This document shows positions 1 through 64,000 of a stretch of DNA of 64,000 nt, piece by piece. The position numbers were made by a program, and so were the translations under genes. The DNA is from Cryptosporangium aurantiacum (GTDB lineage Bacteria > Actinomycetota > Actinomycetes > Mycobacteriales > Cryptosporangiaceae), in assembly GCF_900143005.1 (NCBI RefSeq), contig NZ_FRCS01000005.1:1-64000 (forward strand), read 5' to 3'. Numbering within the stretch: the stretch's first letter is position 1; every line of letters starts with the position of its first letter. The notes below the pieces were generated by a model. The model was not told the origin of the DNA. It ran no database searches and saw only the letters and a program-made list of their open reading frames with translations.

Positions 1-180
1 CCCAGCGCAGCACCCCGGCCCAGCCAGTACCCCGACCCAGCCCAGCACCCCGACCCAGCGCAGCACCCCGACCCAGCGCAGCACCCCGACCCAGCAGCAC
101 CCGGTGCAGCAGCACTTTGGCCCAGCAGCACCCCAGCCCAGCGCAGCACCCCAGCCCACCGCAGCACTCCGGCCCGGCAG
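1..180. repeat. Degenerate tandem repeat at the left edge
   Basis: Short imperfect copies built around CAGCACCCCGACCCAGCG (about 18 bp) run from the window edge to about 180, with decaying copies beyond about 105. I see no convincing gene in positions 1-255. The array lies 3' of the minus-strand aldo/keto reductase. Reading frames through it give only low-complexity Ala/Pro/Gln peptides. The array may continue to the left of the window. Confidence 0.7.
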
Positions 181-255
181 CATCGCCGACCAACGGCTAG
201 GGCCGAGGGCTAACACCGACCCAGCGGCACCCCACAGGCCTCGCCGCTCGACGAT

Positions 256-1266
256 TCAGCCGACCGGTGCGCCGTTCACGATGCGCGCGACCTCGTCCAT
301 TTGCTCTGCCGTCAGCGGGCCCTTCTCGAGGGCCCGGGCGTTCTCCTCGACCTGCGCCACGGTCTTGAAGCCGGGGATCGGCACCGTCCGCGGGCTGCGC
401 CCCCAGATCCAGGCCAGCGCGCCCTGCGCCAGCGTGCGGCCGTCGCTGGTGAGCACGTCGCGGACGGCGTCCAGCCGGGCCAGCCAGTCCGCCGTCGGTC
501 GACCGTCGGCGAACGCCGGGTGCCAGGAGGCACGGCGCCGCTGGTCGTCGTCGGCGAACGTCGTGGTTGGGGTGAACTTGCCGGTCAGCGCCCCCATGGC
601 CAGCGGGCTGCGGTTGATGCTTCCCAGTCCGAACTCGTCGCAGAGTGCGAGCATCGCCGGGTCCTCGTAGCCCAGCACGCTCAGGCCATGTTGGACGACC
701 GAGAAGCCGGGCGCCTCGGCGACCGCGCGGATCGAGGCGACGTCGTCCGTGCTCCAGCCCCAGGTGCGGATCGAGCCCTCACGGACCAGGTCGACGAGCA
801 CGTCGACCATCCGCAGCGCTTCCTCGGCGGGCAGGTCGCCGACGTGCAGCTGGTAGACGTCGATGTAGTCGGTGCCAAGCCGGCGCAGGCTCGCGGCCAG
901 CTCCGACCGGATGCGGGACTCCAGGTCGGGGTCGGGCACCGGGTACTCCGAGACGGCGCTCTGCGCTTCGTCGACGCGGTACCCGAACTTCGTGGCGAGG
1001 ACGACGTCGTCGCGGTGGCCGGCGAAGGCTCGGCCGAGGATGACTTCGCTGTGCCCGGCGCCGTAGTTCGCCGCGGTGTCGAAGAACGTGATGCCGAGTT
1101 CGTGCGCGCGACGCAGGGCACGCACGGATTCCTCGTCATCCACCGCGCTCCAGCCGCCGGGGGAACCCAGGAACGTCCAGGTTCCGCCGATGGCCCAGCA
1201 GCCCAGGCCGAGGGCAGAGACGTCGATGCCCGAACGGCCGAGCGTCCGCGGTTGTGCCGGCGCCAT
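256..1266 (-). CDS. Aldo/keto reductase
   Basis: This is a 336-residue NAD(P)H-dependent oxidoreductase of the aldo/keto reductase superfamily, a cytoplasmic TIM-barrel enzyme. The N-terminal GLGCWAIGG strand, the catalytic Asp and Tyr in FFDTAANYG, the catalytic Lys in LATKFGY and the active-site His in VYQLHVGD are all visible. The C-terminal part has the cofactor-region features of the family (IPGFKTVAQVEEN). The ATG at 1266 was chosen because AAAGGAG lies about 7 bases upstream, although the frame is open further upstream. It is divergent, across 97 bp, from a MocR/PdxR-type regulator. Since such regulators often govern vitamin B6 or amine genes, pyridoxal or a related aldehyde is a possible substrate, but that is inference. 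Confidence 0.9.
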   Translation of the reverse strand: MAPAQPRTLGRSGIDVSALGLGCWAIGGTWTFLGSPGGWSAVDDEESVRALRRAHELGITFFDTAANYGAGHSEVILGRAFAGHRDDVVLATKFGYRVDEAQSAVSEYPVPDPDLESRIRSELAASLRRLGTDYIDVYQLHVGDLPAEEALRMVDVLVDLVREGSIRTWGWSTDDVASIRAVAEAPGFSVVQHGLSVLGYEDPAMLALCDEFGLGSINRSPLAMGALTGKFTPTTTFADDDQRRRASWHPAFADGRPTADWLARLDAVRDVLTSDGRTLAQGALAWIWGRSPRTVPIPGFKTVAQVEENARALEKGPLTAEQMDEVARIVNGAPVG

Positions 1267-1363
1267 GCCGGTCTCCTTTCGTCGGTGGTGCTGCTGTCGA
1301 CGGTAGAAGCCAAATGGACGGGTAACCATGGCCATTTCCGGGCCAATTCGATAGGACCATTCC

Positions 1364-3187
1364 GTGCGCATCCCTCTGGACCCCGCAAGTGCTGTGCCGC
1401 TGTACCGGCAGTTGGAGCGCTGGTTCGCCGACGCGATCACACGCGGCGCGCTTCCACCGGACAGTCGGCTGCCGTCCAGTCGAGCGCTCGCCGCCGACCT
1501 CGGCGTCAGCCGGGTCACGGTGGCCACGGCCTACGCGGAACTTGAGGCTGCCGGGCTGGTCGTCGCCGCCGTCGGCAGCGGCACGCGCGTAGCGCCCACG
1601 CTCCCGGCCGCGGTCAGCGCCGCGCGACCCGGCAGCCGCGCGCCAGCAGGTCCACGACCGTCTACGGCGCGCCGCGGGACACCCCCGGCGTCAAGGGCAC
1701 CCAAAGCGACATCTCCGGCGTCAACGACACCCGATGCGACGTTCCCGGCGTCAACGACACCCGATGCGACGTTCCCGGCGTCAACGACACCCGATGCGAC
1801 GTCCCCGGCGTCAACGGCACCCCTGACGACGTCCCCGGCGTCACCGGCACCCCTGACGACGTCCCCGGCGTCAACGGCACCCCTGACGACGTCCCCGGCG
1901 TCAACGGCACCTCGAACGAGGTCTCCGGGGCCGACCGCACCCCGAACGACGTCCCCGGCGTCAACGGCTCACCACACAACGTCCCTCGCGTCAGCGGCGC
2001 AGCCGGGCGGGCCATGGCCGGCGTGGCAGGGTGATCTCGCGGCAGACGGCCCGATCCCGGGAGTGCCTGGTAGCGAACCACTCGGCCCGAACGTCATCGC
2101 GTTCACCGGTGTCGGCGACCCGGCGGCCTACCCGGTTGCCGAGTTCGGCCGGACGCTCCGGCAAGTACTGGTTCGGGAAGGTGCGGCGGCGCTGAGTTAT
2201 GGCCCGGACCCGGCGGGTGACGAGTCGCTGCGGCGGACCATCACTCAGCTACTGGCCAGCCAGGGGATCAGCACCTCACCCGAGTCGGTACTCGTCACAT
2301 CGGGGTCCCAGCAGGCCCTCGCCCTGGTCTGCCAGGTGCTGGTGCGCCCCGGCGACACGGTCTTGGTGGAGGAACCCACCTACGATCTCGCGCTACGGCT
2401 GCTGCGCGCTGCGGGTGCGCAGCTGATCGGCATCCCGGTGGATACCCATGGCCTCCGGGTCGACGTTCTGGAACGGCTGCTGGAGCAGCACCGCCCGCGC
2501 CTGCTGTACGTGGTGCCGAACTTCCAGAACCCGACCGGCGCGACGCTGAGCGGGCCCCGTCGTCACGCGCTGCTGGCGACCGCCCGCGCGCACGGCGTGC
2601 CGGTTTTCGAGGACGACTTCGCCGGAGACCTGCGCTACTCCGGCCGCGCGACGCCCGCGATCAAGTCTCTGGACGACGGGGGCCACGTCCTCTACGCGGG
2701 CACGTTCTCGAAGCTGCTGATGCCGGGGCTGCGCGTCGGTTACCTGGTCGTCGACGGCCCGATCCGCCGACGCCTGGTCGAGACCAAGCAGGTCACCGAC
2801 CTGGGGACGTCGCTCCTGCTCCAGCGGGCGCTGGACCGCTTCGTCACGGTGGGCCGATACCAGGCCAACCTCCGCCGCACCACGCGCCTCTACCGCGAGC
2901 GGCGGGACACCCTGCGGAGCGCGCTCACCGAGCACCTGCCGGATGCCCGGTTCGCGCTACCGGCCGGCGGGCTGTTCTGCTGGGTCGCGCTGCCCGCCGG
3001 GGTGCGCTCGGACGCCCTGGTCCGGGCCGCTCGCGATCGAGGCGTGGATGTGGCGCCAGGGTCCCGGTTCTTCCTCGACCCCACGCACGGCGCCGGTCAC
3101 GTCCGCCTCAACTTCGCGGTACAACCCCCGGAACGGATCACCACCGGAGTGCGCCGGCTCGCCGCGGCCACCAACAGCCTGCGCTGA
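1364..3187 (+). CDS. MocR/PdxR family transcriptional regulator (GntR HTH + aminotransferase-like domain)
   Basis: This 607-residue regulator joins an N-terminal GntR-type winged helix (residues about 1-70, with the typical SRVTVATAYAELEAAGLV recognition segment) to a fold-type I aminotransferase domain (about residues 235-600). The PLP-domain signatures VVPNFQNPTG and the Schiff-base lysine in GTFSKLLMPGLRVGY are intact, so PLP binding is likely. The two domains are joined by an unusually long linker made of about 11 copies of a ten-residue Thr/Ser/Pro/Ala repeat. The usual MocR length is about 450-500, so the linker accounts for the excess. The start is GTG at 1364, where the conserved helix begins almost at once. 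It is divergent from the aldo/keto reductase, its most likely target besides itself. Confidence 0.9.
   Translation: MRIPLDPASAVPLYRQLERWFADAITRGALPPDSRLPSSRALAADLGVSRVTVATAYAELEAAGLVVAAVGSGTRVAPTLPAAVSAARPGSRAPAGPRPSTARRGTPPASRAPKATSPASTTPDATFPASTTPDATFPASTTPDATSPASTAPLTTSPASPAPLTTSPASTAPLTTSPASTAPRTRSPGPTAPRTTSPASTAHHTTSLASAAQPGGPWPAWQGDLAADGPIPGVPGSEPLGPNVIAFTGVGDPAAYPVAEFGRTLRQVLVREGAAALSYGPDPAGDESLRRTITQLLASQGISTSPESVLVTSGSQQALALVCQVLVRPGDTVLVEEPTYDLALRLLRAAGAQLIGIPVDTHGLRVDVLERLLEQHRPRLLYVVPNFQNPTGATLSGPRRHALLATARAHGVPVFEDDFAGDLRYSGRATPAIKSLDDGGHVLYAGTFSKLLMPGLRVGYLVVDGPIRRRLVETKQVTDLGTSLLLQRALDRFVTVGRYQANLRRTTRLYRERRDTLRSALTEHLPDARFALPAGGLFCWVALPAGVRSDALVRAARDRGVDVAPGSRFFLDPTHGAGHVRLNFAVQPPERITTGVRRLAAATNSLR
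1677..1997. repeat. 30-bp in-frame tandem repeat inside the MocR linker
   Basis: About eleven copies of a 30-bp unit (core CCCGGCGTCAACG, then CACCC plus a variable tail) encode decapeptides such as TTPDATFPAS and TAPLTTSPAS. Three consecutive units near 1715-1800 are almost identical, while flanking units have diverged, which suggests recent slippage or unequal recombination. All copies keep the reading frame, so the linker can change length without inactivating the regulator. Confidence 0.9.
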
Positions 3188-3310
3188 CCGACGCGCTGCG
3201 CTGACCCGACGCGCTGCGCTGACCCGACGCGCTGCGCTGACCGACGCGCTGCGCTGACCCGACGCGCTGCGCTGACCCGACGCGCTGCGCTGACCCGACG
3301 CGCTGCGCTA
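3184..3310. repeat. 17/18-bp tandem repeat downstream of the MocR gene
   Basis: Seven to eight copies of CTGACCCGACGCGCTGCG, or the same unit lacking one C, start at the MocR stop codon and end near 3310, followed by two shorter decayed copies. Single-base length differences mean they do not keep a frame, which fits non-coding DNA. No stem-loop terminator is seen here. Confidence 0.85.
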
Positions 3311-3390
3311 ACGACGCCCTGCGCTCATGACGCCCTGCGCTCATCGACGCGAAGGCGGGCTCTAAGCGCGCCTTACAGCCCGGTTTCCCG

Positions 3391-4173
3391 TCAGTCCCAG
3401 CGGAAGTACTTCGCCGCCGCAGCCAGCGAGACGACCGCCCAGGCCAACAGCGTCAGCACGTCGTTCAGGGGAACGCCGCCGCCCTCGCCGAGCACCGCCC
3501 GCAGACCGTCGGCGAGCGCCGCGCTCGGCAGGTAGCCGAGCACCCCCGCGACGCCGTCCGGCAGCGAGGAGAGCGGGAACACGATGCCGCCAGCGAACAG
3601 CAGCAGGAACCAGATCAGGTTCGCGGCGGCGAGCGTCGCCTCGGCCCGGAGCGTGCCAGCCATCAGCAGGCCGAGCCCGGCGAACGCAGCGGTGCCACAC
3701 GCGACCAGCAGCACGACCGCGAGCGGATTGCCGTGCGGACGCCACCCCAGCGCGATGCCCACGCCGCTGATCACCGCGATCTGGATGACCTCCAGCGCCG
3801 CGACGGCCAGCGTCTTACCGCCGATCAGGCCCCACCGAGGCAGCGGCGTCGCTCCGAGCCGCTTCAACACCCCGTACCGCCGCTCGAACCCGGTCGCGAT
3901 CGCCAGCCCGGTGAACGCGGCCGACATCACCGCGAGCGCCAAGATGCCGGGCACCAGGAAGTCGACCTTGCTCAGCCCGGACGTGGTCTCCAGGTCGAGG
4001 AACGGCTGGGTCACCAGCGCGACCGTCAGCAGCACCGGGATGATCAGGTTGAGCAGCAGCTGCTCACCGTGCCGGAGCGTAAGTTTCAGCTCCATCCACG
4101 TCTGCGCCAGCAGCATCCGGCGCCACGGAGCCGGTCCGGCGTCGGGCGTGAAAAGGCCGGGCGCGAGATTCAC
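3391..4173 (-). CDS. ABC-2 type transporter permease
   Basis: This 260-residue integral membrane protein has about six hydrophobic segments and the layout of ABC-2 exporter permeases. A soluble N-terminal stretch precedes LLLNLIIPVLLTVALV, and the middle holds FERRYGVLKRLGATPLPRW, a loop typical of the family. It forms a two-gene exporter with the ATPase upstream. The ATPase stop and this GTG start overlap by 4 bp, implying translational coupling. The substrate is unknown; relatives export drugs, lipids or lantibiotics. Confidence 0.88.
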   Translation of the reverse strand: MNLAPGLFTPDAGPAPWRRMLLAQTWMELKLTLRHGEQLLLNLIIPVLLTVALVTQPFLDLETTSGLSKVDFLVPGILALAVMSAAFTGLAIATGFERRYGVLKRLGATPLPRWGLIGGKTLAVAALEVIQIAVISGVGIALGWRPHGNPLAVVLLVACGTAAFAGLGLLMAGTLRAEATLAAANLIWFLLLFAGGIVFPLSSLPDGVAGVLGYLPSAALADGLRAVLGEGGGVPLNDVLTLLAWAVVSLAAAAKYFRWD

Positions 4174-5135
4174 CGCAGTTCCCGTCCGGTCAGGTCAAGA
4201 AAAACGTCCTCCAGCGTGCGCCGTCCGACCTGCAGGTCGCTCGGCATCACCGCCCGGTCCGCGCACCAGGCCGTCACCGCGGCCAGCAACTGCGGACCGA
4301 TCGCCGCGGGCGGCCCGGTCACCTGGTAGCCGCCGTCGCCCGCGCTCGCGGCGACGCAGCCGGCCGGCAGCGTCGCGGTGAGCCCGAGCAGCGCCTCGGC
4401 GTCCAGGTCGGCGTCCGCGCGAAACCGCAGCGTCGGCTGCTCGCCGCGGGTCAGCGCGGCCGGGGTGCCCTGCGCGACGGCCTTACCCGCGTCGACGATC
4501 AGCACCTCGTCGGCCAGCCGCTCGGCCTCGTCCATGTGGTGGGTGGTGAGCACGACTGTCACGCCGTCGGCGCGGAGCGCCTCCACGATGCGCCAGACCG
4601 CGTGCCGCGCCTGCGGGTCCAGGCCCGCGGTCGGCTCATCCAAAAAGACCAATTCCGGACGCCCGACGACGGCCATCGCCAGCGACAGCCGCTGCTGCTG
4701 ACCACCGGAGAGCCGACGCACCGCGGTGCGGGCGACGTCGGTGAGGCCGAGCAGCTCGAGCAGCAGGTCGGGGTCGAGCGGGTTCCGGCTGTAGCTGGCG
4801 GTGAGGCGCAGCATCTCGGCGGTACGCGCGCCCGGATAGGCACCACCGCCCGCCTGCAGCATCACGCCGACCCGCGGCCGCAGCGCCGCCGCGTCGCGCA
4901 CCGGGTCGAGGCCCAGCACCCGCACCTGGCCACCGTCGGCGCGGCGGAAGCCCTCACACGTCTCGATCGTGCTCGTCTTACCTGCGCCGTTCGGGCCGAG
5001 GACCGCGAAGACGACCCCGCGGGGAACCCGGAAACTCAGGCCGTCGACCGCGACCTTCGCGCCGTACCGCTTGACGAGCCCGGTGACCTCGACGGCGGAC
5101 CCGAGGGTGTCGCCGTCCCTCTCCGGCGCAGCCAT
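4170..5135 (-). CDS. ABC transporter ATP-binding protein (exporter type)
   Basis: About 321 residues. The nucleotide-binding domain has Walker A (LGPNGAGKTST), the signature RRLSGGQQQRLSLAMA, Walker B (LVFLDEPTAGLDP) and a switch His (LTTHHMDEAERLAD). The 90-residue C-terminal tail matches the extension of DrrA-like exporter ATPases. It powers the adjacent ABC-2 permease. ATG at 5135 is chosen. A GTG at 5162 in the same frame is an alternative that would make a leaderless message, because TACACT sits 8 nt upstream of it on the minus strand (5176-5171). Neither start has a clear Shine-Dalgarno. Confidence 0.88.
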   Translation of the reverse strand: MAAPERDGDTLGSAVEVTGLVKRYGAKVAVDGLSFRVPRGVVFAVLGPNGAGKTSTIETCEGFRRADGGQVRVLGLDPVRDAAALRPRVGVMLQAGGGAYPGARTAEMLRLTASYSRNPLDPDLLLELLGLTDVARTAVRRLSGGQQQRLSLAMAVVGRPELVFLDEPTAGLDPQARHAVWRIVEALRADGVTVVLTTHHMDEAERLADEVLIVDAGKAVAQGTPAALTRGEQPTLRFRADADLDAEALLGLTATLPAGCVAASAGDGGYQVTGPPAAIGPQLLAAVTAWCADRAVMPSDLQVGRRTLEDVFLDLTGRELR

Positions 5136-5278
5136 CGTGCGCGCGTGGGTGGAGGAGGTCACGTCGACAGAGTGTAGGCGCCCCCCGCCGCTCCCGGTGC
5201 GCCGAGCCGACGCGTACCGCATCACATCCGCATGACGTCGCCGACACACGACTCGTTCAGGTACTGGACGATAGAGAG

Positions 5279-6406
5279 GTGAGTAGCACCAACCGGGTTC
5301 CGGAAACCAGGCTGATGGGCGACGACGAGCTCTCAGCCGACGACGCGTGGGCAACGTTGCGGCAGTACGGCCGGTGGCATCTGCTGCGGGACGCGTTCGT
5401 GCGGTTCCGGTACGGCGACGGGTTCAGCCACTCGCGGGCGCTGGCGCTGCAGCTGTGTCTGGCCGCGGTGCCGTTCCTGATCGCGCTCACCGGCCTCGCC
5501 GCCGACCTCGGCGCCGAGGAGGGCGGCAAGATCGTCGCCGACACGGTGCTGGAGCTGACGCCGCGGAGCAGCGACGCGCTCGTCGAGCAGACCCTGCACG
5601 GCGGCGAGCAGGCCGAGAACGTCGGCGAGTTCGCGCTGGTCAGTGGCTTGATCACCGGGATGGTGGCGCTCGCGACCGCGATGGCGCAGGTCGAGCGCGG
5701 CGCGAACCGGATGTACGGCGTCGAGCGGGACCGGCCCGCCCTGCACAAGTACGCCCGCGCGATCGTGCTGTCGTTCATCGCCGGGCTGCCGGCGTTCCTC
5801 GGGTTCCTGGTGCTGGTGGCCGGTGAGCCGTTCGGTGACGCGGTGGTCTCCGAGTACGGCTGGCCCGCGTGGATCGAGACCACCTGGGACATCGTCCGCT
5901 GGCCGATCGGGCTGGTGCTCACCGTCGTCTCGATCGCGTTGCTGTTCGAGCAGGCACCGCGCCGGCGACAGCCGGGCGTGTCGTGGCTGGTGTTCGGGGC
6001 CGGTGTCTCGACCGTGCTCTGGCTCGCCGCGACGCTGGGCCTGGCGCTGTACGTCCAGGGGAGCGGGGCGTTCCCGGACACCTACGGACCGCTCACCGCG
6101 GTGATGGCGCTGCTGCTCTGGGCGAACCTGACGTCGATCGCGCTGTTCCTCGGGTTGGCGTTCGCCGCTCAGCTGGAGGCGCTGCGCGTCGGTCAGCCTG
6201 AGCCTGCCGAACCCGACCGCTGGCGCCCGATGCCGGACGACGCCCACGAGGACGGTGCCCAGAAGGACGGTGCCCAGAAGGACGGTGCCCAGAAGGACGG
6301 TGCCCAGAAGGACGGTGCCCAGAAGGACGGTGCCCAGAAGGACGGTGCCCAGAAGGTCGGCAACCAGGAGAACGGGGCCCCCGCAGCCGAGCCTGCCGGC
6401 ACGTAG
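5279..6406 (+). CDS. YihY/BrkB family inner-membrane protein with AQKDG-repeat tail
   Basis: This 375-residue protein belongs to the YihY/virulence factor BrkB family. A short cytoplasmic N-terminus with FRYGDGFSHSRALALQ leads into about six membrane helices spanning residues 50-300 (for example LCLAAVPFLIALTGLAAD and FIAGLPAFLGFLVLVAG). The biochemical role of the family is not established. The C-terminal 70 residues are hydrophilic and contain seven copies of the pentapeptide AQKDG (last copy AQKVG), which is not part of the family core. GTG 5279 is used; ATG 5312 is an in-frame alternative. A strong hairpin follows the stop. Confidence 0.85.
   Translation: MSSTNRVPETRLMGDDELSADDAWATLRQYGRWHLLRDAFVRFRYGDGFSHSRALALQLCLAAVPFLIALTGLAADLGAEEGGKIVADTVLELTPRSSDALVEQTLHGGEQAENVGEFALVSGLITGMVALATAMAQVERGANRMYGVERDRPALHKYARAIVLSFIAGLPAFLGFLVLVAGEPFGDAVVSEYGWPAWIETTWDIVRWPIGLVLTVVSIALLFEQAPRRRQPGVSWLVFGAGVSTVLWLAATLGLALYVQGSGAFPDTYGPLTAVMALLLWANLTSIALFLGLAFAAQLEALRVGQPEPAEPDRWRPMPDDAHEDGAQKDGAQKDGAQKDGAQKDGAQKDGAQKDGAQKVGNQENGAPAAEPAGT
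6254..6358. repeat. 15-bp minisatellite encoding (AQKDG)n
   Basis: Seven nearly perfect copies of GCCCAGAAGGACGGT lie in frame within the tail of the YihY-like gene. DNA identity between copies is almost complete although synonymous change would be allowed, which indicates recent expansion. The encoded tract is charged (Lys/Asp) and very probably disordered. Confidence 0.92.
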
Positions 6407-6412
6407 CGCAAC

Positions 6413-6440
6413 TCCGAGGTGCGGTTATCCGCACCTCGGA
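6413..6440 (+). terminator. Hairpin after the YihY-like gene
   Basis: A perfect 12-bp inverted repeat (TCCGAGGTGCGG / CCGCACCTCGGA) with a TTAT loop lies 6 bases after the stop codon. There is no T-run, as is common for actinobacterial terminators. Because it also lies upstream of the next operon, an operator role cannot be excluded. Confidence 0.65.
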
Positions 6441-6492
6441 CGGCCGGTCCGCCCGGATGTACGCCGACGCCGCTCCCGCGACGCTGAACCGC

Positions 6493-7212
6493 ATGAACGT
6501 AGTGGAACTCGACCGGGTCACCCGGCGATACGGCAACACCACCGCCCTCGACGGCGTCAGCCTGAGCATTCCGTCCGGCTCGTTCGTGGCGGTCATGGGC
6601 GCCACCGGATCCGGGAAGAGCACGCTGCTGCAGTGCGCGGCCGGGCTCGACCGGCCCGACTCCGGAACGGTCCGGCTCGCCGGTGACGACATCGGCCGGA
6701 AGCGCGAACGAGCGCTGACGCGGCTGCGGCGCGACAAGATCGGCTTCGTCTTCCAGTCGTACAACCTGCTCTCCGAGCTGACGGTCCGGCAGAACGTGCT
6801 GCTGCCGGTCCGGCTGGGCGCGCGCCGCACCAGGCCGGTGGAGGACACGCTGGAGGCCGTCGGGCTGGGCGGCTTCGGCGGACGCAAGGTCGGGCAGCTG
6901 TCCGGCGGGCAGCGTCAGCGGGTCGCGCTCGCCCGCGCGCTGATCACCGGTCCCGCGGTGGTGTTCGCGGACGAGCCGACCGGGGCGCTGGACCCCACGA
7001 CCGGCGGCCAGATCCTCCGGCTGCTGCGCGAATCCGTCGACCGGGACGGCCTCACGGTCGTGATGGTGACCCACGACCCGGTGGCGGCTGCCTGGAGCGA
7101 CCGGCTCGTGCTGCTGCACACCGGAACCATCGTCTCCGACTCCCCCACGCCCGCCACCGAGACGATCGCCACCCGGCTGCGCGCCGCGTTCGCCGGGGTG
7201 AACGCGGCATGA
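6493..7212 (+). CDS. ABC transporter ATP-binding protein (MacB/LolD type)
   Basis: This 239-residue ATPase has Walker A (MGATGSGKSTL), a Q-loop (FVFQSYNLLSELT), the signature GQLSGGQRQRVALARAL, Walker B (VVFADEPTGALDP) and a switch His (MVTHDPVAA). The sequence is typical of the MacB/LolD/FtsE subfamily that pairs with FtsX-like permeases. ATG 6493 is chosen because the conserved first strand begins there; an earlier ATG at 6457 adds 12 unconserved residues. It is the first gene of a four-gene operon with a permease, histidine kinase and response regulator, with 4-bp overlaps. Such modules often sense and remove cell-envelope-active peptides, but the substrate here is unknown. Confidence 0.92.
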   Translation: MNVVELDRVTRRYGNTTALDGVSLSIPSGSFVAVMGATGSGKSTLLQCAAGLDRPDSGTVRLAGDDIGRKRERALTRLRRDKIGFVFQSYNLLSELTVRQNVLLPVRLGARRTRPVEDTLEAVGLGGFGGRKVGQLSGGQRQRVALARALITGPAVVFADEPTGALDPTTGGQILRLLRESVDRDGLTVVMVTHDPVAAAWSDRLVLLHTGTIVSDSPTPATETIATRLRAAFAGVNAA

Positions 7213-8498
7213 GGGCCGGGCTCGTCCGGCAGGCACTGCGCAAGCAGCCCTGGTCGTTCGCCGGACCGTTCATCACCCAGTGCCTGGCCGCCGCGCTGGT
7301 CACCGGAGCGCTGGGAGCCGCGTCGTCGCTCCCGGCCGGATCGGACCTCGCGGCGTTCGCCGGGGTCCTGGTCGGTCTCGCGGTCTACCTCTCCGCGATC
7401 ATCGTCGGCGTGACGATGAGCTCCACGATCGCCCGGCAGGCGCGGGACATCGCGCTGGTCCGTGCGGTCGGGGCCGCGCCGGGACAGGTGCGGCGGGCCG
7501 CCGCGGGGCAGGCCGCGGTGGTGGCCGTTCCGGCCACGCTGGCCGGTGTCCCGCTCGGCACGGTGGGTGGCAGCGCCTGGGTCGACAGCCTGGTCACGCA
7601 CGACGTCGTATCGGCGACGGTCACGTTCGAAGCGCATCCGGCGGCGTTCCCGATCGCGCTGGCGATCACGCTGGGAACCTCGGTCGTCGGCGCGTTGATC
7701 GCGGCGATCCGCCCGTCCCGGGTGCGGCCAGCGGTCGCGCTGACCGACACCGCGGCGCCGCGGCGGCAGCTCGGACCGATCCGGACGCTGCTCGGCCTCC
7801 TCTTCGTCGCCGGTGGCGTGGCCGGGTCGATCGTGATCTCCGGGCTCGACGCGGACGCGGCCGAGCAGAGCGCGTTCTTCGTCCTGCTGGCCATGTGCGT
7901 GGGCGCCGGACTGCTCGCACCGGCGCTGCTGCGGGTCACCGCTCCGCTCGCCCTGCTGCTCGGCCCGATCGGACGGCTGGCCGCCGACAACCTCGCCGCG
8001 CGGGCGAGGTCGTACTCCGGCGCGCTCGTCCCGCTGGTGCTCGCCGCCGCGTTCGCCCTGATCAAGATCGCGGCGCATACGACGGCCGAACACGTCACCG
8101 GGCGTCCGCAGCCGGCCTCGGACGTCTGGCTCGACTACTCCGGCACCGCGGTCTACACGGTGTTCGCCGCGGTGGCGGCGCTCACCACGTTGATCACCGT
8201 GGTGCTGGGCCGCCGCCGGGAACTGGCGCTGCTGCGGCTGGCCGGTGCCACGCGGGCGTCCGCGCTGGGGGTCGTGGTCTGCGAGGCTCTGATCGTGACG
8301 GTCACCGGTCTGCTGGTGGCGGCGGGCGCCGCTGCCGCGACGCTGCTGCCGATGCTGCCCACGGCGCCCTACGTGCCGAGCGGCGTCGTGGTCGCCGGTG
8401 TGCTCGGCACGGCGCTGGTGGTCGGGGCGGGGATGGTCGCACCCGCGCTCGGCGTGATGCGCCGGCCGGCGATCGCCTCGGTGGGAGACGGTTCGTGA
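7209..8498 (+). CDS. FtsX-like ABC transporter permease
   Basis: This 429-residue membrane protein is the partner of the preceding ATPase and overlaps it by 4 bp. It shows two FtsX-like domains. The first has helices after residue 15 and around 50-75, followed by the conserved MSSTIARQARDIALVRAVGA coupling region. The second lies near the C-terminus with LGRRRELALLRLAGAT, the matching coupling motif. It looks like a mechanotransmission-type transporter rather than a conduit for small solutes. There are eight or so predicted membrane segments. The gene is followed by a histidine kinase whose GTG start overlaps this stop codon. Confidence 0.88.
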   Translation: MRAGLVRQALRKQPWSFAGPFITQCLAAALVTGALGAASSLPAGSDLAAFAGVLVGLAVYLSAIIVGVTMSSTIARQARDIALVRAVGAAPGQVRRAAAGQAAVVAVPATLAGVPLGTVGGSAWVDSLVTHDVVSATVTFEAHPAAFPIALAITLGTSVVGALIAAIRPSRVRPAVALTDTAAPRRQLGPIRTLLGLLFVAGGVAGSIVISGLDADAAEQSAFFVLLAMCVGAGLLAPALLRVTAPLALLLGPIGRLAADNLAARARSYSGALVPLVLAAAFALIKIAAHTTAEHVTGRPQPASDVWLDYSGTAVYTVFAAVAALTTLITVVLGRRRELALLRLAGATRASALGVVVCEALIVTVTGLLVAAGAAAATLLPMLPTAPYVPSGVVVAGVLGTALVVGAGMVAPALGVMRRPAIASVGDGS

Positions 8499-9703
8499 TT
8501 CGGTCCCTCCTCCGGGCGCCGATCGAGGCGAGGACGTGGCAGGAGTTCCGCTACGTCCTCGTCGGCCTGTGTTTTGCCCTGCCGGTGGTCCCGGTCGCGG
8601 TCGTGGGTATCGCCGGGGTGATCTACTCGCTGGTCACGATCGGTCTCCCGCTGCTGGTCGGCGCCCTGCTCGTGTTCCGGCACACGGTGCGGTGGTTCCG
8701 GTTGCCCGCGCGCTGGTTACTCGGCCTGGACTGGCCGTCACCGGCTCCCCGGCCCACCTCCGGGGGCGTCGTCCGATTCGTGGAATCCGTGCTGCGTGAC
8801 GGCACCGCGTGGCGTGCGTTCGCGTACGGCATCGTGAAGTTCCCGCTGATGTTCGCCGCGACCTACCTGGGTGGGAGCGCCGCGCTGGTCGGCGTCCTCG
8901 CGACCACGTACCCGGCCTGGTGGTTCCTCGTTCCGCTGGACCGCACGTGGGCGGGCACCTGGTGGTTCGTACCCCAGGGCGTCGCGCTCGTGCTCGTGTT
9001 CCCCTGGGTGATCCGGCTCCTGGTCGGCCTCGACCGGTTACTGATCCGCGCCCTGCTCGAGCCCCACCCGGACGCCACCCGGATCGCCGCGCTCGAGGCC
9101 AGCCGGGCCGCGCTGCGCGCCGACTCGGCGGCGGTGCTGCGGCGGGTCGAACGGAACCTGCACGACGGTACCCAGGCCCGCCTGGTGGGCCTCGGCGTCA
9201 CGCTGTCCCGCATCGAGGCCAGGGTCGACGACGGGGCCGTGCGCTCGATGGTCGCCGATGCCCAGGACGCGGTCGTCGACGCGCTCACCGAACTGCGCGA
9301 CATCGTCCGGGGGCTACACCCGCCCGCCCTCGACGACGGCCTGCCGGTCGCGATCGAAACGCTGGCCGGCCGGGGTGCCGTTCCGGTCGACGTCCACATC
9401 GACCTGACCGGCCAGCCGCCGGACGCGATCGCGTCCGCGCTGTACTTCACGGCCGGAGAGCTGCTGACGAACGTGTCCCGGCACGCGGGCGCGACCCGCG
9501 CCCGGCTGGACCTCCGCGAGGAGGGCGAGGTGGTGCGCCTGGTCGTCGCCGACGACGGACGCGGCGGCGCCCGCCTCGACCCGCACGGCAGCGGTCTGGT
9601 CGGCCTGCGTCGCCGGGCGGTCGCGCTGGACGGCACGCTCGACATCGACAGCCCGACCGGCGGCCCGACCACCGTGACCGTCACGCTCCCGAAGGAGGCC
9701 TGA
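8495..9703 (+). CDS. Sensor histidine kinase (HisKA_3, NarL-type partner)
   Basis: This 402-residue membrane sensor kinase has an N-terminal half with about four membrane segments, resembling the sensor domains of NarX/DesK-like kinases in actinobacteria. A HisKA_3 dimerisation helix holds the phospho-acceptor His in VERNLHDGTQARL (about residue 225). A HATPase domain has the N box (ELLTNVSRHA), G1 (VADDGRGGA) and G2 (GSGLVGLRRRA). The GTG start at 8495 overlaps the permease stop by 4 bp. A longer open frame upstream is only the out-of-frame shadow of the permease. Its cognate regulator starts 3 bp after its stop, and the pair probably controls the ABC genes of the same operon. Confidence 0.9.
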   Translation: MIRSLLRAPIEARTWQEFRYVLVGLCFALPVVPVAVVGIAGVIYSLVTIGLPLLVGALLVFRHTVRWFRLPARWLLGLDWPSPAPRPTSGGVVRFVESVLRDGTAWRAFAYGIVKFPLMFAATYLGGSAALVGVLATTYPAWWFLVPLDRTWAGTWWFVPQGVALVLVFPWVIRLLVGLDRLLIRALLEPHPDATRIAALEASRAALRADSAAVLRRVERNLHDGTQARLVGLGVTLSRIEARVDDGAVRSMVADAQDAVVDALTELRDIVRGLHPPALDDGLPVAIETLAGRGAVPVDVHIDLTGQPPDAIASALYFTAGELLTNVSRHAGATRARLDLREEGEVVRLVVADDGRGGARLDPHGSGLVGLRRRAVALDGTLDIDSPTGGPTTVTVTLPKEA

Positions 9704-9706
9704 CTA

Positions 9707-10360
9707 GTGCGGGTCGTCATCGCCGAGGACAATCCCCTGCTCCGGGACGGCATCCGGCTGCTGCTGACCGACCACGACATCGCGGTCTGCGCCGCCGTCG
9801 ACAACGCGGAGGAGCTGCTCGCCGCCGTCGCCGAGCACGACCCGGACGCCGCGATCGTCGACGTCCGGATGCCGCCGACCCACACCGACGAGGGGCTCCG
9901 GGCCGCGATCACGATCCGGGCCGAGCATCCCCGAACCAGCGTCCTGGTGTTCTCCCAGTGGGTGGAGACCGGATACGCCCGTCGGCTGCTCGCCGACCGG
10001 CCCACCGGAGTCGGGTACCTGCTGAAGGACCGGATCGTCCGGACCCGCGATTTTCTGGACGCTCTGCAGCGCGTCGCCGAGGGCGGCACCGCGCTGGACC
10101 CGGAGGTGGTCCGCCAGCTGGTCGCGGTCCGGCCGGTCGACGCGGGGCTGGCCCGGCTCTCGGCCCGCGAGCGCGAGATCCTCGAGTTGCTGGCCGAGGG
10201 TCGCTCGAACATCGCGATCTCCGAACACCTGCGGCTGGCCGCGCGCAGCGTCGAGAAACACGTCACCGCGATCTTCACGAAGCTCGACCTGCCGCAGGAC
10301 CGCACCGACCACCGCCGGGTGCTCGCCGTTCTGCGCTACCTCAATTCGCAAGCCCAATAA
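9707..10360 (+). CDS. LuxR/NarL-family response regulator
   Basis: This 217-residue regulator has a receiver domain (residues 1-120) with the acidic pair in VIAEDNPLLRDG, the phospho-acceptor Asp in AAIVDVRMPP and the conserved Lys in GYLLKDRI. A LuxR-type helix-turn-helix is near the C-terminus (LSAREREILELLAEGRSNIAI through SVEKHVTAIFTKLDL). It starts with GTG at 9707, directly after the histidine kinase, and closes the four-gene operon. It is very likely phosphorylated by that kinase. Confidence 0.93.
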   Translation: MRVVIAEDNPLLRDGIRLLLTDHDIAVCAAVDNAEELLAAVAEHDPDAAIVDVRMPPTHTDEGLRAAITIRAEHPRTSVLVFSQWVETGYARRLLADRPTGVGYLLKDRIVRTRDFLDALQRVAEGGTALDPEVVRQLVAVRPVDAGLARLSAREREILELLAEGRSNIAISEHLRLAARSVEKHVTAIFTKLDLPQDRTDHRRVLAVLRYLNSQAQ

Positions 10361-10424
10361 CCCACGAGCGACGTAGTAACCCGCGAACAATCCGGCTGAA
10401 ATACCCGTCACCGACCCTCGAGAG

Positions 10425-10772
10425 ATGCAGACGACGCCGCGATTCCTGCAGGGAGCCTTCCCGTTCGTCGGAGAGGGCCTGGAAAAGCCGATCCTGCTGG
10501 CACCGAGCCTGTCCTACGTCGTGCCACTCGGAGCCACCGCACAACCGCTCTATTTCCGCGGCGGCAACAGCACCGACGAGCTGGTCGCCGTCGTGCTGAT
10601 GCGCGACGGGACACCGATGCGGTACTTCCCGATCGGGGCCAAGGGCAACACGCACGTCGCGCTGCGGGTGGTCGAGGACCTGCTGTCGGACACCCGGATC
10701 GAACTGTACGTCGCCGCACCGGACGGACTGGCCGGGACGCTGATCGTCGATCTCGGCCTGGTGGAGATCTGA
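10425..10772 (+). CDS. Small protein of unknown function preceding nirB
   Basis: I do not recognise this 115-residue protein. It has no signal peptide or membrane segment and looks like a single beta-rich domain (GATAQPLYFRGGN, AVVLMRDGTPMRYFPIG). It starts at ATG 10425 after GAGAG and its stop codon TGA shares a base with the nirB ATG, so the two are almost certainly co-translated. That coupling suggests a role in nitrite assimilation, such as regulation, cofactor insertion or stability, but no function can be assigned from sequence. It contains no Cys residues, so it is not a ferredoxin. Confidence 0.7.
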   Translation: MQTTPRFLQGAFPFVGEGLEKPILLAPSLSYVVPLGATAQPLYFRGGNSTDELVAVVLMRDGTPMRYFPIGAKGNTHVALRVVEDLLSDTRIELYVAAPDGLAGTLIVDLGLVEI

Positions 10773-13207
10773 TGGCGCGACTGGTCGTCGTCGGCAACGG
10801 GATGGCCGGCGCCCGCGCGGTGGAGGAGATTCTCGCCCGCGGCGGCAGCGCGCGGTTCACGATCACCATGTTCGGCGACGAGCCGCACGGCAACTACAAC
10901 CGGATCCTGCTCTCCCACCTGCTGGCCGGTGAGGACCCCGAGGACCTGCTGCTCAACCCGGTCGACTGGTACCGCGAGAACGCGGTCACACTGCACGCGG
11001 GCGTCCGGGTGGTCCGGATCGACCGGTGGGCGAAGCTGGTCTACGCGGACAACGGCGAGATCACGCCGTACGACACGCTGATCCTCGCCACCGGCAGCCG
11101 CACGTTCTTCCCGCCGATGGACGGCCTCTGGGCCGACAACCACCGGCTGACGCCGGGCGTCTTCGGCTTCCGCACGCTGGCCGACACGCACGCGATGGTC
11201 GCGTACGCGAAGAGCCATCGGCGTGCGGTCGTGATCGGCGGCGGCCTGCTCGGCCTGGAGGCCGCGCACGGCCTCCAGCAGCACGGTCTGACGGTGCACG
11301 TCGTGCAGGGTGGCCCGGTCCTGATGAACCAACAGTTGGACGAGGAAGCCGGCCGAATACTCCGGAATACGATCGAGCGCCGTGGGATCGCCGTCCACAC
11401 CGGTGCCCGCACGGTGGCGATCCGGCGGAATTCGTCCGGAGCAGCGTCCGGCGTCGAGTTCGCGGACGGCACCGTCCTCGATGCCGACATGGTGGTGGTC
11501 ACCGCGGGCATCCGCCCCAACACCGGGCTGGCGCAGGTCTCCGGCCTCACCGTCGAGCGTGCGATCGTCGTCAACGACCGGATGCAATCGATCGACGACG
11601 ACGCCATCTACGCGGTCGGCGAATGCGTCCAGCACCGCGGCGAGGTGTACGGCCTGGTGGCTCCGCTCTGGGAGCAGGCGTCGGTGCTGGCCGATGTCCT
11701 TACGGGTACGAACCCGCAGGCGGCGTACCACGGCACACGCACCGCGACGAAGCTCAAGGTGGCCGGCATCGACCTGGCGTCGATGGGGTTCACCCGCCCG
11801 GAGCGGGACGACGACGAGTTCGTCCGCTTCTCCGAGCCGAAGCGCGGTGTCTACAAGAGCGTGGTGGTGCGGGACGGACGGCTGGTCGGCGCGGTACTGC
11901 TCGGCGACGTCGGCAAGGTCTCGTTCCTGATGCAGGCGTTCGACCGTGGGCTGCCGTTGCCCGAGGAACGGGTGGCGCTGCTCTTCGACCTCGGCACCCC
12001 GGAAGCGGCCGTGGGCGTGGCCGAGCTCGACGAGGACGCCCAGGTCTGCAACTGCAACGGGGTGAGCAAGGGTGCGCTGGTCGCGTGCGTCCGCGGCGGC
12101 GTTCGCACCGTGAACGGGGTGATGGCCGCGACTCGCGCGGGCAAGGGTTGCGGGGCGTGCAAAGGCCTGGTCGCCGAGGTCGTCGAGTGGGCCGCCGACG
12201 GGGACGTCGAGGAAGATCCGGCCGCAGACTGGTACGTGCCGTGCATCCCGATGGAGAAGCCCGAGCTGATGGCGGCGATTCGATCGCAGGAGCTGAAATC
12301 CGTCTCGGCCGTGTTCGCGGCCCTGGCCATGGACGGACAGGAGGACGCCGCCAGCAAGATGCCGCTCACGTCGCTGCTGCGGATGATGTGGGCGGACGAG
12401 TTCGTCGACGAACGGGGCGGCCGGTTCATCAACGACCGGGTGCACGCCAACATCCAGCGCGACGGCACGTTCAGCGTCGTCCCCCAGATGAAGGGGGGCG
12501 TCACGAACCCGCACCAGTTGCGCCGCATCGCGGACGTGGCGGAGAAGTACCGGATTCCGATGGTCAAGCTGACCGGAGGTCAGCGCATCGACCTCCTCGG
12601 CGTCCGCAAGGAGGACCTGCCGAAGGTCTGGGCCGACCTGGACATGCCGTCCGGATACGCGTACGGCAAGAGCTTCCGCACGGTGAAGACGTGCGTCGGT
12701 TCGGATTTCTGCCGCTACGGTCTCGGCGACTCCACGGCGCTCGGGATCGCGATCGAGGACCGGTTCAAGGGCCTGGAGAGCCCGGCGAAGATGAAGCTCG
12801 CGGTGACCGGCTGCCCACGGAACTGTGCCGAGGCGTACTGCAAGGACTTCGGCGTGGTGGCGGTGGACGGCGGGCGCTGGGAGATCTACATCGGTGGGGC
12901 GGCTGGCGCGCACATCCGGAAGGGCGACTTGCTGGCGACCGTCGACTCCCCCGACACGGTGGTGGAGCTGGTCGGGCGCTGCATCCAGTACTACCGGGAG
13001 ACCGCGAAGTGGCTGGAGCGCACGTACACGTGGGTGCCGCGGTTGGGCATCGAGGCGATCCGGGCCGCCATCGCCGACGACGCCGAAGGGCTGGACGCAC
13101 GCCTGGCGGTATCGATCGGCGCGTACCGCGATCCGTGGCTGGAGGGGCGTGACCCGGCGACGCCCGGACAGTTCCGCACGGCGTTGCCCCTGGTGGAGGT
13201 GCGGTGA
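10772..13207 (+). CDS. nirB: Assimilatory nitrite reductase [NAD(P)H], large subunit
   Basis: This 811-residue cytoplasmic enzyme reduces nitrite to ammonium with NAD(P)H. The N-terminal 400 residues form an FAD/NAD(P) disulphide-reductase fold (VVVGNGMAGARAVEE; VVIGGGLLGLEAAHGL). A BFD-like [2Fe-2S] domain follows near residue 425 with CNCNGVSKGAL and CGACKG. Two nitrite/sulphite reductase half-domains follow. The siroheme-[4Fe-4S] ligands are the paired motifs TCVGSDFC (about residue 641) and GCPRNCAEAYC (about residue 680). Length and domain order match NirB. It is linked at both ends, sharing 1 bp with the small upstream gene and 4 bp with nirD. No nitrate reductase gene is in the window. 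Confidence 0.96.
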   Translation: MARLVVVGNGMAGARAVEEILARGGSARFTITMFGDEPHGNYNRILLSHLLAGEDPEDLLLNPVDWYRENAVTLHAGVRVVRIDRWAKLVYADNGEITPYDTLILATGSRTFFPPMDGLWADNHRLTPGVFGFRTLADTHAMVAYAKSHRRAVVIGGGLLGLEAAHGLQQHGLTVHVVQGGPVLMNQQLDEEAGRILRNTIERRGIAVHTGARTVAIRRNSSGAASGVEFADGTVLDADMVVVTAGIRPNTGLAQVSGLTVERAIVVNDRMQSIDDDAIYAVGECVQHRGEVYGLVAPLWEQASVLADVLTGTNPQAAYHGTRTATKLKVAGIDLASMGFTRPERDDDEFVRFSEPKRGVYKSVVVRDGRLVGAVLLGDVGKVSFLMQAFDRGLPLPEERVALLFDLGTPEAAVGVAELDEDAQVCNCNGVSKGALVACVRGGVRTVNGVMAATRAGKGCGACKGLVAEVVEWAADGDVEEDPAADWYVPCIPMEKPELMAAIRSQELKSVSAVFAALAMDGQEDAASKMPLTSLLRMMWADEFVDERGGRFINDRVHANIQRDGTFSVVPQMKGGVTNPHQLRRIADVAEKYRIPMVKLTGGQRIDLLGVRKEDLPKVWADLDMPSGYAYGKSFRTVKTCVGSDFCRYGLGDSTALGIAIEDRFKGLESPAKMKLAVTGCPRNCAEAYCKDFGVVAVDGGRWEIYIGGAAGAHIRKGDLLATVDSPDTVVELVGRCIQYYRETAKWLERTYTWVPRLGIEAIRAAIADDAEGLDARLAVSIGAYRDPWLEGRDPATPGQFRTALPLVEVR

Positions 13208-13500
13208 CCGTCGTCGGGCCGGTGGACGAGATCCCGCCGGGGGAAGGGCGGGTGTACGTGGTCGACGGCGAGCAGGTCGCGGTGTTCCGGCTGACCGACG
13301 GGTCGGTACGGGCGCTGGGAGCGGTCTGCCCGCACGCCGGCGGTCCGCTGGCCGACGGACTGATCGACGGGGCGATCGTGCTCTGTCCGCTGCACAACAA
13401 CGCGTTCGAGCTGGCCACCGGGTGCTCCACCACGGGGCAGCCGCCGGTCACGTCCTACCCGGTGAGCGTCGATCCCGACGGCCGCCTGGTCCTCGGCTGA
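13204..13500 (+). CDS. nirD: Nitrite reductase small subunit (Rieske-like)
   Basis: This 98-residue partner of NirB is built on the Rieske [2Fe-2S] fold. Both ligand pairs are present: Cys-X-His in VCPHAGGPL and Cys-X2-His in CPLHNNAFEL. Some NirD proteins have lost these residues, so this one may really carry a cluster. The GTG start overlaps the nirB stop by 4 bp. It ends the nitrite reductase operon. Confidence 0.93.
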   Translation: MTVVGPVDEIPPGEGRVYVVDGEQVAVFRLTDGSVRALGAVCPHAGGPLADGLIDGAIVLCPLHNNAFELATGCSTTGQPPVTSYPVSVDPDGRLVLG

Positions 13501-13517
13501 CGGGCACGCACCGGACG

Positions 13518-13566
13518 CCAAGCGTCGTCTTAAGTACTCGCCAAGTCGCCCCAAGCGCACCCCAAT
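13518..13566 (+). promoter_or_regulatory. Five phased CCAAG-type direct repeats (candidate SARP operator)
   Basis: CCAAG, TTAAG, CCAAG, CCAAG and CCAAT start at 13518, 13530, 13541, 13551 and 13562, that is, at intervals of 12, 11, 10 and 11 bp. Direct repeats spaced by about one helical turn are the known recognition pattern of SARP/AfsR activators. A SARP gene lies 1.6 kb downstream, after the FAD oxidoreductase that these repeats precede. The binding assignment is inference. Confidence 0.5.
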
Positions 13567-13579
13567 AGCGGCGGGTCAC

Positions 13580-13602
13580 GGTGTCGGCATTCCACCGACA
13601 CC
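13580..13602. promoter_or_regulatory. 8-bp inverted repeat in the leader of the FAD oxidoreductase gene
   Basis: Perfect arms GGTGTCGG and CCGACACC are separated by 7 bases and lie 16 bases before the ATG at 13619. It could be an operator or an RNA hairpin close to the ribosome binding site (TGGAG at 13605-13609). It does not look like a terminator, since no T-tract follows and a gene starts immediately. Confidence 0.5.
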
Positions 13603-13618
13603 GAATGGAGCAAGACCC

Positions 13619-15007
13619 ATGACCGACCTCACCGTTGCCGCGCCGCTGTCCGAGCTGACCGTGGCCGGACGCGTCCTGCTGCCCGGCGAGCCGGGCTACA
13701 CCGAGCTGGCGATGCCCTGGAACGTCGCCGTTCCGAGCGCACCGATCGCGGTCGTCGAGGCGGCGTCCGCGGACGACGTCGTCGCCGCGGTCCGGTTCGC
13801 CGGGCGCCACGGGATCGAGGTGAGCGTCCAAGCCACCGGCCACGGGGCCCCGGCCGGACCGCAGCGCCCGTCGCTGCTCGTACACACCGGGCGCCTGGAC
13901 GAGCTGGTCATCGACCCGGCGGGGTCGGCCCGGGTCGGTGCCGGCGTCCGTTGGGCTCAGGTGCTGGAGGCCGCCGCGCCGCACGGGCTCGCGGGGCTGG
14001 CCGGTTCCGCGCCGAACGTCGGCGTTGTCGGTTACCTGACCGGCGGCGGGATCGGGCCGGTCGTCCGGACGTTCGGCGTCGCCTCGGACTTGGTCACCGC
14101 GTTCGACGTCGTCACCGGCGACGGCGAGCTCCGCCGGGTGACCGCCACCGAGAACCCGGCGCTGTTCTGGGGCCTGCGCGGCGGCAAGGGCGCGCTGGGC
14201 ATCGTCACCGCGGTCGAGTTCGAGCTGGTCCAGGTCGCGGAGATCTTCGGCGGCTGCGTCTACTTCGACGCCGCGGACGCGTCGGCGATCGCGCACTCGT
14301 GGGCGATGTGGACCGAGGAGCTGCCGGAGGAGGCGACCTCGTCGCTGGCCGTGATGCGGATGCCGCCGATGCCGGGTGTGCCCGAGCCGCTGGCCGGGAA
14401 GGTCACCGTGGCGCTGCGCTTCGCCTGGGTCGGTGACCCCGAGCAGGGCGAGCGGGTCGTCGCGCCGATGCTGAAGCTCGGCACGATCGTCCTCGGCGGG
14501 ATGGGCGTGCTGCCGTACGCCGCGCTCGGCTCGATCCACGCCGACCCGGTCGACCCGATGCCGGTGCACGAGGCCAGCGGCCTGCTCAGCGGGCTGCCCT
14601 CCGCGGCCGTCGACCAGCTGATCGCGCTGGCCGGTCCGGACGCCGAGTGCCCGCAGGTGATCGTCGAGCTGCGGCACCTCGGCGGCGCGTTCGCCCGCCC
14701 GTCCGCCCACCCGAGCGCGTTCAACCACCGGCACGCGGCCTACACCGTGCAGACGATCGGTATCGGCGCGCCGCCGGTCGTCGAGGCGGTGACCGCGCAC
14801 GGCGACGCGCTGCTGAGCGCGCTGGGACCGTGGTCGGTCGAGGGGTGCCTGCCGAACTTCGTCGCGTCGCACGACCCGGCCGAGGTCGCGCGCAAGTACG
14901 ACGCGGAGACGCTGACCCGGCTCGCGACGCTGGCCGCGACCTACGACGCTCGCGGGGTCATCGCCGCAGCCCAGCCGATCCACGCCGCTTGCCTGCTGAG
15001 CAAGTGA
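13619..15007 (+). CDS. FAD-binding oxidoreductase (PCMH/berberine-bridge type)
   Basis: This 462-residue flavoprotein has a PCMH-type FAD domain in residues 30-210. The pyrophosphate-binding loop is VQATGHGAPAGP, whose His is the usual covalent attachment point, and LTGGGIGPVVRTFGVASD follows. A substrate domain and a BBE-like C-terminus complete it. The second covalent Cys of bicovalent members is not evident. Relatives oxidise sugars, alcohols or secondary metabolites; the substrate here is unknown. ATG 13619 has TGGAG 9 bases upstream. The gene stands alone between a SARP-like repeat array and a strong terminator, suggesting dedicated regulation. Confidence 0.85.
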   Translation: MTDLTVAAPLSELTVAGRVLLPGEPGYTELAMPWNVAVPSAPIAVVEAASADDVVAAVRFAGRHGIEVSVQATGHGAPAGPQRPSLLVHTGRLDELVIDPAGSARVGAGVRWAQVLEAAAPHGLAGLAGSAPNVGVVGYLTGGGIGPVVRTFGVASDLVTAFDVVTGDGELRRVTATENPALFWGLRGGKGALGIVTAVEFELVQVAEIFGGCVYFDAADASAIAHSWAMWTEELPEEATSSLAVMRMPPMPGVPEPLAGKVTVALRFAWVGDPEQGERVVAPMLKLGTIVLGGMGVLPYAALGSIHADPVDPMPVHEASGLLSGLPSAAVDQLIALAGPDAECPQVIVELRHLGGAFARPSAHPSAFNHRHAAYTVQTIGIGAPPVVEAVTAHGDALLSALGPWSVEGCLPNFVASHDPAEVARKYDAETLTRLATLAATYDARGVIAAAQPIHAACLLSK

Positions 15008-15021
15008 TCGGTTGAGTGACG

Positions 15022-15059
15022 CACCCGATCGGCCGGATCCCCTACCGGCCGATCGGGTG
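15022..15059. terminator. Strong terminator between the oxidoreductase and SARP genes
   Basis: A perfect 15-bp inverted repeat (CACCCGATCGGCCGG / CCGGCCGATCGGGTG) with an 8-base loop begins 14 bases after the oxidoreductase stop codon. There is no T-run. It probably separates the two transcripts. Confidence 0.75.
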
Positions 15060-15165
15060 GTTCCGGTGCGTGTGCGGACGGATTTCCGACTCGTCCACCG
15101 TGCGCGGCCGTTCCCGGGGCAAAAATCGTGGGACGGCTGTACCGCGACCGGTGACGGAGGACCAG

Positions 15166-18100
15166 GTGGAGTACCGCGTCCTGGGTCCGTTGGAAGTGCT
15201 GCGCGACGGCAGGCCGTTGGATCTGGGCGCCCCCAAGCAACGCACGGTGCTGGCGCTCCTGCTGCTCGACGCCGGGCGCGTCGTGTCGGTCGACCGGCTG
15301 CTCGACGCGGTCTGGGGCGACGACCACCCGCCCAGCGCGACGGCGAGCCTGCAGGCGTACGTCTCGAACCTCCGCCGGATCCTGCGGGACGGTGACTCGG
15401 TCACCTCCCCGATCGTCCGCCGGATGCCCGGTTACCTGCTGGACGTCCGGCCGGAGCAGCTGGACCTGACGCACTTCCGGGCCGACGCCGACCGGGCGCA
15501 GGCCGCCGTGCGGGACGGGCGGTGGGCGGACGCCGTCGTGGCTGCGGAGGGGGCCCTGGCACGGTGGCGCGGTCCGCTGCTGTCCGAGGTGGAGGACGAG
15601 GAGTGGGTGCGGCTCGTCGCCACCGGCCTGGACGAGCGGCGCACCGAGTGCGTCGAGGACCTGGTCACCGCTCTGCTCGGTGCCGGGCGGGCCACCTACG
15701 CGCTCGACCTGGCCCGGCAACTGCACGACGCCCAGCCGCTGCGTGAGCGGGCCTGCTGGCTCCACGTCCTGGCGCTGCACCGCACCGGACGAACCAGCGA
15801 CGCCCTGGAGGTCTACCGGGCGCACGTCCGCATCCTGAACACCGAACTGGGGCTGGAGCCCGGCCCCACCCTCCGCGACCTGCAGAGCGCGATCCTGCGG
15901 CAGGACGCCGCGCTGCTCGCCTGGCCGGCCCCGACCGCGCCTCCGCCGTCGGCCGTGGAACAGCAGGCCGCGCCGCCGACCGCTCCGACGACCACCGAGA
16001 CGCTGGTCGGCCGCCACCGCGAACTCGCGGAGATCGACGCGCTCCTCGCCGACCTGCGGGCGGGCACCGGCCGCTGGGCGCTGATCACCGGCCCGGCGGG
16101 CATCGGGAAGACCCGGCTCGCCGAGGAGGCGGTGGCGCGCTGGGGTGGCACGGTGACCAGGGCGAGCTGCCCGGAGGACGACGGTGTGCCGCCCTGGTGG
16201 CCGATCCGTCAGCTGATCCGCGGGCTCGGTGCCGACCCGGACGTCGTCCTGGCCGCGCCCGCCGACATCGACGCCGACGCAGCCCGCTACGCGGTCTACG
16301 AGCGGGTGCACGGCCTGCTGGCCGAGGCCACCGGCAGGGCGCCGGTACTCGCGTTCGTCGACGACGTCCAATGGGCGGACGCCTCGTCGCTGCGGTTCCT
16401 GACTTACCTGGCCGCCGTTCCGGACCCGCTGCTGCTGGCCGTCATCCTCACGATGCGCGATCCGTCCGGACCGCCGTGCGGCGACATGCCGCGGCTGCTC
16501 ACCGGCATCGCGCGGCGGACCGGCACCCGTCAGCTCCCGGTGCCGCCGCTGCTCGCGGACGAGGTCGCCGAGCTGGTCAGCACGGTGAGCGGCGAAGCCG
16601 TCGCGGTCCAGGAAGCCCGGGACCTCACCGACCGCACCGGCGGCAACCCGTTCTTCGTCAGCGAGTACGCGCGGTTGCCCCGCGAGGACCGGGCGGCGGG
16701 CGAGCTGCCGCTGGCCGTGCGGTCGGTGCTCGGACGGCGACTCGGCGGCCTGGACCCGGCCGTCGTCGAGGTGCTCCGGGCCGCGGCCGTGCTCGGCGAT
16801 CCGCTCGACCTCGACCTGCTCCGGACCGTGACCCGGCTGGACGCCGACGACCTCGCCGACCGCCTCGACGAGGCCGCCGACGAACGCATCATCGTTCCGG
16901 CACCGGGCAGCGGCAGCTACGCGTTCGCGCACGGCCTGCTGCGGGACGAGGTGCTCACCGGCATGTCGCCGGTGCGGTTGCAGCGCCTGCACGCCAGGGC
17001 GGCCGAGGCGCTGGGGCCCGGCGGCCCGACCGAGCGGCTCGTCCGCCGGGCCGCGCACCTGACCGCCGCCGTCCCGATGGTCGACGCGACCGAGGCGTAC
17101 GAGGCCTGCCGGACCGCCGCGACGGACGCGGAGCACCACTGGCACTCCGACTCGGCGGCCCAATGGTGGGGTGCGGCGTCGGAGGTTTTTGACCTCCTCC
17201 CGCCCGACCGCCGCTCCGACGCCGCCCGCGACGAGCTGCTGATCGCCCGGGTGAACGCGCTGGCCAAGGCCGGTCGCGGCCAGACCGTGCTGGACGTCGT
17301 CGACGCCGCGTTGCTGGACGCGGTCCGGGCAGGCCGCACGCGCTCGGCCGGACGGCTGGCGAGCACGCTGCTGCGCACGGCCGGTTCCTGGCCGTGGGCG
17401 ACGTACGGCGCCGACCCCGGGCCGCTGCTCGCGCGTCTGGCCGGTGTGGAGCGCCGGCTGGTGAACGATCCGGTTGCGCACGCACAGGTGCTGGCCGCGC
17501 TCGCGGTCGGCAGTTACTACGACCCCGACTCGTCCGTGCCCGACCTGCTCAGCGCGAGGGCGCTGGAGCTCGCCGAGCAGACCGGCGACCCGGACGCGCT
17601 GGCCGACGCGCTGCTGGGCCGCGCGCTGACGTTCTCGGCGATCGCCGGCCGCGCGGCCGAATCCGAGGCGGTGCTGCAGCGGTTGGCCGAGCTGCCCCAC
17701 GAACAAGCACCGGTGGACGACGTCCTGCGGCACGGCATGCTCTGGCTGGCCGAGTTCATGATGGGCAACCTGGACGCCGCCGAGGAGCACCACCGGCTCG
17801 GCGCGGAGGGCTGTGACCTGCTGCGGCTGCCGGTCAGCCGGGTCCAGTTCCGGTGGGCCGAGGGGACGCTCGCGCACTGGCGGGGCGACCTGGATGCCGC
17901 CCAGGCGATCTACGACCACGCCTATCAGCTGCACCGGCAGACCGAGCTGTACATCGGTGGCGCCCAGTACCTGGCGATGCTGTCGCTGCGCTGGGAGGAG
18001 GGGCGGCTGGACGCGGCGTTGCCGCCGGACGAGTGGGCCGAGGACCAGGAGGCGAATCCGGACGTCCTCGACTTCACCCGGGCGGCGCAGGCGGCCGCCG

Positions 18101-18588
18101 ACGGCCGGGTGAACGACCTGGACGGGCTGATCGGGTCCGCGCTCGCCCACACCGCGCTCACCACCTGGACGACGCACGGCAAGCTGACGCTGCTCGCGCA
18201 CCTCACGGTGGACGCCGGGCTCACCCGGCACGTCCCGGCGCTGCTCGCGGCGCTGGAGCCGCTGGCCGGGCAGATCGCGAACATCGGTGTCATCGGGGTG
18301 CTCAGCCCGGTCGACCTGGCGCTGGCCCGGCTGCACGCGCTGGCGGGCGACCACGACGCCGCCCACCGGTCGCTGGACGCCGCCCGCGCGCTGGCCGAAC
18401 GCACCGGCGGTCAGCCCACCCTGCTCCGCTGCCGCCTGCTCGCAGCGCAGCTGGCCGAGGCCCCCGATCCGGCCGAACTCCGCGCCCTCGCCGAAGAAGC
18501 CGAAAAGGCCGGCCTCCTGGGCGTCGCGGCCGAAGCTATCGCTTACGGCCGAGCCAACGGAGCCAGAGTTCCGCGACCGGGACGTTGA
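15166..18588 (+). CDS. SARP/AfsR-family transcriptional activator with AAA ATPase and TPR-like domains
   Basis: This 1140-residue regulator has an OmpR-like winged helix (residues 1-90, VEYRVLGPLEVLRDG onward) and a bacterial transcriptional activation domain (BTAD, about 95-245). A STAND/AAA-type ATPase follows, with Walker A GPAGIGKT at about residue 308 and Walker B LAFVDDVQWAD. A long helical TPR-like C-terminus completes it. This layout matches large SARP/AfsR regulators, which activate secondary-metabolite and other genes by binding direct repeats. GTG 15166 was chosen because GGAGG lies 5 bases upstream and the conserved domain starts there; the frame is open for 50 codons further upstream. 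Its 3' end overlaps a minus-strand gene by 53 bp. Confidence 0.88.
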   Translation: MEYRVLGPLEVLRDGRPLDLGAPKQRTVLALLLLDAGRVVSVDRLLDAVWGDDHPPSATASLQAYVSNLRRILRDGDSVTSPIVRRMPGYLLDVRPEQLDLTHFRADADRAQAAVRDGRWADAVVAAEGALARWRGPLLSEVEDEEWVRLVATGLDERRTECVEDLVTALLGAGRATYALDLARQLHDAQPLRERACWLHVLALHRTGRTSDALEVYRAHVRILNTELGLEPGPTLRDLQSAILRQDAALLAWPAPTAPPPSAVEQQAAPPTAPTTTETLVGRHRELAEIDALLADLRAGTGRWALITGPAGIGKTRLAEEAVARWGGTVTRASCPEDDGVPPWWPIRQLIRGLGADPDVVLAAPADIDADAARYAVYERVHGLLAEATGRAPVLAFVDDVQWADASSLRFLTYLAAVPDPLLLAVILTMRDPSGPPCGDMPRLLTGIARRTGTRQLPVPPLLADEVAELVSTVSGEAVAVQEARDLTDRTGGNPFFVSEYARLPREDRAAGELPLAVRSVLGRRLGGLDPAVVEVLRAAAVLGDPLDLDLLRTVTRLDADDLADRLDEAADERIIVPAPGSGSYAFAHGLLRDEVLTGMSPVRLQRLHARAAEALGPGGPTERLVRRAAHLTAAVPMVDATEAYEACRTAATDAEHHWHSDSAAQWWGAASEVFDLLPPDRRSDAARDELLIARVNALAKAGRGQTVLDVVDAALLDAVRAGRTRSAGRLASTLLRTAGSWPWATYGADPGPLLARLAGVERRLVNDPVAHAQVLAALAVGSYYDPDSSVPDLLSARALELAEQTGDPDALADALLGRALTFSAIAGRAAESEAVLQRLAELPHEQAPVDDVLRHGMLWLAEFMMGNLDAAEEHHRLGAEGCDLLRLPVSRVQFRWAEGTLAHWRGDLDAAQAIYDHAYQLHRQTELYIGGAQYLAMLSLRWEEGRLDAALPPDEWAEDQEANPDVLDFTRAAQAAADGRVNDLDGLIGSALAHTALTTWTTHGKLTLLAHLTVDAGLTRHVPALLAALEPLAGQIANIGVIGVLSPVDLALARLHALAGDHDAAHRSLDAARALAERTGGQPTLLRCRLLAAQLAEAPDPAELRALAEEAEKAGLLGVAAEAIAYGRANGARVPRPGR

Positions 18589-18913
18589 AGACGCAGCCGA
18601 ACGCGTTCTTCGAGCCGATCGACCCGATCGACCGCACCGAGGCGATGCTGCCCATCGAGCCGATGCTCGCGATCGACCCGGCGCTGCCGATCGACGCGAT
18701 GCTGCCCGCGGAACCGATCGACGCGATGCTCCCGGCGGAGCCGATGCTCGCGATCGACCCCGCGCTCCCGAACGAGAAGATGCTGCCTGCCGAGCCGATC
18801 GACGCCTTCGACCGGACCGACGTCCGATCGGTCAGCGACGTACCCGACCCAGGATCATCCGACTCGGACGAACCCGAGCCGGCGACGACATGGAGCTTGC
18901 GTTCTCCGGTCAC
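18536..18913 (-). CDS. Gly-Ser-Ile repeat protein at the end of the cyd operon
   Basis: This 125-residue protein consists of a polar N-terminus, about five copies of a nine-residue repeat near GSAGSIASI (residues about 35-98), and a short C-terminus ending LRWLGRKR. I know of similar low-complexity Gly/Ser/Ile repeat proteins in actinobacteria but no defined function. The regular small/hydrophobic alternation could form a beta-solenoid or amyloid-like stack; that is inference. The GTG at 18913 lies 5 bases after the cydC stop, so it is probably co-transcribed with cydABDC. The repeats persist in protein while codons vary, which argues for real selection. Its end overlaps the convergent SARP gene by 53 bp. 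Confidence 0.7.
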   Translation of the reverse strand: MTGERKLHVVAGSGSSESDDPGSGTSLTDRTSVRSKASIGSAGSIFSFGSAGSIASIGSAGSIASIGSAGSIASIGSAGSIASIGSMGSIASVRSIGSIGSKNAFGCVFNVPVAELWLRWLGRKR

Positions 18914-18918
18914 GATCC

Positions 18919-20652
18919 TCAGTCTCCCACTCGCTCGGGTGCCCCGGTCGCGCTGAGCCAGGCGTCGGTGCGTCGTTCACGGTCCCACCAGTTCCGGTAC
19001 GGACCGTCAACGGCCAGCAGGGCCTCGTGCGTTCCGCGCTGGACGACCCGTCCGGCGTCCAGCACCACGACCTCGTCGGCCTGCTCGCATCCGGCCAGCC
19101 GGTGCGTGATCAGCACGGTCGCCCGGCCCTCGGTGGCCGCCAACAGGTCCCGGGCCAGCGCGTCGGCGGTCACCGGGTCGAGGTTCGCGGTCGGCTCGTC
19201 CAGCACGACCACCGGAAACCCGGCCAGCACCACGCGGGCCAGCGCGAGCCGCTGCCGCTGCCCACCGGAGACCTGCGCGCCACGCTCCCCGACCGGCGTG
19301 TCCAAACCGTCCGGTAGCGACCGCACCCACCCGTCGATCCGCGCGGCCGCCAGCGCGGCCCAGAGTTCCGGTTCGTCCGCGGCCGGACGGGCGACACGAA
19401 GGTTGTCCCGGATCGACGTGTCGAACAGGTGGGCGTCCTGTGCACACCAGCCGATCAGCCGGCGGACGGCGTCCGGATCGAGCTTGTCGACGGGGAGGCC
19501 AGCCAGCGTGAACGATCCGGCAGACGGGTCGAGGAATCGCACCAGCACCGCGGCGAGCGTGCTCTTACCGGCGCCGGAGGCGCCGACCACCGCGATCCGA
19601 CGCCCCGGCTCGACCCGCAGGTCGACGTCGGAGAGCGCCGGACGCGACGCTCCCGGCCAGCGTGCGCTCACCCCGGAGAGCACGAGCGGGAACGGGGAGC
19701 CCGGCGTCCCCGTCCCCGCGGCCACCGGAGGCTCGGCCGCGAACACCTCGTTCAGACGCGCGGTCGACTCCCGGACCCGCACCAGCGACTGCGCCGCCGC
19801 AGGCAACCCCGTCACCGCCTCGAACGCCGCCAGCGGTAGCAGGACCACGACCGCGAGCAGCACCGGGTCGAGCCGCCCGGCGTCCACCGCGGTCGCGCCC
19901 GCGGCGAGAGCGGCGAGCACCGCTCCGCCGGTGGCCAGCGCGGTGAGCCCCGCGCCGACGCCGGCAGCGACCGCCGACCGGGCCGCAGCGCGGGCGAGCC
20001 GCCGATCGAGAGCGTCGAGCGCCACCAGCCGCCCATGCGCCGAGCCGTGGGCGATCAGCTCGGGCGCACCCTGCAGCAGCTCCACCACCCCGGCGGTCAT
20101 CGCGGCCCGATCGGTGACCGTCTCCCGCTCGGCTCTGGCCGCGGTGCGCACCGTCAGCCAGGGGACGACGACGCCCGCGACGAGCAGCGCGACGGCCAGC
20201 GCCGCACCGGCGGCCGGGAGCAGCAGCCCGGCGCCGAGGACGGACAGCCCGCCGACGACCACCGCGACCGCGATCGGCAGCCGGACCCGCAGGTAGCGGT
20301 CCTGAATCTGGTCGACGTCGGACACGAACCGGGCGAGCAGGTCGCCACGCCGGAACGCCGGTAGGCCGGCCGGGCCGAGGCGTTCCAGCCGGGCGTACAC
20401 CCGCGACCGCAGCGACGCCAGGACGCGGAACGTGGCGTCGTGCCCGACCAGCCGCTCGGCGTACCGCAGGACGCCCCGCCCCAGCCCGAACGCGCGGACC
20501 GCGGTCACCGCGACCGCCAGCTCCAGCACCGGCGGCTGCTGCGACGCCCGGCTGATCAGCCATCCCGACGTCGCCAGCAGCGCGACCGCGCACCCGAGCG
20601 CCCCGGCGCCCAGTGCTCCCGCGGCGACCAACCTACGCAACGCGTACACCAC
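18919..20652 (-). CDS. cydC: Thiol reductant ABC exporter subunit CydC
   Basis: This 577-residue half-transporter has a transmembrane domain (residues 1-310) followed by an ATPase domain. The ATPase has Walker A (VGASGAGKSTL), the signature AQVSGGQRQRLALARVVL, Walker B (VVLDEPTANLDP) and a switch His (LITHRLAG). Together with CydD it exports cysteine and glutathione-type thiols, or the mycothiol-world equivalent, which is needed to assemble cytochrome bd. GTG 20652 (or the adjacent GTG 20649) is chosen; it overlaps the cydD end by about 20 bp with GGATGG just upstream. The open frame extends further upstream only because it shadows cydD. Confidence 0.92.
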   Translation of the reverse strand: MVYALRRLVAAGALGAGALGCAVALLATSGWLISRASQQPPVLELAVAVTAVRAFGLGRGVLRYAERLVGHDATFRVLASLRSRVYARLERLGPAGLPAFRRGDLLARFVSDVDQIQDRYLRVRLPIAVAVVVGGLSVLGAGLLLPAAGAALAVALLVAGVVVPWLTVRTAARAERETVTDRAAMTAGVVELLQGAPELIAHGSAHGRLVALDALDRRLARAAARSAVAAGVGAGLTALATGGAVLAALAAGATAVDAGRLDPVLLAVVVLLPLAAFEAVTGLPAAAQSLVRVRESTARLNEVFAAEPPVAAGTGTPGSPFPLVLSGVSARWPGASRPALSDVDLRVEPGRRIAVVGASGAGKSTLAAVLVRFLDPSAGSFTLAGLPVDKLDPDAVRRLIGWCAQDAHLFDTSIRDNLRVARPAADEPELWAALAAARIDGWVRSLPDGLDTPVGERGAQVSGGQRQRLALARVVLAGFPVVVLDEPTANLDPVTADALARDLLAATEGRATVLITHRLAGCEQADEVVVLDAGRVVQRGTHEALLAVDGPYRNWWDRERRTDAWLSATGAPERVGD

Positions 20653-22252
20653 CCATCCGCACGACGTGATCGGCGAGCGACACCAGCGCGGGCCGGTGCG
20701 CGACCACCACCGCGGTGCGACCCTCCACCAGGCGACGCAGCGCGGCGAGTACCCGCTGCTCGCTGTCCCCGTCGAGGTTGGCGGTCGGCTCGTCGAGCAG
20801 CACGATCGGTGCGTTACGCAGGAAGGCCCGAGCCAGCCCCACCCGCTGCCGCTCACCGGCGGACAACCCCGAGCCGTCCTCCCCCAGCGTCCGGTCGAGC
20901 GCGAACCCACCCAGGTCGGCGTCGGCGGCCGCGGCGGCGACCTCGGCGTCGGTCGCGTCCGGGCGGCCGAGCCGGATGTTCTCCGCGATCGTGCCCGCGA
21001 TCAGCGTCGGCCGCTGCGGGACCCACGCGAGGTGGGACCGCCAGCTCGACGGGTCGAGGTCGGCCAGGTCGGTACCGCCGATCCGCACCCGACCGGCGTC
21101 CGGGGGAACGAAACCGAGCAGTACGGACAGCACCGTGGACTTGCCTGCCCCGCTGGGGCCGGTCAGCGCGGTGACGGTTCCGGGCCGGACGACGAGCGAG
21201 GTGCCGTCGAGGGCCGCCTCCGACCGCCCGGGGTACCGGACCGTGACGTTCTCCAGCGTGAGCGCACCGACCGGCACGCCGGTGCGCGATCCCGCCGAGG
21301 GCAACGGGGTCTCCAGGACCGTGAACACCTGGTTCGCCGCCTCCAGCCCCTCGGTACTCGCGTGGAACTGGGCGCCGACCTGGCGCAGCGGCAGGTAGAC
21401 CTCGGGCGCCAGGATCAGCACGAGCAAGCCGACCTCCAGCGTCAGCGAACCCTCGACCAGCCGCAGCCCGATCGACACCGCGACCAGCGCCACCGAGATC
21501 GTCGCGAGCAGCTCGAGCACCAACGAGGAGAGGAACGCCGCGCGCAGGACGCCGAGCGTGGTGCGGCGGTAGTCGTCGGTGATCCGCCGCACGGTCGCCA
21601 CCTGGGCCTTGGCGCGGCCGAACACGATCAGCGTCGGGAGCCCGGCCACGACGTCCAGGAAGTGGCCGGACAGCCGGGACAACGCGTCGAACTGGCGCCG
21701 CGTCCGGCTCTGCGTGTACCAGCCGACCAGGGCCATGAAGATCGGGATCAGCGGCACGGTCACGACCAGCACGACCGCGGTGAGCGGGTCCGCGGCCAGC
21801 AGCCGGGCACCGAGCAGGACCGGCACCACGACCGCGAGGATCAGCACCGGCAGGTAGCGGGCGAAGTAGCCGGTGAGCGCGTCGACGCCGCGGGTGGCCA
21901 GCGTCGCGAGGTTGCCCGCCCCGGCGCGTTCCAGCCAGGCGGGGCCGAGCGCGACGGCCCTGGCGAGCAGCGCGCGCCGCAGCGCGGAGATCACCGCGGC
22001 GCCCGTCCGGTGCGCGATCGTGTCCTGCGCCCAGGCGAGCACCGCGCGACCGAGCGTCACCAGCGCGAGCCCGATCAGCTCGGGCCGCACGTCCCGGTCG
22101 CCGCCGGCGACCACTCCGGCGATCGCGCTCGCCAGGTACGTCGCCTGCGCGACGAGCAACACCGCGGACGCCGTCCCGAGCGCCACGCTCGCGACCAGGA
22201 ACCAGCGGGTCGCCCGCGCGTAGCGGAGCAGCCGTGGGTCCAGAGGCTTCAT
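20633..22252 (-). CDS. cydD: Thiol reductant ABC exporter subunit CydD
   Basis: This 539-residue half-transporter has an ABC transmembrane domain in the first 310 residues, then Walker A (LTGPSGAGKSTVL), the signature SGLSAGERQRVGLARAF, Walker B (IVLLDEPTANLD) and a switch His (VVAHRPAL). It is the partner of CydC. ATG 22252 overlaps the cydB stop by 4 bp, and the protein begins MKPLDPRLLRYARATRW, a usual CydD-type start. In many actinobacteria cydD and cydC are fused; here they are separate genes with a short overlap. Confidence 0.93.
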   Translation of the reverse strand: MKPLDPRLLRYARATRWFLVASVALGTASAVLLVAQATYLASAIAGVVAGGDRDVRPELIGLALVTLGRAVLAWAQDTIAHRTGAAVISALRRALLARAVALGPAWLERAGAGNLATLATRGVDALTGYFARYLPVLILAVVVPVLLGARLLAADPLTAVVLVVTVPLIPIFMALVGWYTQSRTRRQFDALSRLSGHFLDVVAGLPTLIVFGRAKAQVATVRRITDDYRRTTLGVLRAAFLSSLVLELLATISVALVAVSIGLRLVEGSLTLEVGLLVLILAPEVYLPLRQVGAQFHASTEGLEAANQVFTVLETPLPSAGSRTGVPVGALTLENVTVRYPGRSEAALDGTSLVVRPGTVTALTGPSGAGKSTVLSVLLGFVPPDAGRVRIGGTDLADLDPSSWRSHLAWVPQRPTLIAGTIAENIRLGRPDATDAEVAAAAADADLGGFALDRTLGEDGSGLSAGERQRVGLARAFLRNAPIVLLDEPTANLDGDSEQRVLAALRRLVEGRTAVVVAHRPALVSLADHVVRMGGVRVA

Positions 22253-23268
22253 TTCGCTGCGGAGGCCAGCGCCGCGCCCGCCGACGGCGGGAGGTCGTTG
22301 ACCCCGATGCGCTTGCGGAACACCCAGTACGTCCAGGCCTGGTACAGCAGGACCAGCGGCGTGAACGCCAGCGCCGCCCACGACATGATCGACAGCGTGT
22401 ACGGCGTCGCGGCCGCGTTCGTCGTGGTCAGGCCGTAGGCGTCGGCCAGGCTGGACGGTGCGACGTCCGGGAACAGCCGGACGAACAGCGTCGCGGAGAC
22501 GAGCACGATCGCCGCGCCGGTGCCGAGAAACGCCCAGCCTTCGCGGCCCCGGGCGTTCGCCGCCCCGGCGGCCAGCAGCGCGACGAGCGCGGCGGCGCCG
22601 GTGGCCCAGGTGATCGGCTCCGGATCGCTGGCGACAAGTGCGACCGCGGTGACCACCAGCGCCCCGAGCAGCACGCGTCCTGCCAGCGTCCGGGCCCGCG
22701 TCCGCACGTCGCCGGTGGTCTTGAGCGCGAGGAACACCGCGCCGTGCAGCACCGACAGCGTCAGCGTGGTGAGGCCACCGACCAGACCGGCGAGCGTGAA
22801 CAGGTCGGCCACCGACCCGGCGAACTCGTTGTCGGCGTCGATCGGAAGGCCGGCCAGCAGGTTCCCGAAGACGAAGCCCCAGACGAACGCCGGGACGACC
22901 GAACCGAACACGATGCAGCGGTCCCAGCGCCGCTGCCAGGCCGGATCGACCCGCTTGCCGCGGTACTCGAACGCGAGCGCCCGCACGATCAGCGCGATCA
23001 GGATCAGCAGCATCGGCAGGTAGAACGCGCTGAGCAGGGTGGCGTACCACTCCGGGAACGCCGCGAACGTGGCGCCGACGGCGGCCACGACCCAGACCTC
23101 GTTGCCGTCCCAGACCGGGCCGATCGTGTTGATCAGCACCCGTCGCTCGGTGTCGTTGCGGCCGAGCACGGGCAGCAGCGCGCCGACGCCGAAGTCGAAC
23201 CCTTCGAGGAAGAAGTAGCCGGTCCAGAGGAACGCGAGGACGACGAACCAGACGGTAGTGAGCTCCAT
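22249..23268 (-). CDS. cydB: Cytochrome bd quinol oxidase subunit II
   Basis: This 339-residue integral membrane protein with eight or nine helices begins MELTTVWFVVLAFLWTGYF and carries the conserved EGFDFGVGALLPVLGRNDTERR and GPVWDGNEVW motifs of CydB. With CydA it forms the high-affinity terminal oxidase that reduces oxygen with electrons from menaquinol. ATG 23268 has GAGGAG upstream, and the gene starts 13 bp after cydA. It overlaps cydD by 4 bp. Confidence 0.96.
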   Translation of the reverse strand: MELTTVWFVVLAFLWTGYFFLEGFDFGVGALLPVLGRNDTERRVLINTIGPVWDGNEVWVVAAVGATFAAFPEWYATLLSAFYLPMLLILIALIVRALAFEYRGKRVDPAWQRRWDRCIVFGSVVPAFVWGFVFGNLLAGLPIDADNEFAGSVADLFTLAGLVGGLTTLTLSVLHGAVFLALKTTGDVRTRARTLAGRVLLGALVVTAVALVASDPEPITWATGAAALVALLAAGAANARGREGWAFLGTGAAIVLVSATLFVRLFPDVAPSSLADAYGLTTTNAAATPYTLSIMSWAALAFTPLVLLYQAWTYWVFRKRIGVNDLPPSAGAALASAAK

Positions 23269-23281
23269 GTGCCGTTTCTCC

Positions 23282-24736
23282 TCAGTACGCGAACGCGAGC
23301 TGCCGCTCGGCGTCCTCGGCGTCCTCGTCGACGGGCTTCTCCGGGGCGGGTTCCTCGGGCCCGGCCATCGCGTACGACCGCAGCAGCCGGAACTCGATGA
23401 CGCCGAGCACCGCGTAGAGGAGCGTGAAGACCGTGAGCGAGGTCGCCACGGTGCCCGCCGAGACGCTCGGTGAGACACCGTCGGCGGTGCGCAACATGCC
23501 GTAGACCACCCACGGCTGGCGGCCCATCTCGGTGAAGATCCAGCCGAACGAGTTGGCCAGGATCGGCAGCGGGATCGCCCACACCCCGATCCGCCACACC
23601 CTGCGCGGCACGGTCTCGCCGTCCGGTGGTGCGAGCCGGCGCGGCCACAGCCCGCGGATCCACCGTCCGGGGCGGCCGGTGAGCACGAGCAGTGCCGCGG
23701 CCACGGCCGCTGCGAGTAGGCCGGTGCCGATCATCAGTCGGAACGTCCAGTACGCCACCGGGACGTTCGGCCGGTAGTCGCCCGGGCCGTACGCCGCTTC
23801 CTCCTCGCGCTGGACGTCGTTGATGCCCTCGACCTCGCCGTCCCAGGTCGCGGTCGCGAGGAACGAGAGCAGACGCGGGACGCGGACGCTGAACAGCTCG
23901 TCGGAACCGTCGAGCGAACCGATCGTGAAGATCGAGAACGACGCCGGAGCGACCGTGTCGTAGAGCGCTTCGGCCGCGGCCATCTTCATCGGCTGCTGCT
24001 CGGTCATGATCCGGGCCTGCATGTCACCGCTGATCACGACGCCCACCGCGGCCACCAGCATCACCCAGGACGCGAGCCGGAACGACGGGCGCATGACGTC
24101 CTGGTGCCGACGCCGGGCCAGGTGCCAGGCGGACACCCCGATCATCAGCGCCGCGCCGGTCATGAAGCAGGCGAACAGCACGTGCGGGAACGCCGAGAGC
24201 AGCGTCGAGTTCGTGAGCACGGCGACGAAGTCGGTCAGCTCCGCGCGGCCGCTGTCCGGGTTGATCCGGTACCCGACCGGGTGCTGCATCCACGAGTTGG
24301 CGGCCAGGATGAAGTACGCGGAGAGCATCGTGCCGATCGCGACGATCCACATGCACGCGGCGTGCGCCCACTTCGGGAGCTTGTCCCAGCCGAAGATCCA
24401 CAACCCGAGGAACGTCGACTCGAGGAAGAACGCGAGCAGCGCCTCGATCGCCAGCGGCGCGCCGAACACGTCGCCCACGTAGCGCGAGTAGTCGCTCCAG
24501 GCCATGCCGAACTGGAACTCCTGGACCAGCCCGGTGGCGACGCCGATCGCGAAGTTGATCAGGAAGAGCTTGCCCCAGAACTTGGCGGCGCGCTTGTAGT
24601 GCTCCTTGCCGGTCCGCACGTACGCGGTTTCCAGGACCGCGACCAGCACCGAGAGGCCGATCGTGATCGGCACGAACACGTAGTGGTAAACGGTGGTGAT
24701 GCCGAACTGCCACCGCGCGAGGTCGAGCTGGTCCAT
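23282..24736 (-). CDS. cydA: Cytochrome bd quinol oxidase subunit I
   Basis: This 484-residue membrane subunit carries the b558, b595 and d haems. The start MDQLDLARWQFGITTVYHY includes the conserved axial His of the haem b595 side. The KEHYKRAAKFWGKLF segment, the GRQPWVVYG motif and the quinol-binding Q-loop region are recognisable, and the Q-loop is the short form. ATG 24736 is preceded by GGGGAGC. It is the first gene of cydABDC and lies downstream of a MarR-type regulator from which a strong terminator separates it. An inverted repeat in its leader is a likely operator. Expression would be expected under low oxygen or respiratory inhibition. Confidence 0.96.
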   Translation of the reverse strand: MDQLDLARWQFGITTVYHYVFVPITIGLSVLVAVLETAYVRTGKEHYKRAAKFWGKLFLINFAIGVATGLVQEFQFGMAWSDYSRYVGDVFGAPLAIEALLAFFLESTFLGLWIFGWDKLPKWAHAACMWIVAIGTMLSAYFILAANSWMQHPVGYRINPDSGRAELTDFVAVLTNSTLLSAFPHVLFACFMTGAALMIGVSAWHLARRRHQDVMRPSFRLASWVMLVAAVGVVISGDMQARIMTEQQPMKMAAAEALYDTVAPASFSIFTIGSLDGSDELFSVRVPRLLSFLATATWDGEVEGINDVQREEEAAYGPGDYRPNVPVAYWTFRLMIGTGLLAAAVAAALLVLTGRPGRWIRGLWPRRLAPPDGETVPRRVWRIGVWAIPLPILANSFGWIFTEMGRQPWVVYGMLRTADGVSPSVSAGTVATSLTVFTLLYAVLGVIEFRLLRSYAMAGPEEPAPEKPVDEDAEDAERQLAFAY

Positions 24737-24759
24737 CCGCGCTCCCCGTCCAGCGAGTC

Positions 24760-24776
24760 GTCTACGCCATGTAGAC
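24760..24776. promoter_or_regulatory. Inverted repeat in the cydA leader (candidate operator)
   Basis: GTCTAC and GTAGAC are separated by 5 bases and centred about 32 bases before the cydA ATG. The size suits a MarR-type dimer, and a marR gene ends only about 80 bp away. The link is inference; a Rex- or other redox-regulator site is possible. Confidence 0.5.
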
Positions 24777-24806
24777 AACTCCAGAATACTGCTGCGCTCA
24801 GAGACT

Positions 24807-24845
24807 CGAAACCGGCCTCTACCGCGTCGGTAGAGGCCGGTTTCG
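24807..24845 (-). terminator. Terminator between the marR-type gene and cydA
   Basis: A perfect 17-bp inverted repeat with a 5-base loop lies 12 bases downstream of the MarR stop codon on the minus strand. Arms are CGAAACCGGCCTCTACC and its complement. It should stop the MarR transcript before the cyd promoter, so cydABDC needs its own start. Confidence 0.8.
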
Positions 24846-24856
24846 CGTCACTGAAC

Positions 24857-25327
24857 TCAGCGGGAGAGGTTCGCGGCCAGCGTTTCGAGCACCGGGAGTG
24901 CTGCTTCGATCGCGGCGCGCTCCTCCGGAGAGAGCTGGTCCAGCTGCGCCTGCAGGGCCTTCGAGCGGATGCCGGCCAGGCGGGTCAGGAAGGTTTCACC
25001 GGCCTCGGTGATGCGCACCAGGTACGCGCGCCGGTCGGCCGGGTCGTTCTCCCTGGCCAGGAACTGATTGTTCTCCAGCAGCGCGACGATCCGGGTCATC
25101 GTCGACGGGGTCACGCCCTCGCGCAGCGCCAGGTCACCGGGGCGGATCGGGCCTTCCCGCCGGACGGTGGCCAGCGCGGCGACCGACCCGGGGCCGAGCT
25201 CGCTCGGCTCGGTGCGGCGCAGCGCGCGCGACAGCCGGGCGAGCGCGACCGGCAGCCGTGTGGTGACGCTCTCCTCCGCGGCCTCGTCGCCGGGGCCGGC
25301 CGTGGCACCGCACGTCGGGGCGGTCAT
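24857..25327 (-). CDS. MarR family transcriptional regulator
   Basis: This 156-residue protein has the winged-helix core of MarR regulators. The recognition helix region (LALREGVTPSTMTRIVALLENN) is followed by the wing (ARENDPADRRAYLVRITEAG) and flanking dimerisation helices. The N-terminal 20 residues are low complexity. It starts at ATG 25327. Being immediately upstream of cydABDC in the same orientation, it may control the bd oxidase operon, and the inverted repeat at 24760-24776 is a candidate site. Ligand unknown. Confidence 0.9.
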   Translation of the reverse strand: MTAPTCGATAGPGDEAAEESVTTRLPVALARLSRALRRTEPSELGPGSVAALATVRREGPIRPGDLALREGVTPSTMTRIVALLENNQFLARENDPADRRAYLVRITEAGETFLTRLAGIRSKALQAQLDQLSPEERAAIEAALPVLETLAANLSR

Positions 25328-25487
25328 GACGTCGCCTTCGGTGGCACTGCATCCTCCACGTGATCCGGGCCACCACCATCATGACCGCCCCGGCCACGAA
25401 CACGACCACCAGCCCGCGCGGATCACCGCCGCGGTGTTCGGGATCCCGCGAATGATCGCGGGCGACGAGCTCCGGCCCGCGTGTTTC

Positions 25488-26219
25488 TCAGCCCACCAGG
25501 CCGACCCGCGCGGCGACCGGCGCCCCCGTGCCGCCGGTCACCACGTGGACCAGCGCGCCGAGAGCGGTCCGCCCGTCCACCGTCAACAGCTGGCCACCCG
25601 GCCGCCGGACCGCCCGCACCGGCACCCGGAGCAGGTCGGCCGCGCGCAGCAGCGTCGACGCCGACCACGGGTCACCCACCCGGACCGCCAGCCCGTCCGG
25701 GCCGCCCCGGCCCGGTCCGACCGCGAGCAACGCGGCTCGCCAGGCCGCCGCCGCGATGACCAGCTCCCGTCGCCGACGCGAGGCCGCGGTCGGTGCCGCG
25801 CTGCCCGCGGGCACGACGGCAACCGTCCGGAGCGCGGTCGCCCCGGCCGACGCCGAGCGGGTGAGCACCTCCTGCACCTGCGCGCCCGCCTCGGGCGCGA
25901 CCGTCACCCGATGGATCTCGTAGCGGTGGCGCCCACCCTGATACCCCGAGTCCACCGCGGCGGACGGGGCGATCGCGGCCAGCGTCGATACGAGCCGCTG
26001 CGCGGCGGCGTCGGTGTCGAATTCGGCGAGAAGACCCGGCTCGCCCGCCCAGGTCTCCGGCCGGGGATGGTGCACGGTCGGCCGGGTTCCCGGGGAACGG
26101 CAGATTCCGGGCCGGGCCGCCGTCCGGACGAGCATGGCCGCTTCGAACGGCGCCCATGCCGGATCCAGCGGTGCGCGGACCATCGCTGCGCGCAGCGCGT
26201 CCACCTCCGAGCGGATCAT
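25488..26219 (-). CDS. Conserved-looking protein of unknown function
   Basis: I do not recognise this 243-residue protein. It is probably cytoplasmic: no signal peptide or membrane helix is convincing. Visible features are a Trp/Pro-rich first third (VHHPRPETWAGEPG), an acidic segment, and a central basic SRRRRELVIAAAAW stretch. A good ribosome binding site (GGGAGG, 6-7 bases before ATG 26219) and normal codon use support it as a real gene. It lies upstream of the marR gene in the same orientation with a 160-bp gap, and is divergent from the DUF3052 gene across 217 bp in which I see no clear element. Confidence 0.6.
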   Translation of the reverse strand: MIRSEVDALRAAMVRAPLDPAWAPFEAAMLVRTAARPGICRSPGTRPTVHHPRPETWAGEPGLLAEFDTDAAAQRLVSTLAAIAPSAAVDSGYQGGRHRYEIHRVTVAPEAGAQVQEVLTRSASAGATALRTVAVVPAGSAAPTAASRRRRELVIAAAAWRAALLAVGPGRGGPDGLAVRVGDPWSASTLLRAADLLRVPVRAVRRPGGQLLTVDGRTALGALVHVVTGGTGAPVAARVGLVG

Positions 26220-26436
26220 GGTGACCTCCCAGCCCTCTGGCGTCCACGGCCCCCGCTGACGGAGAGCATCCGCGCAGCGTCACCCGGAGGCCGCAGATCT
26301 GAGCAAGTCTTGAGGAGTCCGTTTGAAAGCGGCTAACCATCGAAATCCCTAAGAAACAGCGGTCACTCGCGTCCCACCCCCTGTTGACGTCAGGTTTCGG
26401 ACCCGCCGGGATCGGCGGAACCATTAGCGTGACCGC

Positions 26437-26850
26437 GTGAGTTCCGACGCCGGTTACAGCGGCACGCCGCTGCCACGCAAGCTCGGCGTGAAGTCCGGCC
26501 ACTCGGTGCTGCTCGACAACGCGCCTGCCGACTTCGCGCTGGCTCCGCTGCCCGACGACGTCGAGGTGGATCGCACCCCGGTCTCGGACCAGCCCTACGA
26601 CGTCGTCCTGCTGTTCTGCCCGGACGAGGCGACGCTGCGCGAGCGGTGGCCAACCGTCCACCAGCGCACCACCGCCGCCGGGGCGCTCTGGGTCGCCTGG
26701 CCGAAGCGGGCCGCCAAGATCCCCACCGACCTCGACGAGAACGTCGTCCGGGACTACGGCCTGGCCAACGGCCGGGTGGACACCAAGGTCTGCGCGGTCG
26801 ACGGCACCTGGTCCGGCCTGAAGTTCGTGATCCGCCTCGCCGATCGGTAG
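26437..26850 (+). CDS. DUF3052 family protein
   Basis: This 137-residue cytoplasmic protein belongs to DUF3052, common and single-copy in actinobacteria but without a known function. The family pattern is clear: LPRKLGVKSGHSVLL near the N-terminus, a central YDVVLLFCPDEATL strand, LWVAWPKRAAKI, and the C-terminal VDGTWSGLKFVIRL. GTG 26437 sits 6 bases after TAGCGT (26425-26430), which looks like a -10 box for a leaderless mRNA. An ABC exporter pair follows 4 bases after the stop. Confidence 0.9.
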   Translation: MSSDAGYSGTPLPRKLGVKSGHSVLLDNAPADFALAPLPDDVEVDRTPVSDQPYDVVLLFCPDEATLRERWPTVHQRTTAAGALWVAWPKRAAKIPTDLDENVVRDYGLANGRVDTKVCAVDGTWSGLKFVIRLADR

Positions 26851-26854
26851 ACCG

Positions 26855-27769
26855 TTGCGCCCTCACCAGCACCCCGGCCGGATCGTGGTCAACAACTTGA
26901 CCAAACGCTTCGGCGCGATCCGCGCGGTCGACAACCTCTCGTTCACGGTCGAGCCCGGCACCGTCACCGGCTTCCTCGGCCCGAACGGCGCGGGCAAGAC
27001 GACCACGCTGCGGATGCTGCTGGGCCTGGTCGCCCCGACGCACGGCTCCGCCACGATCGGCGGTCACCGCTACGCCGACCTCCCCCGGCCGGTGGAGGTC
27101 GTCGGCGCGGCGCTGGAGGCGTCCGGCTTCCACAAGCGCCGCACCGGGCTCGCGCACCTCCGCGTCCTCTGCGCGGCCGCCGGCCTGCCCGCGCGGCGCG
27201 CGGACCAGGCGCTGGAGCTGGTGGGGATGGGACCGGCCGCCGGCCGCCGGGTCGGCGGTTACTCGCTCGGCATGCGCCAGCGGCTCGCGCTCGCGCAGGC
27301 GCTGCTCGGCGATCCCGGCGTGCTGATCCTGGACGAGCCTGCCAACGGCCTCGACCCGGCCGGGATCAGCTGGTTGCGCGAGCTGCTCCGCTCGCTGGCC
27401 GCCGCGGGCAAGACCGTCCTCGTCTCGTCCCACTTGCTCAGCGAGGTCGAACAGACGGTGGACGACGTCGTCATCATCGCGGCGGGCCGGAGCGTCCGGC
27501 AGGGACGCGTCGCCGAACTCAAGGCGGAGGCGCACTCCGGCGTCCGGGTCCGCACACCGCACGCCGACCGGCTCGTCCGAGCCCTGCCCGGGGTGCCGGT
27601 ACGGGCGGCGGGTGAGCCCGGCCTCCTGATGATCGAGCGGGTAGCGGCCGCGGACATCGGCCGGGTGGCGCTGGCCGCCGGGGTGGAGCTGCACGAGCTG
27701 ACACCGGTCCAGTCCGACCTGCAGGACCTGTTCCTCGCGCTGACCAACCACACCGCGGGGATCCGTTGA
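26855..27769 (+). CDS. ABC transporter ATP-binding protein
   Basis: About 304 residues. The ATPase domain has Walker A (LGPNGAGKTTTL), the signature YSLGMRQRLALAQAL, Walker B (VLILDEPANGLDP) and a switch His (LVSSHLLSEVEQ), then a 90-residue C-terminal extension. The variant signature GGYSLGMRQRL is common in ABC-2 exporters with CcmA-like ATPases. The start is uncertain: TTG 26855 gives the full length, GTG 26885 begins directly at the first beta strand. It overlaps the permease gene by 1 bp. Confidence 0.9.
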   Translation: MRPHQHPGRIVVNNLTKRFGAIRAVDNLSFTVEPGTVTGFLGPNGAGKTTTLRMLLGLVAPTHGSATIGGHRYADLPRPVEVVGAALEASGFHKRRTGLAHLRVLCAAAGLPARRADQALELVGMGPAAGRRVGGYSLGMRQRLALAQALLGDPGVLILDEPANGLDPAGISWLRELLRSLAAAGKTVLVSSHLLSEVEQTVDDVVIIAAGRSVRQGRVAELKAEAHSGVRVRTPHADRLVRALPGVPVRAAGEPGLLMIERVAAADIGRVALAAGVELHELTPVQSDLQDLFLALTNHTAGIR

Positions 27770-28548
27770 TGAACACAGTGCGTTCCGAGCTGCTGAAGAT
27801 CCGGTCGCTGGCGGTCGGCTGGGCCACCGCGTTCGGCGTGCTGCTGGTGACGCTGCTCGCGCTGCTGTTCTGGTACCTGCTCCTGCAGGCCCAGGACGTG
27901 GCCGCGGACGACATGGCGGACGTGAAGCAGAGCGTGTTCACCGCAGGCCAGTACTTCGGGCTGCTGCTCACGATGATCTTCGGCGTCACGATCGTCACCA
28001 GCGAATACACCCATCAGACGATCACCTCGACGTTCCTCGCCACGCCCCGCCGCAGCCGGGTCGTGCTGGCGAAGATCACCGCCGGGCTATTTTTTGCACT
28101 CTCTTTCTTCGCGATCAGCACCGTGCTGGCGGTCGGCGGCGGAACCGCGATGCTGCTCTCGCTCGGCGTCCCGGCCGGAACCGAACTGGGCACCGCACTC
28201 GGCGCGGTGGCCCTCAACGCGCTGGCCTACGTGATCTGGATGATCTTCGGCGTCGGCCTCGGGACGATGATCCGCAACCAGGTCGTCGCCGTGGTCGCCG
28301 CGATCGTCCTGTACCTCGGCGAGCTCGGCTCCGGGTTCGTGTTCCCGCAGCTCGCGGCCGCTTTCGAGCAGGACTGGATCCGCAGCCTTCAGTACTACCT
28401 CCCGGGCGGCGCGTCCCGCGCGATGACGTCGGTGATCCCGCTGGAGGATATGCCCGCCTGGTGGATCGCCGCGCTCGTCCTGCTCGTCTACGGCGTCCTC
28501 ACCACCGCCTACGGAACGCTGATCACGGCGGCGCGCGACGTCAGCTGA
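27769..28548 (+). CDS. ABC-2 family transporter permease
   Basis: This 259-residue membrane protein with six predicted helices begins MNTVRSELLKIRSLAVGWA, the typical amphipathic start of ABC-2 permeases that pair with CcmA-like ATPases. The segment ITSTFLATPRRSRVVLAKI matches the cytoplasmic coupling region of the family. It shares one base with the ATPase stop codon and ends the exporter operon. Substrate unknown. Confidence 0.88.
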   Translation: MNTVRSELLKIRSLAVGWATAFGVLLVTLLALLFWYLLLQAQDVAADDMADVKQSVFTAGQYFGLLLTMIFGVTIVTSEYTHQTITSTFLATPRRSRVVLAKITAGLFFALSFFAISTVLAVGGGTAMLLSLGVPAGTELGTALGAVALNALAYVIWMIFGVGLGTMIRNQVVAVVAAIVLYLGELGSGFVFPQLAAAFEQDWIRSLQYYLPGGASRAMTSVIPLEDMPAWWIAALVLLVYGVLTTAYGTLITAARDVS

Positions 28549-28783
28549 CACGCCGCGAGCACTGAACCGATTCGGCTGGGCGGGACCCCTGAGAACCGAG
28601 TGTCGTGTTGCACTCGAAATCCCTTCCGCTGACCGGGCGCGCTCAGCACTCAATAGCGCTGCGGCGTAGCCTGGTCAGTTGCGGCGGCGGGGTTACCGTG
28701 CCGTGGGTGGGCTCCTCCGGAACCCCCTCGAAAACGAACGAACCGTACGCACGAGTAGCTGAGAAGAAGGCGAACACGCGGCC

Positions 28784-31700
28784 GTGTCGACGCAGAGCAG
28801 CACCTCAACGCAGACCGAGGATTCCCTGGCGGCCTTCGGGGCCAACGAATGGGTGGTCGAGGAGATCTACCAGCAGTATCTCGCCGACCCTGCCAGCGTC
28901 GATCCGGCCTGGCACGAGTTCTTCGCCGATTACAAGCCCACCGGCGCGGGCAGCCCGAGCGGTCCGGCCACGACCGAGAACAGCACCGCCCCGGCGGCGG
29001 ACCGTGCGGACGGGCGGGCCGGCGGCTCCACGTCCTCGTCGAACGGTGGGGCACCGTCCCCGGCGACGCTCGCGAGCAAGGCCGCGCCGAAGCCCGCGCC
29101 TCCCAAGCCTGCCCCGAAGCCCGGGCCGGCCGCGTCGGCGGCTGCGAAGCCCGCGCCTCCCAAGCCCGGCCCGGCCAAGCCGGCCCCCGCGAAGCCCGCC
29201 CCGGCCCCTGCTCCGGCCGCCAAGGCTGCGGAGCCGAAGGCCGCCGAGCCGGAGAAGACCGGCCCCTCCACCAAGCCGATCCGCGGCGCTGCCGCGCGGA
29301 TCGTCCAGAACATGGAGGCGTCGCTCGAGGTCCCGACCGCCACCAGCGTGCGGGCGGTCCCGGCGAAGCTGGTGGCTGACAACCGGATCGTCATCAACTC
29401 CAACCTGGCCCGCTCGCGGGGCGGGAAGGTCAGCTTCACGCACCTGATCGGCTGGGCCCAGGTCAAGGCCGTGATGTCCCACCCGGAGATGAACAACTCC
29501 TACACCGAGGTGGACGGTAAGCCGGCGCTGCTCGTGCCCGACCACGTCAACCTCGGGCTCGCGATCGACCTGCAGCAGAAGGACGGCAGCCGCTCGCTCG
29601 TCGTCGCCAGCATCAAGAAGTGCGAGACGCTCGACTTCTCGCAATTCTGGCAGGCCTACGAGGACATCGTCCGCCGCGCCCGGAACGGCAAGCTGACCAC
29701 CGACGACTTCGCCGGGACCACGATCAGCCTGACCAACCCCGGCGGCATCGGCACCGTCCACTCGATGCCGCGGCTCACCAAGGGCCAGGGCACGATCCTC
29801 GGCGTTGGCGCGATGGAGTACCCGGCCGAGTTCTCCGGTCTGTCCGAGGAGCAGCTGGCGAACAGCGCGATCAGCAAGGTCATCACGCTGACCAGCACCT
29901 ACGACCACCGGATCATCCAGGGCGCGCAGTCCGGCGAGTTCCTCAAGCGGATCCACCAGCTGCTGCTCGGCGCCGACGGCTTCTACGACGAGATCTTCGC
30001 GTCGCTGCGCATCCCGTACGAGCCGGTCCGCTGGGTCCGCGACGTCACGACGATGCACGAGGGCGAGATCGACAAGACCTCGCGCATCCTCGAGCTGATC
30101 CACTCCTACCGGGTCCGCGGCCACCTGATGGCCGACACCGACCCGCTGGAGTACCGCCAGCGCCGCCACGCCGACCTCGACATCCTCGAGCACGGCCTGA
30201 CGCTGTGGGACCTCGACCGCACGTTCCCGGTCGGTGGCTTCTCCGGCCAGCGGACGATGAAGCTGCGCGAGATCCTCGGTGTGCTGCGTGACTCGTACTG
30301 CCGTCGGATCGGCGTCGAGTACATGCACATCCAGGAGCCGGTCGAGCGGGCCTGGATCGCGAAGCGGGTCGAGGTCAAGCACTCCAAGCCCGACCCCGAG
30401 ACACAGAAGCGCATCCTGGCCAAGCTGAACGAGGCCGAGGCGTTCGAGACGTTCCTGCAGACGAAGTTCGTGGGGCAGAAGCGGTTCTCGCTCGAGGGCG
30501 CCGAGGCCGTGATCCCGCTGCTGGACGAGGTGCTCCAGGCGTCGGCCGAGGACGACATGGACGAGCTCGTCATCGGCATGGCGCACCGCGGCCGGCTGAA
30601 CGTGCTGACGAACATCGTCGGCAAGCCGTACGAGAAGGTGTTCAACGAGTTCGAGGGCAACATGGACCCGGAGTCCACCCAGGGCTCCGGCGACGTGAAG
30701 TACCACCTGGGCGCGGAGTCGAAGTACACGACCCCGGACGGCCAGCACACGATCAAGGTCTCGCTGACCAGCAACCCGAGCCACCTCGAGGCGGTCAACC
30801 CGGTCCTTGAGGGCATCGTCAGGGCCAAGCAGGACCTGCTCGACAAGGGTCTCGAGGGCTACACGGTGCTGCCGGTGCTGCTGCACGGCGACGCCGCGTT
30901 CGCCGGCCAGGGCGTGGTCGCCGAGACGCTGAACCTCTCCCAGCTGCGCGGATACCGCACCGGTGGCACCGTGCACGTCGTCGTCAACAATCAGGTCGGT
31001 TTCACCACCGCCCCGGCCTACTCCCGGTCGAGCTTCTACTCGACCGACGTGGCCCGGATGATCCAGGCGCCGATCTTCCACGTGAACGGCGACGACCCGG
31101 AGGCCTGCGTCCGCGTGGCGCGGCTGGCGTTCGAGTACCGGCAGGCGTTCCACAAGGACGTCGTCATCGACCTGGTCTGCTACCGGCGCCGGGGGCACAA
31201 CGAGGGGGACGACCCCTCGATGAGCAACCCGGAGATGTACGCGATCATCGACAACAAGCGCAGCGTCCGGAAGCTCTACACCGAGGCCCTGATCGGGCGC
31301 GGCGACATCACGGTCGAGGAGGCCGAGGAAGCCCTCAAGGACTTCCAGGGCAAGCTCGAGCAGGTCTTCCGCGCGACGAAGGACTCCACGCAGACGTCGC
31401 GCCGGGAGCCGAAGCTGCAGCCGAACCCGTCCGAGCAGATCGTCGACACCGCGGTGCCGCTCGACCTGCTCCACCGGGTCGGCGACGCGCACGTGAGCTA
31501 CCCCGAGGGCTTCCACCCGCACCCGCGGGTCAAGCCGCTCATGGAGAAGCGCCAGAAGATGACCCGCGAGGGCAACATCGACTGGGCGTTCGGCGAGATC
31601 CTCGCGCTCGGCACGCTGGTGGCGCAGGGCAAGGTCGTCCGGCTGGCCGGTCAGGACTCCCGCCGCGGCACGTTCGTCCAGCGGCACTCGGTGCTCATCG

Positions 31701-32635
31701 ACAAGGAGAACGGCTCGGAGTTCACGCCGCTCGACCTGCTCGGTGCGCGGAACGACCAGGGCACCGGCCGGTTCTTCGTGCACGACTCACTGCTGTCGGA
31801 GTACGCGGCGATGGGCTTCGAGTACGGCTACTCGCTGGCTCAGCCGGACGCGCTGGTGCTGTGGGAGGCGCAGTTCGGCGACTTCGTCAACGGCGCCCAG
31901 ACCGTGATCGACGAGTTCGTGTCCTCGGGTGAGGCGAAGTGGGGCCAGCGGTCGAACGTCGGCCTGCTGCTGCCGCACGGCCAGGAGGGCCAGGGCCCGG
32001 ACCACTCGTCCGGCCGCATCGAGCGCTTCCTGCAGATGTGCGCGGAAGACAACATGACGGTCGTCGACTGCACGACGCCGGCGAACTGGTTCCACCTGCT
32101 CCGCCGGCAGGCGCTGTCGGGCATCCACCGCCCGCTGGTCGCGTTCACGCCGAAGTCGCTGCTGCGGCACCGGGCCGCGGTCTCGCCGCTGGAGGAGTTC
32201 ACCGAGGGCAGCCGCTTCCAGCCGGTCATCGACGACCCGGGGGTGGACGGCGTCAAGCCCGACCCGGCCAAGGTCAAGCGCGTGCTGCTCTGCTCCGGCA
32301 AGGTCTACTACGACCTGGCCGCGGCGCGGGCGCAGCGCAAGCTCGACGACGTCGCGATCATCCGGCTGGAGCAGCTCTACCCGCTGCCGGTCAACGAGGC
32401 GCGGGCGGCGCTGGACCGCTACTCGAACGCCGAGGACCACGTGTGGGTGCAGGAGGAGCCGGCGAACCAGGGCGCCTGGAGCTTCGTCGCGCTGAACCTG
32501 CTGGAGCAGCTCGAGGGCATCCGGCTGCGTCGGGTCTCGCGCAAGGCCGCCGCGTCGCCGGCCGTCGGGTCGAGCAAGGTGCACGAGCAGGAGCAGAAGG
32601 CCCTCATCGAGGCCGCGCTACCCACCAAGGGCTGA
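28784..32635 (+). CDS. kgd: Multifunctional 2-oxoglutarate dehydrogenase / decarboxylase (E2o-E1o)
   Basis: This 1283-residue TCA-cycle enzyme is of the actinobacterial KGD type. Residues 1-45 are the E1 N-terminal helix ([16 protein letters not shown]). An Ala/Pro/Lys-rich flexible linker runs to about residue 160. An E2-type acyltransferase domain follows with the catalytic motif [14 protein letters not shown] (about residue 373). The thiamine-dependent E1 domain has [11 protein letters not shown] and [12 protein letters not shown] for TPP/Mg binding (about residues 765-810) and a transketolase-like C-terminus. No lipoyl domain is present, as expected for this class. GTG 28784 is chosen because the conserved N-terminal helix starts within 15 residues. 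Positions 28549-28783 precede it and presumably hold its promoter. Confidence 0.96.
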
Positions 32636-32637
32636 GC

Positions 32638-32814
32638 GTGTACTTCACCGACAAGGGCATCGAGGAGCTGGCTGAGCGTCGCGGCGAGGAGACCGTGACG
32701 CTCGGCTGGCTCGCCGAGCAGCTCCGCGACTTCGTCGACCTCAACCCCGAGTTCGAGACCCCCGTCGAGCGGCTCGCGACGTACCTCGCGCGGTCCGACG
32801 AGGACGACGAATAA
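32638..32814 (+). CDS. DUF6104 family small protein
   Basis: This 58-residue acidic, helical protein begins VYFTDKGIEELAERRGEE and continues with LGWLAEQLRDFVDL and PVERLATYLAR. The pattern matches small conserved actinobacterial proteins annotated as DUF6104, which often sit beside kgd. GTG 32638 lies 2 bases after the kgd stop, so it is probably translated from the kgd transcript. No function is known. A lipoprotein gene starts 4 bases after it. Confidence 0.85.
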   Translation: MYFTDKGIEELAERRGEETVTLGWLAEQLRDFVDLNPEFETPVERLATYLARSDEDDE

Positions 32815-32818
32815 CCGG

Positions 32819-33556
32819 ATGCGTTCCTGGTCCGCATCGGCCGCCGCACTCGCCCTGAGTTTCGCTCTCGGCGGGTGCGGCGTTTTAGGGTCCGACGCCG
32901 AGGATTCCCCGGCCACGGCGTCTCCGGCACCCTCGGCGACCGAGACGCGCGAGGGCCGGTTACTGACCGCGGACGAGGCGGAGGGTGTGCTTCCGTCCGT
33001 CCACGAGATCGGGGGCACCGGGTGGACCACCGATCCCGGGCGGCCGCGCACCACCACCGGTAGCGGACGTCCTTCGGCTTACGTCAGCGGCACGTCGGCC
33101 GACCCGCCGGTGTGCCTGCCGCTGCTCGATCCGGAGGTCGACCGGAACCGGCGGCTGGCGGCGGTCGAGTCCGAGGTCTCGTTCTCGAAGACGACCGCGA
33201 CCGGTACTCGGACGACGGTCACGTTCATCGTCGAATCCTGGCGGAACGCCGCGGACACCGTCCGGCCGTCGGAGGCTGACGTGCTGGCCGGTCAGTGCGG
33301 CTCGTTCACCGGCCGGGACTCGAGCGGGACGTTCCAGGTGACGGCCGCCCAGATGCGCCCGTTACCGCTCGGCCGCGAGCAGTGCGCGTTCCGGCTGACG
33401 CTGACGGTGAAGGGCGTGCCCGTCCACGTCACGACGTTCGAGGCGAAGATCGACCGGAACGTGATCACGATGATCCATGTCGGCACGGAGTTCGAGGACC
33501 CGCTGGAGACCTACTGGCCGACGCTGGAGAGGCTGCGCGGGCGGCTGGCCGCCTGA
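32819..33556 (+). CDS. Putative lipoprotein, paralog 1
   Basis: This 245-residue exported protein has a hydrophobic signal peptide ending in the lipobox ALGGC (lipid-modified Cys20), then a Ser/Pro/Ala linker and a globular domain. The core GRLLTADEAEGVLPSVHEIGG-x-GW is shared with the next two genes. Two Cys residues in the domain (VCLPLLDP and AGQCGSF) match positions in the paralogs and may form a disulphide, with a third in REQCAF. It starts 4 bases after the DUF6104 gene. Function unknown; it should sit on the outer face of the cell membrane. Confidence 0.8.
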   Translation: MRSWSASAAALALSFALGGCGVLGSDAEDSPATASPAPSATETREGRLLTADEAEGVLPSVHEIGGTGWTTDPGRPRTTTGSGRPSAYVSGTSADPPVCLPLLDPEVDRNRRLAAVESEVSFSKTTATGTRTTVTFIVESWRNAADTVRPSEADVLAGQCGSFTGRDSSGTFQVTAAQMRPLPLGREQCAFRLTLTVKGVPVHVTTFEAKIDRNVITMIHVGTEFEDPLETYWPTLERLRGRLAA

Positions 33557-33645
33557 CTCCGGCCCAGCGATTTTGGGCACCGAGCACAAGTGGTTGCAGG
33601 ATGCTGCGCAATCACCAATGGCAGGGTCCACTATGGTGCGCCGAC

Positions 33646-34371
33646 ATGTTCACTCGAACGAGTTTGTTGATCGCCGCCGCGGTTGCCCTGAGCGCCGCGC
33701 TGGCCGGATGCGGAAGCGAGAACGACAGCGCGGACACCGCCGACAAGCCGGCGACCTCCGCGTCCCCGACGGGTGGTGCTGAGAAGCCCGAGGGCCGCCT
33801 GCTGACCGCCGCCGACGCGAAGGCGGCACTCCCCGCGATCTCCGAGCTGCCCGGCAGCGGCTGGACGACCGCCCCCGCCTCCACCGAAACCACCGAACCC
33901 AAGGTGACGCCGGAGAAGTGCTCCCCGGTGATGAACGAGATCTCCACCGACTACACCGGCTACAAGTCGAAGCTGGCAGCCAGGGAGAACATCACGTTCA
34001 CGAACGAGGCCGCCGGCCAGACCGAGCTGCTGTTCGAGGTGGCCTCCTGGACCAACGAGGCCGACAGCCAACTGCCGCTCACCGCGGCGCAGCTCGTCGA
34101 AAACTGCAAGACGTTCTCCGCCACCGAGGAGGGCCTGACGCTGGAGTTCACCGCCGAGACGCTTACGCCGCTGCAGATCGGTGAGCAGCAGGCCGCGGTG
34201 CGGCTCGCGGCCGAATTCCAGGGCACCAAGATCTACCTGACGGTCTTCGAGGCGAGGATCGGCCACAACCTGATCAGCATGGTCCAGACCAGCCCCGACC
34301 CCACCGACAAGTCGAACGAGTACAAGCCCCTGGTCGAGTCGATCGTGACGGACCTGCAGAAGACCGCCTGA
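33646..34371 (+). CDS. Putative lipoprotein, paralog 2
   Basis: This 241-residue lipoprotein carries the signal MFTRTSLLIAAAVALSAALAGC cut before Cys22, a short linker, and the shared domain beginning GRLLTAADAKAALPAI-x-ELPGSGW. Conserved landmarks in common with its neighbours are EKCSPVMNEI, LLFEVASWTNEAD and VENCKTFSATE. ATG 33646 is chosen at the signal peptide; the longer open frame upstream is out of context. TATGGT lies 8 bases before the ATG, suggesting a leaderless transcript of its own. Function unknown. Confidence 0.82.
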   Translation: MFTRTSLLIAAAVALSAALAGCGSENDSADTADKPATSASPTGGAEKPEGRLLTAADAKAALPAISELPGSGWTTAPASTETTEPKVTPEKCSPVMNEISTDYTGYKSKLAARENITFTNEAAGQTELLFEVASWTNEADSQLPLTAAQLVENCKTFSATEEGLTLEFTAETLTPLQIGEQQAAVRLAAEFQGTKIYLTVFEARIGHNLISMVQTSPDPTDKSNEYKPLVESIVTDLQKTA

Positions 34372-34396
34372 CACTCGCTACCGACCGCTGTCGACC

Positions 34397-34430
34397 GTGG
34401 AGCCCGCCGGTGTACGCCGACGGGCTCCAC
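34397..34430. terminator. Hairpin between lipoprotein genes 2 and 3
   Basis: A perfect 10-bp stem (GTGGAGCCCG / CGGGCTCCAC) with a 14-base loop lies 25 bases after the stop of the second lipoprotein gene. It has no T-run. Confidence 0.6.
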
Positions 34431-34483
34431 TGATTGCCGGACCCTGTGTCACTCCTGTGAGAGCAGACCACTACCGTGACTGA

Positions 34484-35215
34484 GTGTTCACTCGCACCAG
34501 CGTGTTCGTAGCCACCGTCTGCGCCTTGACTCTCGCACTCACGGGATGCAGCGACGACTCCGACTCCGCCACGAAACCCGCCGCCGTCGACCAGCCGGCG
34601 CCCTCCGCGTCGCCCAGCCCGTCCGAAGCCCCCGAGGCCCGGCTGCTCACCGCCGCCGAGGCCAAAGCCGCGCTTCCCGCCCTGACCGACCTGCCCGGCA
34701 GCGGCTGGAAGGCGACTCCGGTGCCCGCTGAGGACGGAGACTCCCAGGTCGAACCGGCCTCCTGTGCCCCACTCTGGAACCAGGTGGCCACCGACTACAG
34801 CGGCTACAAGCCGAAGATCGCGGTCATGGAGAACACCGGCTACACCGCAGAGGCCCCCGGCTCGTACACCGAGGTCCTCTTCGAGGTCGCCTCCTGGACG
34901 AACGCCGCCGACAGCGCCCTGCCGATCGAGGCAGGCGCGTCCGCCGACCAGTGCGCGTCGTTCTCCGCCACCGAGCCCGACGGCACCTACCCGGTGACCG
35001 CGAAGAAATTGACGCCGCTCGCGCTGGGCGAGAAGCAGTCCGCGATCCAGTTCACAACCACCGTCGAGGGGATTACGGTCTACTTCTCGCTGTACCAGTT
35101 CGCGGTGGGGCACAACCTCGTCTCGGTGCTCCAGAGCAGCACCGGGGCAGACAATCCCCAGACGACCTTCGAGCCCGTCATCCGAGGCATCCTCGCCGAT
35201 CTGAAGAAGGCCTGA
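34484..35215 (+). CDS. Putative lipoprotein, paralog 3
   Basis: This 243-residue lipoprotein begins MFTRTSVFVATVCALTLALTGC (lipidated Cys22), with nearly the same first six residues as paralog 2. The domain starts ARLLTAAEAKAALPAL-x-DLPGSGW and keeps ASCAPLWNQV, VLFEVASWTNAAD and ADQCASFSATEPDG. GTG 34484 lies 6 bases after TACCGT, and the context CCACTA is shared with the upstream region of paralog 2, so promoter and gene were probably duplicated together. Function unknown. Confidence 0.82.
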   Translation: MFTRTSVFVATVCALTLALTGCSDDSDSATKPAAVDQPAPSASPSPSEAPEARLLTAAEAKAALPALTDLPGSGWKATPVPAEDGDSQVEPASCAPLWNQVATDYSGYKPKIAVMENTGYTAEAPGSYTEVLFEVASWTNAADSALPIEAGASADQCASFSATEPDGTYPVTAKKLTPLALGEKQSAIQFTTTVEGITVYFSLYQFAVGHNLVSVLQSSTGADNPQTTFEPVIRGILADLKKA

Positions 35216-35220
35216 CGGCT

Positions 35221-35254
35221 GCGGATCGGGCTCGTCGCGGCGAGCCCGATCCGC
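35221..35254. terminator. Terminator between convergent genes
   Basis: A perfect 14-bp inverted repeat (GCGGATCGGGCTCG / CGAGCCCGATCCGC, 6-base loop) lies between the third lipoprotein gene and the convergent MDR oxidoreductase. It can serve both transcripts. Confidence 0.8.
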
Positions 35255-35260
35255 TTCGGC

Positions 35261-36202
35261 TCACGGGGTGACGATGACCTTGCCGAAGACGTCGCCGCTG
35301 TTCAGGTGCGCGAACGCGTCGCGGGCGTTCGCGAGCGTGAACGTGGAGTCGATGATCGGGCGCAGGCCGGTGCGGGCGCACAAATCGAGCAGCCCGGCCA
35401 GCTCCTCCCGCGATCCCATCGACGTCCCCAGCACCGAGATGTTGTGGAAGAACAGCCGACGCAGGTCGAGCCGCGGCAGGTGGCCCGAGGTCGCACCGGA
35501 CACGACCAGCCGACCGCCCGGCTTCAGCGACTTCTGCGAGTGGTCGAACGTCGCCTCACCCACGGTCTCGATCACGCAGTCGACGCGCTGCGGCAGCCGT
35601 GCACCGCTCTCCAGCGCGATCGCACCGAGCTTCTCGGCCCGCTCCCGCTTCGACGCGTCGCGGCTGGTCGCGTAGACGGTGGCCCCGAGCGCCACGCCGA
35701 TCGCGATCGCGGCGGTCGCTACACCGCCCCCGGCGCCCTGCACCAGCACCGACGACCCGGCGCCGACCTGCCCGCACGAGACGAGCATCCGGTACGCGGT
35801 GAGCCACGCGGTCGGCAGGCACGCCGCCTCGGCGAACGAGAGCTCGGCCGGCTTGGGCACCAGCGACTCCCGCGGCACCGCGACCTTCTCGGCCAGCGTC
35901 CCCTGGAACTTCTCGGAAAGGATCGACGTCTTCCCGGTCGCGGGGTCGGCGACCACCGAGTAGATGACGACCTCGTTGCCGTCGGGGTCGCGTCCGGCGG
36001 CGTCGCAGCCGAGAATCATCGGCAGCGCGTCTGCACCGAGGCCGACGCCCTTGAGCGACCAGAGATCGTGATGGTTGAGAGCGCTGGCGACGACGTCAAC
36101 GATCACCCAGCCGTCGGGAGGCGTCGGATCCGGCACTTGACCGGTCTCCAGCGCGGACAGCGGATCGGCGTCATCGATACGAGCGGCGTATGCGGCGAAC
36201 AC
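35261..36202 (-). CDS. MDR-family NAD(P)H-dependent oxidoreductase (quinone oxidoreductase-like)
   Basis: This 313-residue medium-chain dehydrogenase/reductase has a GroES-like N-terminal domain (residues 25-120, ASALNHHDLWSLKG) and a Rossmann domain with the nucleotide-binding loop VLVQGAGGGVATAAIAI. The catalytic-zinc Cys of true alcohol dehydrogenases is replaced (NHHD) and the structural-zinc Cys cluster is absent, so it is more likely a zinc-independent quinone/enone reductase. GTG 36202 lies 6 bases after TAGTGT, a probable leaderless start. It is divergent from a flavin reductase. Confidence 0.88.
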   Translation of the reverse strand: MFAAYAARIDDADPLSALETGQVPDPTPPDGWVIVDVVASALNHHDLWSLKGVGLGADALPMILGCDAAGRDPDGNEVVIYSVVADPATGKTSILSEKFQGTLAEKVAVPRESLVPKPAELSFAEAACLPTAWLTAYRMLVSCGQVGAGSSVLVQGAGGGVATAAIAIGVALGATVYATSRDASKRERAEKLGAIALESGARLPQRVDCVIETVGEATFDHSQKSLKPGGRLVVSGATSGHLPRLDLRRLFFHNISVLGTSMGSREELAGLLDLCARTGLRPIIDSTFTLANARDAFAHLNSGDVFGKVIVTP

Positions 36203-36208
36203 GACCTG

Positions 36209-36228
36209 ACACTACCGGCGGGTAGTCT
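36209..36228. promoter_or_regulatory. Overlapping divergent -10 boxes in a palindrome
   Basis: The inverted repeat ACTACC-GGCG-GGTAGT (36211-36226) contains parts of two -10-like boxes: TAGTGT for the minus-strand oxidoreductase (36214-36209) and TAGTCT for the plus-strand flavin reductase (36223-36228). Both would give leaderless mRNAs (gaps of 6 and 9 bases to GTG). A protein bound to the palindrome would affect both genes. Confidence 0.6.
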
Positions 36229-36237
36229 GGTCGGGTT

Positions 36238-36720
36238 GTGAACCGTCACACGTATCGGCACGTCCTCGGGCACTTCGCGACCGGCGTCGTGATCGTCACC
36301 GCCGCCACCGCGCCCGGCCCGGTCGGGCTCTCGATCAACTCGTTCACCGCGGTCTCGCTGGAGCCACCGCTCGTCGGGTTCTTCCCCGCGGTGACGTCCC
36401 GGTCGTGGCCGTCGATCGAACAGGTCGGCGCGTTCTGCGTGAACGTGCTCGCGGTCGACCAGGAGGCGCTGGCGCGGCGGTTCGCCGGAGCGGTCGCCGA
36501 TCGGTTCGCGGGCGTCGGATGGCGTCCCTCGCCCGTCTCTGGTGCGCCGGTGCTCGACGGCGTCATCGCGTGGATCGACTGCATGCTGGAGTCGGTGCAC
36601 CCGGCCGGGGACCACGTGTTCGTCACCGGTCGGGTCAGCGCGTCCGGGCTCGGCGCCGACAACGACCCGCTGGTGTTCGCGCACGGCCGCTACCGCCGGC
36701 TCGCGCCCCCAACGGGCTGA
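36238..36720 (+). CDS. Flavin reductase family protein (FMN-binding split barrel)
   Basis: This 160-residue enzyme of the HpaC/flavin reductase-like family reduces FMN or FAD with NAD(P)H, often for a partner monooxygenase. Signatures are the N-terminal GHFATGVVIVTA, the flavin-contacting GLSINSFTAVSLEPPLVGF, and SRSWPSIEQVGAFCVNVL. The C-terminal DNDPLVFAHGRYRRL motif is also typical. GTG 36238 is used; the domain begins within ten residues. No two-component monooxygenase is adjacent; the divergent MDR oxidoreductase shares its promoter region. Confidence 0.92.
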   Translation: MNRHTYRHVLGHFATGVVIVTAATAPGPVGLSINSFTAVSLEPPLVGFFPAVTSRSWPSIEQVGAFCVNVLAVDQEALARRFAGAVADRFAGVGWRPSPVSGAPVLDGVIAWIDCMLESVHPAGDHVFVTGRVSASGLGADNDPLVFAHGRYRRLAPPTG

Positions 36721-36749
36721 AAGCTTTGTCGACGCATCCGCCTACGGGG

Positions 36750-37406
36750 TCAGTCTGCTGCCGCGAACACCTCGGCGATGAACGGCCGTAGCACCCCGAC
36801 GACGTCCTGTACGGCGTGCGACGTGTCACCGCTGGCCACCGTCGCGTGGCTGATCGCCAGCCGGACGATCGTCTCCGCGAACACCCGCACGTCCGCCGCG
36901 GCGAGCGTCGGCCAGTGCGCGCCGATCACCGCGATCAGCCGTTCCCGCGCCACCTCGATCACCGGCAGGCCCTGGGTCGTGACCAGCGGCAGCAGGTCGC
37001 TGCTGCCATCACCGCAGAGGATCGCCTTCACCATCAGGTTGTCGGCGGCACCGGTGAGGAACGCGTCGAGCGCCGCCTCCACCGCCGCGTAGGGGTCGTC
37101 GGCGTGCGCGGCGACCGCGCTCTCGACGCTGCCCAGGAAGCGGTCCGCCTCGCGGAGGATGTAGTGCTGGGCCAGTTCCTCGCGGGAGCCGAACAGCTGG
37201 TAGACGGTCTGCCTGCTGACCCCGGCCGCGTCCGCGACGTCGGCCATCCGGGTCTGTTGCCAGCCCCGGTCGCGCACCAGCACCTCGACGGCGTCCAGCA
37301 CGGCCTCGCGCATGCCTGCGCGAGCCCGTTCGACGTACCGGCGCCGACCCTCGGAAGACTGTGCGCCTCCCAAGGGCCCCGCGCCGACGAACTCGTCCGT
37401 GCTCAA
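36750..37406 (-). CDS. TetR family transcriptional regulator (AlkU-like position)
   Basis: This 218-residue regulator has an N-terminal TetR helix-turn-helix (AVLDAVEVLVRDRGWQQTRMADVADAAGVSRQTVYQLFGSREEL, with the recognition helix in the second half) and an all-helical ligand-binding domain. TTG 37406 is chosen because it overlaps the alkB stop by 4 bp; ATG 37314 is a shorter alternative just before the DNA-binding domain. Co-transcription with alkB mirrors the TetR gene found after alkane hydroxylase genes in actinobacteria. It probably represses the alkB promoter in the absence of a hydrophobic inducer; that is inference. Confidence 0.87.
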   Translation of the reverse strand: MSTDEFVGAGPLGGAQSSEGRRRYVERARAGMREAVLDAVEVLVRDRGWQQTRMADVADAAGVSRQTVYQLFGSREELAQHYILREADRFLGSVESAVAAHADDPYAAVEAALDAFLTGAADNLMVKAILCGDGSSDLLPLVTTQGLPVIEVARERLIAVIGAHWPTLAAADVRVFAETIVRLAISHATVASGDTSHAVQDVVGVLRPFIAEVFAAAD

Positions 37407-38590
37407 GGGGCTTCCGCGGCGAGGGCACCGCCGGGCCGGGGGCCGTACCGCGCGAGCAGCTGGGCCCGGGCGGGCTGATGCAGGTTCGCCTGGTCGAGGT
37501 CGCCGCCGTAGTGGGCGATCACCCGCGGATCCATGATCCGGCGCCAGAGCGGGGGAAAGAGCGCCACGACGATCATCGTGGCATAGCCCGCCGGAAGCTG
37601 CGGTGAGGTGTCGAACGTCCGCAGGATCTGGTACCGCCGGATCGGGTTGGCGTGGTGGTCGCTGTGCCGCTGCAGCTGGTAGAGGAACATGTTGGTGACC
37701 AGGCGATTCGAGTTCCAGCTGTGCTGCTCGTCGACTCGCTCGTAACGTCCGCTCTCGCCCACCCGCTGCCGGCACAGGCCGTAGTGCTCCAGGTAGTTGA
37801 CGACCTCCAGGAACGAGAAGCCGAGCACCGCCTGGGCGATCAGGAACGGGATCAGCCCCGGTCCGAAGGCGACGGTGAGCACGACGAACAGCGCGAGCGT
37901 CATCGCCCATGCGTTCAGCACGTCGTTGCGCCAGGACCAGCGGTTGCGCTTCCGCAACGCGAATCGGCTGCTCTCGAGGTGCCACGCCGACTTCAGGCTG
38001 CCCCACACCGTCCGGGGCCAGAACCGCCAGAAGCTCTCCCCCAACCGGGAGCTCGCGGCGTCCTCGGGAGTGGCGACCCGGGTGTGGTGACCACGGTTGT
38101 GCTCGACGTAGAAGTGCCCATAGGCGGTCGGCGCGAGCGCGATCTTCGACAGCCAGCGCTCCAGGCTCTCGCGCTTGTGCCCGAGTTCGTGCGCGGCGTT
38201 GATCGCGATGCCGTTCACGGTGCCGATCGAGACCAGGACGCCGAGCAGGCCGACCCATCCGAGGTCACCCTGCTGCCACTGCCAGGACCCGAGTACCAGG
38301 CCACCGAGCTGGAGCGGCAGGTAGAGGTAGGTCAACCAGCGGTAGTAGCGGTCGGACTGCAGCGTCTTCGCCGCGTCCTCGGGCGGGTTCCCGACGTCGT
38401 CACCGCCGACCATGTCGACCAGTGGGATCAGGACGAAGACCAGGCCTGGCGTGAGCCACCACCAGCCCTCGACTCCGGTCTGCGACACGATCCCGTAGCT
38501 CAGGAACGGCAGCATCGGAACCATGATGGCCGACGGCCACAGGTACCGGCGGCCGTCGCGCCACGAGATTCTGCTGGTTTCGGTCGACAT
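37403..38590 (-). CDS. alkB: Alkane 1-monooxygenase
   Basis: This 395-residue integral membrane di-iron hydroxylase oxidises medium-chain n-alkanes to 1-alkanols. The histidine boxes that bind iron are present: HELGH (about residue 135), EHNRGHH (about residue 165) and LQRHSDHHA (about residue 310). The family motif NYLEHYG is also visible, with about six membrane helices between. Length fits a stand-alone AlkB; it lacks the C-terminal rubredoxin fusion of some relatives. The enzyme needs rubredoxin and rubredoxin reductase, and neither is encoded nearby. ATG 38590 begins MSTETSRISWRDGRRYLWP, with a plausible upstream promoter (TTGTCA, 17 bp, CACAGT on the minus strand). Confidence 0.94.
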   Translation of the reverse strand: MSTETSRISWRDGRRYLWPSAIMVPMLPFLSYGIVSQTGVEGWWWLTPGLVFVLIPLVDMVGGDDVGNPPEDAAKTLQSDRYYRWLTYLYLPLQLGGLVLGSWQWQQGDLGWVGLLGVLVSIGTVNGIAINAAHELGHKRESLERWLSKIALAPTAYGHFYVEHNRGHHTRVATPEDAASSRLGESFWRFWPRTVWGSLKSAWHLESSRFALRKRNRWSWRNDVLNAWAMTLALFVVLTVAFGPGLIPFLIAQAVLGFSFLEVVNYLEHYGLCRQRVGESGRYERVDEQHSWNSNRLVTNMFLYQLQRHSDHHANPIRRYQILRTFDTSPQLPAGYATMIVVALFPPLWRRIMDPRVIAHYGGDLDQANLHQPARAQLLARYGPRPGGALAAEAP

Positions 38591-38682
38591 TGTGCTGGGT
38601 CCTCTCCGGTGAGGCGGGAGTCGGACCTCGACACCGCTCAATGGCATCGAGTCGCTGGTTCGACTGTGGCAGCGATCACCCG

Positions 38683-38711
38683 CGCTGACAAGAGGCTCGG
38701 AAATGTCAGCG
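38683..38711. promoter_or_regulatory. Inverted repeat upstream of alkB (candidate TetR operator)
   Basis: CGCTGACA and TGTCAGCG are perfect arms 13 bases apart in the alkB/crgA-like intergenic region. One arm overlaps a TTGTCA -35-like box of alkB (38691-38686), so a bound TetR would block RNA polymerase. Further TGTCA half-sites lie just beyond, at 38716-38720 and near 38734. Confidence 0.55.
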
Positions 38712-38799
38712 GAACTGTCACGATCCGGATCTGTGTCATCGACCGCGACAGGCGCTACTCTCCGGTACACGTGACGGCTGCCACACCCTCGGAGGGACC

Positions 38800-39063
38800 A
38801 TGACCGCACCGGGAAACCAGGGACCGTACGCCGCGACCGGACGCCCACCGTCCGCTCCGTGGGTCGGCGCACTCTCGACCGGCCTGACGTTCCTCGGCGC
38901 GGCCTGGATCCTGGCGTACACGCTGCTCTCGGTGCCGGCGCTGGAGGCACTGGGCGCCTGGAACTACATCGGCGTCATCGGGCTGGTCGTCGTGGTGACG
39001 CTGCTCGGCAAGGCGTGGCACGGCCAGGACTACGAGCGCCCCACGCGTACGTCCCGAGTCTAG
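38800..39063 (+). CDS. CrgA-like cell division membrane protein
   Basis: This 87-residue protein has two membrane helices (residues about 25-45 and 55-72) and a motif order like CrgA (UPF0233): Pro-Trp before helix 1, then LGAWNYIGVIGL in helix 2 and KAWH after it. CrgA interacts with FtsZ/FtsI and coordinates septation in actinobacteria. It is shorter and more divergent than the copy usually found near pknAB/gyrA, so it may be a second paralog; identity is moderate confidence. GGAGGG lies 4 bases before ATG 38800. It is divergent from alkB and convergent with malic enzyme. Confidence 0.6.
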   Translation: MTAPGNQGPYAATGRPPSAPWVGALSTGLTFLGAAWILAYTLLSVPALEALGAWNYIGVIGLVVVVTLLGKAWHGQDYERPTRTSRV

Positions 39064-39073
39064 AAACGACAAA

Positions 39074-39101
39074 GGACGCTCCGCCGCGCGGCGGAGCGTC
39101 C
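39074..39101. terminator. Bidirectional terminator
   Basis: The 14-bp perfect palindrome GGACGCTCCGCCGC / GCGGCGGAGCGTCC, followed on the plus strand by a T-rich stretch (TGGTTTT), lies between the convergent crgA-like and malic enzyme genes. Confidence 0.85.
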
Positions 39102-39110
39102 TCGTGGTTT

Positions 39111-40307
39111 TCAGACGCGGGCGACGCCGTCGGCGCGGGCTGCGGCGGCGACGGCCGCGGCGACGGCGGGAGCGACGCGGGGGTCGAACGGGCTCGGGAT
39201 GATGTGGTCGGCCCGCAGTTCGCCGGCCACCACCGCGGCGAGCGCCTCGGCGGCCGCCAGCTTCATGCCCTCGGTGATCGCGGTCGCCCGGACGTCGAGC
39301 GCGCCACGGAAGATGCCCGGGAACGCGAGCACGTTGTTGATCTGGTTCGGATAGTCGCTGCGCCCGGTCGCCACCACCGCGGCGTACTTGTGCGCGACGT
39401 CCGGGTGCACCTCGGGGTCGGGGTTGGCCATCGCGAAGACGAAGCTGTCCGGCGCCATCGTCGCGACCGCGGACTCCGGCACCTTGCCCGCGGACAGCCC
39501 GATGAACACGTCCGCGCCCTTGAGCGCCTCCTCGATCGAGCCGGTGATCGCCGCCCGGTTCGTGATCGCGGCGAGCTCGCTCTTCACCGGCGTGAGGTTG
39601 TCCCGGCCGACGTGGATGACGCCACGGGAGTCAGCCACCGCGATGTCACCGACGCCTGCCGACAGCAGCATCTTCGTCACCGCGACGCCGGCCGCGCCCG
39701 CCCCGGAGACCACGACCCGCAGATCGGCGAGTCTCCGGCCGGTGAGCCGGGCGGCGTTCTGGAGCGCGGCGGTGGCGACGACGGCGGTGCCGTGCTGATC
39801 GTCGTGGAACACCGGGATGTCGAGGCGCTCGGCCAGCATCGCCTCGACCGCGAAGCACCGCGGCGCGCTGATGTCCTCGAGGTTGATGCCGCCGAACGAT
39901 GGTGCCAGCCGAACGACCGTCTCGACGATCTCCTCGGGGTCGGTGGTGTCGAGACAGATCGGGATCGCGTCGATGCCGCCGAACTTCTTGAACAGCACCG
40001 CCTTGCCTTCCATCACCGGCATGGCGGCCTTCGGGCCGATGTTGCCCAGGCCGAGGACGGCGGTGCCGTCGGTCACCACGGCGACGGTGCGGGACGCCCA
40101 GGTGAACTCGTCGAAGAGGGCAGGCTCGGCCGCGATCGCGCTGCAGACCCGGGCGACGCCCGGCGTGTACGCGATCGAGAGGTCGTCGCGGTCGGCGAGC
40201 GGAATCGTCGCGGCGATCTCCATCTTGCCGCCCCGGTGAGCGGCGAAAACGGGGTCGGGACCGTCACCGGTCTCCAGCGCGGAGGTATCGATGGGTAGGG
40301 CGCTCAC
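39111..40307 (-). CDS. NAD(P)-dependent malic enzyme
   Basis: This 398-residue enzyme oxidatively decarboxylates malate to pyruvate, linking the TCA cycle to gluconeogenesis or NADPH supply. It is the short bacterial form without a phosphotransacetylase domain. Motifs include the substrate tyrosine in SIAYTPGVARVC, the VVTDGTAVLGLGNIGP metal/substrate loop, the metal ligands in EDISAPRCFAVE and FHDDQHGTA, and the Rossmann loop VVSGAGAAGVAV. GTG 40307 is preceded by GAGGAG. Confidence 0.94.
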   Translation of the reverse strand: MSALPIDTSALETGDGPDPVFAAHRGGKMEIAATIPLADRDDLSIAYTPGVARVCSAIAAEPALFDEFTWASRTVAVVTDGTAVLGLGNIGPKAAMPVMEGKAVLFKKFGGIDAIPICLDTTDPEEIVETVVRLAPSFGGINLEDISAPRCFAVEAMLAERLDIPVFHDDQHGTAVVATAALQNAARLTGRRLADLRVVVSGAGAAGVAVTKMLLSAGVGDIAVADSRGVIHVGRDNLTPVKSELAAITNRAAITGSIEEALKGADVFIGLSAGKVPESAVATMAPDSFVFAMANPDPEVHPDVAHKYAAVVATGRSDYPNQINNVLAFPGIFRGALDVRATAITEGMKLAAAEALAAVVAGELRADHIIPSPFDPRVAPAVAAAVAAAARADGVARV

Positions 40308-40492
40308 GGGGGCTCCTCGACTTCGGGTGTGCGGCGGCGACGACGAGCACGGCTCATCGCCCGGCAGTGCGGCATGACCCCACGGTCGTGGGTGCGGCGT
40401 CGCGTCACCCGGGGGTCGCCCGGAGATAACACAGGATTCTCGCACGGGTGAATCGATCAGGTGTACCACGTGCTGGGACGGAGTGCGGTGAT

Positions 40493-40903
40493 TCACTCGG
40501 TCCCGGCGAGATCCCTCCGACTCAGAATACCGACGCGACGGAGGGGCCAGCAGCGCGCCACGGCCCGCCCGTAGACCTCGGCCGGGCCGTAGCGGCGCGA
40601 GTCGTCGGCGACCGCTTCGTTGTCCGAGGCCAGCCACCAGCCACTACCCGCCCGGCGGACCGCCCGCTTGACGACGAGCAGCTCAGGGCGGGCGGGAAAG
40701 GCGCCGACGACGACGTCGCCGGCGCGGATCCGGCGGGTGCGGCGCACCAGGATGTGGTCGCCGTGCCGCAATGTCGGAACCATCGACGGACCGCTGACGA
40801 GGATGTGCACCCACCGCGAGCGTCCCAGCGACCGCTCCGCGGCCGTTCCGGACTCCGGCGGCCCGGAATCCGGCGGTAGTGATGCGGCCCCCGGCTGGGC
40901 CAT
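40493..40903 (-). CDS. sodX: Nickel-type superoxide dismutase maturation protease
   Basis: This 136-residue S26-type serine peptidase is predicted to remove the leader from SodN. The nucleophile Ser is in SGPSMVPTL and the general-base Lys in LLVVKRAVRR, as in signal peptidase I-like enzymes; the C-terminal membrane segment of true signal peptidases is missing. It is divergent from sodN, the usual arrangement. ATG 40903 is chosen; the frame is open upstream but without conservation. Confidence 0.9.
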   Translation of the reverse strand: MAQPGAASLPPDSGPPESGTAAERSLGRSRWVHILVSGPSMVPTLRHGDHILVRRTRRIRAGDVVVGAFPARPELLVVKRAVRRAGSGWWLASDNEAVADDSRRYGPAEVYGRAVARCWPLRRVGILSRRDLAGTE

Positions 40904-41040
40904 CCGGTACCACCGGCCCTTCCGTGCTCGAAACCGTCCGCAGAACACCTGCCCGCGTCGAAAGCGCGCCGGTGAACCGGGAGTAGGGTTCGGGCTGTAG
41001 TCGTTCGTCGGACGCATCATCCCACCGGAGGACTGAGACC

Positions 41041-41445
41041 ATGCGGTTGCCGCGCTTCCTCGCGCCGCGCACTGTCGCACATGCCCACTGCGACCTGCCC
41101 TGCGGCGTCTACGACCCGGCCCAGGCCCGGATCGAGGCGCAGTCGGTCAAGGCGATCATCGAGAAGTACCAGGGGAACGAGGACCCGGTGTTCCGCACCA
41201 GGGCCATCCTCATCAAGGAACAGCGGTCCGAGCTCGTCAAGCACCACCTGTGGGTGTTGTGGACGGACTACTTCAAGCCGCCGCACTTCGAGAAGTACCC
41301 GCAGCTGCACCAGCTGTTCAACGAGGCCACCAAGCTGGCCGGTGCGGCCGGCGGCAAGGGCACGCTGGACGTAGCGGTCGCCGACCAGCTCCTCGGCAAG
41401 ATCGACGAGATCGCCGAGATCTTCTGGGAGACCAAGAAGGCGTGA
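41041..41445 (+). CDS. sodN: Nickel superoxide dismutase
   Basis: This 134-residue precursor of cytoplasmic Ni-SOD detoxifies superoxide. A 15-residue leader (MRLPRFLAPRTVAHA) precedes the mature N-terminus HCDLPCGVYDP, the nickel hook in which His1, Cys2 and Cys6 bind the metal. The remainder is the four-helix bundle (HHLWVLWTDYFKPPHF). ATG 41041 has GGAGGA nearby. Cleavage by the divergent SodX is expected. A hairpin followed by TTT comes just after the stop. Confidence 0.97.
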   Translation: MRLPRFLAPRTVAHAHCDLPCGVYDPAQARIEAQSVKAIIEKYQGNEDPVFRTRAILIKEQRSELVKHHLWVLWTDYFKPPHFEKYPQLHQLFNEATKLAGAAGGKGTLDVAVADQLLGKIDEIAEIFWETKKA

Positions 41446-42089
41446 CGGCCGACGACCAGGCGCCGGCTGCCTCCACCTCGGTGGGGGCAGCCGGCGTTTC
41501 TCATTCGGCCGTGCTCTATCTGGTGCGCCACGGCGAGACCGAGTGGTCGAGGTCCGGTCAGCACACCAGCCACACCGACCTCCCGCTGACCGAGACCGGC
41601 GAGGCCGTCGCGCTGGCGTTGAAGCCGGTGCTGGCCTCGGTTCTCGGCGGGCGGCCGCCGGCGTTGGCGCTCTCCAGCCCGCTGCAGCGCGCGCGCCGCA
41701 CCGCGGAGCTGGCCGGCGTCCCGGTCGAGCTCGACGAGGACCTCCGCGAGGTCGACTACGGCGACTACGAAGGCATCACCACGCCGCAGATCCGGGAACG
41801 CGACCCCGGCTGGACGGTCTGGACCGGTGCGGTGCCCAACGGAGAAACCGCCGAAGAGGCAGGCAGGCGGATCGACCGGGTTCTCGACCGAGCCCGGAAA
41901 GCGCTGCCGAACGGGCACGTCGTGCTGTTCGCGCACGGCCACATCCTGCGGGTGTTGACCGCACGCTGGCTGGGCCTGCCCGCATCCGAGGGGCGGCTGT
42001 TCGCGCTCGACACCGCGACGATCGGCGTCCTGGACACCGAGCACGACCGACCGGTCGTGCGGCGCTGGAACGCGCCGGCGGCGTGGTGA
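41442..42089 (+). CDS. Histidine phosphatase family protein
   Basis: This phosphoglycerate mutase-like phosphatase has the catalytic motif LVRHGETEW, a second Arg in SPLQRARRTAEL, the acid Glu in REVDYGDYEG and the second catalytic His in LFAHGHILRV. Substrate unknown. The start is uncertain. GTG 41442 overlaps the sodN stop by 4 bp and gives 215 residues with a low-complexity 23-residue N-terminus, but that stretch is encoded by a terminator-like hairpin. GTG 41511 gives 192 residues and begins directly at the catalytic strand. It overlaps the next gene by 4 bp. Confidence 0.87.
   Translation: MTADDQAPAASTSVGAAGVSHSAVLYLVRHGETEWSRSGQHTSHTDLPLTETGEAVALALKPVLASVLGGRPPALALSSPLQRARRTAELAGVPVELDEDLREVDYGDYEGITTPQIRERDPGWTVWTGAVPNGETAEEAGRRIDRVLDRARKALPNGHVVLFAHGHILRVLTARWLGLPASEGRLFALDTATIGVLDTEHDRPVVRRWNAPAAW
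41461..41499 (+). terminator. Rho-independent-type terminator after sodN
   Basis: A 17-bp stem (CGCCGGCTGCCTCCACC / GGTGGGGGCAGCCGGCG, one T-G pair) followed by TTT starts 15 bases after the sodN stop. It overlaps the first codons of the histidine phosphatase frame if that gene starts at GTG 41442. Confidence 0.75.
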
Positions 42090-42571
42090 GCTGGCGGGTT
42101 CGTGAGGCGACCCCGGACGACGTCGCCGACATCGTGGCGATGGTGCACGAGCTGGCCGCCTACGAGAAGGCGCCGGACGAGTGCACGCTGACGGTCCCGC
42201 AGCTCGAGACGGCCCTGTTCGGGCCGTCTCCGGCGCTGTTCGGGCACGTCGTGAGCCGGGCGGACGATGATGCCGTGGTGGGCTTCGCCGTGTGGTTCTT
42301 GAACTACTCCACCTGGCGTGGCGTCCACGGGATCTACCTGGAGGACCTGTACGTCCGGCCGGAGGCGCGCCGCGGCGGCGCCGGCCGTGCTCTTCTCTCC
42401 CGCCTGGCGCAGATCTGCGTCGAACGCCGGTACGCCCGGCTGGAGTGGTGGGTACTGGACTGGAACACCCCCGCTCGGGACGCGTACGCCGCGATGGGGG
42501 CGAACGCGCTCACCGAGTGGATCCCGTACCGGGTCGACGGCCAGGACCTCCTCCGCCTGGCCGGCGGCTGA
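42086..42571 (+). CDS. GNAT acetyltransferase, diamine N-acetyltransferase (SSAT)-like
   Basis: This 161-residue acetyltransferase uses acetyl-CoA. The pattern ELAAYEKAPDE, FLNYSTWRGVHGIYLEDLYVRP, RGGAGRALLSRLAQ (the CoA pyrophosphate loop) and WNTPARDAYAAMGA closely follows spermidine/spermine acetyltransferase-like proteins, so a polyamine or similar amine is a likely substrate. GTG 42086 overlaps the phosphatase stop by 4 bp. Confidence 0.9.
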   Translation: MSWRVREATPDDVADIVAMVHELAAYEKAPDECTLTVPQLETALFGPSPALFGHVVSRADDDAVVGFAVWFLNYSTWRGVHGIYLEDLYVRPEARRGGAGRALLSRLAQICVERRYARLEWWVLDWNTPARDAYAAMGANALTEWIPYRVDGQDLLRLAGG

Positions 42572-42577
42572 CCGATC

Positions 42578-42615
42578 CGACACGCCGGGCGGAATCGGCT
42601 TCGGCGGGCGTGTCG
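42578..42615 (+). terminator. Hairpin after the acetyltransferase gene
   Basis: CGACACGCC and GGCGTGTCG form a 9-bp stem about 7 bases after the stop codon, with a 20-base loop that can pair further internally. The remaining sequence to 42939 (about 320 bp) contains no clear gene, but see the anti-sigma factor entry for a possible upstream start at 42757. Confidence 0.55.
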
Positions 42616-42939
42616 ACCGCGTCTGTCGACACCGATCACCACCGCTACTCGCGTGTGGACTCCCCTCCGACCCCACCGAGCCGTAAAGTGCGGGCGGGGG
42701 AACACCGCATAGCGCGACAGAACACCGCACGGCGACGGCGCACGGGGAGGGGTGGCGTGGAGGCGAGGGCAGCTCACCACAGCGGCGGCGCCGCAGCCGG
42801 CCGGGCAGCGAGCCCCGGCGTCCGACCATCCGCTTCCGGCGCGCTCCTCGCCGGCTACGTCCCCGGTTCGCGTGCACCGGGAGACCCCGCCACCGGGCCG
42901 AGCACCTCGAACCGGCCCAGCACCGCGAAGGGGGACAGT

Positions 42940-43326
42940 GTGGAGGGCGACCCGGACATCGTCCTTCTGACCCTGCCCGCGAACAGCGTTTACCTCTCGG
43001 TGCTGCGTACCGCCACCGCCGGCCTCGCCGCTCGGCTGCACTTCACGCTCGACGAGATCGAGGATCTGCGGATCGCGGTCGACGAGGCGTGCGCGATGTT
43101 GCTGAACGGCGAAGAGCTCCCCGACTCCGAACTGCACTGCCGCTTCACCCTCACCCCTGACGAGATCGCCGTCACCGTGACGCTCCCCGGCGTCCGCCGC
43201 AGTCTGCCCCCGCAGAACACCTTCGCCTGGCAGGTGCTCACCGCACTGACCGGCGAGGTGGACGCCGAGGTCAGCAACGACCAGCTCACCATCGGGCTGG
43301 TCAAGCGGCGGAGCCGCGCCTCGTGA
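42940..43326 (+). CDS. Anti-sigma factor / RsbW-type serine kinase (HATPase)
   Basis: This 128-residue GHKL ATPase is of the RsbW/SpoIIAB type: LTLPANSVYLSVLRTATAGLAARL at the N-terminus, then LDEIEDLRIAVDEACAMLL with the Asn/Asp-box region. It is predicted to bind and inhibit the SigF-type sigma factor encoded immediately downstream, with which it overlaps by 4 bp. GTG 42940 has AAGGGGG before it. GTG 42757 in the same frame has an even stronger GGGGAGGGG site and would add a 61-residue disordered N-terminus. Confidence 0.88.
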   Translation: MEGDPDIVLLTLPANSVYLSVLRTATAGLAARLHFTLDEIEDLRIAVDEACAMLLNGEELPDSELHCRFTLTPDEIAVTVTLPGVRRSLPPQNTFAWQVLTALTGEVDAEVSNDQLTIGLVKRRSRAS

Positions 43327-44369
43327 GCAGCGCGCGACGCCCGGGGGCCGGAAGCCGGAACCCCTCCTCGGATCCCGTGGTACGCCCGGTCGGCCGTCGG
43401 ACCGGCCGGCCCGACGCCACCCAGCACGACCCGTCCCGGGTGCCGGTTCCGGCCGGTCCGGCCGACGACCGCACCACCGACGAGGGCCCGGCCGACGAGG
43501 GCCCGGCCGACGAGCGTCCCCCGCTACGCCGAGCGCCGATGCGGCGCCGGGCCTCGTCGGCGGATCCGGCCGACGCCGCCGACGGGTCGGACGTCGCCCA
43601 CACCGCTGCGGAGCGGGACCGGCACGCGTCGCACGAGCTGTTCCGCCGTCTGCAGGCCTGTGTGCCGGGCAGCCCGGAGTGGCGGGTGCACCGGGACGAG
43701 TTGGTGCGGCGCCACCTGCCGCTCGCCCACTACCTGGTGCGGCGGTTCGCCGGGCGCGGTGAACCGATGGACGACTTGATCCAGGTCGCCACGATCGGCC
43801 TGATCAAGGCTGTGGACCGCTTCGACCTCGAACGCGGGGTCGAATTCTCCACATATGCGACCCCTACCGTCGTCGGCGAGGTCAAGCGACACTTCCGCGA
43901 CCGGGGCTGGGCGATCCGGGTGCCGCGGCGAATGCAGGAGCACACGCTGGCGGTCTCCCGGGCGACCGGCGACCTGTTCGGCCGACTCTCCCGCTCCCCC
44001 ACGATCGCCGAGCTCGCCGGGTACACGCACCTGACCGAGGAGGAGGTGCTGGAGGCGATCGGGTCGGCGCACGCGTACACGACCGTCTCGCTCGACGTCG
44101 AGCTGGCGGACGACTCGCCCGGCGGCGCCGCCCACCCGGCCGCCGGGGACGCTCAGGTGGCGCTGGAGAACGTCGAGCACCGGGCGTCGCTGCGACCGTT
44201 GCTCAACCGGCTCAACCCGCGGGAGCGACAGATCCTCGCGCTGCGGTTCTTCGCGAACATGACGCAGTCAGAGATCGCCGCCGAGATCGGCGTCTCACAG
44301 ATGCACGTGTCCCGGTTGCTCAGCCGGACGTTGGCACACTTGCGTGAGGGTCTGGGACACCCAGAGTAG
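43323..44369 (+). CDS. Alternative sigma factor of the SigB/SigF/SigG family
   Basis: This 348-residue sigma factor has an unusual 110-residue Pro/Ala/Asp-rich N-terminal extension. Region 2 follows (LVRRFAGRGEPMDDLIQVATIGLIKAVDRFD, with FSTYATPTVVGEVKRHFRDRG for -10 binding), then region 3 (RRMQEHTLAV) and a region 4 helix-turn-helix (LNPRERQILALRFFANMTQSEIAAEIGVSQMHVSRLL). It is typical of stress or sporulation sigma factors controlled by partner switching. GTG 43323 overlaps the anti-sigma gene. No anti-anti-sigma gene is adjacent. Confidence 0.92.
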   Translation: MSSARRPGAGSRNPSSDPVVRPVGRRTGRPDATQHDPSRVPVPAGPADDRTTDEGPADEGPADERPPLRRAPMRRRASSADPADAADGSDVAHTAAERDRHASHELFRRLQACVPGSPEWRVHRDELVRRHLPLAHYLVRRFAGRGEPMDDLIQVATIGLIKAVDRFDLERGVEFSTYATPTVVGEVKRHFRDRGWAIRVPRRMQEHTLAVSRATGDLFGRLSRSPTIAELAGYTHLTEEEVLEAIGSAHAYTTVSLDVELADDSPGGAAHPAAGDAQVALENVEHRASLRPLLNRLNPRERQILALRFFANMTQSEIAAEIGVSQMHVSRLLSRTLAHLREGLGHPE

Positions 44370-44400
44370 TGGCTGTTTCGTCACCGTCCGTAAACGGTGT

Positions 44401-44853
44401 TCAGGCAGTCAAGGCCTGCCGGGACGCCGGGGCGACCACCAGTGCGACGCAGGCGATCACAGAGAGCCCGATCAGGCCGCCGAGCACCTTCACCCAGGCG
44501 TCGCTCTCACCGGTGACCATGAAGAACACCACCGGGACCGCGCACAGCTGGAGCGCGACCGCGAGCCCGCGGCCGGCCAGCCGACGGTGGATCAGCAGCC
44601 GGCCGGCGTAGTAGAGCGCGGCGGCCGCGACCAACGGCCCCGCGATGATCCAGGCCGCCCATTCGAGCTGGTCGGTGCCGTCGCGCACCAGGCCGACGAT
44701 CTCCGCGACGGCGAGCACGGCGACCAGCACCGCCTGGATCCAGAGCACGAGGACGCCGACGCGCAACGTCAGCGGGCCGTCGTCCGCGAGAACGTCGGGG
44801 GTCGCGGGCTTCGGGGCGCCTGTCCCGGCGACCGGGTCTGGGCGGTCAGTCAC
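44401..44853 (-). CDS. Small four-helix membrane protein of unknown function
   Basis: This 150-residue protein has a disordered 25-residue N-terminus (Pro/Ala/Asp) and four predicted membrane helices (VGVLVLWIQAVLVAVLAVAE; WIIAGPLVAAAALYYAG; LAVALQLCAVPVVFFMV; VLGGLIGLSVIACVALVV). I do not recognise a function. GTG 44853 lies 6 bases after TAGGCT (44865-44860, minus strand), a leaderless start. It is convergent with the sigma factor gene and divergent from the lipid kinase. Confidence 0.78.
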   Translation of the reverse strand: MTDRPDPVAGTGAPKPATPDVLADDGPLTLRVGVLVLWIQAVLVAVLAVAEIVGLVRDGTDQLEWAAWIIAGPLVAAAALYYAGRLLIHRRLAGRGLAVALQLCAVPVVFFMVTGESDAWVKVLGGLIGLSVIACVALVVAPASRQALTA

Positions 44854-44859
44854 AGCTCA

Positions 44860-44879
44860 AGCCTACCGACAAGTAGAGT
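44860..44879. promoter_or_regulatory. Closely spaced divergent -10 boxes
   Basis: TAGGCT on the minus strand (44865-44860) and TAGAGT on the plus strand (44874-44879) lie only 8 bases apart and 6 and 7 bases from GTG 44853 and ATG 44887. The two genes are separated by just 33 bp, so both transcripts are probably leaderless and the two polymerases would compete. Confidence 0.6.
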
Positions 44880-44886
44880 CGCCACT

Positions 44887-45840
44887 ATGCGTGCACTTCT
44901 GGTGGTCAACCCTATCGCCACGACCACCCGGCCACGCACTCGTGAGGTGTTGGTCTCAGCGCTGTCGGCCGAGCTCGACCTGGAGATCGCGGAGACCACC
45001 CACCGAGGGCACGCCATCGAGCTCGGGACCCGTGCCGCCCGCGAGCACTACGACGTGGTGGTGGCGCTCGGCGGCGACGGCACGGTCAACGAGGTCGTCA
45101 ACGGCCTCCTCGTCGACGGGCCGCGCGACGACCTCCCGGCGCTCGGGGTGGTACCGGGTGGGTCCGCGAACGTGTTCATCAGGGCGCTCGGCGCTCCGCG
45201 GGACCCGGTCGACGCCACCGGTCTGCTGCTCGAAGCCCTCCGGGCCAACCGCCGACGCTCGATCGGGCTCGGCCAGGTCAACGACCGCTGGTTCATCTTC
45301 TGCGCGGGCTTCGGCCTCGACGCAGCCGTCGTCGGCCGGGTGGAGCAGGCACGCAGTCGCGGCCGGACCGCGACGCCCGGCCTGTACGTCCGGTCGGCGG
45401 TCGCCCAGTACTTCCGGGGGCCGGAGCGCACCACGACGAGCATCGAGCTGAAACTCGACGCCCCGCCGGCGGATGCCGCGGACGGCGTCGGCGCCGAACC
45501 GAGTGGACGGTTCGCCGCGGTGATCGTGCAGAACTGTTCGCCGTGGACCTATCTCGGACCGCGCCCGGTGAATCCGTGCCCCGAAGCGTCGTTCGACGCG
45601 GGTTTGGATTTGCTGGCGCTGCGCGCGCTCGGGTTGCCGAGCACGCTCCGAACGGTCTGGCAGATCCTTTCGCCGCAACCGGATCCGCACGGCCGCCACA
45701 TTCTCCGCGAGCACGACCTGTCCGGGTTCGTGCTCCGTTCGGACGCCGCGCTGGCCGCCCAGGTCGACGGTGACTACCTCGGCGAACTCTCCGAGCTGCG
45801 ATTCACGGCGGTGCCGAACGCACTTCGCGTCGTGGTGTGA
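44887..45840 (+). CDS. Diacylglycerol/lipid kinase family protein
   Basis: This 317-residue soluble kinase of the DgkB/YegS type phosphorylates a lipid with ATP. The N-terminal catalytic domain has LLVVNPIATT, the nucleotide loop VVALGGDGTVNEVVNGL and GVVPGGSANVFIRALG. The C-terminal beta-sandwich ends with the conserved QVDGDYLGELSELRF. ATG 44887 starts at the first strand, 7 bases after TAGAGT. The exact lipid is unknown. Confidence 0.93.
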   Translation: MRALLVVNPIATTTRPRTREVLVSALSAELDLEIAETTHRGHAIELGTRAAREHYDVVVALGGDGTVNEVVNGLLVDGPRDDLPALGVVPGGSANVFIRALGAPRDPVDATGLLLEALRANRRRSIGLGQVNDRWFIFCAGFGLDAAVVGRVEQARSRGRTATPGLYVRSAVAQYFRGPERTTTSIELKLDAPPADAADGVGAEPSGRFAAVIVQNCSPWTYLGPRPVNPCPEASFDAGLDLLALRALGLPSTLRTVWQILSPQPDPHGRHILREHDLSGFVLRSDAALAAQVDGDYLGELSELRFTAVPNALRVVV

Positions 45841-46177
45841 GACACGTTTTTTCGCATCACTGAACGACGGACCTTAAAACTTCCTCGTGCGCGAACGTTT
45901 TAGGCGTTAAGAAGCGCGGAACCCCCCGCCGCATGAGCGTTCATGACAGTGAGGGGCGTTACGGACCTGACCGGCAGGACGCGGTTCAGTAGAGAACTCT
46001 CCTGTGGTTCAGGGTGGTCAACCGACATCCGTGACACCCGGCGCTAAACACACCACGTGTCGACGCCGAGCGTTGCGGGCGCGGGCGGTGGCTGCGGAGC
46101 GTAACACTCGCCGCGGTTTGCACCTCATTTGAGGGTGAAGTACACCGTTACTAGCGTATTGTCCGATCTAACCGCAG

Positions 46178-46191
46178 GTGAGTCGGCTCAC
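46178..46191. promoter_or_regulatory. CRP/FNR-type site 1 upstream of whiB1
   Basis: GTGAGTCGGCTCAC is a perfect palindrome fitting GTGA-N6-TCAC, the core of CRP-family operators. It lies about 35 bp upstream of the TTGACA hexamer, a position suited to an activator. M. tuberculosis whiB1 is known to be controlled by its CRP protein through two sites; equivalence here is inference. Confidence 0.6.
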
Positions 46192-46236
46192 GACCGTCCT
46201 AAATAAGGTTCACAACCCCTTGACATAGCCGCAGTT

Positions 46237-46252
46237 CGTGAAAGCATTCACA
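46237..46252. promoter_or_regulatory. CRP/FNR-type site 2 upstream of whiB1
   Basis: The core GTGAAAGCATTCAC (46238-46251) is a perfect GTGA-N6-TCAC palindrome flanked by C and A. It begins 12 bases after TTGACA (46220-46225), so it covers the expected -10 position and would fit a repressor site. Its centre is 60 bp from that of site 1. Confidence 0.6.
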
Positions 46253-46338
46253 AGCAACACCACACTTGAGCTTCAGCCGCCGTCCGGCTCGGTGTGGGCA
46301 AGGACGGCGAACCCCAGATCGATACAAGGAGAATTGGC

Positions 46339-46587
46339 ATGGACTGGCGCCACCGCGCCCTCTGCCGCGACGAGGACCCCGAGCTGTTCTTCCCGATCGG
46401 GACGACCGGCCCGGCTCTGCTGCAGGTCGAAGAGGCCAAGGCCGTCTGTCGCCGTTGTTCGGTGACGGAATCCTGCCTGCAGTGGGCCATTGAATCGGGT
46501 CAGGATGCCGGCGTGTGGGGCGGGATGAGCGAGGACGAACGCCGGGCGCTCAAGCGACGCAACCGGCAGCGCGCCCGCACCGCCTGA
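46339..46587 (+). CDS. whiB1: WhiB1-type iron-sulphur transcription factor (WblE)
   Basis: This 82-residue WhiB protein is nearly collinear with mycobacterial WhiB1. The four [4Fe-4S] ligands fall at Cys9, Cys37, Cys40 and Cys46, the same numbering; the turn is GVWGGMSEDERRALKRRN, with a basic C-terminal tail for DNA contact. WhiB1 binds sigma-A and responds to nitric oxide through its cluster, and it is essential in mycobacteria. ATG 46339 has AAGGAGAA upstream. It is convergent with the pdtaS gene, the same pairing as Rv3219/Rv3220c. Confidence 0.95.
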   Translation: MDWRHRALCRDEDPELFFPIGTTGPALLQVEEAKAVCRRCSVTESCLQWAIESGQDAGVWGGMSEDERRALKRRNRQRARTA

Positions 46588-46607
46588 AACCTTCGCACGA
46601 GCCTGAC

Positions 46608-46660
46608 CGGCCCGGCACCCCCAACGACGGGGATGCCGGGCCGATCACGTTGATCGGCCC
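46608..46660. terminator. Two overlapping hairpins between whiB1 and pdtaS
   Basis: CGGCCCGGCA (46608-46617) pairs with TGCCGGGCCG (46634-46643), extended by CCCC/GGGG around one bulge. The second hairpin, GGGCCGATC / GATCGGCCC (46638-46660), shares bases with the first, so the two are mutually exclusive. They lie between convergent genes and probably act as a bidirectional terminator. Confidence 0.75.
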
Positions 46661-46668
46661 GGCCGCCC

Positions 46669-48144
46669 TCAGCGAAAGGGAATCAAGGGGACTACTAGGA
46701 CCGCTTCGGTGCCGCCTTCGGGGCGGGGGCGGAGTTCCAGGGTCCCGTTCAGCTCACCGGTGACCAGCGTCCGGACGATCTGCAGGCCGAGCCGCTCGGA
46801 GTTGTCCAGCTCGAAGTCCTCCGGCAGCCCCCGGCCGTCGTCGGTGATCCGGACGTGCAGCCGGCCGCGCCACCGGTGCGCCGCCACGATCACCTCACCG
46901 GCCTGACCCGGCCCGTACGCGTGCTCGACGGCGTTCTGCACCAACTCGGTCGCGACCGTCACCAGCGGTGTGGCGATCTGCGCCGACAGCACGCCGAACG
47001 AACCCACCCGCCGCACCAGCACCCGCGACTCGGGCGCGGCCACGTCGGCGACCATCGAGATCACCCGGTCGACGATCGAATCGAAGTCGACGGTCTCGTC
47101 CAGCGACGACGCGAGCGTCTCGTGCACCATCGCGATCGACGCCACCCGCCGCACCGACTCTTCCAGCGCCGCCCGCGCGTCCGACGTCCCGACCCGCCGG
47201 GCCTGCAAACGCAGCAGCGCGGCCACCGTCTGCAGGTTGTTCTTGACGCGGTGGTGGATCTCCCGGATCGTCGCGTCCTTGGTCACCAGCGCCTTGTCGC
47301 GCCGCCGGACGTCGGTCACGTCGCGGACCAGCACCAGCGCACCGATCGGCGAGCCGTCCGGCAGCAGCGGCAACGCCCGGATCAGCACGGTGGCACCCCG
47401 CGCCTCGACCTCGGTGCGGCCCTTCACCTCGCCGTGCACCGCCGCCTGGATCCGCGCGCACACCTCGCCGCCGTCGAGCGGATCGGTCGCCAGCCCGCGG
47501 GTGAGCGTCGCGAGGTCCTCACCGACCAGGTCCCCGGCCAACCCCAGACGGCGGTACGCCGACTGGGCGTTCGGGCTCGCGTACGTGACGACGCCGAGCG
47601 AATTCAGCCGGACCAGGCCGTCGCCGACCCGGGGCGCCGACGCGGTCTTCTCCTCCGCGGGCGGCGGCGGGAACGTGCCACCGGCCACCATCAGGCACAG
47701 GTCGTCGGCGGCTTGCAGGTAGCTGAGCTCGAGCTGGCTCGGCACGCGGGTCGCCGCCAGGTTCGTCACCCGTCCGACGACCGCGATCACGCGCTCGCCC
47801 CGGCGGACCGGGATCGCCTCCTGGCGGGCCGGTACGCCGTCGTGCCAGACCGGGTCGCCCTCGCGCCAGATCCGGCGCTCGATCATCGCGGTCGTGAGCT
47901 GGTCGACCACCGGCCCGGTGGCCATCTTGCCGACCATGTCGTCGTGGTAGGCGGTCGGCGCGGTCGTCGGGCGGACCTGCGCCGCGCACAGGAAGCCGCT
48001 CTCCGCGACCGGCAGCCAGAGCAGGAGGTCGGCGAAGCTCAGGTCGGCGACCAGCTGCCAGTCGCCGGCGAGACGGTGCAGGTGGTCCAGGTCCTCACCG
48101 GAGAGAGACGTGTGCTCCTCGACCAGGTCCCGGAGTGTCGACAC
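46669..48144 (-). CDS. pdtaS: PdtaS-like sensor histidine kinase
   Basis: This 491-residue soluble kinase has a GAF-like N-terminal domain (residues 1-150), a PAS domain (about 165-285), a HisKA_2-type phospho-acceptor helix with the conserved REIHHRVKNNLQTVAALLRLQ (His at about residue 296), and a HATPase domain with ELVQNAVEHA and ITDDGRGLPEDF. The architecture and the convergent position beside whiB1 match mycobacterial PdtaS (Rv3220c), whose partner PdtaR is an ANTAR antiterminator; no PdtaR gene is in the window. GTG 48144 begins the conserved start STLRDLVEEHTSLS; AATATT lies 6 bases before it, so the mRNA may be leaderless. Confidence 0.92.
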   Translation of the reverse strand: MSTLRDLVEEHTSLSGEDLDHLHRLAGDWQLVADLSFADLLLWLPVAESGFLCAAQVRPTTAPTAYHDDMVGKMATGPVVDQLTTAMIERRIWREGDPVWHDGVPARQEAIPVRRGERVIAVVGRVTNLAATRVPSQLELSYLQAADDLCLMVAGGTFPPPPAEEKTASAPRVGDGLVRLNSLGVVTYASPNAQSAYRRLGLAGDLVGEDLATLTRGLATDPLDGGEVCARIQAAVHGEVKGRTEVEARGATVLIRALPLLPDGSPIGALVLVRDVTDVRRRDKALVTKDATIREIHHRVKNNLQTVAALLRLQARRVGTSDARAALEESVRRVASIAMVHETLASSLDETVDFDSIVDRVISMVADVAAPESRVLVRRVGSFGVLSAQIATPLVTVATELVQNAVEHAYGPGQAGEVIVAAHRWRGRLHVRITDDGRGLPEDFELDNSERLGLQIVRTLVTGELNGTLELRPRPEGGTEAVLVVPLIPFR

Positions 48145-48400
48145 CGGCTCAATATTGCACGGGCAGGTCGGGGCCACCGAACCGGTCCTCCGAACGGACG
48201 GTTTCGACCCTCGTGGGACCTGATCCTCCCTTCGGAGGGTTCGTCCCAGGTCGCGCCGCGCAACTGAGCCAGATCCGGTGCTACTCCCCGGTAAGGAGAA
48301 ACCGCGACTCGTCCCGGACGGTGCCAGGTTTGTGCCAGACTCCGACCCACGGGGCATAACCGCAGGTCGTGGCTTTGAAGTAGGTAAGGAACTCCGTCGA

Positions 48401-49564
48401 GTGAGCGATCCACTGCAGCGTCTCCGTGACGCGTACTCGGTCCGGACGGTCTCCGGGCTGACCCGACGGCTGCGCCCCCGGCCCGTCGCCGGCGATGGTC
48501 TCGTCGACCTGGCCGGCAACGACTACCTCGGTCTCAGCCGCGACGAGCGGGTGGTGTCGGCCGCGGCCGCGGCCGCGCTCACGTGGGGCGCGGGCGCCAC
48601 CGGCTCCCGGCTGGTCACCGGCACGACCGTGCTGCACGCGGAGCTGGAGGCCGCGCTGGCCCGGTTCTCGGCAGCGCCGGACGCGCTGGTCTTCTCCTCG
48701 GGGTACCTGGCCAACCTCGGTGCGGTGACGGTCCTGGGTGGCCCGGACGTGCTGGTCGTCTCCGACACCGTGAACCACGCCTCGATCGTGGACGCCTGCC
48801 GCCTCTCCCGGTCCCGGGTGACGATCACCCCGCACCGGGACGTCGGCGCGGTCGAGCGGGCACTGGCCGGCCGTCCGGAGGAGCACGCGGTCGTGGTCAC
48901 CGACGCGTTGTTCAGCGTCGACGGCGACCTGGCGCCGCTCCCCGACCTGCACGCGGTGTGCCGGCAGTACGGGGCGCTGCTGGTCGTCGACGAGGCGCAC
49001 GCGCTGGGCGTCATCGGTGAGCGGGGGCGGGGTGCGGTGTACGCGGCCGGGCTCGCCGGTGAGCCGGACGTCGTCCGCACGGTGACGCTGTCGAAGGCGC
49101 TGGGGTCGCAGGGTGGGGCGGTGCTGGGCGCTCCGGAGGTGATCCAGGAGCTGATCGACCGCGGCCGGCCGTTCATCTTCGACACCGGTCTGGCGCCCGC
49201 GTCGACGGCCGCCGCGCTGACCGCGCTCCGGATCCTGGCGTCCACGCCGGAGCTGGTGGCCACCGTCCGTGCGCGGGCGAGCGAGCTGGCCTGGGCGGCC
49301 CGCTCGGCCGGGCTGTCGGTGACGCGTCCGGACGGTGCTGTGCTGTCGGTGACGATCGGCGATCCGCACGCCGCGCTGCACGCGCAGGCGGTCTGCGCGG
49401 AGTTCGGGCTGAAGGTCGGCTGCTTCCGACCGCCCTCGGTTCCCGAGGGCCGGGCCTGCCTGCGATTGACCGCGCGCGCTGATTTGTCGGACGCCGAGGT
49501 GGCGCTGGCCGCGCGTGCGTTCACCGCGGTCGCCCGCACGCTCCGCATCCCGACCCGCCACTGA
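48401..49564 (+). CDS. bioF: 8-amino-7-oxononanoate synthase
   Basis: This 387-residue PLP enzyme of biotin synthesis condenses pimeloyl-CoA/ACP with alanine. It is a fold-type I alpha-oxoamine synthase: LVDLAGNDYLGLS at the N-terminus, GAGATGSRLVTGT, the DEAHALGVIGERGRG PLP-contact strand and the Schiff-base Lys in TVTLSKALGSQGGAV. GTG 48401 is preceded by AAGGA at about 11 bases. It is separated by nearly 7 kb from bioD-bioB, and bioA is not in the window. Confidence 0.92.
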   Translation: MSDPLQRLRDAYSVRTVSGLTRRLRPRPVAGDGLVDLAGNDYLGLSRDERVVSAAAAAALTWGAGATGSRLVTGTTVLHAELEAALARFSAAPDALVFSSGYLANLGAVTVLGGPDVLVVSDTVNHASIVDACRLSRSRVTITPHRDVGAVERALAGRPEEHAVVVTDALFSVDGDLAPLPDLHAVCRQYGALLVVDEAHALGVIGERGRGAVYAAGLAGEPDVVRTVTLSKALGSQGGAVLGAPEVIQELIDRGRPFIFDTGLAPASTAAALTALRILASTPELVATVRARASELAWAARSAGLSVTRPDGAVLSVTIGDPHAALHAQAVCAEFGLKVGCFRPPSVPEGRACLRLTARADLSDAEVALAARAFTAVARTLRIPTRH

Positions 49565-49625
49565 CGCCCCGCGGCCATCCCCTCCGCCCGGCCCGCGGGC
49601 AATGCCGTAACCGCCATCGCCCCGT

Positions 49626-49654
49626 CGCCGCCCCGCGGGCGATGCGGGGCGGCG
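49626..49654. terminator. Terminator between bioF and the convergent membrane-protein gene
   Basis: An 11-bp perfect stem, CGCCGCCCCGC / GCGGGGCGGCG with a 7-base loop, sits in the 100-bp convergent gap. Confidence 0.75.
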
Positions 49655-49665
49655 CGCGGGGGCGG

Positions 49666-50091
49666 TCAGGACTGGCGGCGGCGGATCTTCCGGCTCTTGG
49701 CCGCCGGCTCCTCGGGCTCCGGGAGCAGCACGGCCGACCGGTGCTCCTCGCGATCCCGGTCGAGCCAGCACAGCTCCACCCCCAGCCCACGCGGCCGTTC
49801 GGAACGGAGCACCTCAGCCCGGAGCGTCCCGCCCGCCGGTACCCGGATCGCGGTGTCGGGGTCGATCGCCGAGGCACGGCCCGCCGGATCGGGCACCAGC
49901 TCGAACCACGCCAGCGGCGCCTCGCCGTTCCCGGCGTTGTAGGCGGTCACCGTCCACCCGGTGGTGGTGGGGCGCCGCAGGACGGAGAAGTGCGGCTCGT
50001 CGTGTTCACGCGGGGACAGGCGGTACATCACGCCGATCGTCACCGCCGCCAGGATCGCGGTCACCAGGCCGATCCATGCCTCCGCGCCCAT
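49666..50091 (-). CDS. Membrane-anchored protein of unknown function
   Basis: This 141-residue protein has one N-terminal membrane helix (AWIGLVTAILAAVTIGVMY) and a beta-rich domain. That domain (TTTGWTVTAYNAGNGEAPLAWFELVPDP, then GGTLRAEVLRSERPRG) is followed by a basic tail ending KSRKIRRRQS. I do not recognise the family. ATG 50091 has GGGGGAGG 7 bases upstream. It stands alone, convergent with bioF. Positions 50092-50351 upstream contain no gene that I can support. Confidence 0.7.
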   Translation of the reverse strand: MGAEAWIGLVTAILAAVTIGVMYRLSPREHDEPHFSVLRRPTTTGWTVTAYNAGNGEAPLAWFELVPDPAGRASAIDPDTAIRVPAGGTLRAEVLRSERPRGLGVELCWLDRDREEHRSAVLLPEPEEPAAKSRKIRRRQS

Positions 50092-50351
50092 CGCCGCCTC
50101 CCCCAGTCGACCCGGTGCGACTCCACGGAGCCGTTCCGACACCCATCAGCGCCGTTGCTACTCGCCACCCTCCCTATCGCCGCAATTCTCGTGGATCAAA
50201 CCGCAGTGATAGTGATGCGATCAATGAGTTGCAGAAAGCATGCCCGAACAATGCATCATGCACAAGGCAACGATCTGCCGAGAATCGGAGCGCCGACGCA
50301 GCAGCCCCAGAAATGCTCAGGCGCCCCAGAAACAGCTGCTTGCCTGGCGTC

Positions 50352-52856
50352 CTAAACCAGTTCTTTGCGGCTCAGCCAGGTGAAGGAGAGCCACCCGGGC
50401 AGCACGGGCAACCAGAACGTGAGCATGCGGAACAGCAGCACCGACGAGATCGCGGTCGCACCGTCGAGGCCGCCCGCGGTCAGGCCCGCGGAGAGCACTG
50501 CCTCGACCGCACCCAGGCCACCGGGCGTGGGGGCGGCCGAGCCGAGCGCCGTTCCGGCGAGCACTACGACCGCGACCACCGACCAGGACAGCGAGCCGCC
50601 GAACCCCTCGATACAGGCGCTCATCACGAGCACGGTCGCCGCCGACTGCAGGATCGTCCCGAAGACTCCGGCACCGAGGCGGGCCGGCCTGGTGAACACG
50701 CTGGCCAACCGGGGCGTGATCTGGGCCAGGTAGGGCCGCAGCCGAGCCAGCAGGAACCGCCGTCCGAACGGGACCATGAACACGGCAGCGACCACCGCCA
50801 TGACGATCCCGAGCGTGATCAGCGCGCTGTCCGGCACTTCGAGCGAGCGCGCCTGGTCGTTGCCCGCGATCAGTCCGACGACGATGAGTAGCAGCACGGT
50901 GACCGCCACGGTCCCGAGCTGCCAGAGCGCCACCGCGGCCACTGCGGCAGCCGCTGGTACGCCCGCCTGTTGCAGGTACCGGACGTTCAGCGCGGCACCA
51001 CCGACACCGGCCGGCGCCACCAGCCCGAGGAACGACGACGCGACCTGAACCAGGAACGTGCGCGCGAACCGCAGACGTTCGGCGACAAAACCGGTCAGCG
51101 CGATCGCCGCTCCGACGAACCGGACGGTGCCGAGCAGCACCGCGAGCGCGAGCCACCGCCAGTCCGCGTCGGTGATCACCGCGACCAGGTCGAGGCCGGC
51201 GATCTGGTCGAGCAGCACGTACGCCGCGGCGGTGAGCGCGACGACCGAGATGATCGTGCGCGGCCGCAGGCGCTCCAGGCGAACCGGCTCGGGTGGCGCG
51301 GTGCCGATCACGTCCAGTACGCGGTCCCGCAGCGTGTCGAGCAGCGCCTTGTCACGGCGCAGCGCCTGCCTGCTGGTCCGGCCGAGCGCGACCGGCTGCA
51401 GAGCCGAGACCGCCTCGGCCAGCCGCTCGGTACCGAGCGCACGCAGCGCGCTCTCGACGGCGCGGTCGACGCCGACCTTGAGCGCGAGCGTGACCAGCAA
51501 CTGCGCGAGGTCGATGCGGAGCGCGGCGACCGGCGCGGCGATCAACCCGGCACCGCTGAACCGCAGCCCGGCGCCCCCGTCCGGCGGGAAGACGATGTTC
51601 TGGCCGGCCAGCCCGCGGTGCGCGATGGCTCGCCGGTGCAGCAGCAGTACCTGCCGCCAGACCGCGTCCAGCCGGTCGTCGTCCAGCTGGCCGAGCGGGA
51701 TCTCGTCGAGCGTCGGGCCGGGAACGTCCTGATAGGCCAGGACGACCGCGTCCGGTTCCACCGGAACCGCCGCGACCATGCCCTGCACCCGCGCGCCCGC
51801 GGCGGCCATCACCGCGCTGATCAGCGCCTCGTGTTCGACCGCCCGGCGCAGCGAGACGAGGGCCTTCCGGCCCGCCGGTTCGCGGAACCGCGCCGTGCGC
51901 CAGACCGCCTGCAGAACACCCGCGCCCTCGTGGTCGCGGTCGAGCACGTGGACGACGAGCGAGCGCCCACCGCTGTCGATCGCGTCGAAGAACACCGGGT
52001 CGTCGATGTCGAGGTGCCGGGGACGCAGCGAGACCAGCTCGACGCCCGCCCGCCGTAGTTCCGCCACCACCGCGCGCGGGCTGGGCCTGGACGGGGTGGT
52101 CCCGGCCGCCCACCGCACGAACATGCCGACGACGCGGCCGATGAGCAGCGAGATCACTACCGCGACGGCGGTGGCTCCGAGCGTGACCTGCGCCAGGCCG
52201 AACAAGACAAATACGACGCCGCCCAGGACGCGCAACCGGGGTTGGCGGCCGATCTGCGCCACGGTGGCGATCGCGGCCACCCCGGCGCTGAAACCGGTGA
52301 TGCCCGGGTCGGCGGCCTGCGCGGTGGTGAGCGAGGCGGCGAGCGCGTCCGCGTTGCCCAGCTGGCGGAGCACGGACTGCAGTGCGGCGACCCAGGCCAG
52401 ACAGGCGAGGAAGGCCAGCGTGCCGTCGGCCAGGATCCGCAGCCGGCGGCGGACGAGCAGGTCCACGACGATGACGGCCGGGAGCGCGAGCATCAGCAGG
52501 CCCGACCCGGTGGTGATCAGGACGCCGAGCGCGATCGGGAGCGGGGCGGTGGCGGCGGTGACGTCTTTGTCGAGGCCGGCGACCGTGTTGCTGTCGAAGG
52601 CGCCGAAGAGCATCGCGACCGCGAGGCCGGCCACCGAGACGAGGAGCCGGACCAGGTCGAGCGGGCGGTGGACGCGGCGCGGCGGCTCGGGCGCCTCGAT
52701 GATCGGCGCCCCGTCGGCCCGCGGCTGCTCCGCGGCAGGCGCGGAGCCGTTGGACGGGGCCTCGACGTGGCTCTGTTCGGGTGCGGATTCGCTCGTCCCG
52801 TCGCCGGTGACCCGCTCCTCCGCGGCCGGCGACTCGGACCGCCCCGACGTCGTCAT
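50352..52856 (-). CDS. Lysylphosphatidylglycerol synthase-like flippase domain protein with N-terminal pseudokinase domain
   Basis: This 834-residue membrane protein has a disordered N-terminus (about 60 residues) and four or five membrane helices. A soluble domain resembling a small-molecule or protein kinase follows (residues about 255-480), then a C-terminal UPF0104/LPG-synthase transmembrane domain with about eight helices (SFLGLVAPAGVGGAALNVRYL; GSAAPTPGGLGAVEAVLSAGL). The kinase-like catalytic loop reads HRGLAGQNIVF where an active enzyme would have HRD, so phosphotransfer is doubtful. Such proteins are common in actinobacteria; roles in lipid or cell-wall precursor handling are suspected. 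ATG 52856 is chosen. Confidence 0.85.
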   Translation of the reverse strand: MTTSGRSESPAAEERVTGDGTSESAPEQSHVEAPSNGSAPAAEQPRADGAPIIEAPEPPRRVHRPLDLVRLLVSVAGLAVAMLFGAFDSNTVAGLDKDVTAATAPLPIALGVLITTGSGLLMLALPAVIVVDLLVRRRLRILADGTLAFLACLAWVAALQSVLRQLGNADALAASLTTAQAADPGITGFSAGVAAIATVAQIGRQPRLRVLGGVVFVLFGLAQVTLGATAVAVVISLLIGRVVGMFVRWAAGTTPSRPSPRAVVAELRRAGVELVSLRPRHLDIDDPVFFDAIDSGGRSLVVHVLDRDHEGAGVLQAVWRTARFREPAGRKALVSLRRAVEHEALISAVMAAAGARVQGMVAAVPVEPDAVVLAYQDVPGPTLDEIPLGQLDDDRLDAVWRQVLLLHRRAIAHRGLAGQNIVFPPDGGAGLRFSGAGLIAAPVAALRIDLAQLLVTLALKVGVDRAVESALRALGTERLAEAVSALQPVALGRTSRQALRRDKALLDTLRDRVLDVIGTAPPEPVRLERLRPRTIISVVALTAAAYVLLDQIAGLDLVAVITDADWRWLALAVLLGTVRFVGAAIALTGFVAERLRFARTFLVQVASSFLGLVAPAGVGGAALNVRYLQQAGVPAAAAVAAVALWQLGTVAVTVLLLIVVGLIAGNDQARSLEVPDSALITLGIVMAVVAAVFMVPFGRRFLLARLRPYLAQITPRLASVFTRPARLGAGVFGTILQSAATVLVMSACIEGFGGSLSWSVVAVVVLAGTALGSAAPTPGGLGAVEAVLSAGLTAGGLDGATAISSVLLFRMLTFWLPVLPGWLSFTWLSRKELV

Positions 52857-53130
52857 GGCAAGGATGGTGTCATCTACGGTCGAGACCGTGGAGCGTGACC
52901 TCATCCGTAGCCACTCTCGACACAGAAATCACATCTGAACGCGCTGGTAACGAGCTTGTCGCGCGTACGCTGCACGAGCTCTGGCGTCACTTTGCGAGCA
53001 TAAACTTGCGCGGGCATTCTTGCGGCCCGACTATTGCGAAATCTCGCTTTGCTGGTTGCGATACTCGCCATGCATCTTGCATACTGCCTCTGGACGGGAA
53101 GATGGGCAGCCCGTCGGAGGGGTGAGTGCG

Positions 53131-53853
53131 ATGAACACTCTCTGGACACGAAGAGGACTCCACCGAGTACGCCGCGCCTTCCGGGTGCGGAACAGCAGTA
53201 CGCCGCCCACCTTCCGGACGCTTCGCTTCCGGCGCGAAACCGTCTGGGTGGTCTCGGAGTACCCGTCTTGCTCGGCCGCAGAGCGTGGCCGACGGCACGG
53301 CGGGGTGGGGGCGTTCCCGTCCGGGTGGGGGGACCTGGCCGGGAAGACCGCGGAGCCACCGCAGGCCGGTGCGGTCGACTTACTCCGCCGCGTTGATCCG
53401 CCGAGGGCCCTGCGCCGACGGCGGGTCTCCTGGGCGGACGCCGAGCGGTATCTCGGCACCGAACTTCCCTCGGACTATCGCGCACTGATCGACGACCGTG
53501 GGCCGGGCATCGTCGCGGACGTCGTCGTCTACGGCCCCGGCAGCGGCGAGGACACGCTCGACCTGATGCCGTGGCTGCAAGGCATTCAGCGGTTGGTGAC
53601 GTCGCTGCGGACGATCACCTGCGACCACTTCCCGCCACCGTTTCATCCGGAACCCGGGGGAATCCTGCCCTGGGGACTCCTGCACGGCCGACAGATCGTC
53701 GGCTGGGCGGTCACCTCGGACGACCCCGACAAGTGGCCGGTGGTGGTCCTGACGACCGAGCTCGACAGCCTCACGCTGCACCGAACCACCGCGACCGGTT
53801 ACCTGCTGGCCCGACTACCGGGCCCGGAGATCCAATCACTCACGGCCGGCTGA
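53131..53853 (+). CDS. SMI1/KNR4 (SUKH) family protein
   Basis: The C-terminal 145 residues fit the SUKH superfamily: SWADAERYLGTELPSDYRALIDDRGPGIVADVVVYGPGS, a central acidic region and EPGGILPWG followed by a Trp-rich strand (GWAVTSDDPDKWPVVV). SUKH proteins are often immunity proteins against toxins of polymorphic or contact-dependent systems, but many are orphans, and no toxin gene is seen here. The start is uncertain. ATG 53131 has GGAGGGG 8 bases upstream and gives 240 residues, but its first 60 residues look unlike protein; GTG 53305 gives a more typical 182. Confidence 0.65.
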   Translation: MNTLWTRRGLHRVRRAFRVRNSSTPPTFRTLRFRRETVWVVSEYPSCSAAERGRRHGGVGAFPSGWGDLAGKTAEPPQAGAVDLLRRVDPPRALRRRRVSWADAERYLGTELPSDYRALIDDRGPGIVADVVVYGPGSGEDTLDLMPWLQGIQRLVTSLRTITCDHFPPPFHPEPGGILPWGLLHGRQIVGWAVTSDDPDKWPVVVLTTELDSLTLHRTTATGYLLARLPGPEIQSLTAG

Positions 53854-53923
53854 CGGCGAACTTCACACGCACGATCCACCACCCATGAGCCTCGGCCCCA
53901 GGGGTGGGGGGGCCGAGAAAAGG

Positions 53924-53964
53924 CTGTCCCCTCTGCGCATCCTCGTCTTGCGCAGAGGGGACAG
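53924..53964 (-). terminator. Terminator after the DUF397 genes
   Basis: A perfect 16-bp stem (CTGTCCCCTCTGCGCA / TGCGCAGAGGGGACAG) with a 9-base loop is followed on the minus strand by CCTTTTCTC, giving a T-tail. It lies 18 bases downstream of the minus-strand DUF397 stop codon. Confidence 0.85.
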
Positions 53965-53982
53965 TCGTACGTGCAGAGCCGC

Positions 53983-54186
53983 TCAGCAGCTCGGTGGGTC
54001 GAAGCGCCCCGCCTTCACCCCTTCAGCGAAGTCGAGCCACACCGACGTGGGAAAAGCTAAGACCACCCCACCCGGAACCTGTTTGGAGTCACGTACCCGG
54101 ACATCGCTCTCGGTGAAGGCCACTTCGACGCAGTTGCTCAGGCCGCTCGAGATCGACTTCCGGAATACACCGTCCCTCTTCGCCAC
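53983..54186 (-). CDS. DUF397 domain protein, copy 1
   Basis: This 67-residue protein is a nearly bare DUF397 domain: FRKSISSGLSNCVEVAF, VRVRDSK, then GGVVLAFPTSVWLDFAEGVKAGRF. DUF397 proteins in actinobacteria occur beside XRE/DUF5753 regulators and are thought to modulate them, sometimes in pairs that resemble toxin-antitoxin modules. GTG 54186 has GGGAG 7 bases upstream. It is followed by a strong terminator. Confidence 0.88.
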   Translation of the reverse strand: MAKRDGVFRKSISSGLSNCVEVAFTESDVRVRDSKQVPGGVVLAFPTSVWLDFAEGVKAGRFDPPSC

Positions 54187-54350
54187 GCCCCGCTCCCTTC
54201 CCCATGGGTCAGACGCGCGGCTCACTTATCGTGACCGGCACCGCACGCTGAAGTGTCCACGGCTCTACCAGTATGCAGAGTCGGGCGTCCGGAAGGGAGA
54301 GTTACCGGATAATTTCTTCCCTAACCACCAAGCTTCGCATTCCGTTCGTT

Positions 54351-54557
54351 TCAGCGCATGCGGCCCGCTTTGAGGTCACTCAAGAACGACACCCAGGTAG
54401 TCGTCGGAATCGCGAGGACAACGCCGCCGCGGTCCTTCGTGTCACGCATGCCGACCAGACCGTCCATCGGAGCCGACGTCACTTCGACACAGTTTCCAAG
54501 GCCGCTGGACGCGCTCTTGCGCCACGCCACACCCTCGAACCTCAATGAAGTCTCCAT
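54351..54557 (-). CDS. DUF397 domain protein, copy 2
   Basis: This 68-residue DUF397 protein reads AWRKSASSGLGNCVEVTSA, VGMRDTKD, then GGVVLAIPTTTWVSFLSDLKAGRM. ATG 54557 is chosen; ATG 54599 in the same frame would add 14 residues. It lies 164 bp upstream of copy 1 on the same strand, and an XRE regulator lies 735 bp further upstream. The two copies have diverged clearly (about half of aligned positions), so this is not a fresh duplication. Confidence 0.85.
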   Translation of the reverse strand: METSLRFEGVAWRKSASSGLGNCVEVTSAPMDGLVGMRDTKDRGGVVLAIPTTTWVSFLSDLKAGRMR

Positions 54558-55291
54558 ATCAGGACCGAACCTCTCGAATGAAACGGGCGGCACCGCCATG
54601 GTGCCCACTGGAATGAATGCAGGTTTACGACGCAGCTCAATGCCCTTCGATCGCCGGCTGACGCGGTGCGGCAACCGACGCTGACACAAAGTACATCGGC
54701 CACGAAAGCGAGACCGAACAGCATTTCCCGGGTCGAACCCCTAGTTCGTTCGAACGCTCGGCACACTTTTTCGGACGTAAACTGTACCGATAATGTGCTG
54801 TCACAAAGAACGAGTTACGAACCTGGTTCCCGACCACATTCGCCAGCAACGCCGGGTGGCTCGTCACGATGCGACCATCATGCGAATTCACCGCACCGGA
54901 TGAGCACCTCGGCACAGGCAGAGATCATCCGCGTAGCACCGAAGCTGGGCGGGAAGAACTCGTCTTGAGAGTCCTCCCGGCCCGAAACACGCGGCCGCAT
55001 CGAGATACCTCCTGGCCTGCGGGCCCCGCCGAGTTATCTGCATCCTAGGGCGTGCAAGACGCGCCTTGCAAGGCGAGACTTGCACGTGTCTTCATCGACA
55101 CAGCCGCACCACGCGGTGACGGTACGTAGCAACACGCAGCGTTTGCGCCGGTCACGCAAGTTCGGTCACACCGCACGGTGGCATGCTGTGACGGCCGCCG
55201 CCCGGGCGCCTCGGCCGTCCGTCCCGCATCGAACAGTCCGACCGTCGTCAGGGCATCGTGTAATCGGCCAACTCGCCGACACAGCCCGCCC
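54558..55291. other. Gene-free stretch between the XRE and DUF397 genes
   Basis: Short open frames here lack ribosome binding sites, family motifs and actinobacterial codon bias, so I support no gene. The stretch looks less GC-rich than the rest of the window, for example ACACTTTTTCGGACG and GATAATGTGC around 54765-54800. It contains a CGTTCGAACG palindrome near 54748 and the nested palindrome at 55052-55085. Confidence 0.6.
55052..55085. promoter_or_regulatory. 34-bp nested palindrome of CTTGCA sites
   Basis: Three elements are arranged symmetrically about 55068.5: GTGCAAG (55052-55058), CCTTGCAAGG (55064-55073) and CTTGCAC (55079-55085). The central element is itself a perfect palindrome and the outer two are mirror images. 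The layout suggests cooperative binding of dimers, most likely the adjacent XRE regulator; that is inference. Confidence 0.65.
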
Positions 55292-56155
55292 TCAATAGGT
55301 GGCGAGCATCTCCTGAAGAAAATTTTCACTGGCGTCGCGGCCGAGAGACTCCTGTTGCACGCCGTCGAACACGCGGTTGTAGTACCGGACGTCCTCTTTC
55401 GAGCTCAGCATCGCGCCAACCGTGAACGCCTCCAGCCAAACGATGTCCGGATCATCCGGGTGCGGCAGTTCCACCACCGTGAACGCGCCGTTCATCCCCG
55501 GGTGAAGTCCATTGGCCAGCGGCAGTACACGAATCGCGATGTTCGAGCGCTCGGAGAGCGTCAGAAGCTTCTCGATCTGCTCCCGCATCACCTCACGCCG
55601 CCTGACGCCGCCGGCCGGCCTGCGAAGAGCGGCCTCGTCGATGATCGCCGTGTATTTGAGCGGATCGTCCCCGCTGGTGAGCAATTCTTGGCGAGTCAGG
55701 CGTAGCTTCACCGCCTCCTCGATGTCCGCATCCCTGGTGAACAGCGCACGCATCAGCGCGCGCATGTAAGCCTCGGTCTGCAGCAAGCCGGGAATGATCG
55801 TCGGCTCGTAGGTCAGGATTTGATGCGCCTCGGCCTCGAATCCGATGAATGCCTTGAAGCTGTCGACCGGCGTGCGGTCGTTGACGCTCATCCACCACGC
55901 CGGTTCCCGCGATTCCTTGCCCAGCTCGAGCATGCCGGCACGACGGTCCTTCTCGAAGACCTCGTAGACGTCGAGCAACGCGCGCAGGTCGACGGTCCCC
56001 ACCTTGATCGGGGTCGTCTCGATCCGGCTCACCTTCGACGGTGACCAGTCGAGCTCTTTCGCTACCTGCTCGACCGTCATGCCTTTTGCTTCCCGCAGGG
56101 CCCGCAACTCCTGCCCCAGGCGACGACGACGCACGGTGGGACTCGTTCGAGGCAT
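55292..56155 (-). CDS. XRE family regulator with DUF5753 domain
   Basis: This 287-residue protein has an N-terminal helix-turn-helix (RLGQELRALREAKGMTVEQVAKELDWSPSKVSRIET, residues about 12-50) and a DUF5753 domain (LTYEPTIIPGLLQTEAYMRAL; RLTRQELL; IIDEAALRRPAGG; IRVLPLANGLHPGMNGAF). These regulators pair with DUF397 proteins in Streptomyces and relatives and influence development or antibiotic production. ATG 56155 has AGGAGAG 7 bases before it. Two DUF397 genes lie downstream on the same strand. Confidence 0.92.
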   Translation of the reverse strand: MPRTSPTVRRRRLGQELRALREAKGMTVEQVAKELDWSPSKVSRIETTPIKVGTVDLRALLDVYEVFEKDRRAGMLELGKESREPAWWMSVNDRTPVDSFKAFIGFEAEAHQILTYEPTIIPGLLQTEAYMRALMRALFTRDADIEEAVKLRLTRQELLTSGDDPLKYTAIIDEAALRRPAGGVRRREVMREQIEKLLTLSERSNIAIRVLPLANGLHPGMNGAFTVVELPHPDDPDIVWLEAFTVGAMLSSKEDVRYYNRVFDGVQQESLGRDASENFLQEMLATY

Positions 56156-56323
56156 GACTGCTCTCCTGCAATAGCGGGGTGCTAGACACTCGATCGTATA
56201 GCGCCCGTCGACTTTGGTAGGTACGAAAGTAGCGAGCACTCTGTTGGTAAACGGTGATGGCGCGGGTCACAGTCGGTGTCGTGGGGCGGCTGGGGAGACC
56301 GTGCCGTCGTAGGGTGGCCGACT

Positions 56324-57055
56324 GTGGGCATCGTCGCCGTCTCCGGCACCTCCACCGAGGTAGGCAAGACCGTCACGACCGCCGCCGTCGCGGCACTGGC
56401 TCGGTCGCGCGACCGCTCGGTCGCCGTCGTCAAACCCGCGCAGACCGGTCTGCGGCCCGGCGAGCCCGGCGATCTGGCCGAGATCGAACGGCTGGCGCCC
56501 GGCGTGGTGACCTACGAATACGCGCGCTACCCCGATCCCCTCTCCCCCGAGGCCGCCGCGCGGCAGGCCGGTGACCGCCCGCTGCGGCTGACTGCGGTCG
56601 CGAAGAGCATCGCCGCGCTCGAGGACGACTACGACCTCGTTCTCATCGAGGGCGCCGGCGGTCTGCTCGTCCGATTCGGACCCGACGGCTGGACGCTCGC
56701 CGACCTGGCCTGGGCCGTGCAGGCACCGGTCCTGCTCGTGGCCGCCGCCGGGCTGGGGACGCTGAACCACACGGCGCTCACGGTCGAGGCGCTGGACGGC
56801 CGGGGTGTTCCGCTGGCCGGCCTGGTGATCGGCAGCTGGCCGACCGACCCGGACCTGGCCACCCGCTGCAACGTCGTCGACCTGGAGACCGTCACCGGCC
56901 GGCCGCTCGACGGCGTCCTGCCTGCCGGGGCACCGCACGAAGCCGACTTTCTCGCGGTCGCCGCCGCCGGACTCGACGCCTCCTGGGGCGGGACGTTCGA
57001 CGCGATGGCGTTCCGCGCGAGCATCGACCCGGCCCCGGCCGCCGTCCCGCAGTAA
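56324..57055 (+). CDS. bioD: Dethiobiotin synthase
   Basis: This 243-residue ATP-dependent enzyme closes the ureido ring to form dethiobiotin from diaminopelargonate. The P-loop [15 protein letters not shown] begins at about residue 8, with the substrate lysine in VVKPAQTGL and the acidic metal/ATP motif [15 protein letters not shown] 56324 was chosen because the first strand starts there and TAGGGT lies 8 bases upstream; the earlier in-frame start adds 16 unconserved residues. It is the first gene of bioD-bioB-GNAT-bsaP. Confidence 0.95.
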
Positions 57056-57091
57056 GCGCACGCACCCTCTCCCGAAGGAAGAAGGTCACCG

Positions 57092-58117
57092 ATGACCGCG
57101 ACCGTTGCCGCACCCACCGGTGTCTCCGAGGACATCCTCCGGACCGCCAGGACCCAGGTGCTCGAGGAGGGCCGCGGCCTGACCGAGGAGCAGGCGCTCG
57201 CGTGCCTGGAGCTCCCCGACGAGCGCCTGGACGACCTGCTCTCGCTCGCCCACGAGGTGCGGATGCGCTGGTGCGGCCCGGAGGTCGAGGTGGAGGGCAT
57301 CGTGTCGCTGAAGACCGGCGGCTGCCCGGAGGACTGCCACTTCTGCTCCCAGTCCGGGCTGTTCGCGTCCCCGGTGCGCAGCGCGTGGCTCGACATCCCG
57401 TCGCTGGTGGAGGCCGCGAAACAGACGGCGGCCACCGGGGCGACCGAGTTTTGCATCGTCGCCGCCGTCCGCGGACCGGACGCCCGGCTGATGTCCCAGA
57501 TGCGAGCCGGTGTCGCCGCGATCAAGGACGCCGTCGACATCAACGTCGCCGCCTCGCTCGGCATGCTCACCCAGGAGCAGGTCGACGAGCTGGTCGAGAT
57601 CGGCGTCCACCGCTACAACCACAACCTCGAGACGGCCCGCTCCTACTTCCCCACGGTGGTCACCACCCACACCTGGGAGGAGCGGTGGAGCACGCTCACG
57701 ATGGTCCGGGACGCCGGCATGGAGGTGTGCTGCGGCGGCATCGTCGGCATGGGCGAGACACGCGCCCAGCGCGCGGAGTTCGCGGCGCAGCTCGCGACGC
57801 TCGAACCGGACGAAGTTCCGATGAACTTCCTCAACCCCCGCCCGGGGACGCCGTTCGGCGACCAGCCCGTGATGTCGGCCACCGAGGCGCTGCGCACGGT
57901 AGCGACGTTCCGCCTCGCCCTGCCCCGGACGATCCTGCGGTTCGCGGGCGGGCGCGAAATCACCCTCGGCGACCTGGCTGAACGGGGCGTATTGGGCGGA
58001 ATCAACGCGGTCATCGTCGGCAACTACCTGACGACGCTCGGCCGCCCGGCCACCGAGGATCTCGCCATGTTGGCTGACTTGAAAATGCCGATCAAGGCGC
58101 TCTCGGCGACTTTGTGA
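57092..58117 (+). CDS. bioB: Biotin synthase
   Basis: This 341-residue radical SAM enzyme inserts sulphur into dethiobiotin. The [4Fe-4S] cluster motif CPEDCHFC (Cys at about residues 79, 83 and 86) is followed by [31 protein letters not shown] (SAM/substrate contacts) and [11 protein letters not shown] are also conserved, the last including Cys ligands of the second cluster. GGAAGAAGG precedes ATG 57092. It overlaps the next gene by 4 bp. Actinobacterial BioB may depend on the small BsaP protein encoded two genes downstream. Confidence 0.96.
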
Positions 58118-58686
58118 CGGTCAGTCCTGCGGTGCGGTCACATTTCTCTGGTACACAAAACGATGTGACAACGTCGTCCCACCCGCCGCCCGTCGGCGTG
58201 ATCACGATCCGCGCGGCCGTGCCGGCCGAGTACGCGACGATCGGTGAGCTCACGTACGACGCCTACGCGGCTGATGGCCTGCTGGCCAACGATTCGGACT
58301 ACGCCGAGGAACTTCGCGACGCCGAGCACCGGGCCAACCACTGTGAACTACTCGTCGCGATCGACGAGCAGGGCCGGTTGCTCGGAACGGTGACGTTCTG
58401 CCTCCCCGGTTCGCCCTACGCCGAGCTCTCTCACGAGGGCCAGGCCGAGTTCCGGATGCTGGCGGTGGCCCCCGACCAGCGCGGACGGGGAGTAGGCACC
58501 CGGTTGGTCAGAGAGTGCCTTGAGATGGCCGCCCGGAACGGTGCGCGCAGCGTCGTCCTCTCCACCAAGGTGCAGATGAACACGGCGCAGCGGCTCTACG
58601 GCCGGTTCGGGTTCGAGCGCACACCGCAGCTCGACTGGGCCCCGACCGACGGCGTCGAGCTGCTCGCCTACACCAAGACGCTGTGA
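58114..58686 (+). CDS. GNAT family N-acetyltransferase between bioB and bsaP
   Basis: This 190-residue acetyltransferase has the acetyl-CoA loop [21 protein letters not shown] (motif A) and [14 protein letters not shown] near the C-terminus. Substrate unknown. GTG 58114 overlaps the bioB stop by 4 bp; GTG 58165 is an alternative that trims a poorly conserved 17-residue N-terminus. It also overlaps bsaP by 4 bp, so it is translated as part of the biotin operon, but no acetylation step is known in biotin synthesis. Confidence 0.87.
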
Positions 58687-58865
58687 GCGAGTACTGCGGC
58701 CGCTGCGGTGAGCCCCTCGACGGCCGGGAACACGACGCCTGCGTCCGGGCGCTCGCGCTCGAACCACCGCGCTTCTGCCCGTCCTGTCGCCGGCGCATGG
58801 TCGTGCAGGTCACGCCGGTCGGCTGGTCGGCGCGATGCTCCCAGCACGGGGTGACCGTCAGCTGA
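58683..58865 (+). CDS. bsaP: Biotin synthase auxiliary protein BsaP
   Basis: This 60-residue protein has six cysteines at 5, 8, 20, 32, 35 and 52 in CGRCG and CPSC-type pairs, with the conserved core [24 protein letters not shown]. It matches BsaP, a small metal- or cluster-binding protein reported as necessary for biotin synthase activity in mycobacteria. GTG 58683 overlaps the acetyltransferase stop by 4 bp, placing it in the bio operon, as expected. Confidence 0.9.
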
Positions 58866-58932
58866 GCCCGGGCGACTCGGTCCCCGTTCACCGTGACATG
58901 CTGGAGAGCGACGTCAACGGAAGGAGACCGAG

Positions 58933-59007
58933 ATGGCTCGGCGCGCTCGTAAGAAGAAGGCCCGGAAGAACAAGAAGGCGAACCACGGTCGCCGTCCCAA
59001 CAGCTGA
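58933..59007 (+). CDS. Ribosomal protein bL37
   Basis: This 24-residue, extremely basic peptide (MARRARKKKARKNKKANHGR, then RPNS) matches the actinobacterial small ribosomal protein bL37 seen in mycobacterial 50S structures, with the characteristic ANHGxRPN ending. AAGGAG lies 6 bases before ATG 58933. It is followed by a strong terminator. Being so short, it is easily missed by gene finders. Confidence 0.88.
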   Translation: MARRARKKKARKNKKANHGRRPNS

Positions 59008-59030
59008 TCACGGCTGCGGAGACAAATGAA

Positions 59031-59058
59031 CGCCCCCGCCGGTGAACCGGCGGGGGCG
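59031..59058. terminator. Terminator between bL37 and rsrA
   Basis: A perfect 13-bp inverted repeat (CGCCCCCGCCGGT / ACCGGCGGGGGCG) with two central bases lies 23 bp after the bL37 stop and 24 bp from the convergent rsrA stop. Confidence 0.85.
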
Positions 59059-59082
59059 TAGTCGTTCTCGAAGCGTCGGAGG

Positions 59083-59397
59083 TCAGGCCTCGCGCCGGAC
59101 CTCGATCGTCGTCTCCTCGTAGACGGCACGCGACCCGTCGTCGGATACCACGGCCTGGCGGATCGTGGTGATCAGGCGACGCCGCAGGCTGTCCGGCGCG
59201 ACCTCGCCGCCGCAGCAGCGAGCCACCAGCGCCTTGACCTCCTGCTCGATACCGAACTCGCGCAGGCACGGCCCGCACTCGTCCAGGTGCTCGGCGATCT
59301 TCTCCCGGCTCGGCCCGTCGGTCTCCGCATCCAGGTACAGCCATACCTCGGCCAGCACCTCGGCGCAGTCGACCTCGTGTGGTCCACCGCAGCTCAC
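59083..59397 (-). CDS. rsrA: Zinc-binding anti-sigma factor RsrA (RshA)
   Basis: This 104-residue redox-sensing anti-sigma factor is of the ZAS family. The zinc ligands fall at Cys11, His37, Cys41 and Cys44 (HLDECGPC), and there is a further Cys pair near residue 62; these positions match S. coelicolor RsrA. Oxidation forms disulphides, releases zinc and frees SigR. GTG 59397 overlaps the sigR stop by 4 bp. Confidence 0.95.
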
Positions 59398-60164
59398 GAC
59401 GACACCCCCTCGGGTGCGGCGCGGACGATTCCCCGGTCCAGCGCGTACTGCTCCAGCTGACGCCGCAGGTTACGTCGCCCACGGTGCAGCCGCGACATCA
59501 CGGTGCCGATCGGCGTCCCCATGATGTCGGCGATCTCCTTGTAGGAGAAGCCTTCCACGTCGGCCAGGTAGACCGCGAGACGGAACTCCTCCGGCAGCGC
59601 CTGCAGCGCGTCCTTCACGTCCGAGTCCGGCAGCCGGTCGAGCGCCTCGACCTCCGCCGAACGCAGCCCGGACGACGAGTGCGACTCGGCCGCGGCCAGC
59701 TGCCAGTCCTCGATCTGCTCGGTCGGGCTCTGCTGCGGCTGCCGCTGGCGCTTGCGGTAGTTGTTGATGAAGGTGTTCGTGAGGATGCGGTACAGCCAGG
59801 CCTTGAGGTTCGTGCCCGCCTGGAACTGGTGGAACGCCGCATACGCCTTGACGTACGCCTCCTGCACGAGGTCCTCGGCGTCGGCCGGGTTGCGCGTCAT
59901 CCGGAGCGCCGCGGCGTAGAGCTGGTCGAGGTACGGCAGTGCGTCCCGCTCGAACCGCGCGTTGCGCTCAGCCACCGTCTCCGTCGACTCCGCCGTCACC
60001 TTGGCCGACGCCGCCTCGTCGGCAGCGTCCTGACCAGGCTCTGCGTCGACGTCCGGCTGCGCGCCGGCCACGTCGTCGGGCTGAGGGGCTGTGGGCAAGT
60101 CTTCTCCAGGCTGGATGGGCGTCGGGACCGAACCCGACCGGAGCACCGATACCGGGCTCGTCAT
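59394..60164 (-). CDS. sigR: Thiol-oxidative-stress sigma factor SigR (SigH-type)
   Basis: This ECF sigma factor of 256 residues runs from ATG 60164. Region 2 is [38 protein letters not shown] and region 4 is [41 protein letters not shown]. It directs thioredoxin, mycothiol and proteolysis genes during disulphide stress in relatives and is inhibited by RsrA. The frame is open for another 83 codons to GTG 60413 (339 residues), which a SigR-type promoter would feed directly. Both a short constitutive and a long induced isoform are plausible, as described for S. coelicolor. Confidence 0.94.
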
Positions 60165-60421
60165 AGAGGATAGGCGGAGCGCGCCTCCACTGCCGTAACC
60201 CGCATCACCACTGGTCGTAACGACCGTGTCGAGCTTGACAGCATTGCGGCTGATCGGCGACCCGAAATTCACCGCCTTCGGGTCGGACATATCTCCGAGC
60301 ACCACGGTCGGCTCCGACCGCTCCAGCTCCGCCAGCGCACCCGGGCTACCCGTCACCATCCGGGGCAAACCCTGAGCCGTCTTCTGATCCCATACGGTTC
60401 GCTCATCCCACACGCCCGGAC

Positions 60422-60447
60422 AACACAGCCATCCGGGCGAATGTTCC
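60422..60447 (-). promoter_or_regulatory. SigR-type autoregulatory promoter
   Basis: On the minus strand GGAAC (60447-60443) is followed by exactly 18 bases and then GTTG starting at 60424, matching the SigR/SigH consensus GGAAT-N18-GTT. Only 8 bases separate GTT from the GTG at 60413, so the transcript would begin at or next to that codon and encode the long SigR form. Confidence 0.8.
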
Positions 60448-60474
60448 GCCAGGTCGTGGTTTTAGCATCGCCGC

Positions 60475-60957
60475 ATGGCAGGCCGAGGGACCCCAGCGAC
60501 ACAGGCACTCACGAAGGCACGTGCCGGATTCACTGTTCACGAGTACGAGCACGACCCGGCGTCCGGCTCGTACGGGCTGGAAGCGGCACAGGCGCTGGGC
60601 GTCCCGCCCGAGCGGGTGTTCAAGACGCTGGTCGCACAGGTGGACGGCGCGCTGCATGTCGCGGTCGTGCCGGTGACCGGCGACCTCGACCTCAAGGCGC
60701 TCGCGGCCGCGGTCGGCAAGAAGCGGGCGTCGATGGCCGACCCGACGCTCGCCGAACGGACGACCGGTTACGTCCGGGGCGGGATCAGCCCGCTCGGACA
60801 GCGGAAGCGGCTGCCGACCGTGGTGGATGCCAGCGCCGAGACGTTCGAGACCGTGTTCGTCTCGGCCGGGCGGCGCGGGCTCGAGGTGGAGGTCTCACCC
60901 GCGGACCTGACCCGCCTGACCGCGGCCACCGTCGCCCCGATCGCCGCGGCCGGTTAG
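60475..60957 (+). CDS. ybaK: Cys-tRNA(Pro) deacylase, YbaK/EbsC family
   Basis: This 160-residue editing protein hydrolyses mischarged Cys-tRNA(Pro). Family features are YEHDPASGSYGLEAAQALGV, RVFKTLVAQVDG (conserved Lys), VVPVTGDLDLKALAAA, and GYVRGGISPLGQRKRLP. ATG 60475 lies 6 bases after TAGCAT (60463-60468), a leaderless start. It is divergent from the sigR promoter and convergent with the hydrolase, whose stop codon it overlaps. Confidence 0.93.
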   Translation: MAGRGTPATQALTKARAGFTVHEYEHDPASGSYGLEAAQALGVPPERVFKTLVAQVDGALHVAVVPVTGDLDLKALAAAVGKKRASMADPTLAERTTGYVRGGISPLGQRKRLPTVVDASAETFETVFVSAGRRGLEVEVSPADLTRLTAATVAPIAAAG

Positions 60958-61718
60958 TCCGCCCAGGTACGAGCGCGGAGCCAGGCGACCACGAGCTCCG
61001 CGACGGCCTCCACGGCCTTCTTCAGGCCGTGGTCGGCGCCGGGAAGCACGTGCAGCGTCATGTCCCCGACGACCGGCGGGACGCCGAACGGGTCACGGTC
61101 TCCGTTGAGAACCAGCGTCGGCCGGTCCCGGGGCAGCTCATCCACGCGAGTGCGCTCCGGCTTGCCCGGCGGATGCGTGGGGAACGCCAGCGCCACCACC
61201 GCGGCGGCGTCGAGTTCGGCCGCGGTACGGCAGGCCACCCTGGCGCCGCTGGAGCGCCCGCCGACGACGAGCGGGCAGCCGGGCACGGCGTCCCGCACGA
61301 CCGGAACCACGTCCAGCCAGGCTTCGTCGAGATGGTTCGCCGGGGCGGGTGCCCGTCGGCCGGCCACCCGGTAGGGCTGGGTCACCCTGGCGACGGCGAC
61401 ACCTGCCGCCACCGCCGCGGCCGTGACCGCCGCCAGGTCCGGGGCATCGACGTCACCCCCGGCGCCGTGGCCGAGGACCAGCAGAGATCCGGCCGGGCCG
61501 GACGGACGCTCGAGCAGGACCCGAGCCGGCCCGCGTCGGGTGGGAACGTCCAGGAGGAGCCCCCCGGCGGGCTCCCCCAGTGGTTCGCCTCGCGTCAGCG
61601 AGGCTGGTGAGACCTGACCTACGTATCGCGCCGGATCGTGTCCGCGCGTTCCGACCGCGCGCGTGTCGCGTTCGTGAACGAGGTCGGTGCGCCGGCCACT
61701 CCGGTCCGATTCCGCCAT
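60954..61718 (-). CDS. Alpha/beta hydrolase family protein (dienelactone-hydrolase-like)
   Basis: The catalytic triad is visible: nucleophile Ser in GGRSSGARVA, Asp in NGDRDPFG and His in PGADHGLKKA, with the oxyanion strand LVLGHGAGGD. Substrate unknown. The start is a puzzle: the only ATG/GTG/TTG in frame before the domain is ATG 61718, which lies inside the upstream whiB gene and forces a 100-bp overlap. The first 37 residues (to about GQV) look like a shadow of whiB. A CTG start or reinitiation near 61600 is possible. Confidence 0.8.
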   Translation of the reverse strand: MAESDRSGRRTDLVHERDTRAVGTRGHDPARYVGQVSPASLTRGEPLGEPAGGLLLDVPTRRGPARVLLERPSGPAGSLLVLGHGAGGDVDAPDLAAVTAAAVAAGVAVARVTQPYRVAGRRAPAPANHLDEAWLDVVPVVRDAVPGCPLVVGGRSSGARVACRTAAELDAAAVVALAFPTHPPGKPERTRVDELPRDRPTLVLNGDRDPFGVPPVVGDMTLHVLPGADHGLKKAVEAVAELVVAWLRARTWAD

Positions 61719-62017
61719 GCCACCAGCATCGCGCGTCGTTCCCGCGGCGTCGTACCGCCCCAGACCCCCTCACAGTCGCCGGCGTTCAACGCGGCGGCGA
61801 GGCAGTCTGCCTGGACGTCACAGGAGTGGCAGAAACTGAGCGCCGGATCGGCCGGTTCGGTGGGGAGCGGGAAGAACGTCTCCGGGTCGACGGTCCGGCA
61901 GCGACCGCGTGTGCGCCATGTCGGGTCGGCCGGTCGTGCCGCCCTCGCCGCCAGCAACCGGGGATCGCGGCTCGCCGCGAGCACCTCATGTGGCCTCGGC
62001 AGCCTGGCCCGAGTCAC
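61619..62017 (-). CDS. WhiB family transcriptional regulator, second copy
   Basis: This 132-residue WhiB protein has four cluster Cys ligands: one in GRCRTVDPETFFP, then CHSC and VQADC, and the turn CEGVWGGTTPRERRAML. It is longer than WhiB1 at both ends, with an Arg/Ala-rich N-terminus and a 30-residue polar tail. It is not a clear WhiB1-7 ortholog by eye. GTG 62017 has AGGAGA 9 bases before it. It lies between the SRAP gene and the hydrolase on the same strand. Positions 62018-62199 contain no further gene. Confidence 0.9.
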   Translation of the reverse strand: MTRARLPRPHEVLAASRDPRLLAARAARPADPTWRTRGRCRTVDPETFFPLPTEPADPALSFCHSCDVQADCLAAALNAGDCEGVWGGTTPRERRAMLVAWRNRTGVAGAPTSFTNATRARSERADTIRRDT

Positions 62018-62199
62018 GTGTCTGCTCTCCTTCCTGCACGGGTGCGTGCCTGTACCGGTGTCCCCGTGACACGGGCGCCACCCCCGGCGGAAGCGCCAGC
62101 AGTAAACCGTGTGCCACGGGCTACGTCACAGACAACGAGGCGGGGAAGGGGTCGTTACGGGGTTTCGCCAGCGGTCTCGGCCGCCGTGGACAAACCCAC

Positions 62200-62916
62200 T
62201 CAGAACAACGTGTCGAGCGGCACCGGAGCCGGCTGGCCGACCGCCGCCCTGAGCTCCGGACCGTTGTTCCGGACGTTGCCGACCGCCGGGCCGACCGGCC
62301 GCAGCTCCATCCCGGCGAGCCAGTCAGGCGTGGGCGGGACGAGCAGCGCGGCCGAATCCACCGGCGACTCCCCCAGCCACTCGGCCCACCGCTCGCGCGG
62401 CAGTAACAGCGGCATCCGGTGGTGAACCTCGCTCAGCGGCGCGAGCGCCTCGGTGGTGACGATCGAGCACGTCGCCACCTTCTCGTCGCCGGAGCCCCAG
62501 ACCTCCCACAGCCCGGCGAAGACGCACGGACCGCCGTCCGCCCTGGTCAGGTACCACGCCTGCTTGCCCGGCCCGTCGGGACGCCGTGACCACTCGTACC
62601 AACCGTCCGCGGGCACCAGGCACCGGCGGCGCGCGAACGCCGACCGGAACGCGGGCTTGGACGCCACCGACTCGGCGCGGGCGTTGATCATCCGCGCCCC
62701 GGCCGACACGTCCGCGGACCACGACGGCACCAGGCCCCAGCGCAGCGAGTCGACGACCCGGCCACCCCGGGACGCCGATACCCGGACCACCGGCACGTCG
62801 GTGGTGGGCGCCACGTTGTAGTCGGGACGCAACGGCTCGTCGAACGCGGTGCCGATCGCGTCGAACTCGGCGACCAGGTCGTCCGAGCTTCGGGTGGAGG
62901 CATACCGACCGCACAT
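62200..62916 (-). CDS. SOS response-associated peptidase (SRAP/HMCES, YedK)
   Basis: This 238-residue DNA-protein crosslink protein caps abasic sites in single-stranded DNA. The catalytic Cys2 follows the initiator Met (MCGRYAST). Other conserved residues are [18 protein letters not shown], the Asn in MINARAESV, the Glu in GWYEW, and the His in [12 protein letters not shown] 62916 is certain because Cys2 must be exposed; TAACGT lies 7 bases upstream. It is divergent from aroA, as in M. tuberculosis. Confidence 0.95.
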
Positions 62917-62965
62917 GTCCGCCACGTTATCGAGCCCCACCGACACTTCCGGCAGACTGGCACCC

Positions 62966-64000
62966 ATGCAGAACGCCCCGCTTCCCGACCCGTGGCCCGC
63001 CCCTCGCGCGGATGCGCCGGTCGTCGGCACGGTCACGATGCCGGGGTCGAAGTCCGTGACGAACCGCGCGCTGATCCTGGCCGCGCTCGCATCCGGGCCC
63101 TCGACCCTGCGCGCACCGCTCCGCAGCCGCGACACGCTGCTGATGGCCGACGCGCTCCGCGCGCTCGGCGTCGGGGTGGCGGACGCGGCCGACGGCGCCT
63201 GGCGCGTCACCCCGAACGCGCTGCACGGTCCGGCGACCGTGGACTGTGGGCTCGCCGGCACGGTCATGCGGTTCCTGCCGCCCGCCGCGGTGCTCGCCGA
63301 CGGCCCGGTGACGCTCGACGGCGACGTCCGGGCGCGCGAACGTCCGATGGGGCGCCTGATCGAGGCGCTGCGCGGCCTCGGTGCCGAGATCGCGGACGAC
63401 GGCCGGGCCGCGCTGCCGTTCACCGTGGCCGGTCGCGGCGGGCTGCCCGGCGGGAGCGTGACGATCGACGCGTCCGCCTCGTCGCAGTTCGTCTCCGGGC
63501 TGCTGCTCTCCGGCGCACGCTACGAGAAGGGCGTCGTCGTTTTCCATGACGGGAAGCCCGTCCCGAGCCTGCCGCACATCGACATGACCGTCGCGATGCT
63601 GCGCGACGCGGGCGTCACCGTCGACGACGGCGAACCGAACACGTGGCGGGTGGAGTCGGGTCCGATCGCACCGCTCGACCTCGACGTCGAACCCGACCTG
63701 TCGAACGCCGCCCCGTTCCTGGCCGCCGCCCTGGCGACCGGCGGAAGCGTCACGATCACCGGCTGGCCGACGCGCACCACCCAGGCCGGTGACGCGCTGC
63801 GCGACCTGCTGGCCCGGATGGGAGCGGTGGTCACACTGGACGACCGCGGGCTGACCGTCGCCGCCGGGGCCCGGCTGACCGGCCTGGACGCGGACCTGCA
63901 CGACGTCGGCGAGCTGACGCCGGTGCTGGCCACGCTCGCGGCGCTGGCCGAGACGCCGTCCCGGTTGCGCGGGATCGCGCACCTGCGCGGGCACGAGACC
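62966..64000 (+). CDS. aroA: 3-phosphoshikimate 1-carboxyvinyltransferase (EPSP synthase), partial
   Basis: The first 345 codons of AroA, the sixth shikimate enzyme, run off the window edge without a stop. Conserved segments are [17 protein letters not shown] (shikimate-3-phosphate and PEP site), [42 protein letters not shown] and [11 protein letters not shown] with the catalytic-site Asp. The segment [11 protein letters not shown] replaces the Escherichia coli NAGTAMRPL, so the residues governing glyphosate contact differ. About 80-90 residues are missing at the end. Confidence 0.95.

Follow-up and report, generated by a model that had tools for sequence, protein, structure and literature searches.

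The window analysed here, the whole stretch of 64,000 nucleotides from Cryptosporangium aurantiacum (contig NZ_FRCS01000005.1, positions 1 to 64,000), carries a sigR-rsrA locus on its minus strand (Table 1). The two genes matched NCBIfam profiles TIGR02947 and then TIGR03988, the latter with an HxxxCxxC motif, which places them as a redox ECF sigma factor of the SigR/SigH type followed by an RsrA-type anti-sigma factor. A SigR-type promoter (p2) was found upstream of sigR, and after it an in-frame start codon that would add an N-terminal extension, which is the layout of a two-promoter sigR operon. Counted from this codon, the long-form frame covers positions 59394-60413. By its anatomy, as read from the DNA, the locus is a two-promoter, two-isoform sigR operon of a predicted leaderless variant. 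A gene for a YbaK/EbsC Cys-tRNA(Pro) deacylase (60475-60957, plus strand, TIGR00011) lies divergently from sigR, its ATG only 27 nt from the p2 -35 element. Sequence homologous to this gene region, as judged by eye, was also found upstream of sigR in the congeners.

Table 1. Features of the sigR-rsrA locus in the window.
Feature	Position	Strand	Evidence or remark
SigR/SigH-type promoter p2, sigRp2 equivalent, GGAACA-N17-GTT	60422..60447	-	Sequence; kept in 4/4 congeners
GTG, putative long-isoform start, predicted to coincide with p2 +1	60411..60413	-	8 nt after GTT; GTGTGGGA invariant in 4 congeners
105-codon predicted N-terminal extension, long isoform only	60099..60413	-	Open in 4/4 congeners
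p1 -10 element TATCCT (inferred)	60167..60172	-	Inside the extension; read in frame within L-S-S
ATG, usual start according to the first-pass annotation, probably unused	60162..60164	-	No Shine-Dalgarno seen; CTG in L004
Shine-Dalgarno GGAG of the putative short isoform	60104..60107	-	GGAGAAGACTTG invariant in 4 congeners
TTG, probable short-isoform start	60096..60098	-	5 nt after GGAG; invariant in 4 congeners
sigR, short isoform	59394..60098	-	ECF sigma factor; TIGR02947 SigH_actino, 354 bits (cut-off 251.6)
rsrA, zinc anti-sigma factor	59083..59397	-	Overlaps sigR stop; TIGR03988 antisig_RsrA, 100 bits (cut-off 62.5); HLDECGPC motif

Read on the minus strand, p2 consists of GGAAC (60447-60443), 18 nt and GTT (60424-60422), and a further 8 nt (60421-60414) lead to the GTG (60413-60411), which is in frame with SigR and opens a frame of 339 codons. 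The first-pass annotation had described this arrangement, GGAAC-N18-GTTG and then GTG 60413 in frame with sigR, and it proved exact. Written as GGAACA-N17-GTT, p2 also fits the consensus given for SigH, the mycobacterial orthologue, in M. tuberculosis (GGAAYR-N17-18-GTT, PMC4803200). The SigH open complex has been solved by crystallography; its triplet is numbered G-11 T-10 T-9, with C or G preferred at -5 (PMC6411747). Since GTT occupies -11 to -9 in that complex, the p2 +1 is predicted at the first base of the GTG (60413), and p2 RNA is predicted to be leaderless, with the GTG as its first codon; position -5, counted on the window with the same numbering, is a C. The p2 motif alone is weak evidence because GGAAC-N17-19-GTTG has 220 matches in the 9.58-Mb genome on both strands, versus 50 for the reversed pattern. 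Yet the pair of p2 and GTG stands above chance, since it is conserved in all four sampled species of the genus and recurs across the order (74 of 122 loci, see below). The earlier proposal of a SigR-type promoter with its predicted +1 at an in-frame GTG is supported by the SigH numbering and by conservation in the four sampled species of the genus. The locus very probably encodes a second, longer form of SigR, whose start codon would coincide with the transcription start of its own stress promoter. With an offset from GTT to the start of 9 in most lineages, and not 8, the +1 might precede the start codon by one base.

Close relatives were represented by three other species of the genus (n = 4 with the window) and by one species of the sister genus (L005). 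Promoter p2, the GTG (8-9 nt after GTT) and the open frame were all present in the four sampled species of the genus, and stop codons, which had been named as a possible refutation if present in close relatives, were found in none of the four extensions. The segment GTGTGGGA was invariant across the four congeners, and the DNA just upstream of the promoter had diverged. For part 1 of the extension, dN/dS ranged from 0.35 to 0.57 in five congener pairs and reached 0.99 in the sixth. The locus of the sister genus displayed the promoter without a start codon at +7 to +11; its first in-frame GTG occurs farther on, after a Shine-Dalgarno-like GGAG.

Two sets of loci were surveyed beyond the genus. 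The order set (61 genomes and a 200-genome draw) yielded 142 loci, taken by best E-values, of which 137 were anchored; families f3, f4 and f8 were thinly sampled in it. The named set comprised the best 80 of 556 loci (Streptomyces, Micromonosporaceae, Actinomadura and others). Five of the 222 loci had no recognised anchor (L020, L147, L148, L149 and L216), and L067 was also left out. One promoter was kept per locus, chosen by a simple score, and family and genus labels were assigned by reading of tables.

Upstream of sigR, GGAA[CT]-N17-19-GTT was present in 122 of the 137 anchored order loci. An in-frame, open ATG or GTG followed at +7 to +11 after GTT in 74 of these 122, at exactly +9 in 59 of them. 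Background rates of ATG or GTG at +12 to +65 were 0.055 per position in frame and 0.016 out of frame, from which about 11 in-frame starts would be expected at +7 to +11 instead of 74. Out-of-frame ATG or GTG codons occurred at +7 to +11 in 15 of the 122 loci, four of which belong to the window's genus, where GTGTG holds both. Counted by genus, at least one leaderless locus was recorded in 31 of 48 genera, and in 26 every locus displayed this layout.

The distribution among families was uneven. Leaderless loci accounted for 4/5 promoter-bearing loci in f1 (4/4 in the window's own genus), 3/14 in f2, 4/5 in f3, 2/6 in f4, 0/1 in f5, 1/1 in f6, 0/1 in f7, 0/2 in f8, 2/2 in f9, 9/19 in f10, 1/1 in f11, 1/2 in f12, 26/26 in f14, 1/17 in f15 and 20/20 in f16. 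Family f8, which we take to be the mycobacterial kin, had five analysable loci out of seven; the strict promoter was found in two, neither of them leaderless. In the named set, the promoter occurred in 75 of 79 loci and the leaderless geometry in only four of the 75, against about seven expected at the order background rate. Leaderless initiation is not essential to the switch, because L005, nearly all of f15 and most of the named set lack it. The promoter motif, the open and conserved frame, the GTG at the predicted +1 and the recurrence of this layout are all features of the sequences themselves.

The short form would come from a second promoter, p1, inside the extension. According to Yoo et al., the p1 region of S. 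coelicolor spans -84 to +7 relative to the RNA start and -125 to -34 relative to the start codon (PMC4921905); these coordinates place the p1 +1 about 41 nt before that codon. If the codon meant is the annotated GTG, the p1 +1 falls 50 nt before the GTC, about 6 nt after TATCCT. From this arithmetic on the published coordinates and from its own position, TATCCT is very probably the p1 -10 element. The p1 RNA of the window would then start near 60160, just past the first base of ATG 60164. A sigma-70 scan of 60100-60700 found no full promoter, p1 included.

The first-pass annotation had placed GTG 60413 83 codons upstream of the usual ATG. The distance to ATG 60164 was right, but the usual start is probably another codon, TTG 60098, from which the short form most likely begins; the extension then counts 105 residues and not 83. 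Its presence in three of the four congeners might suggest ATG 60164 as the real start of the constitutive form, which we regard as very improbable. The codon is CTG in L004, no Shine-Dalgarno sequence was seen before it and, as it lies only 2 nt past the inferred p1 -10, it would be upstream of the predicted p1 RNA start, p1 RNA beginning after it. TTG 60098 appears the better candidate, and the in-frame pair of Shine-Dalgarno and TTG was also present in the sister-genus locus.

Positions 60076-60209 (minus strand) are highly conserved within the genus. This stretch takes in GGTGATGCGGGTTACGGC (60209-60192), which lies ahead of the p1 -10; neither a good -35 nor an AT-rich WblC-type site was recognised in it upstream of that element. 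Synonymous change in the interval from ATG to TTG amounted to 0-0.055 per site versus 0.20-0.32 in the core, as expected from overlapping promoter and leader signals. The predicted p1 leader contains a hairpin (GTCGGG-TTCGGT-CCCGAC, 60121-60138, minus strand) with a stem kept in the four congeners. RNA structure was rejected as the cause of conservation: the predicted p1 leader was not more stable than shuffled sequences, and the 5' end of p2 RNA showed no excess stability (fold z-scores 0.51 and 0.49, respectively). Rfam gave no match at E up to 0.1 in a scan of 58500-62500.

Three tests agreed that the extension looks translated. In nucleotide alignments of 45 loci from nine groups of relatives, all 37 gap blocks of the extension were multiples of three; both ends were set in frame, which makes the gap total a multiple of three by construction, but not the single blocks. 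Pooled pN/pS was 0.62 in frame versus 1.27 and 1.18 in the shifted frames (0.40 to 0.72 in the eight groups, from protein-guided codon alignments of pairs at 75% identity or more). The third test concerned TATCCT, the most enriched hexamer between p2 and sigR, present in 40 of 122 order loci and 57 of 75 named loci where about one was expected in each set. Its phase relative to sigR was constant in all 97 loci, which show 32 different distances, and was shared by 137 of 138 loci when variants were included, some of which contain TAG and are barred from some phases. A promoter element would otherwise have no reason to keep phase, which argues that the DNA from TATCCT to sigR is translated. Two results told against translation: one of the six congener pairs had a dN/dS near 1, and base composition was only weakly coding-like, with G+C by codon position of 0.69, 0.57 and 0.76 in the genus extensions and 0.67, 0.43 and 0.92 in the core. 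The phase of the p2-to-p1 distance by leaderless class was dropped as evidence, being circular for the leaderless class.

These results bear on a simpler reading in which p2 only amplifies the short form, through a leader of about 315 nt ending at TTG 60098, the GTG and the open frame being incidental. At high G+C an open frame seen in a single genome counts for little, the Shine-Dalgarno and TTG start are invariant in the genus, and promoter plus leader could account for the conservation near p1. An untranslated leader, on the other hand, would not be expected to show what 31 of 48 genera have, an in-frame start at 7-11 nt past GTT, nor a frame-only pN/pS signal, gap blocks in phase in 37 of 37 cases and TATCCT locked to a single phase in all 97 loci, and we consider this reading unlikely. 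Translation of the extension from the GTG remains the preferred interpretation.

Only congeners had an extension with detectable similarity to that of the window (4 of 197 loci, the window's own among them, by P-values that ignore relatedness). The first-pass remark that the extension looks different from that of S. coelicolor was borne out, and the comparison across relatives proposed there showed a genus-specific sequence with a frame-only pN/pS signal in groups of relatives. V-S-S or L-S-S recurred among extensions and was examined as a shared degron motif, which was rejected because the p1 -10 hexamer read in frame explains it.

Streptomyces served as positive control. The operon of S. coelicolor is transcribed from sigRp1 and sigRp2 and produces SigR and an unstable SigR' (Kim et al. 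2009, as cited in PMC5472188 and PMC4921905), the p2-made form carrying 55 or 58 additional residues and decaying with a half-life of about 10 min (PMC4921905, PMC5472188). Feeney et al. described for Streptomyces an extension of 58 residues from an upstream ATG and a GTC start in 32 of 34 genomes, with GTT as short start in a minority of species (PMC5472188). Among the 42 Streptomyces loci with a promoter (within L051-L109), the published AGGAGGTG-N6-GTC/GTT start was found in all, as GTC in 34 and GTT in eight. The extension had 58 codons in 25 of the 42 and 51-79 in the others, and TATCCT preceded the short start in 34, its end lying 56 nt away in 33 loci and 38 nt away in one. The scripts of this control recover the published Streptomyces anatomy. 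In 38 of the 42 loci the SigR' ATG occurred 39-61 nt after GTT, so that p2 RNA has a leader there.

By sequence, the window and S. coelicolor share an upstream promoter of the SigR-dependent type, an in-frame N-terminal extension with p1 (a putative p1 in the window) inside it, and an rsrA overlapping downstream. They differ in the start of the long form, a leadered ATG there and a GTG at the predicted +1 here; in the extension, 55 or 58 residues there and about 105 of unrelated sequence here; and in the short start, GTC there and probably TTG here. The first-pass annotation had suggested the geometry of S. coelicolor in a different lineage and a conserved switch; the layout does recur in the order (74/122), but the Streptomyces part of the claim did not hold, its ATG being leadered.

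Other known systems were also compared. SigH-RshA of M. tuberculosis shares an orthologous sigma factor and the promoter consensus (PMC4803200, PMC6411747), and three of 25 newly mapped SigH start points lie within 5 bp of an annotated start codon (PMC4803200). The sigE gene of M. tuberculosis, encoding a stress sigma factor homologous to SigR, is likewise expressed on a leaderless RNA. This RNA, however, comes from a p1 with a WhiB7 motif and not of the SigR/SigH type, and the passage concerned mentions no long isoform (PMC4921905). In C. glutamicum, sigH-rshA is an orthologous stress sigma/anti-sigma operon with a SigH motif of GGAA[TC] and GTT, but three sigH promoters look SigA-dependent and a SigH-type promoter drives rshA (PMC3489674). 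In the passages of the SigR/SigH literature cited here, no statement of a leaderless SigR' was found, and the one leaderless case encountered was sigE p1 (PMC4921905); an earlier mention in Kim 2009 or Kim 2012 is possible. A longer SigR is known from Streptomyces, and the leaderless arrangement looks new.

We propose the following switch. In unstressed cells, p1 (-10 TATCCT, 60172-60167) would give an RNA from near 60160, and its translation from TTG 60098 would yield the short form of SigR, kept inactive by RsrA. Under thiol-oxidative stress, RsrA would free SigR, which would then transcribe its own operon from p2. This RNA would begin at GTG 60413 and, being leaderless, would be read from its 5' end into SigR with the 105-residue N-terminal extension. 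The start codon opens p2 RNA and is missing from p1 RNA, which would restrict synthesis of long SigR to cells whose SigR is already active. On the model of S. coelicolor, this form would be short-lived, and the pulse would therefore end quickly. Both promoters and both starts are presumably used. A p1/p2 sigR-rsrA operon with a leaderless long SigR gated by SigR activity is in our judgement the best explanation of the locus, and we hold it with considerable confidence.

The instability of the long form and a role of Clp protease are suggested by analogy. No strict GGAA[CT]-N17-19-GTT was found in the scanned regions before clpP1, for which congener G002 gave the same result, nor in those before clpX and a clpC-like gene, which gives no support to the protease loop of Streptomyces; weaker or remote promoters, or indirect control of these genes, may nevertheless exist. 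In the same genome, strict SigR-type promoters precede trxB and a clpB-like gene (clpC- and clpB-like labels were assigned by frame length). As the extension is genus-specific and strict promoters were not found before these clp genes, the case for instability rests on analogy and, if conserved, instability cannot depend on conserved sequence. The same two observations would suit a leaderless long isoform that is not a short-lived pulse form, its extension altering RsrA binding, promoter choice or localisation, or being neutral. Such an outcome is a minority possibility, though a serious one. Against it, the long form of S. coelicolor, whose extension is different, has a half-life of about 10 min (PMC4921905), and an unrelated sequence could still serve Clp as an unfolded handle. 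By analogy, a short-lived long form is our preferred reading.

It seems likely, with somewhat less assurance than for the operon itself, that across much of one actinobacterial order long SigR has its start codon fixed at the very first base of the RNA made from its SigR-dependent promoter. SigR would thereby gate the long isoform leaderlessly while an in-frame p1 gives the short form. Leadered (Streptomyces, f15) and leaderless loci would then be two translational solutions to one feedback loop, and the latter could stay active where stress impairs Shine-Dalgarno initiation. In M. tuberculosis reporters, leaderless translation was more robust than Shine-Dalgarno translation under some stresses (PMC8485053); to apply this to sigR of the window is speculation. 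What evolution appears to keep is the rule that only SigR-made RNA encodes the long form, and not the sequence of the extension, and the leaderless layout would enforce this rule with no spare nucleotide. The locus offers a simple system in which leaderless translation under oxidative stress could be put to the test. Predicted sigR starts in the order may also need checking. Among the variants of the layout, genus g37 of family f16 (L158, L164, L165, L180 and L185) has a sigR p2 that departs from the strict motif, and in L164 and L165 the -10 is CTT for GTT, yet the GTG stays at +9.
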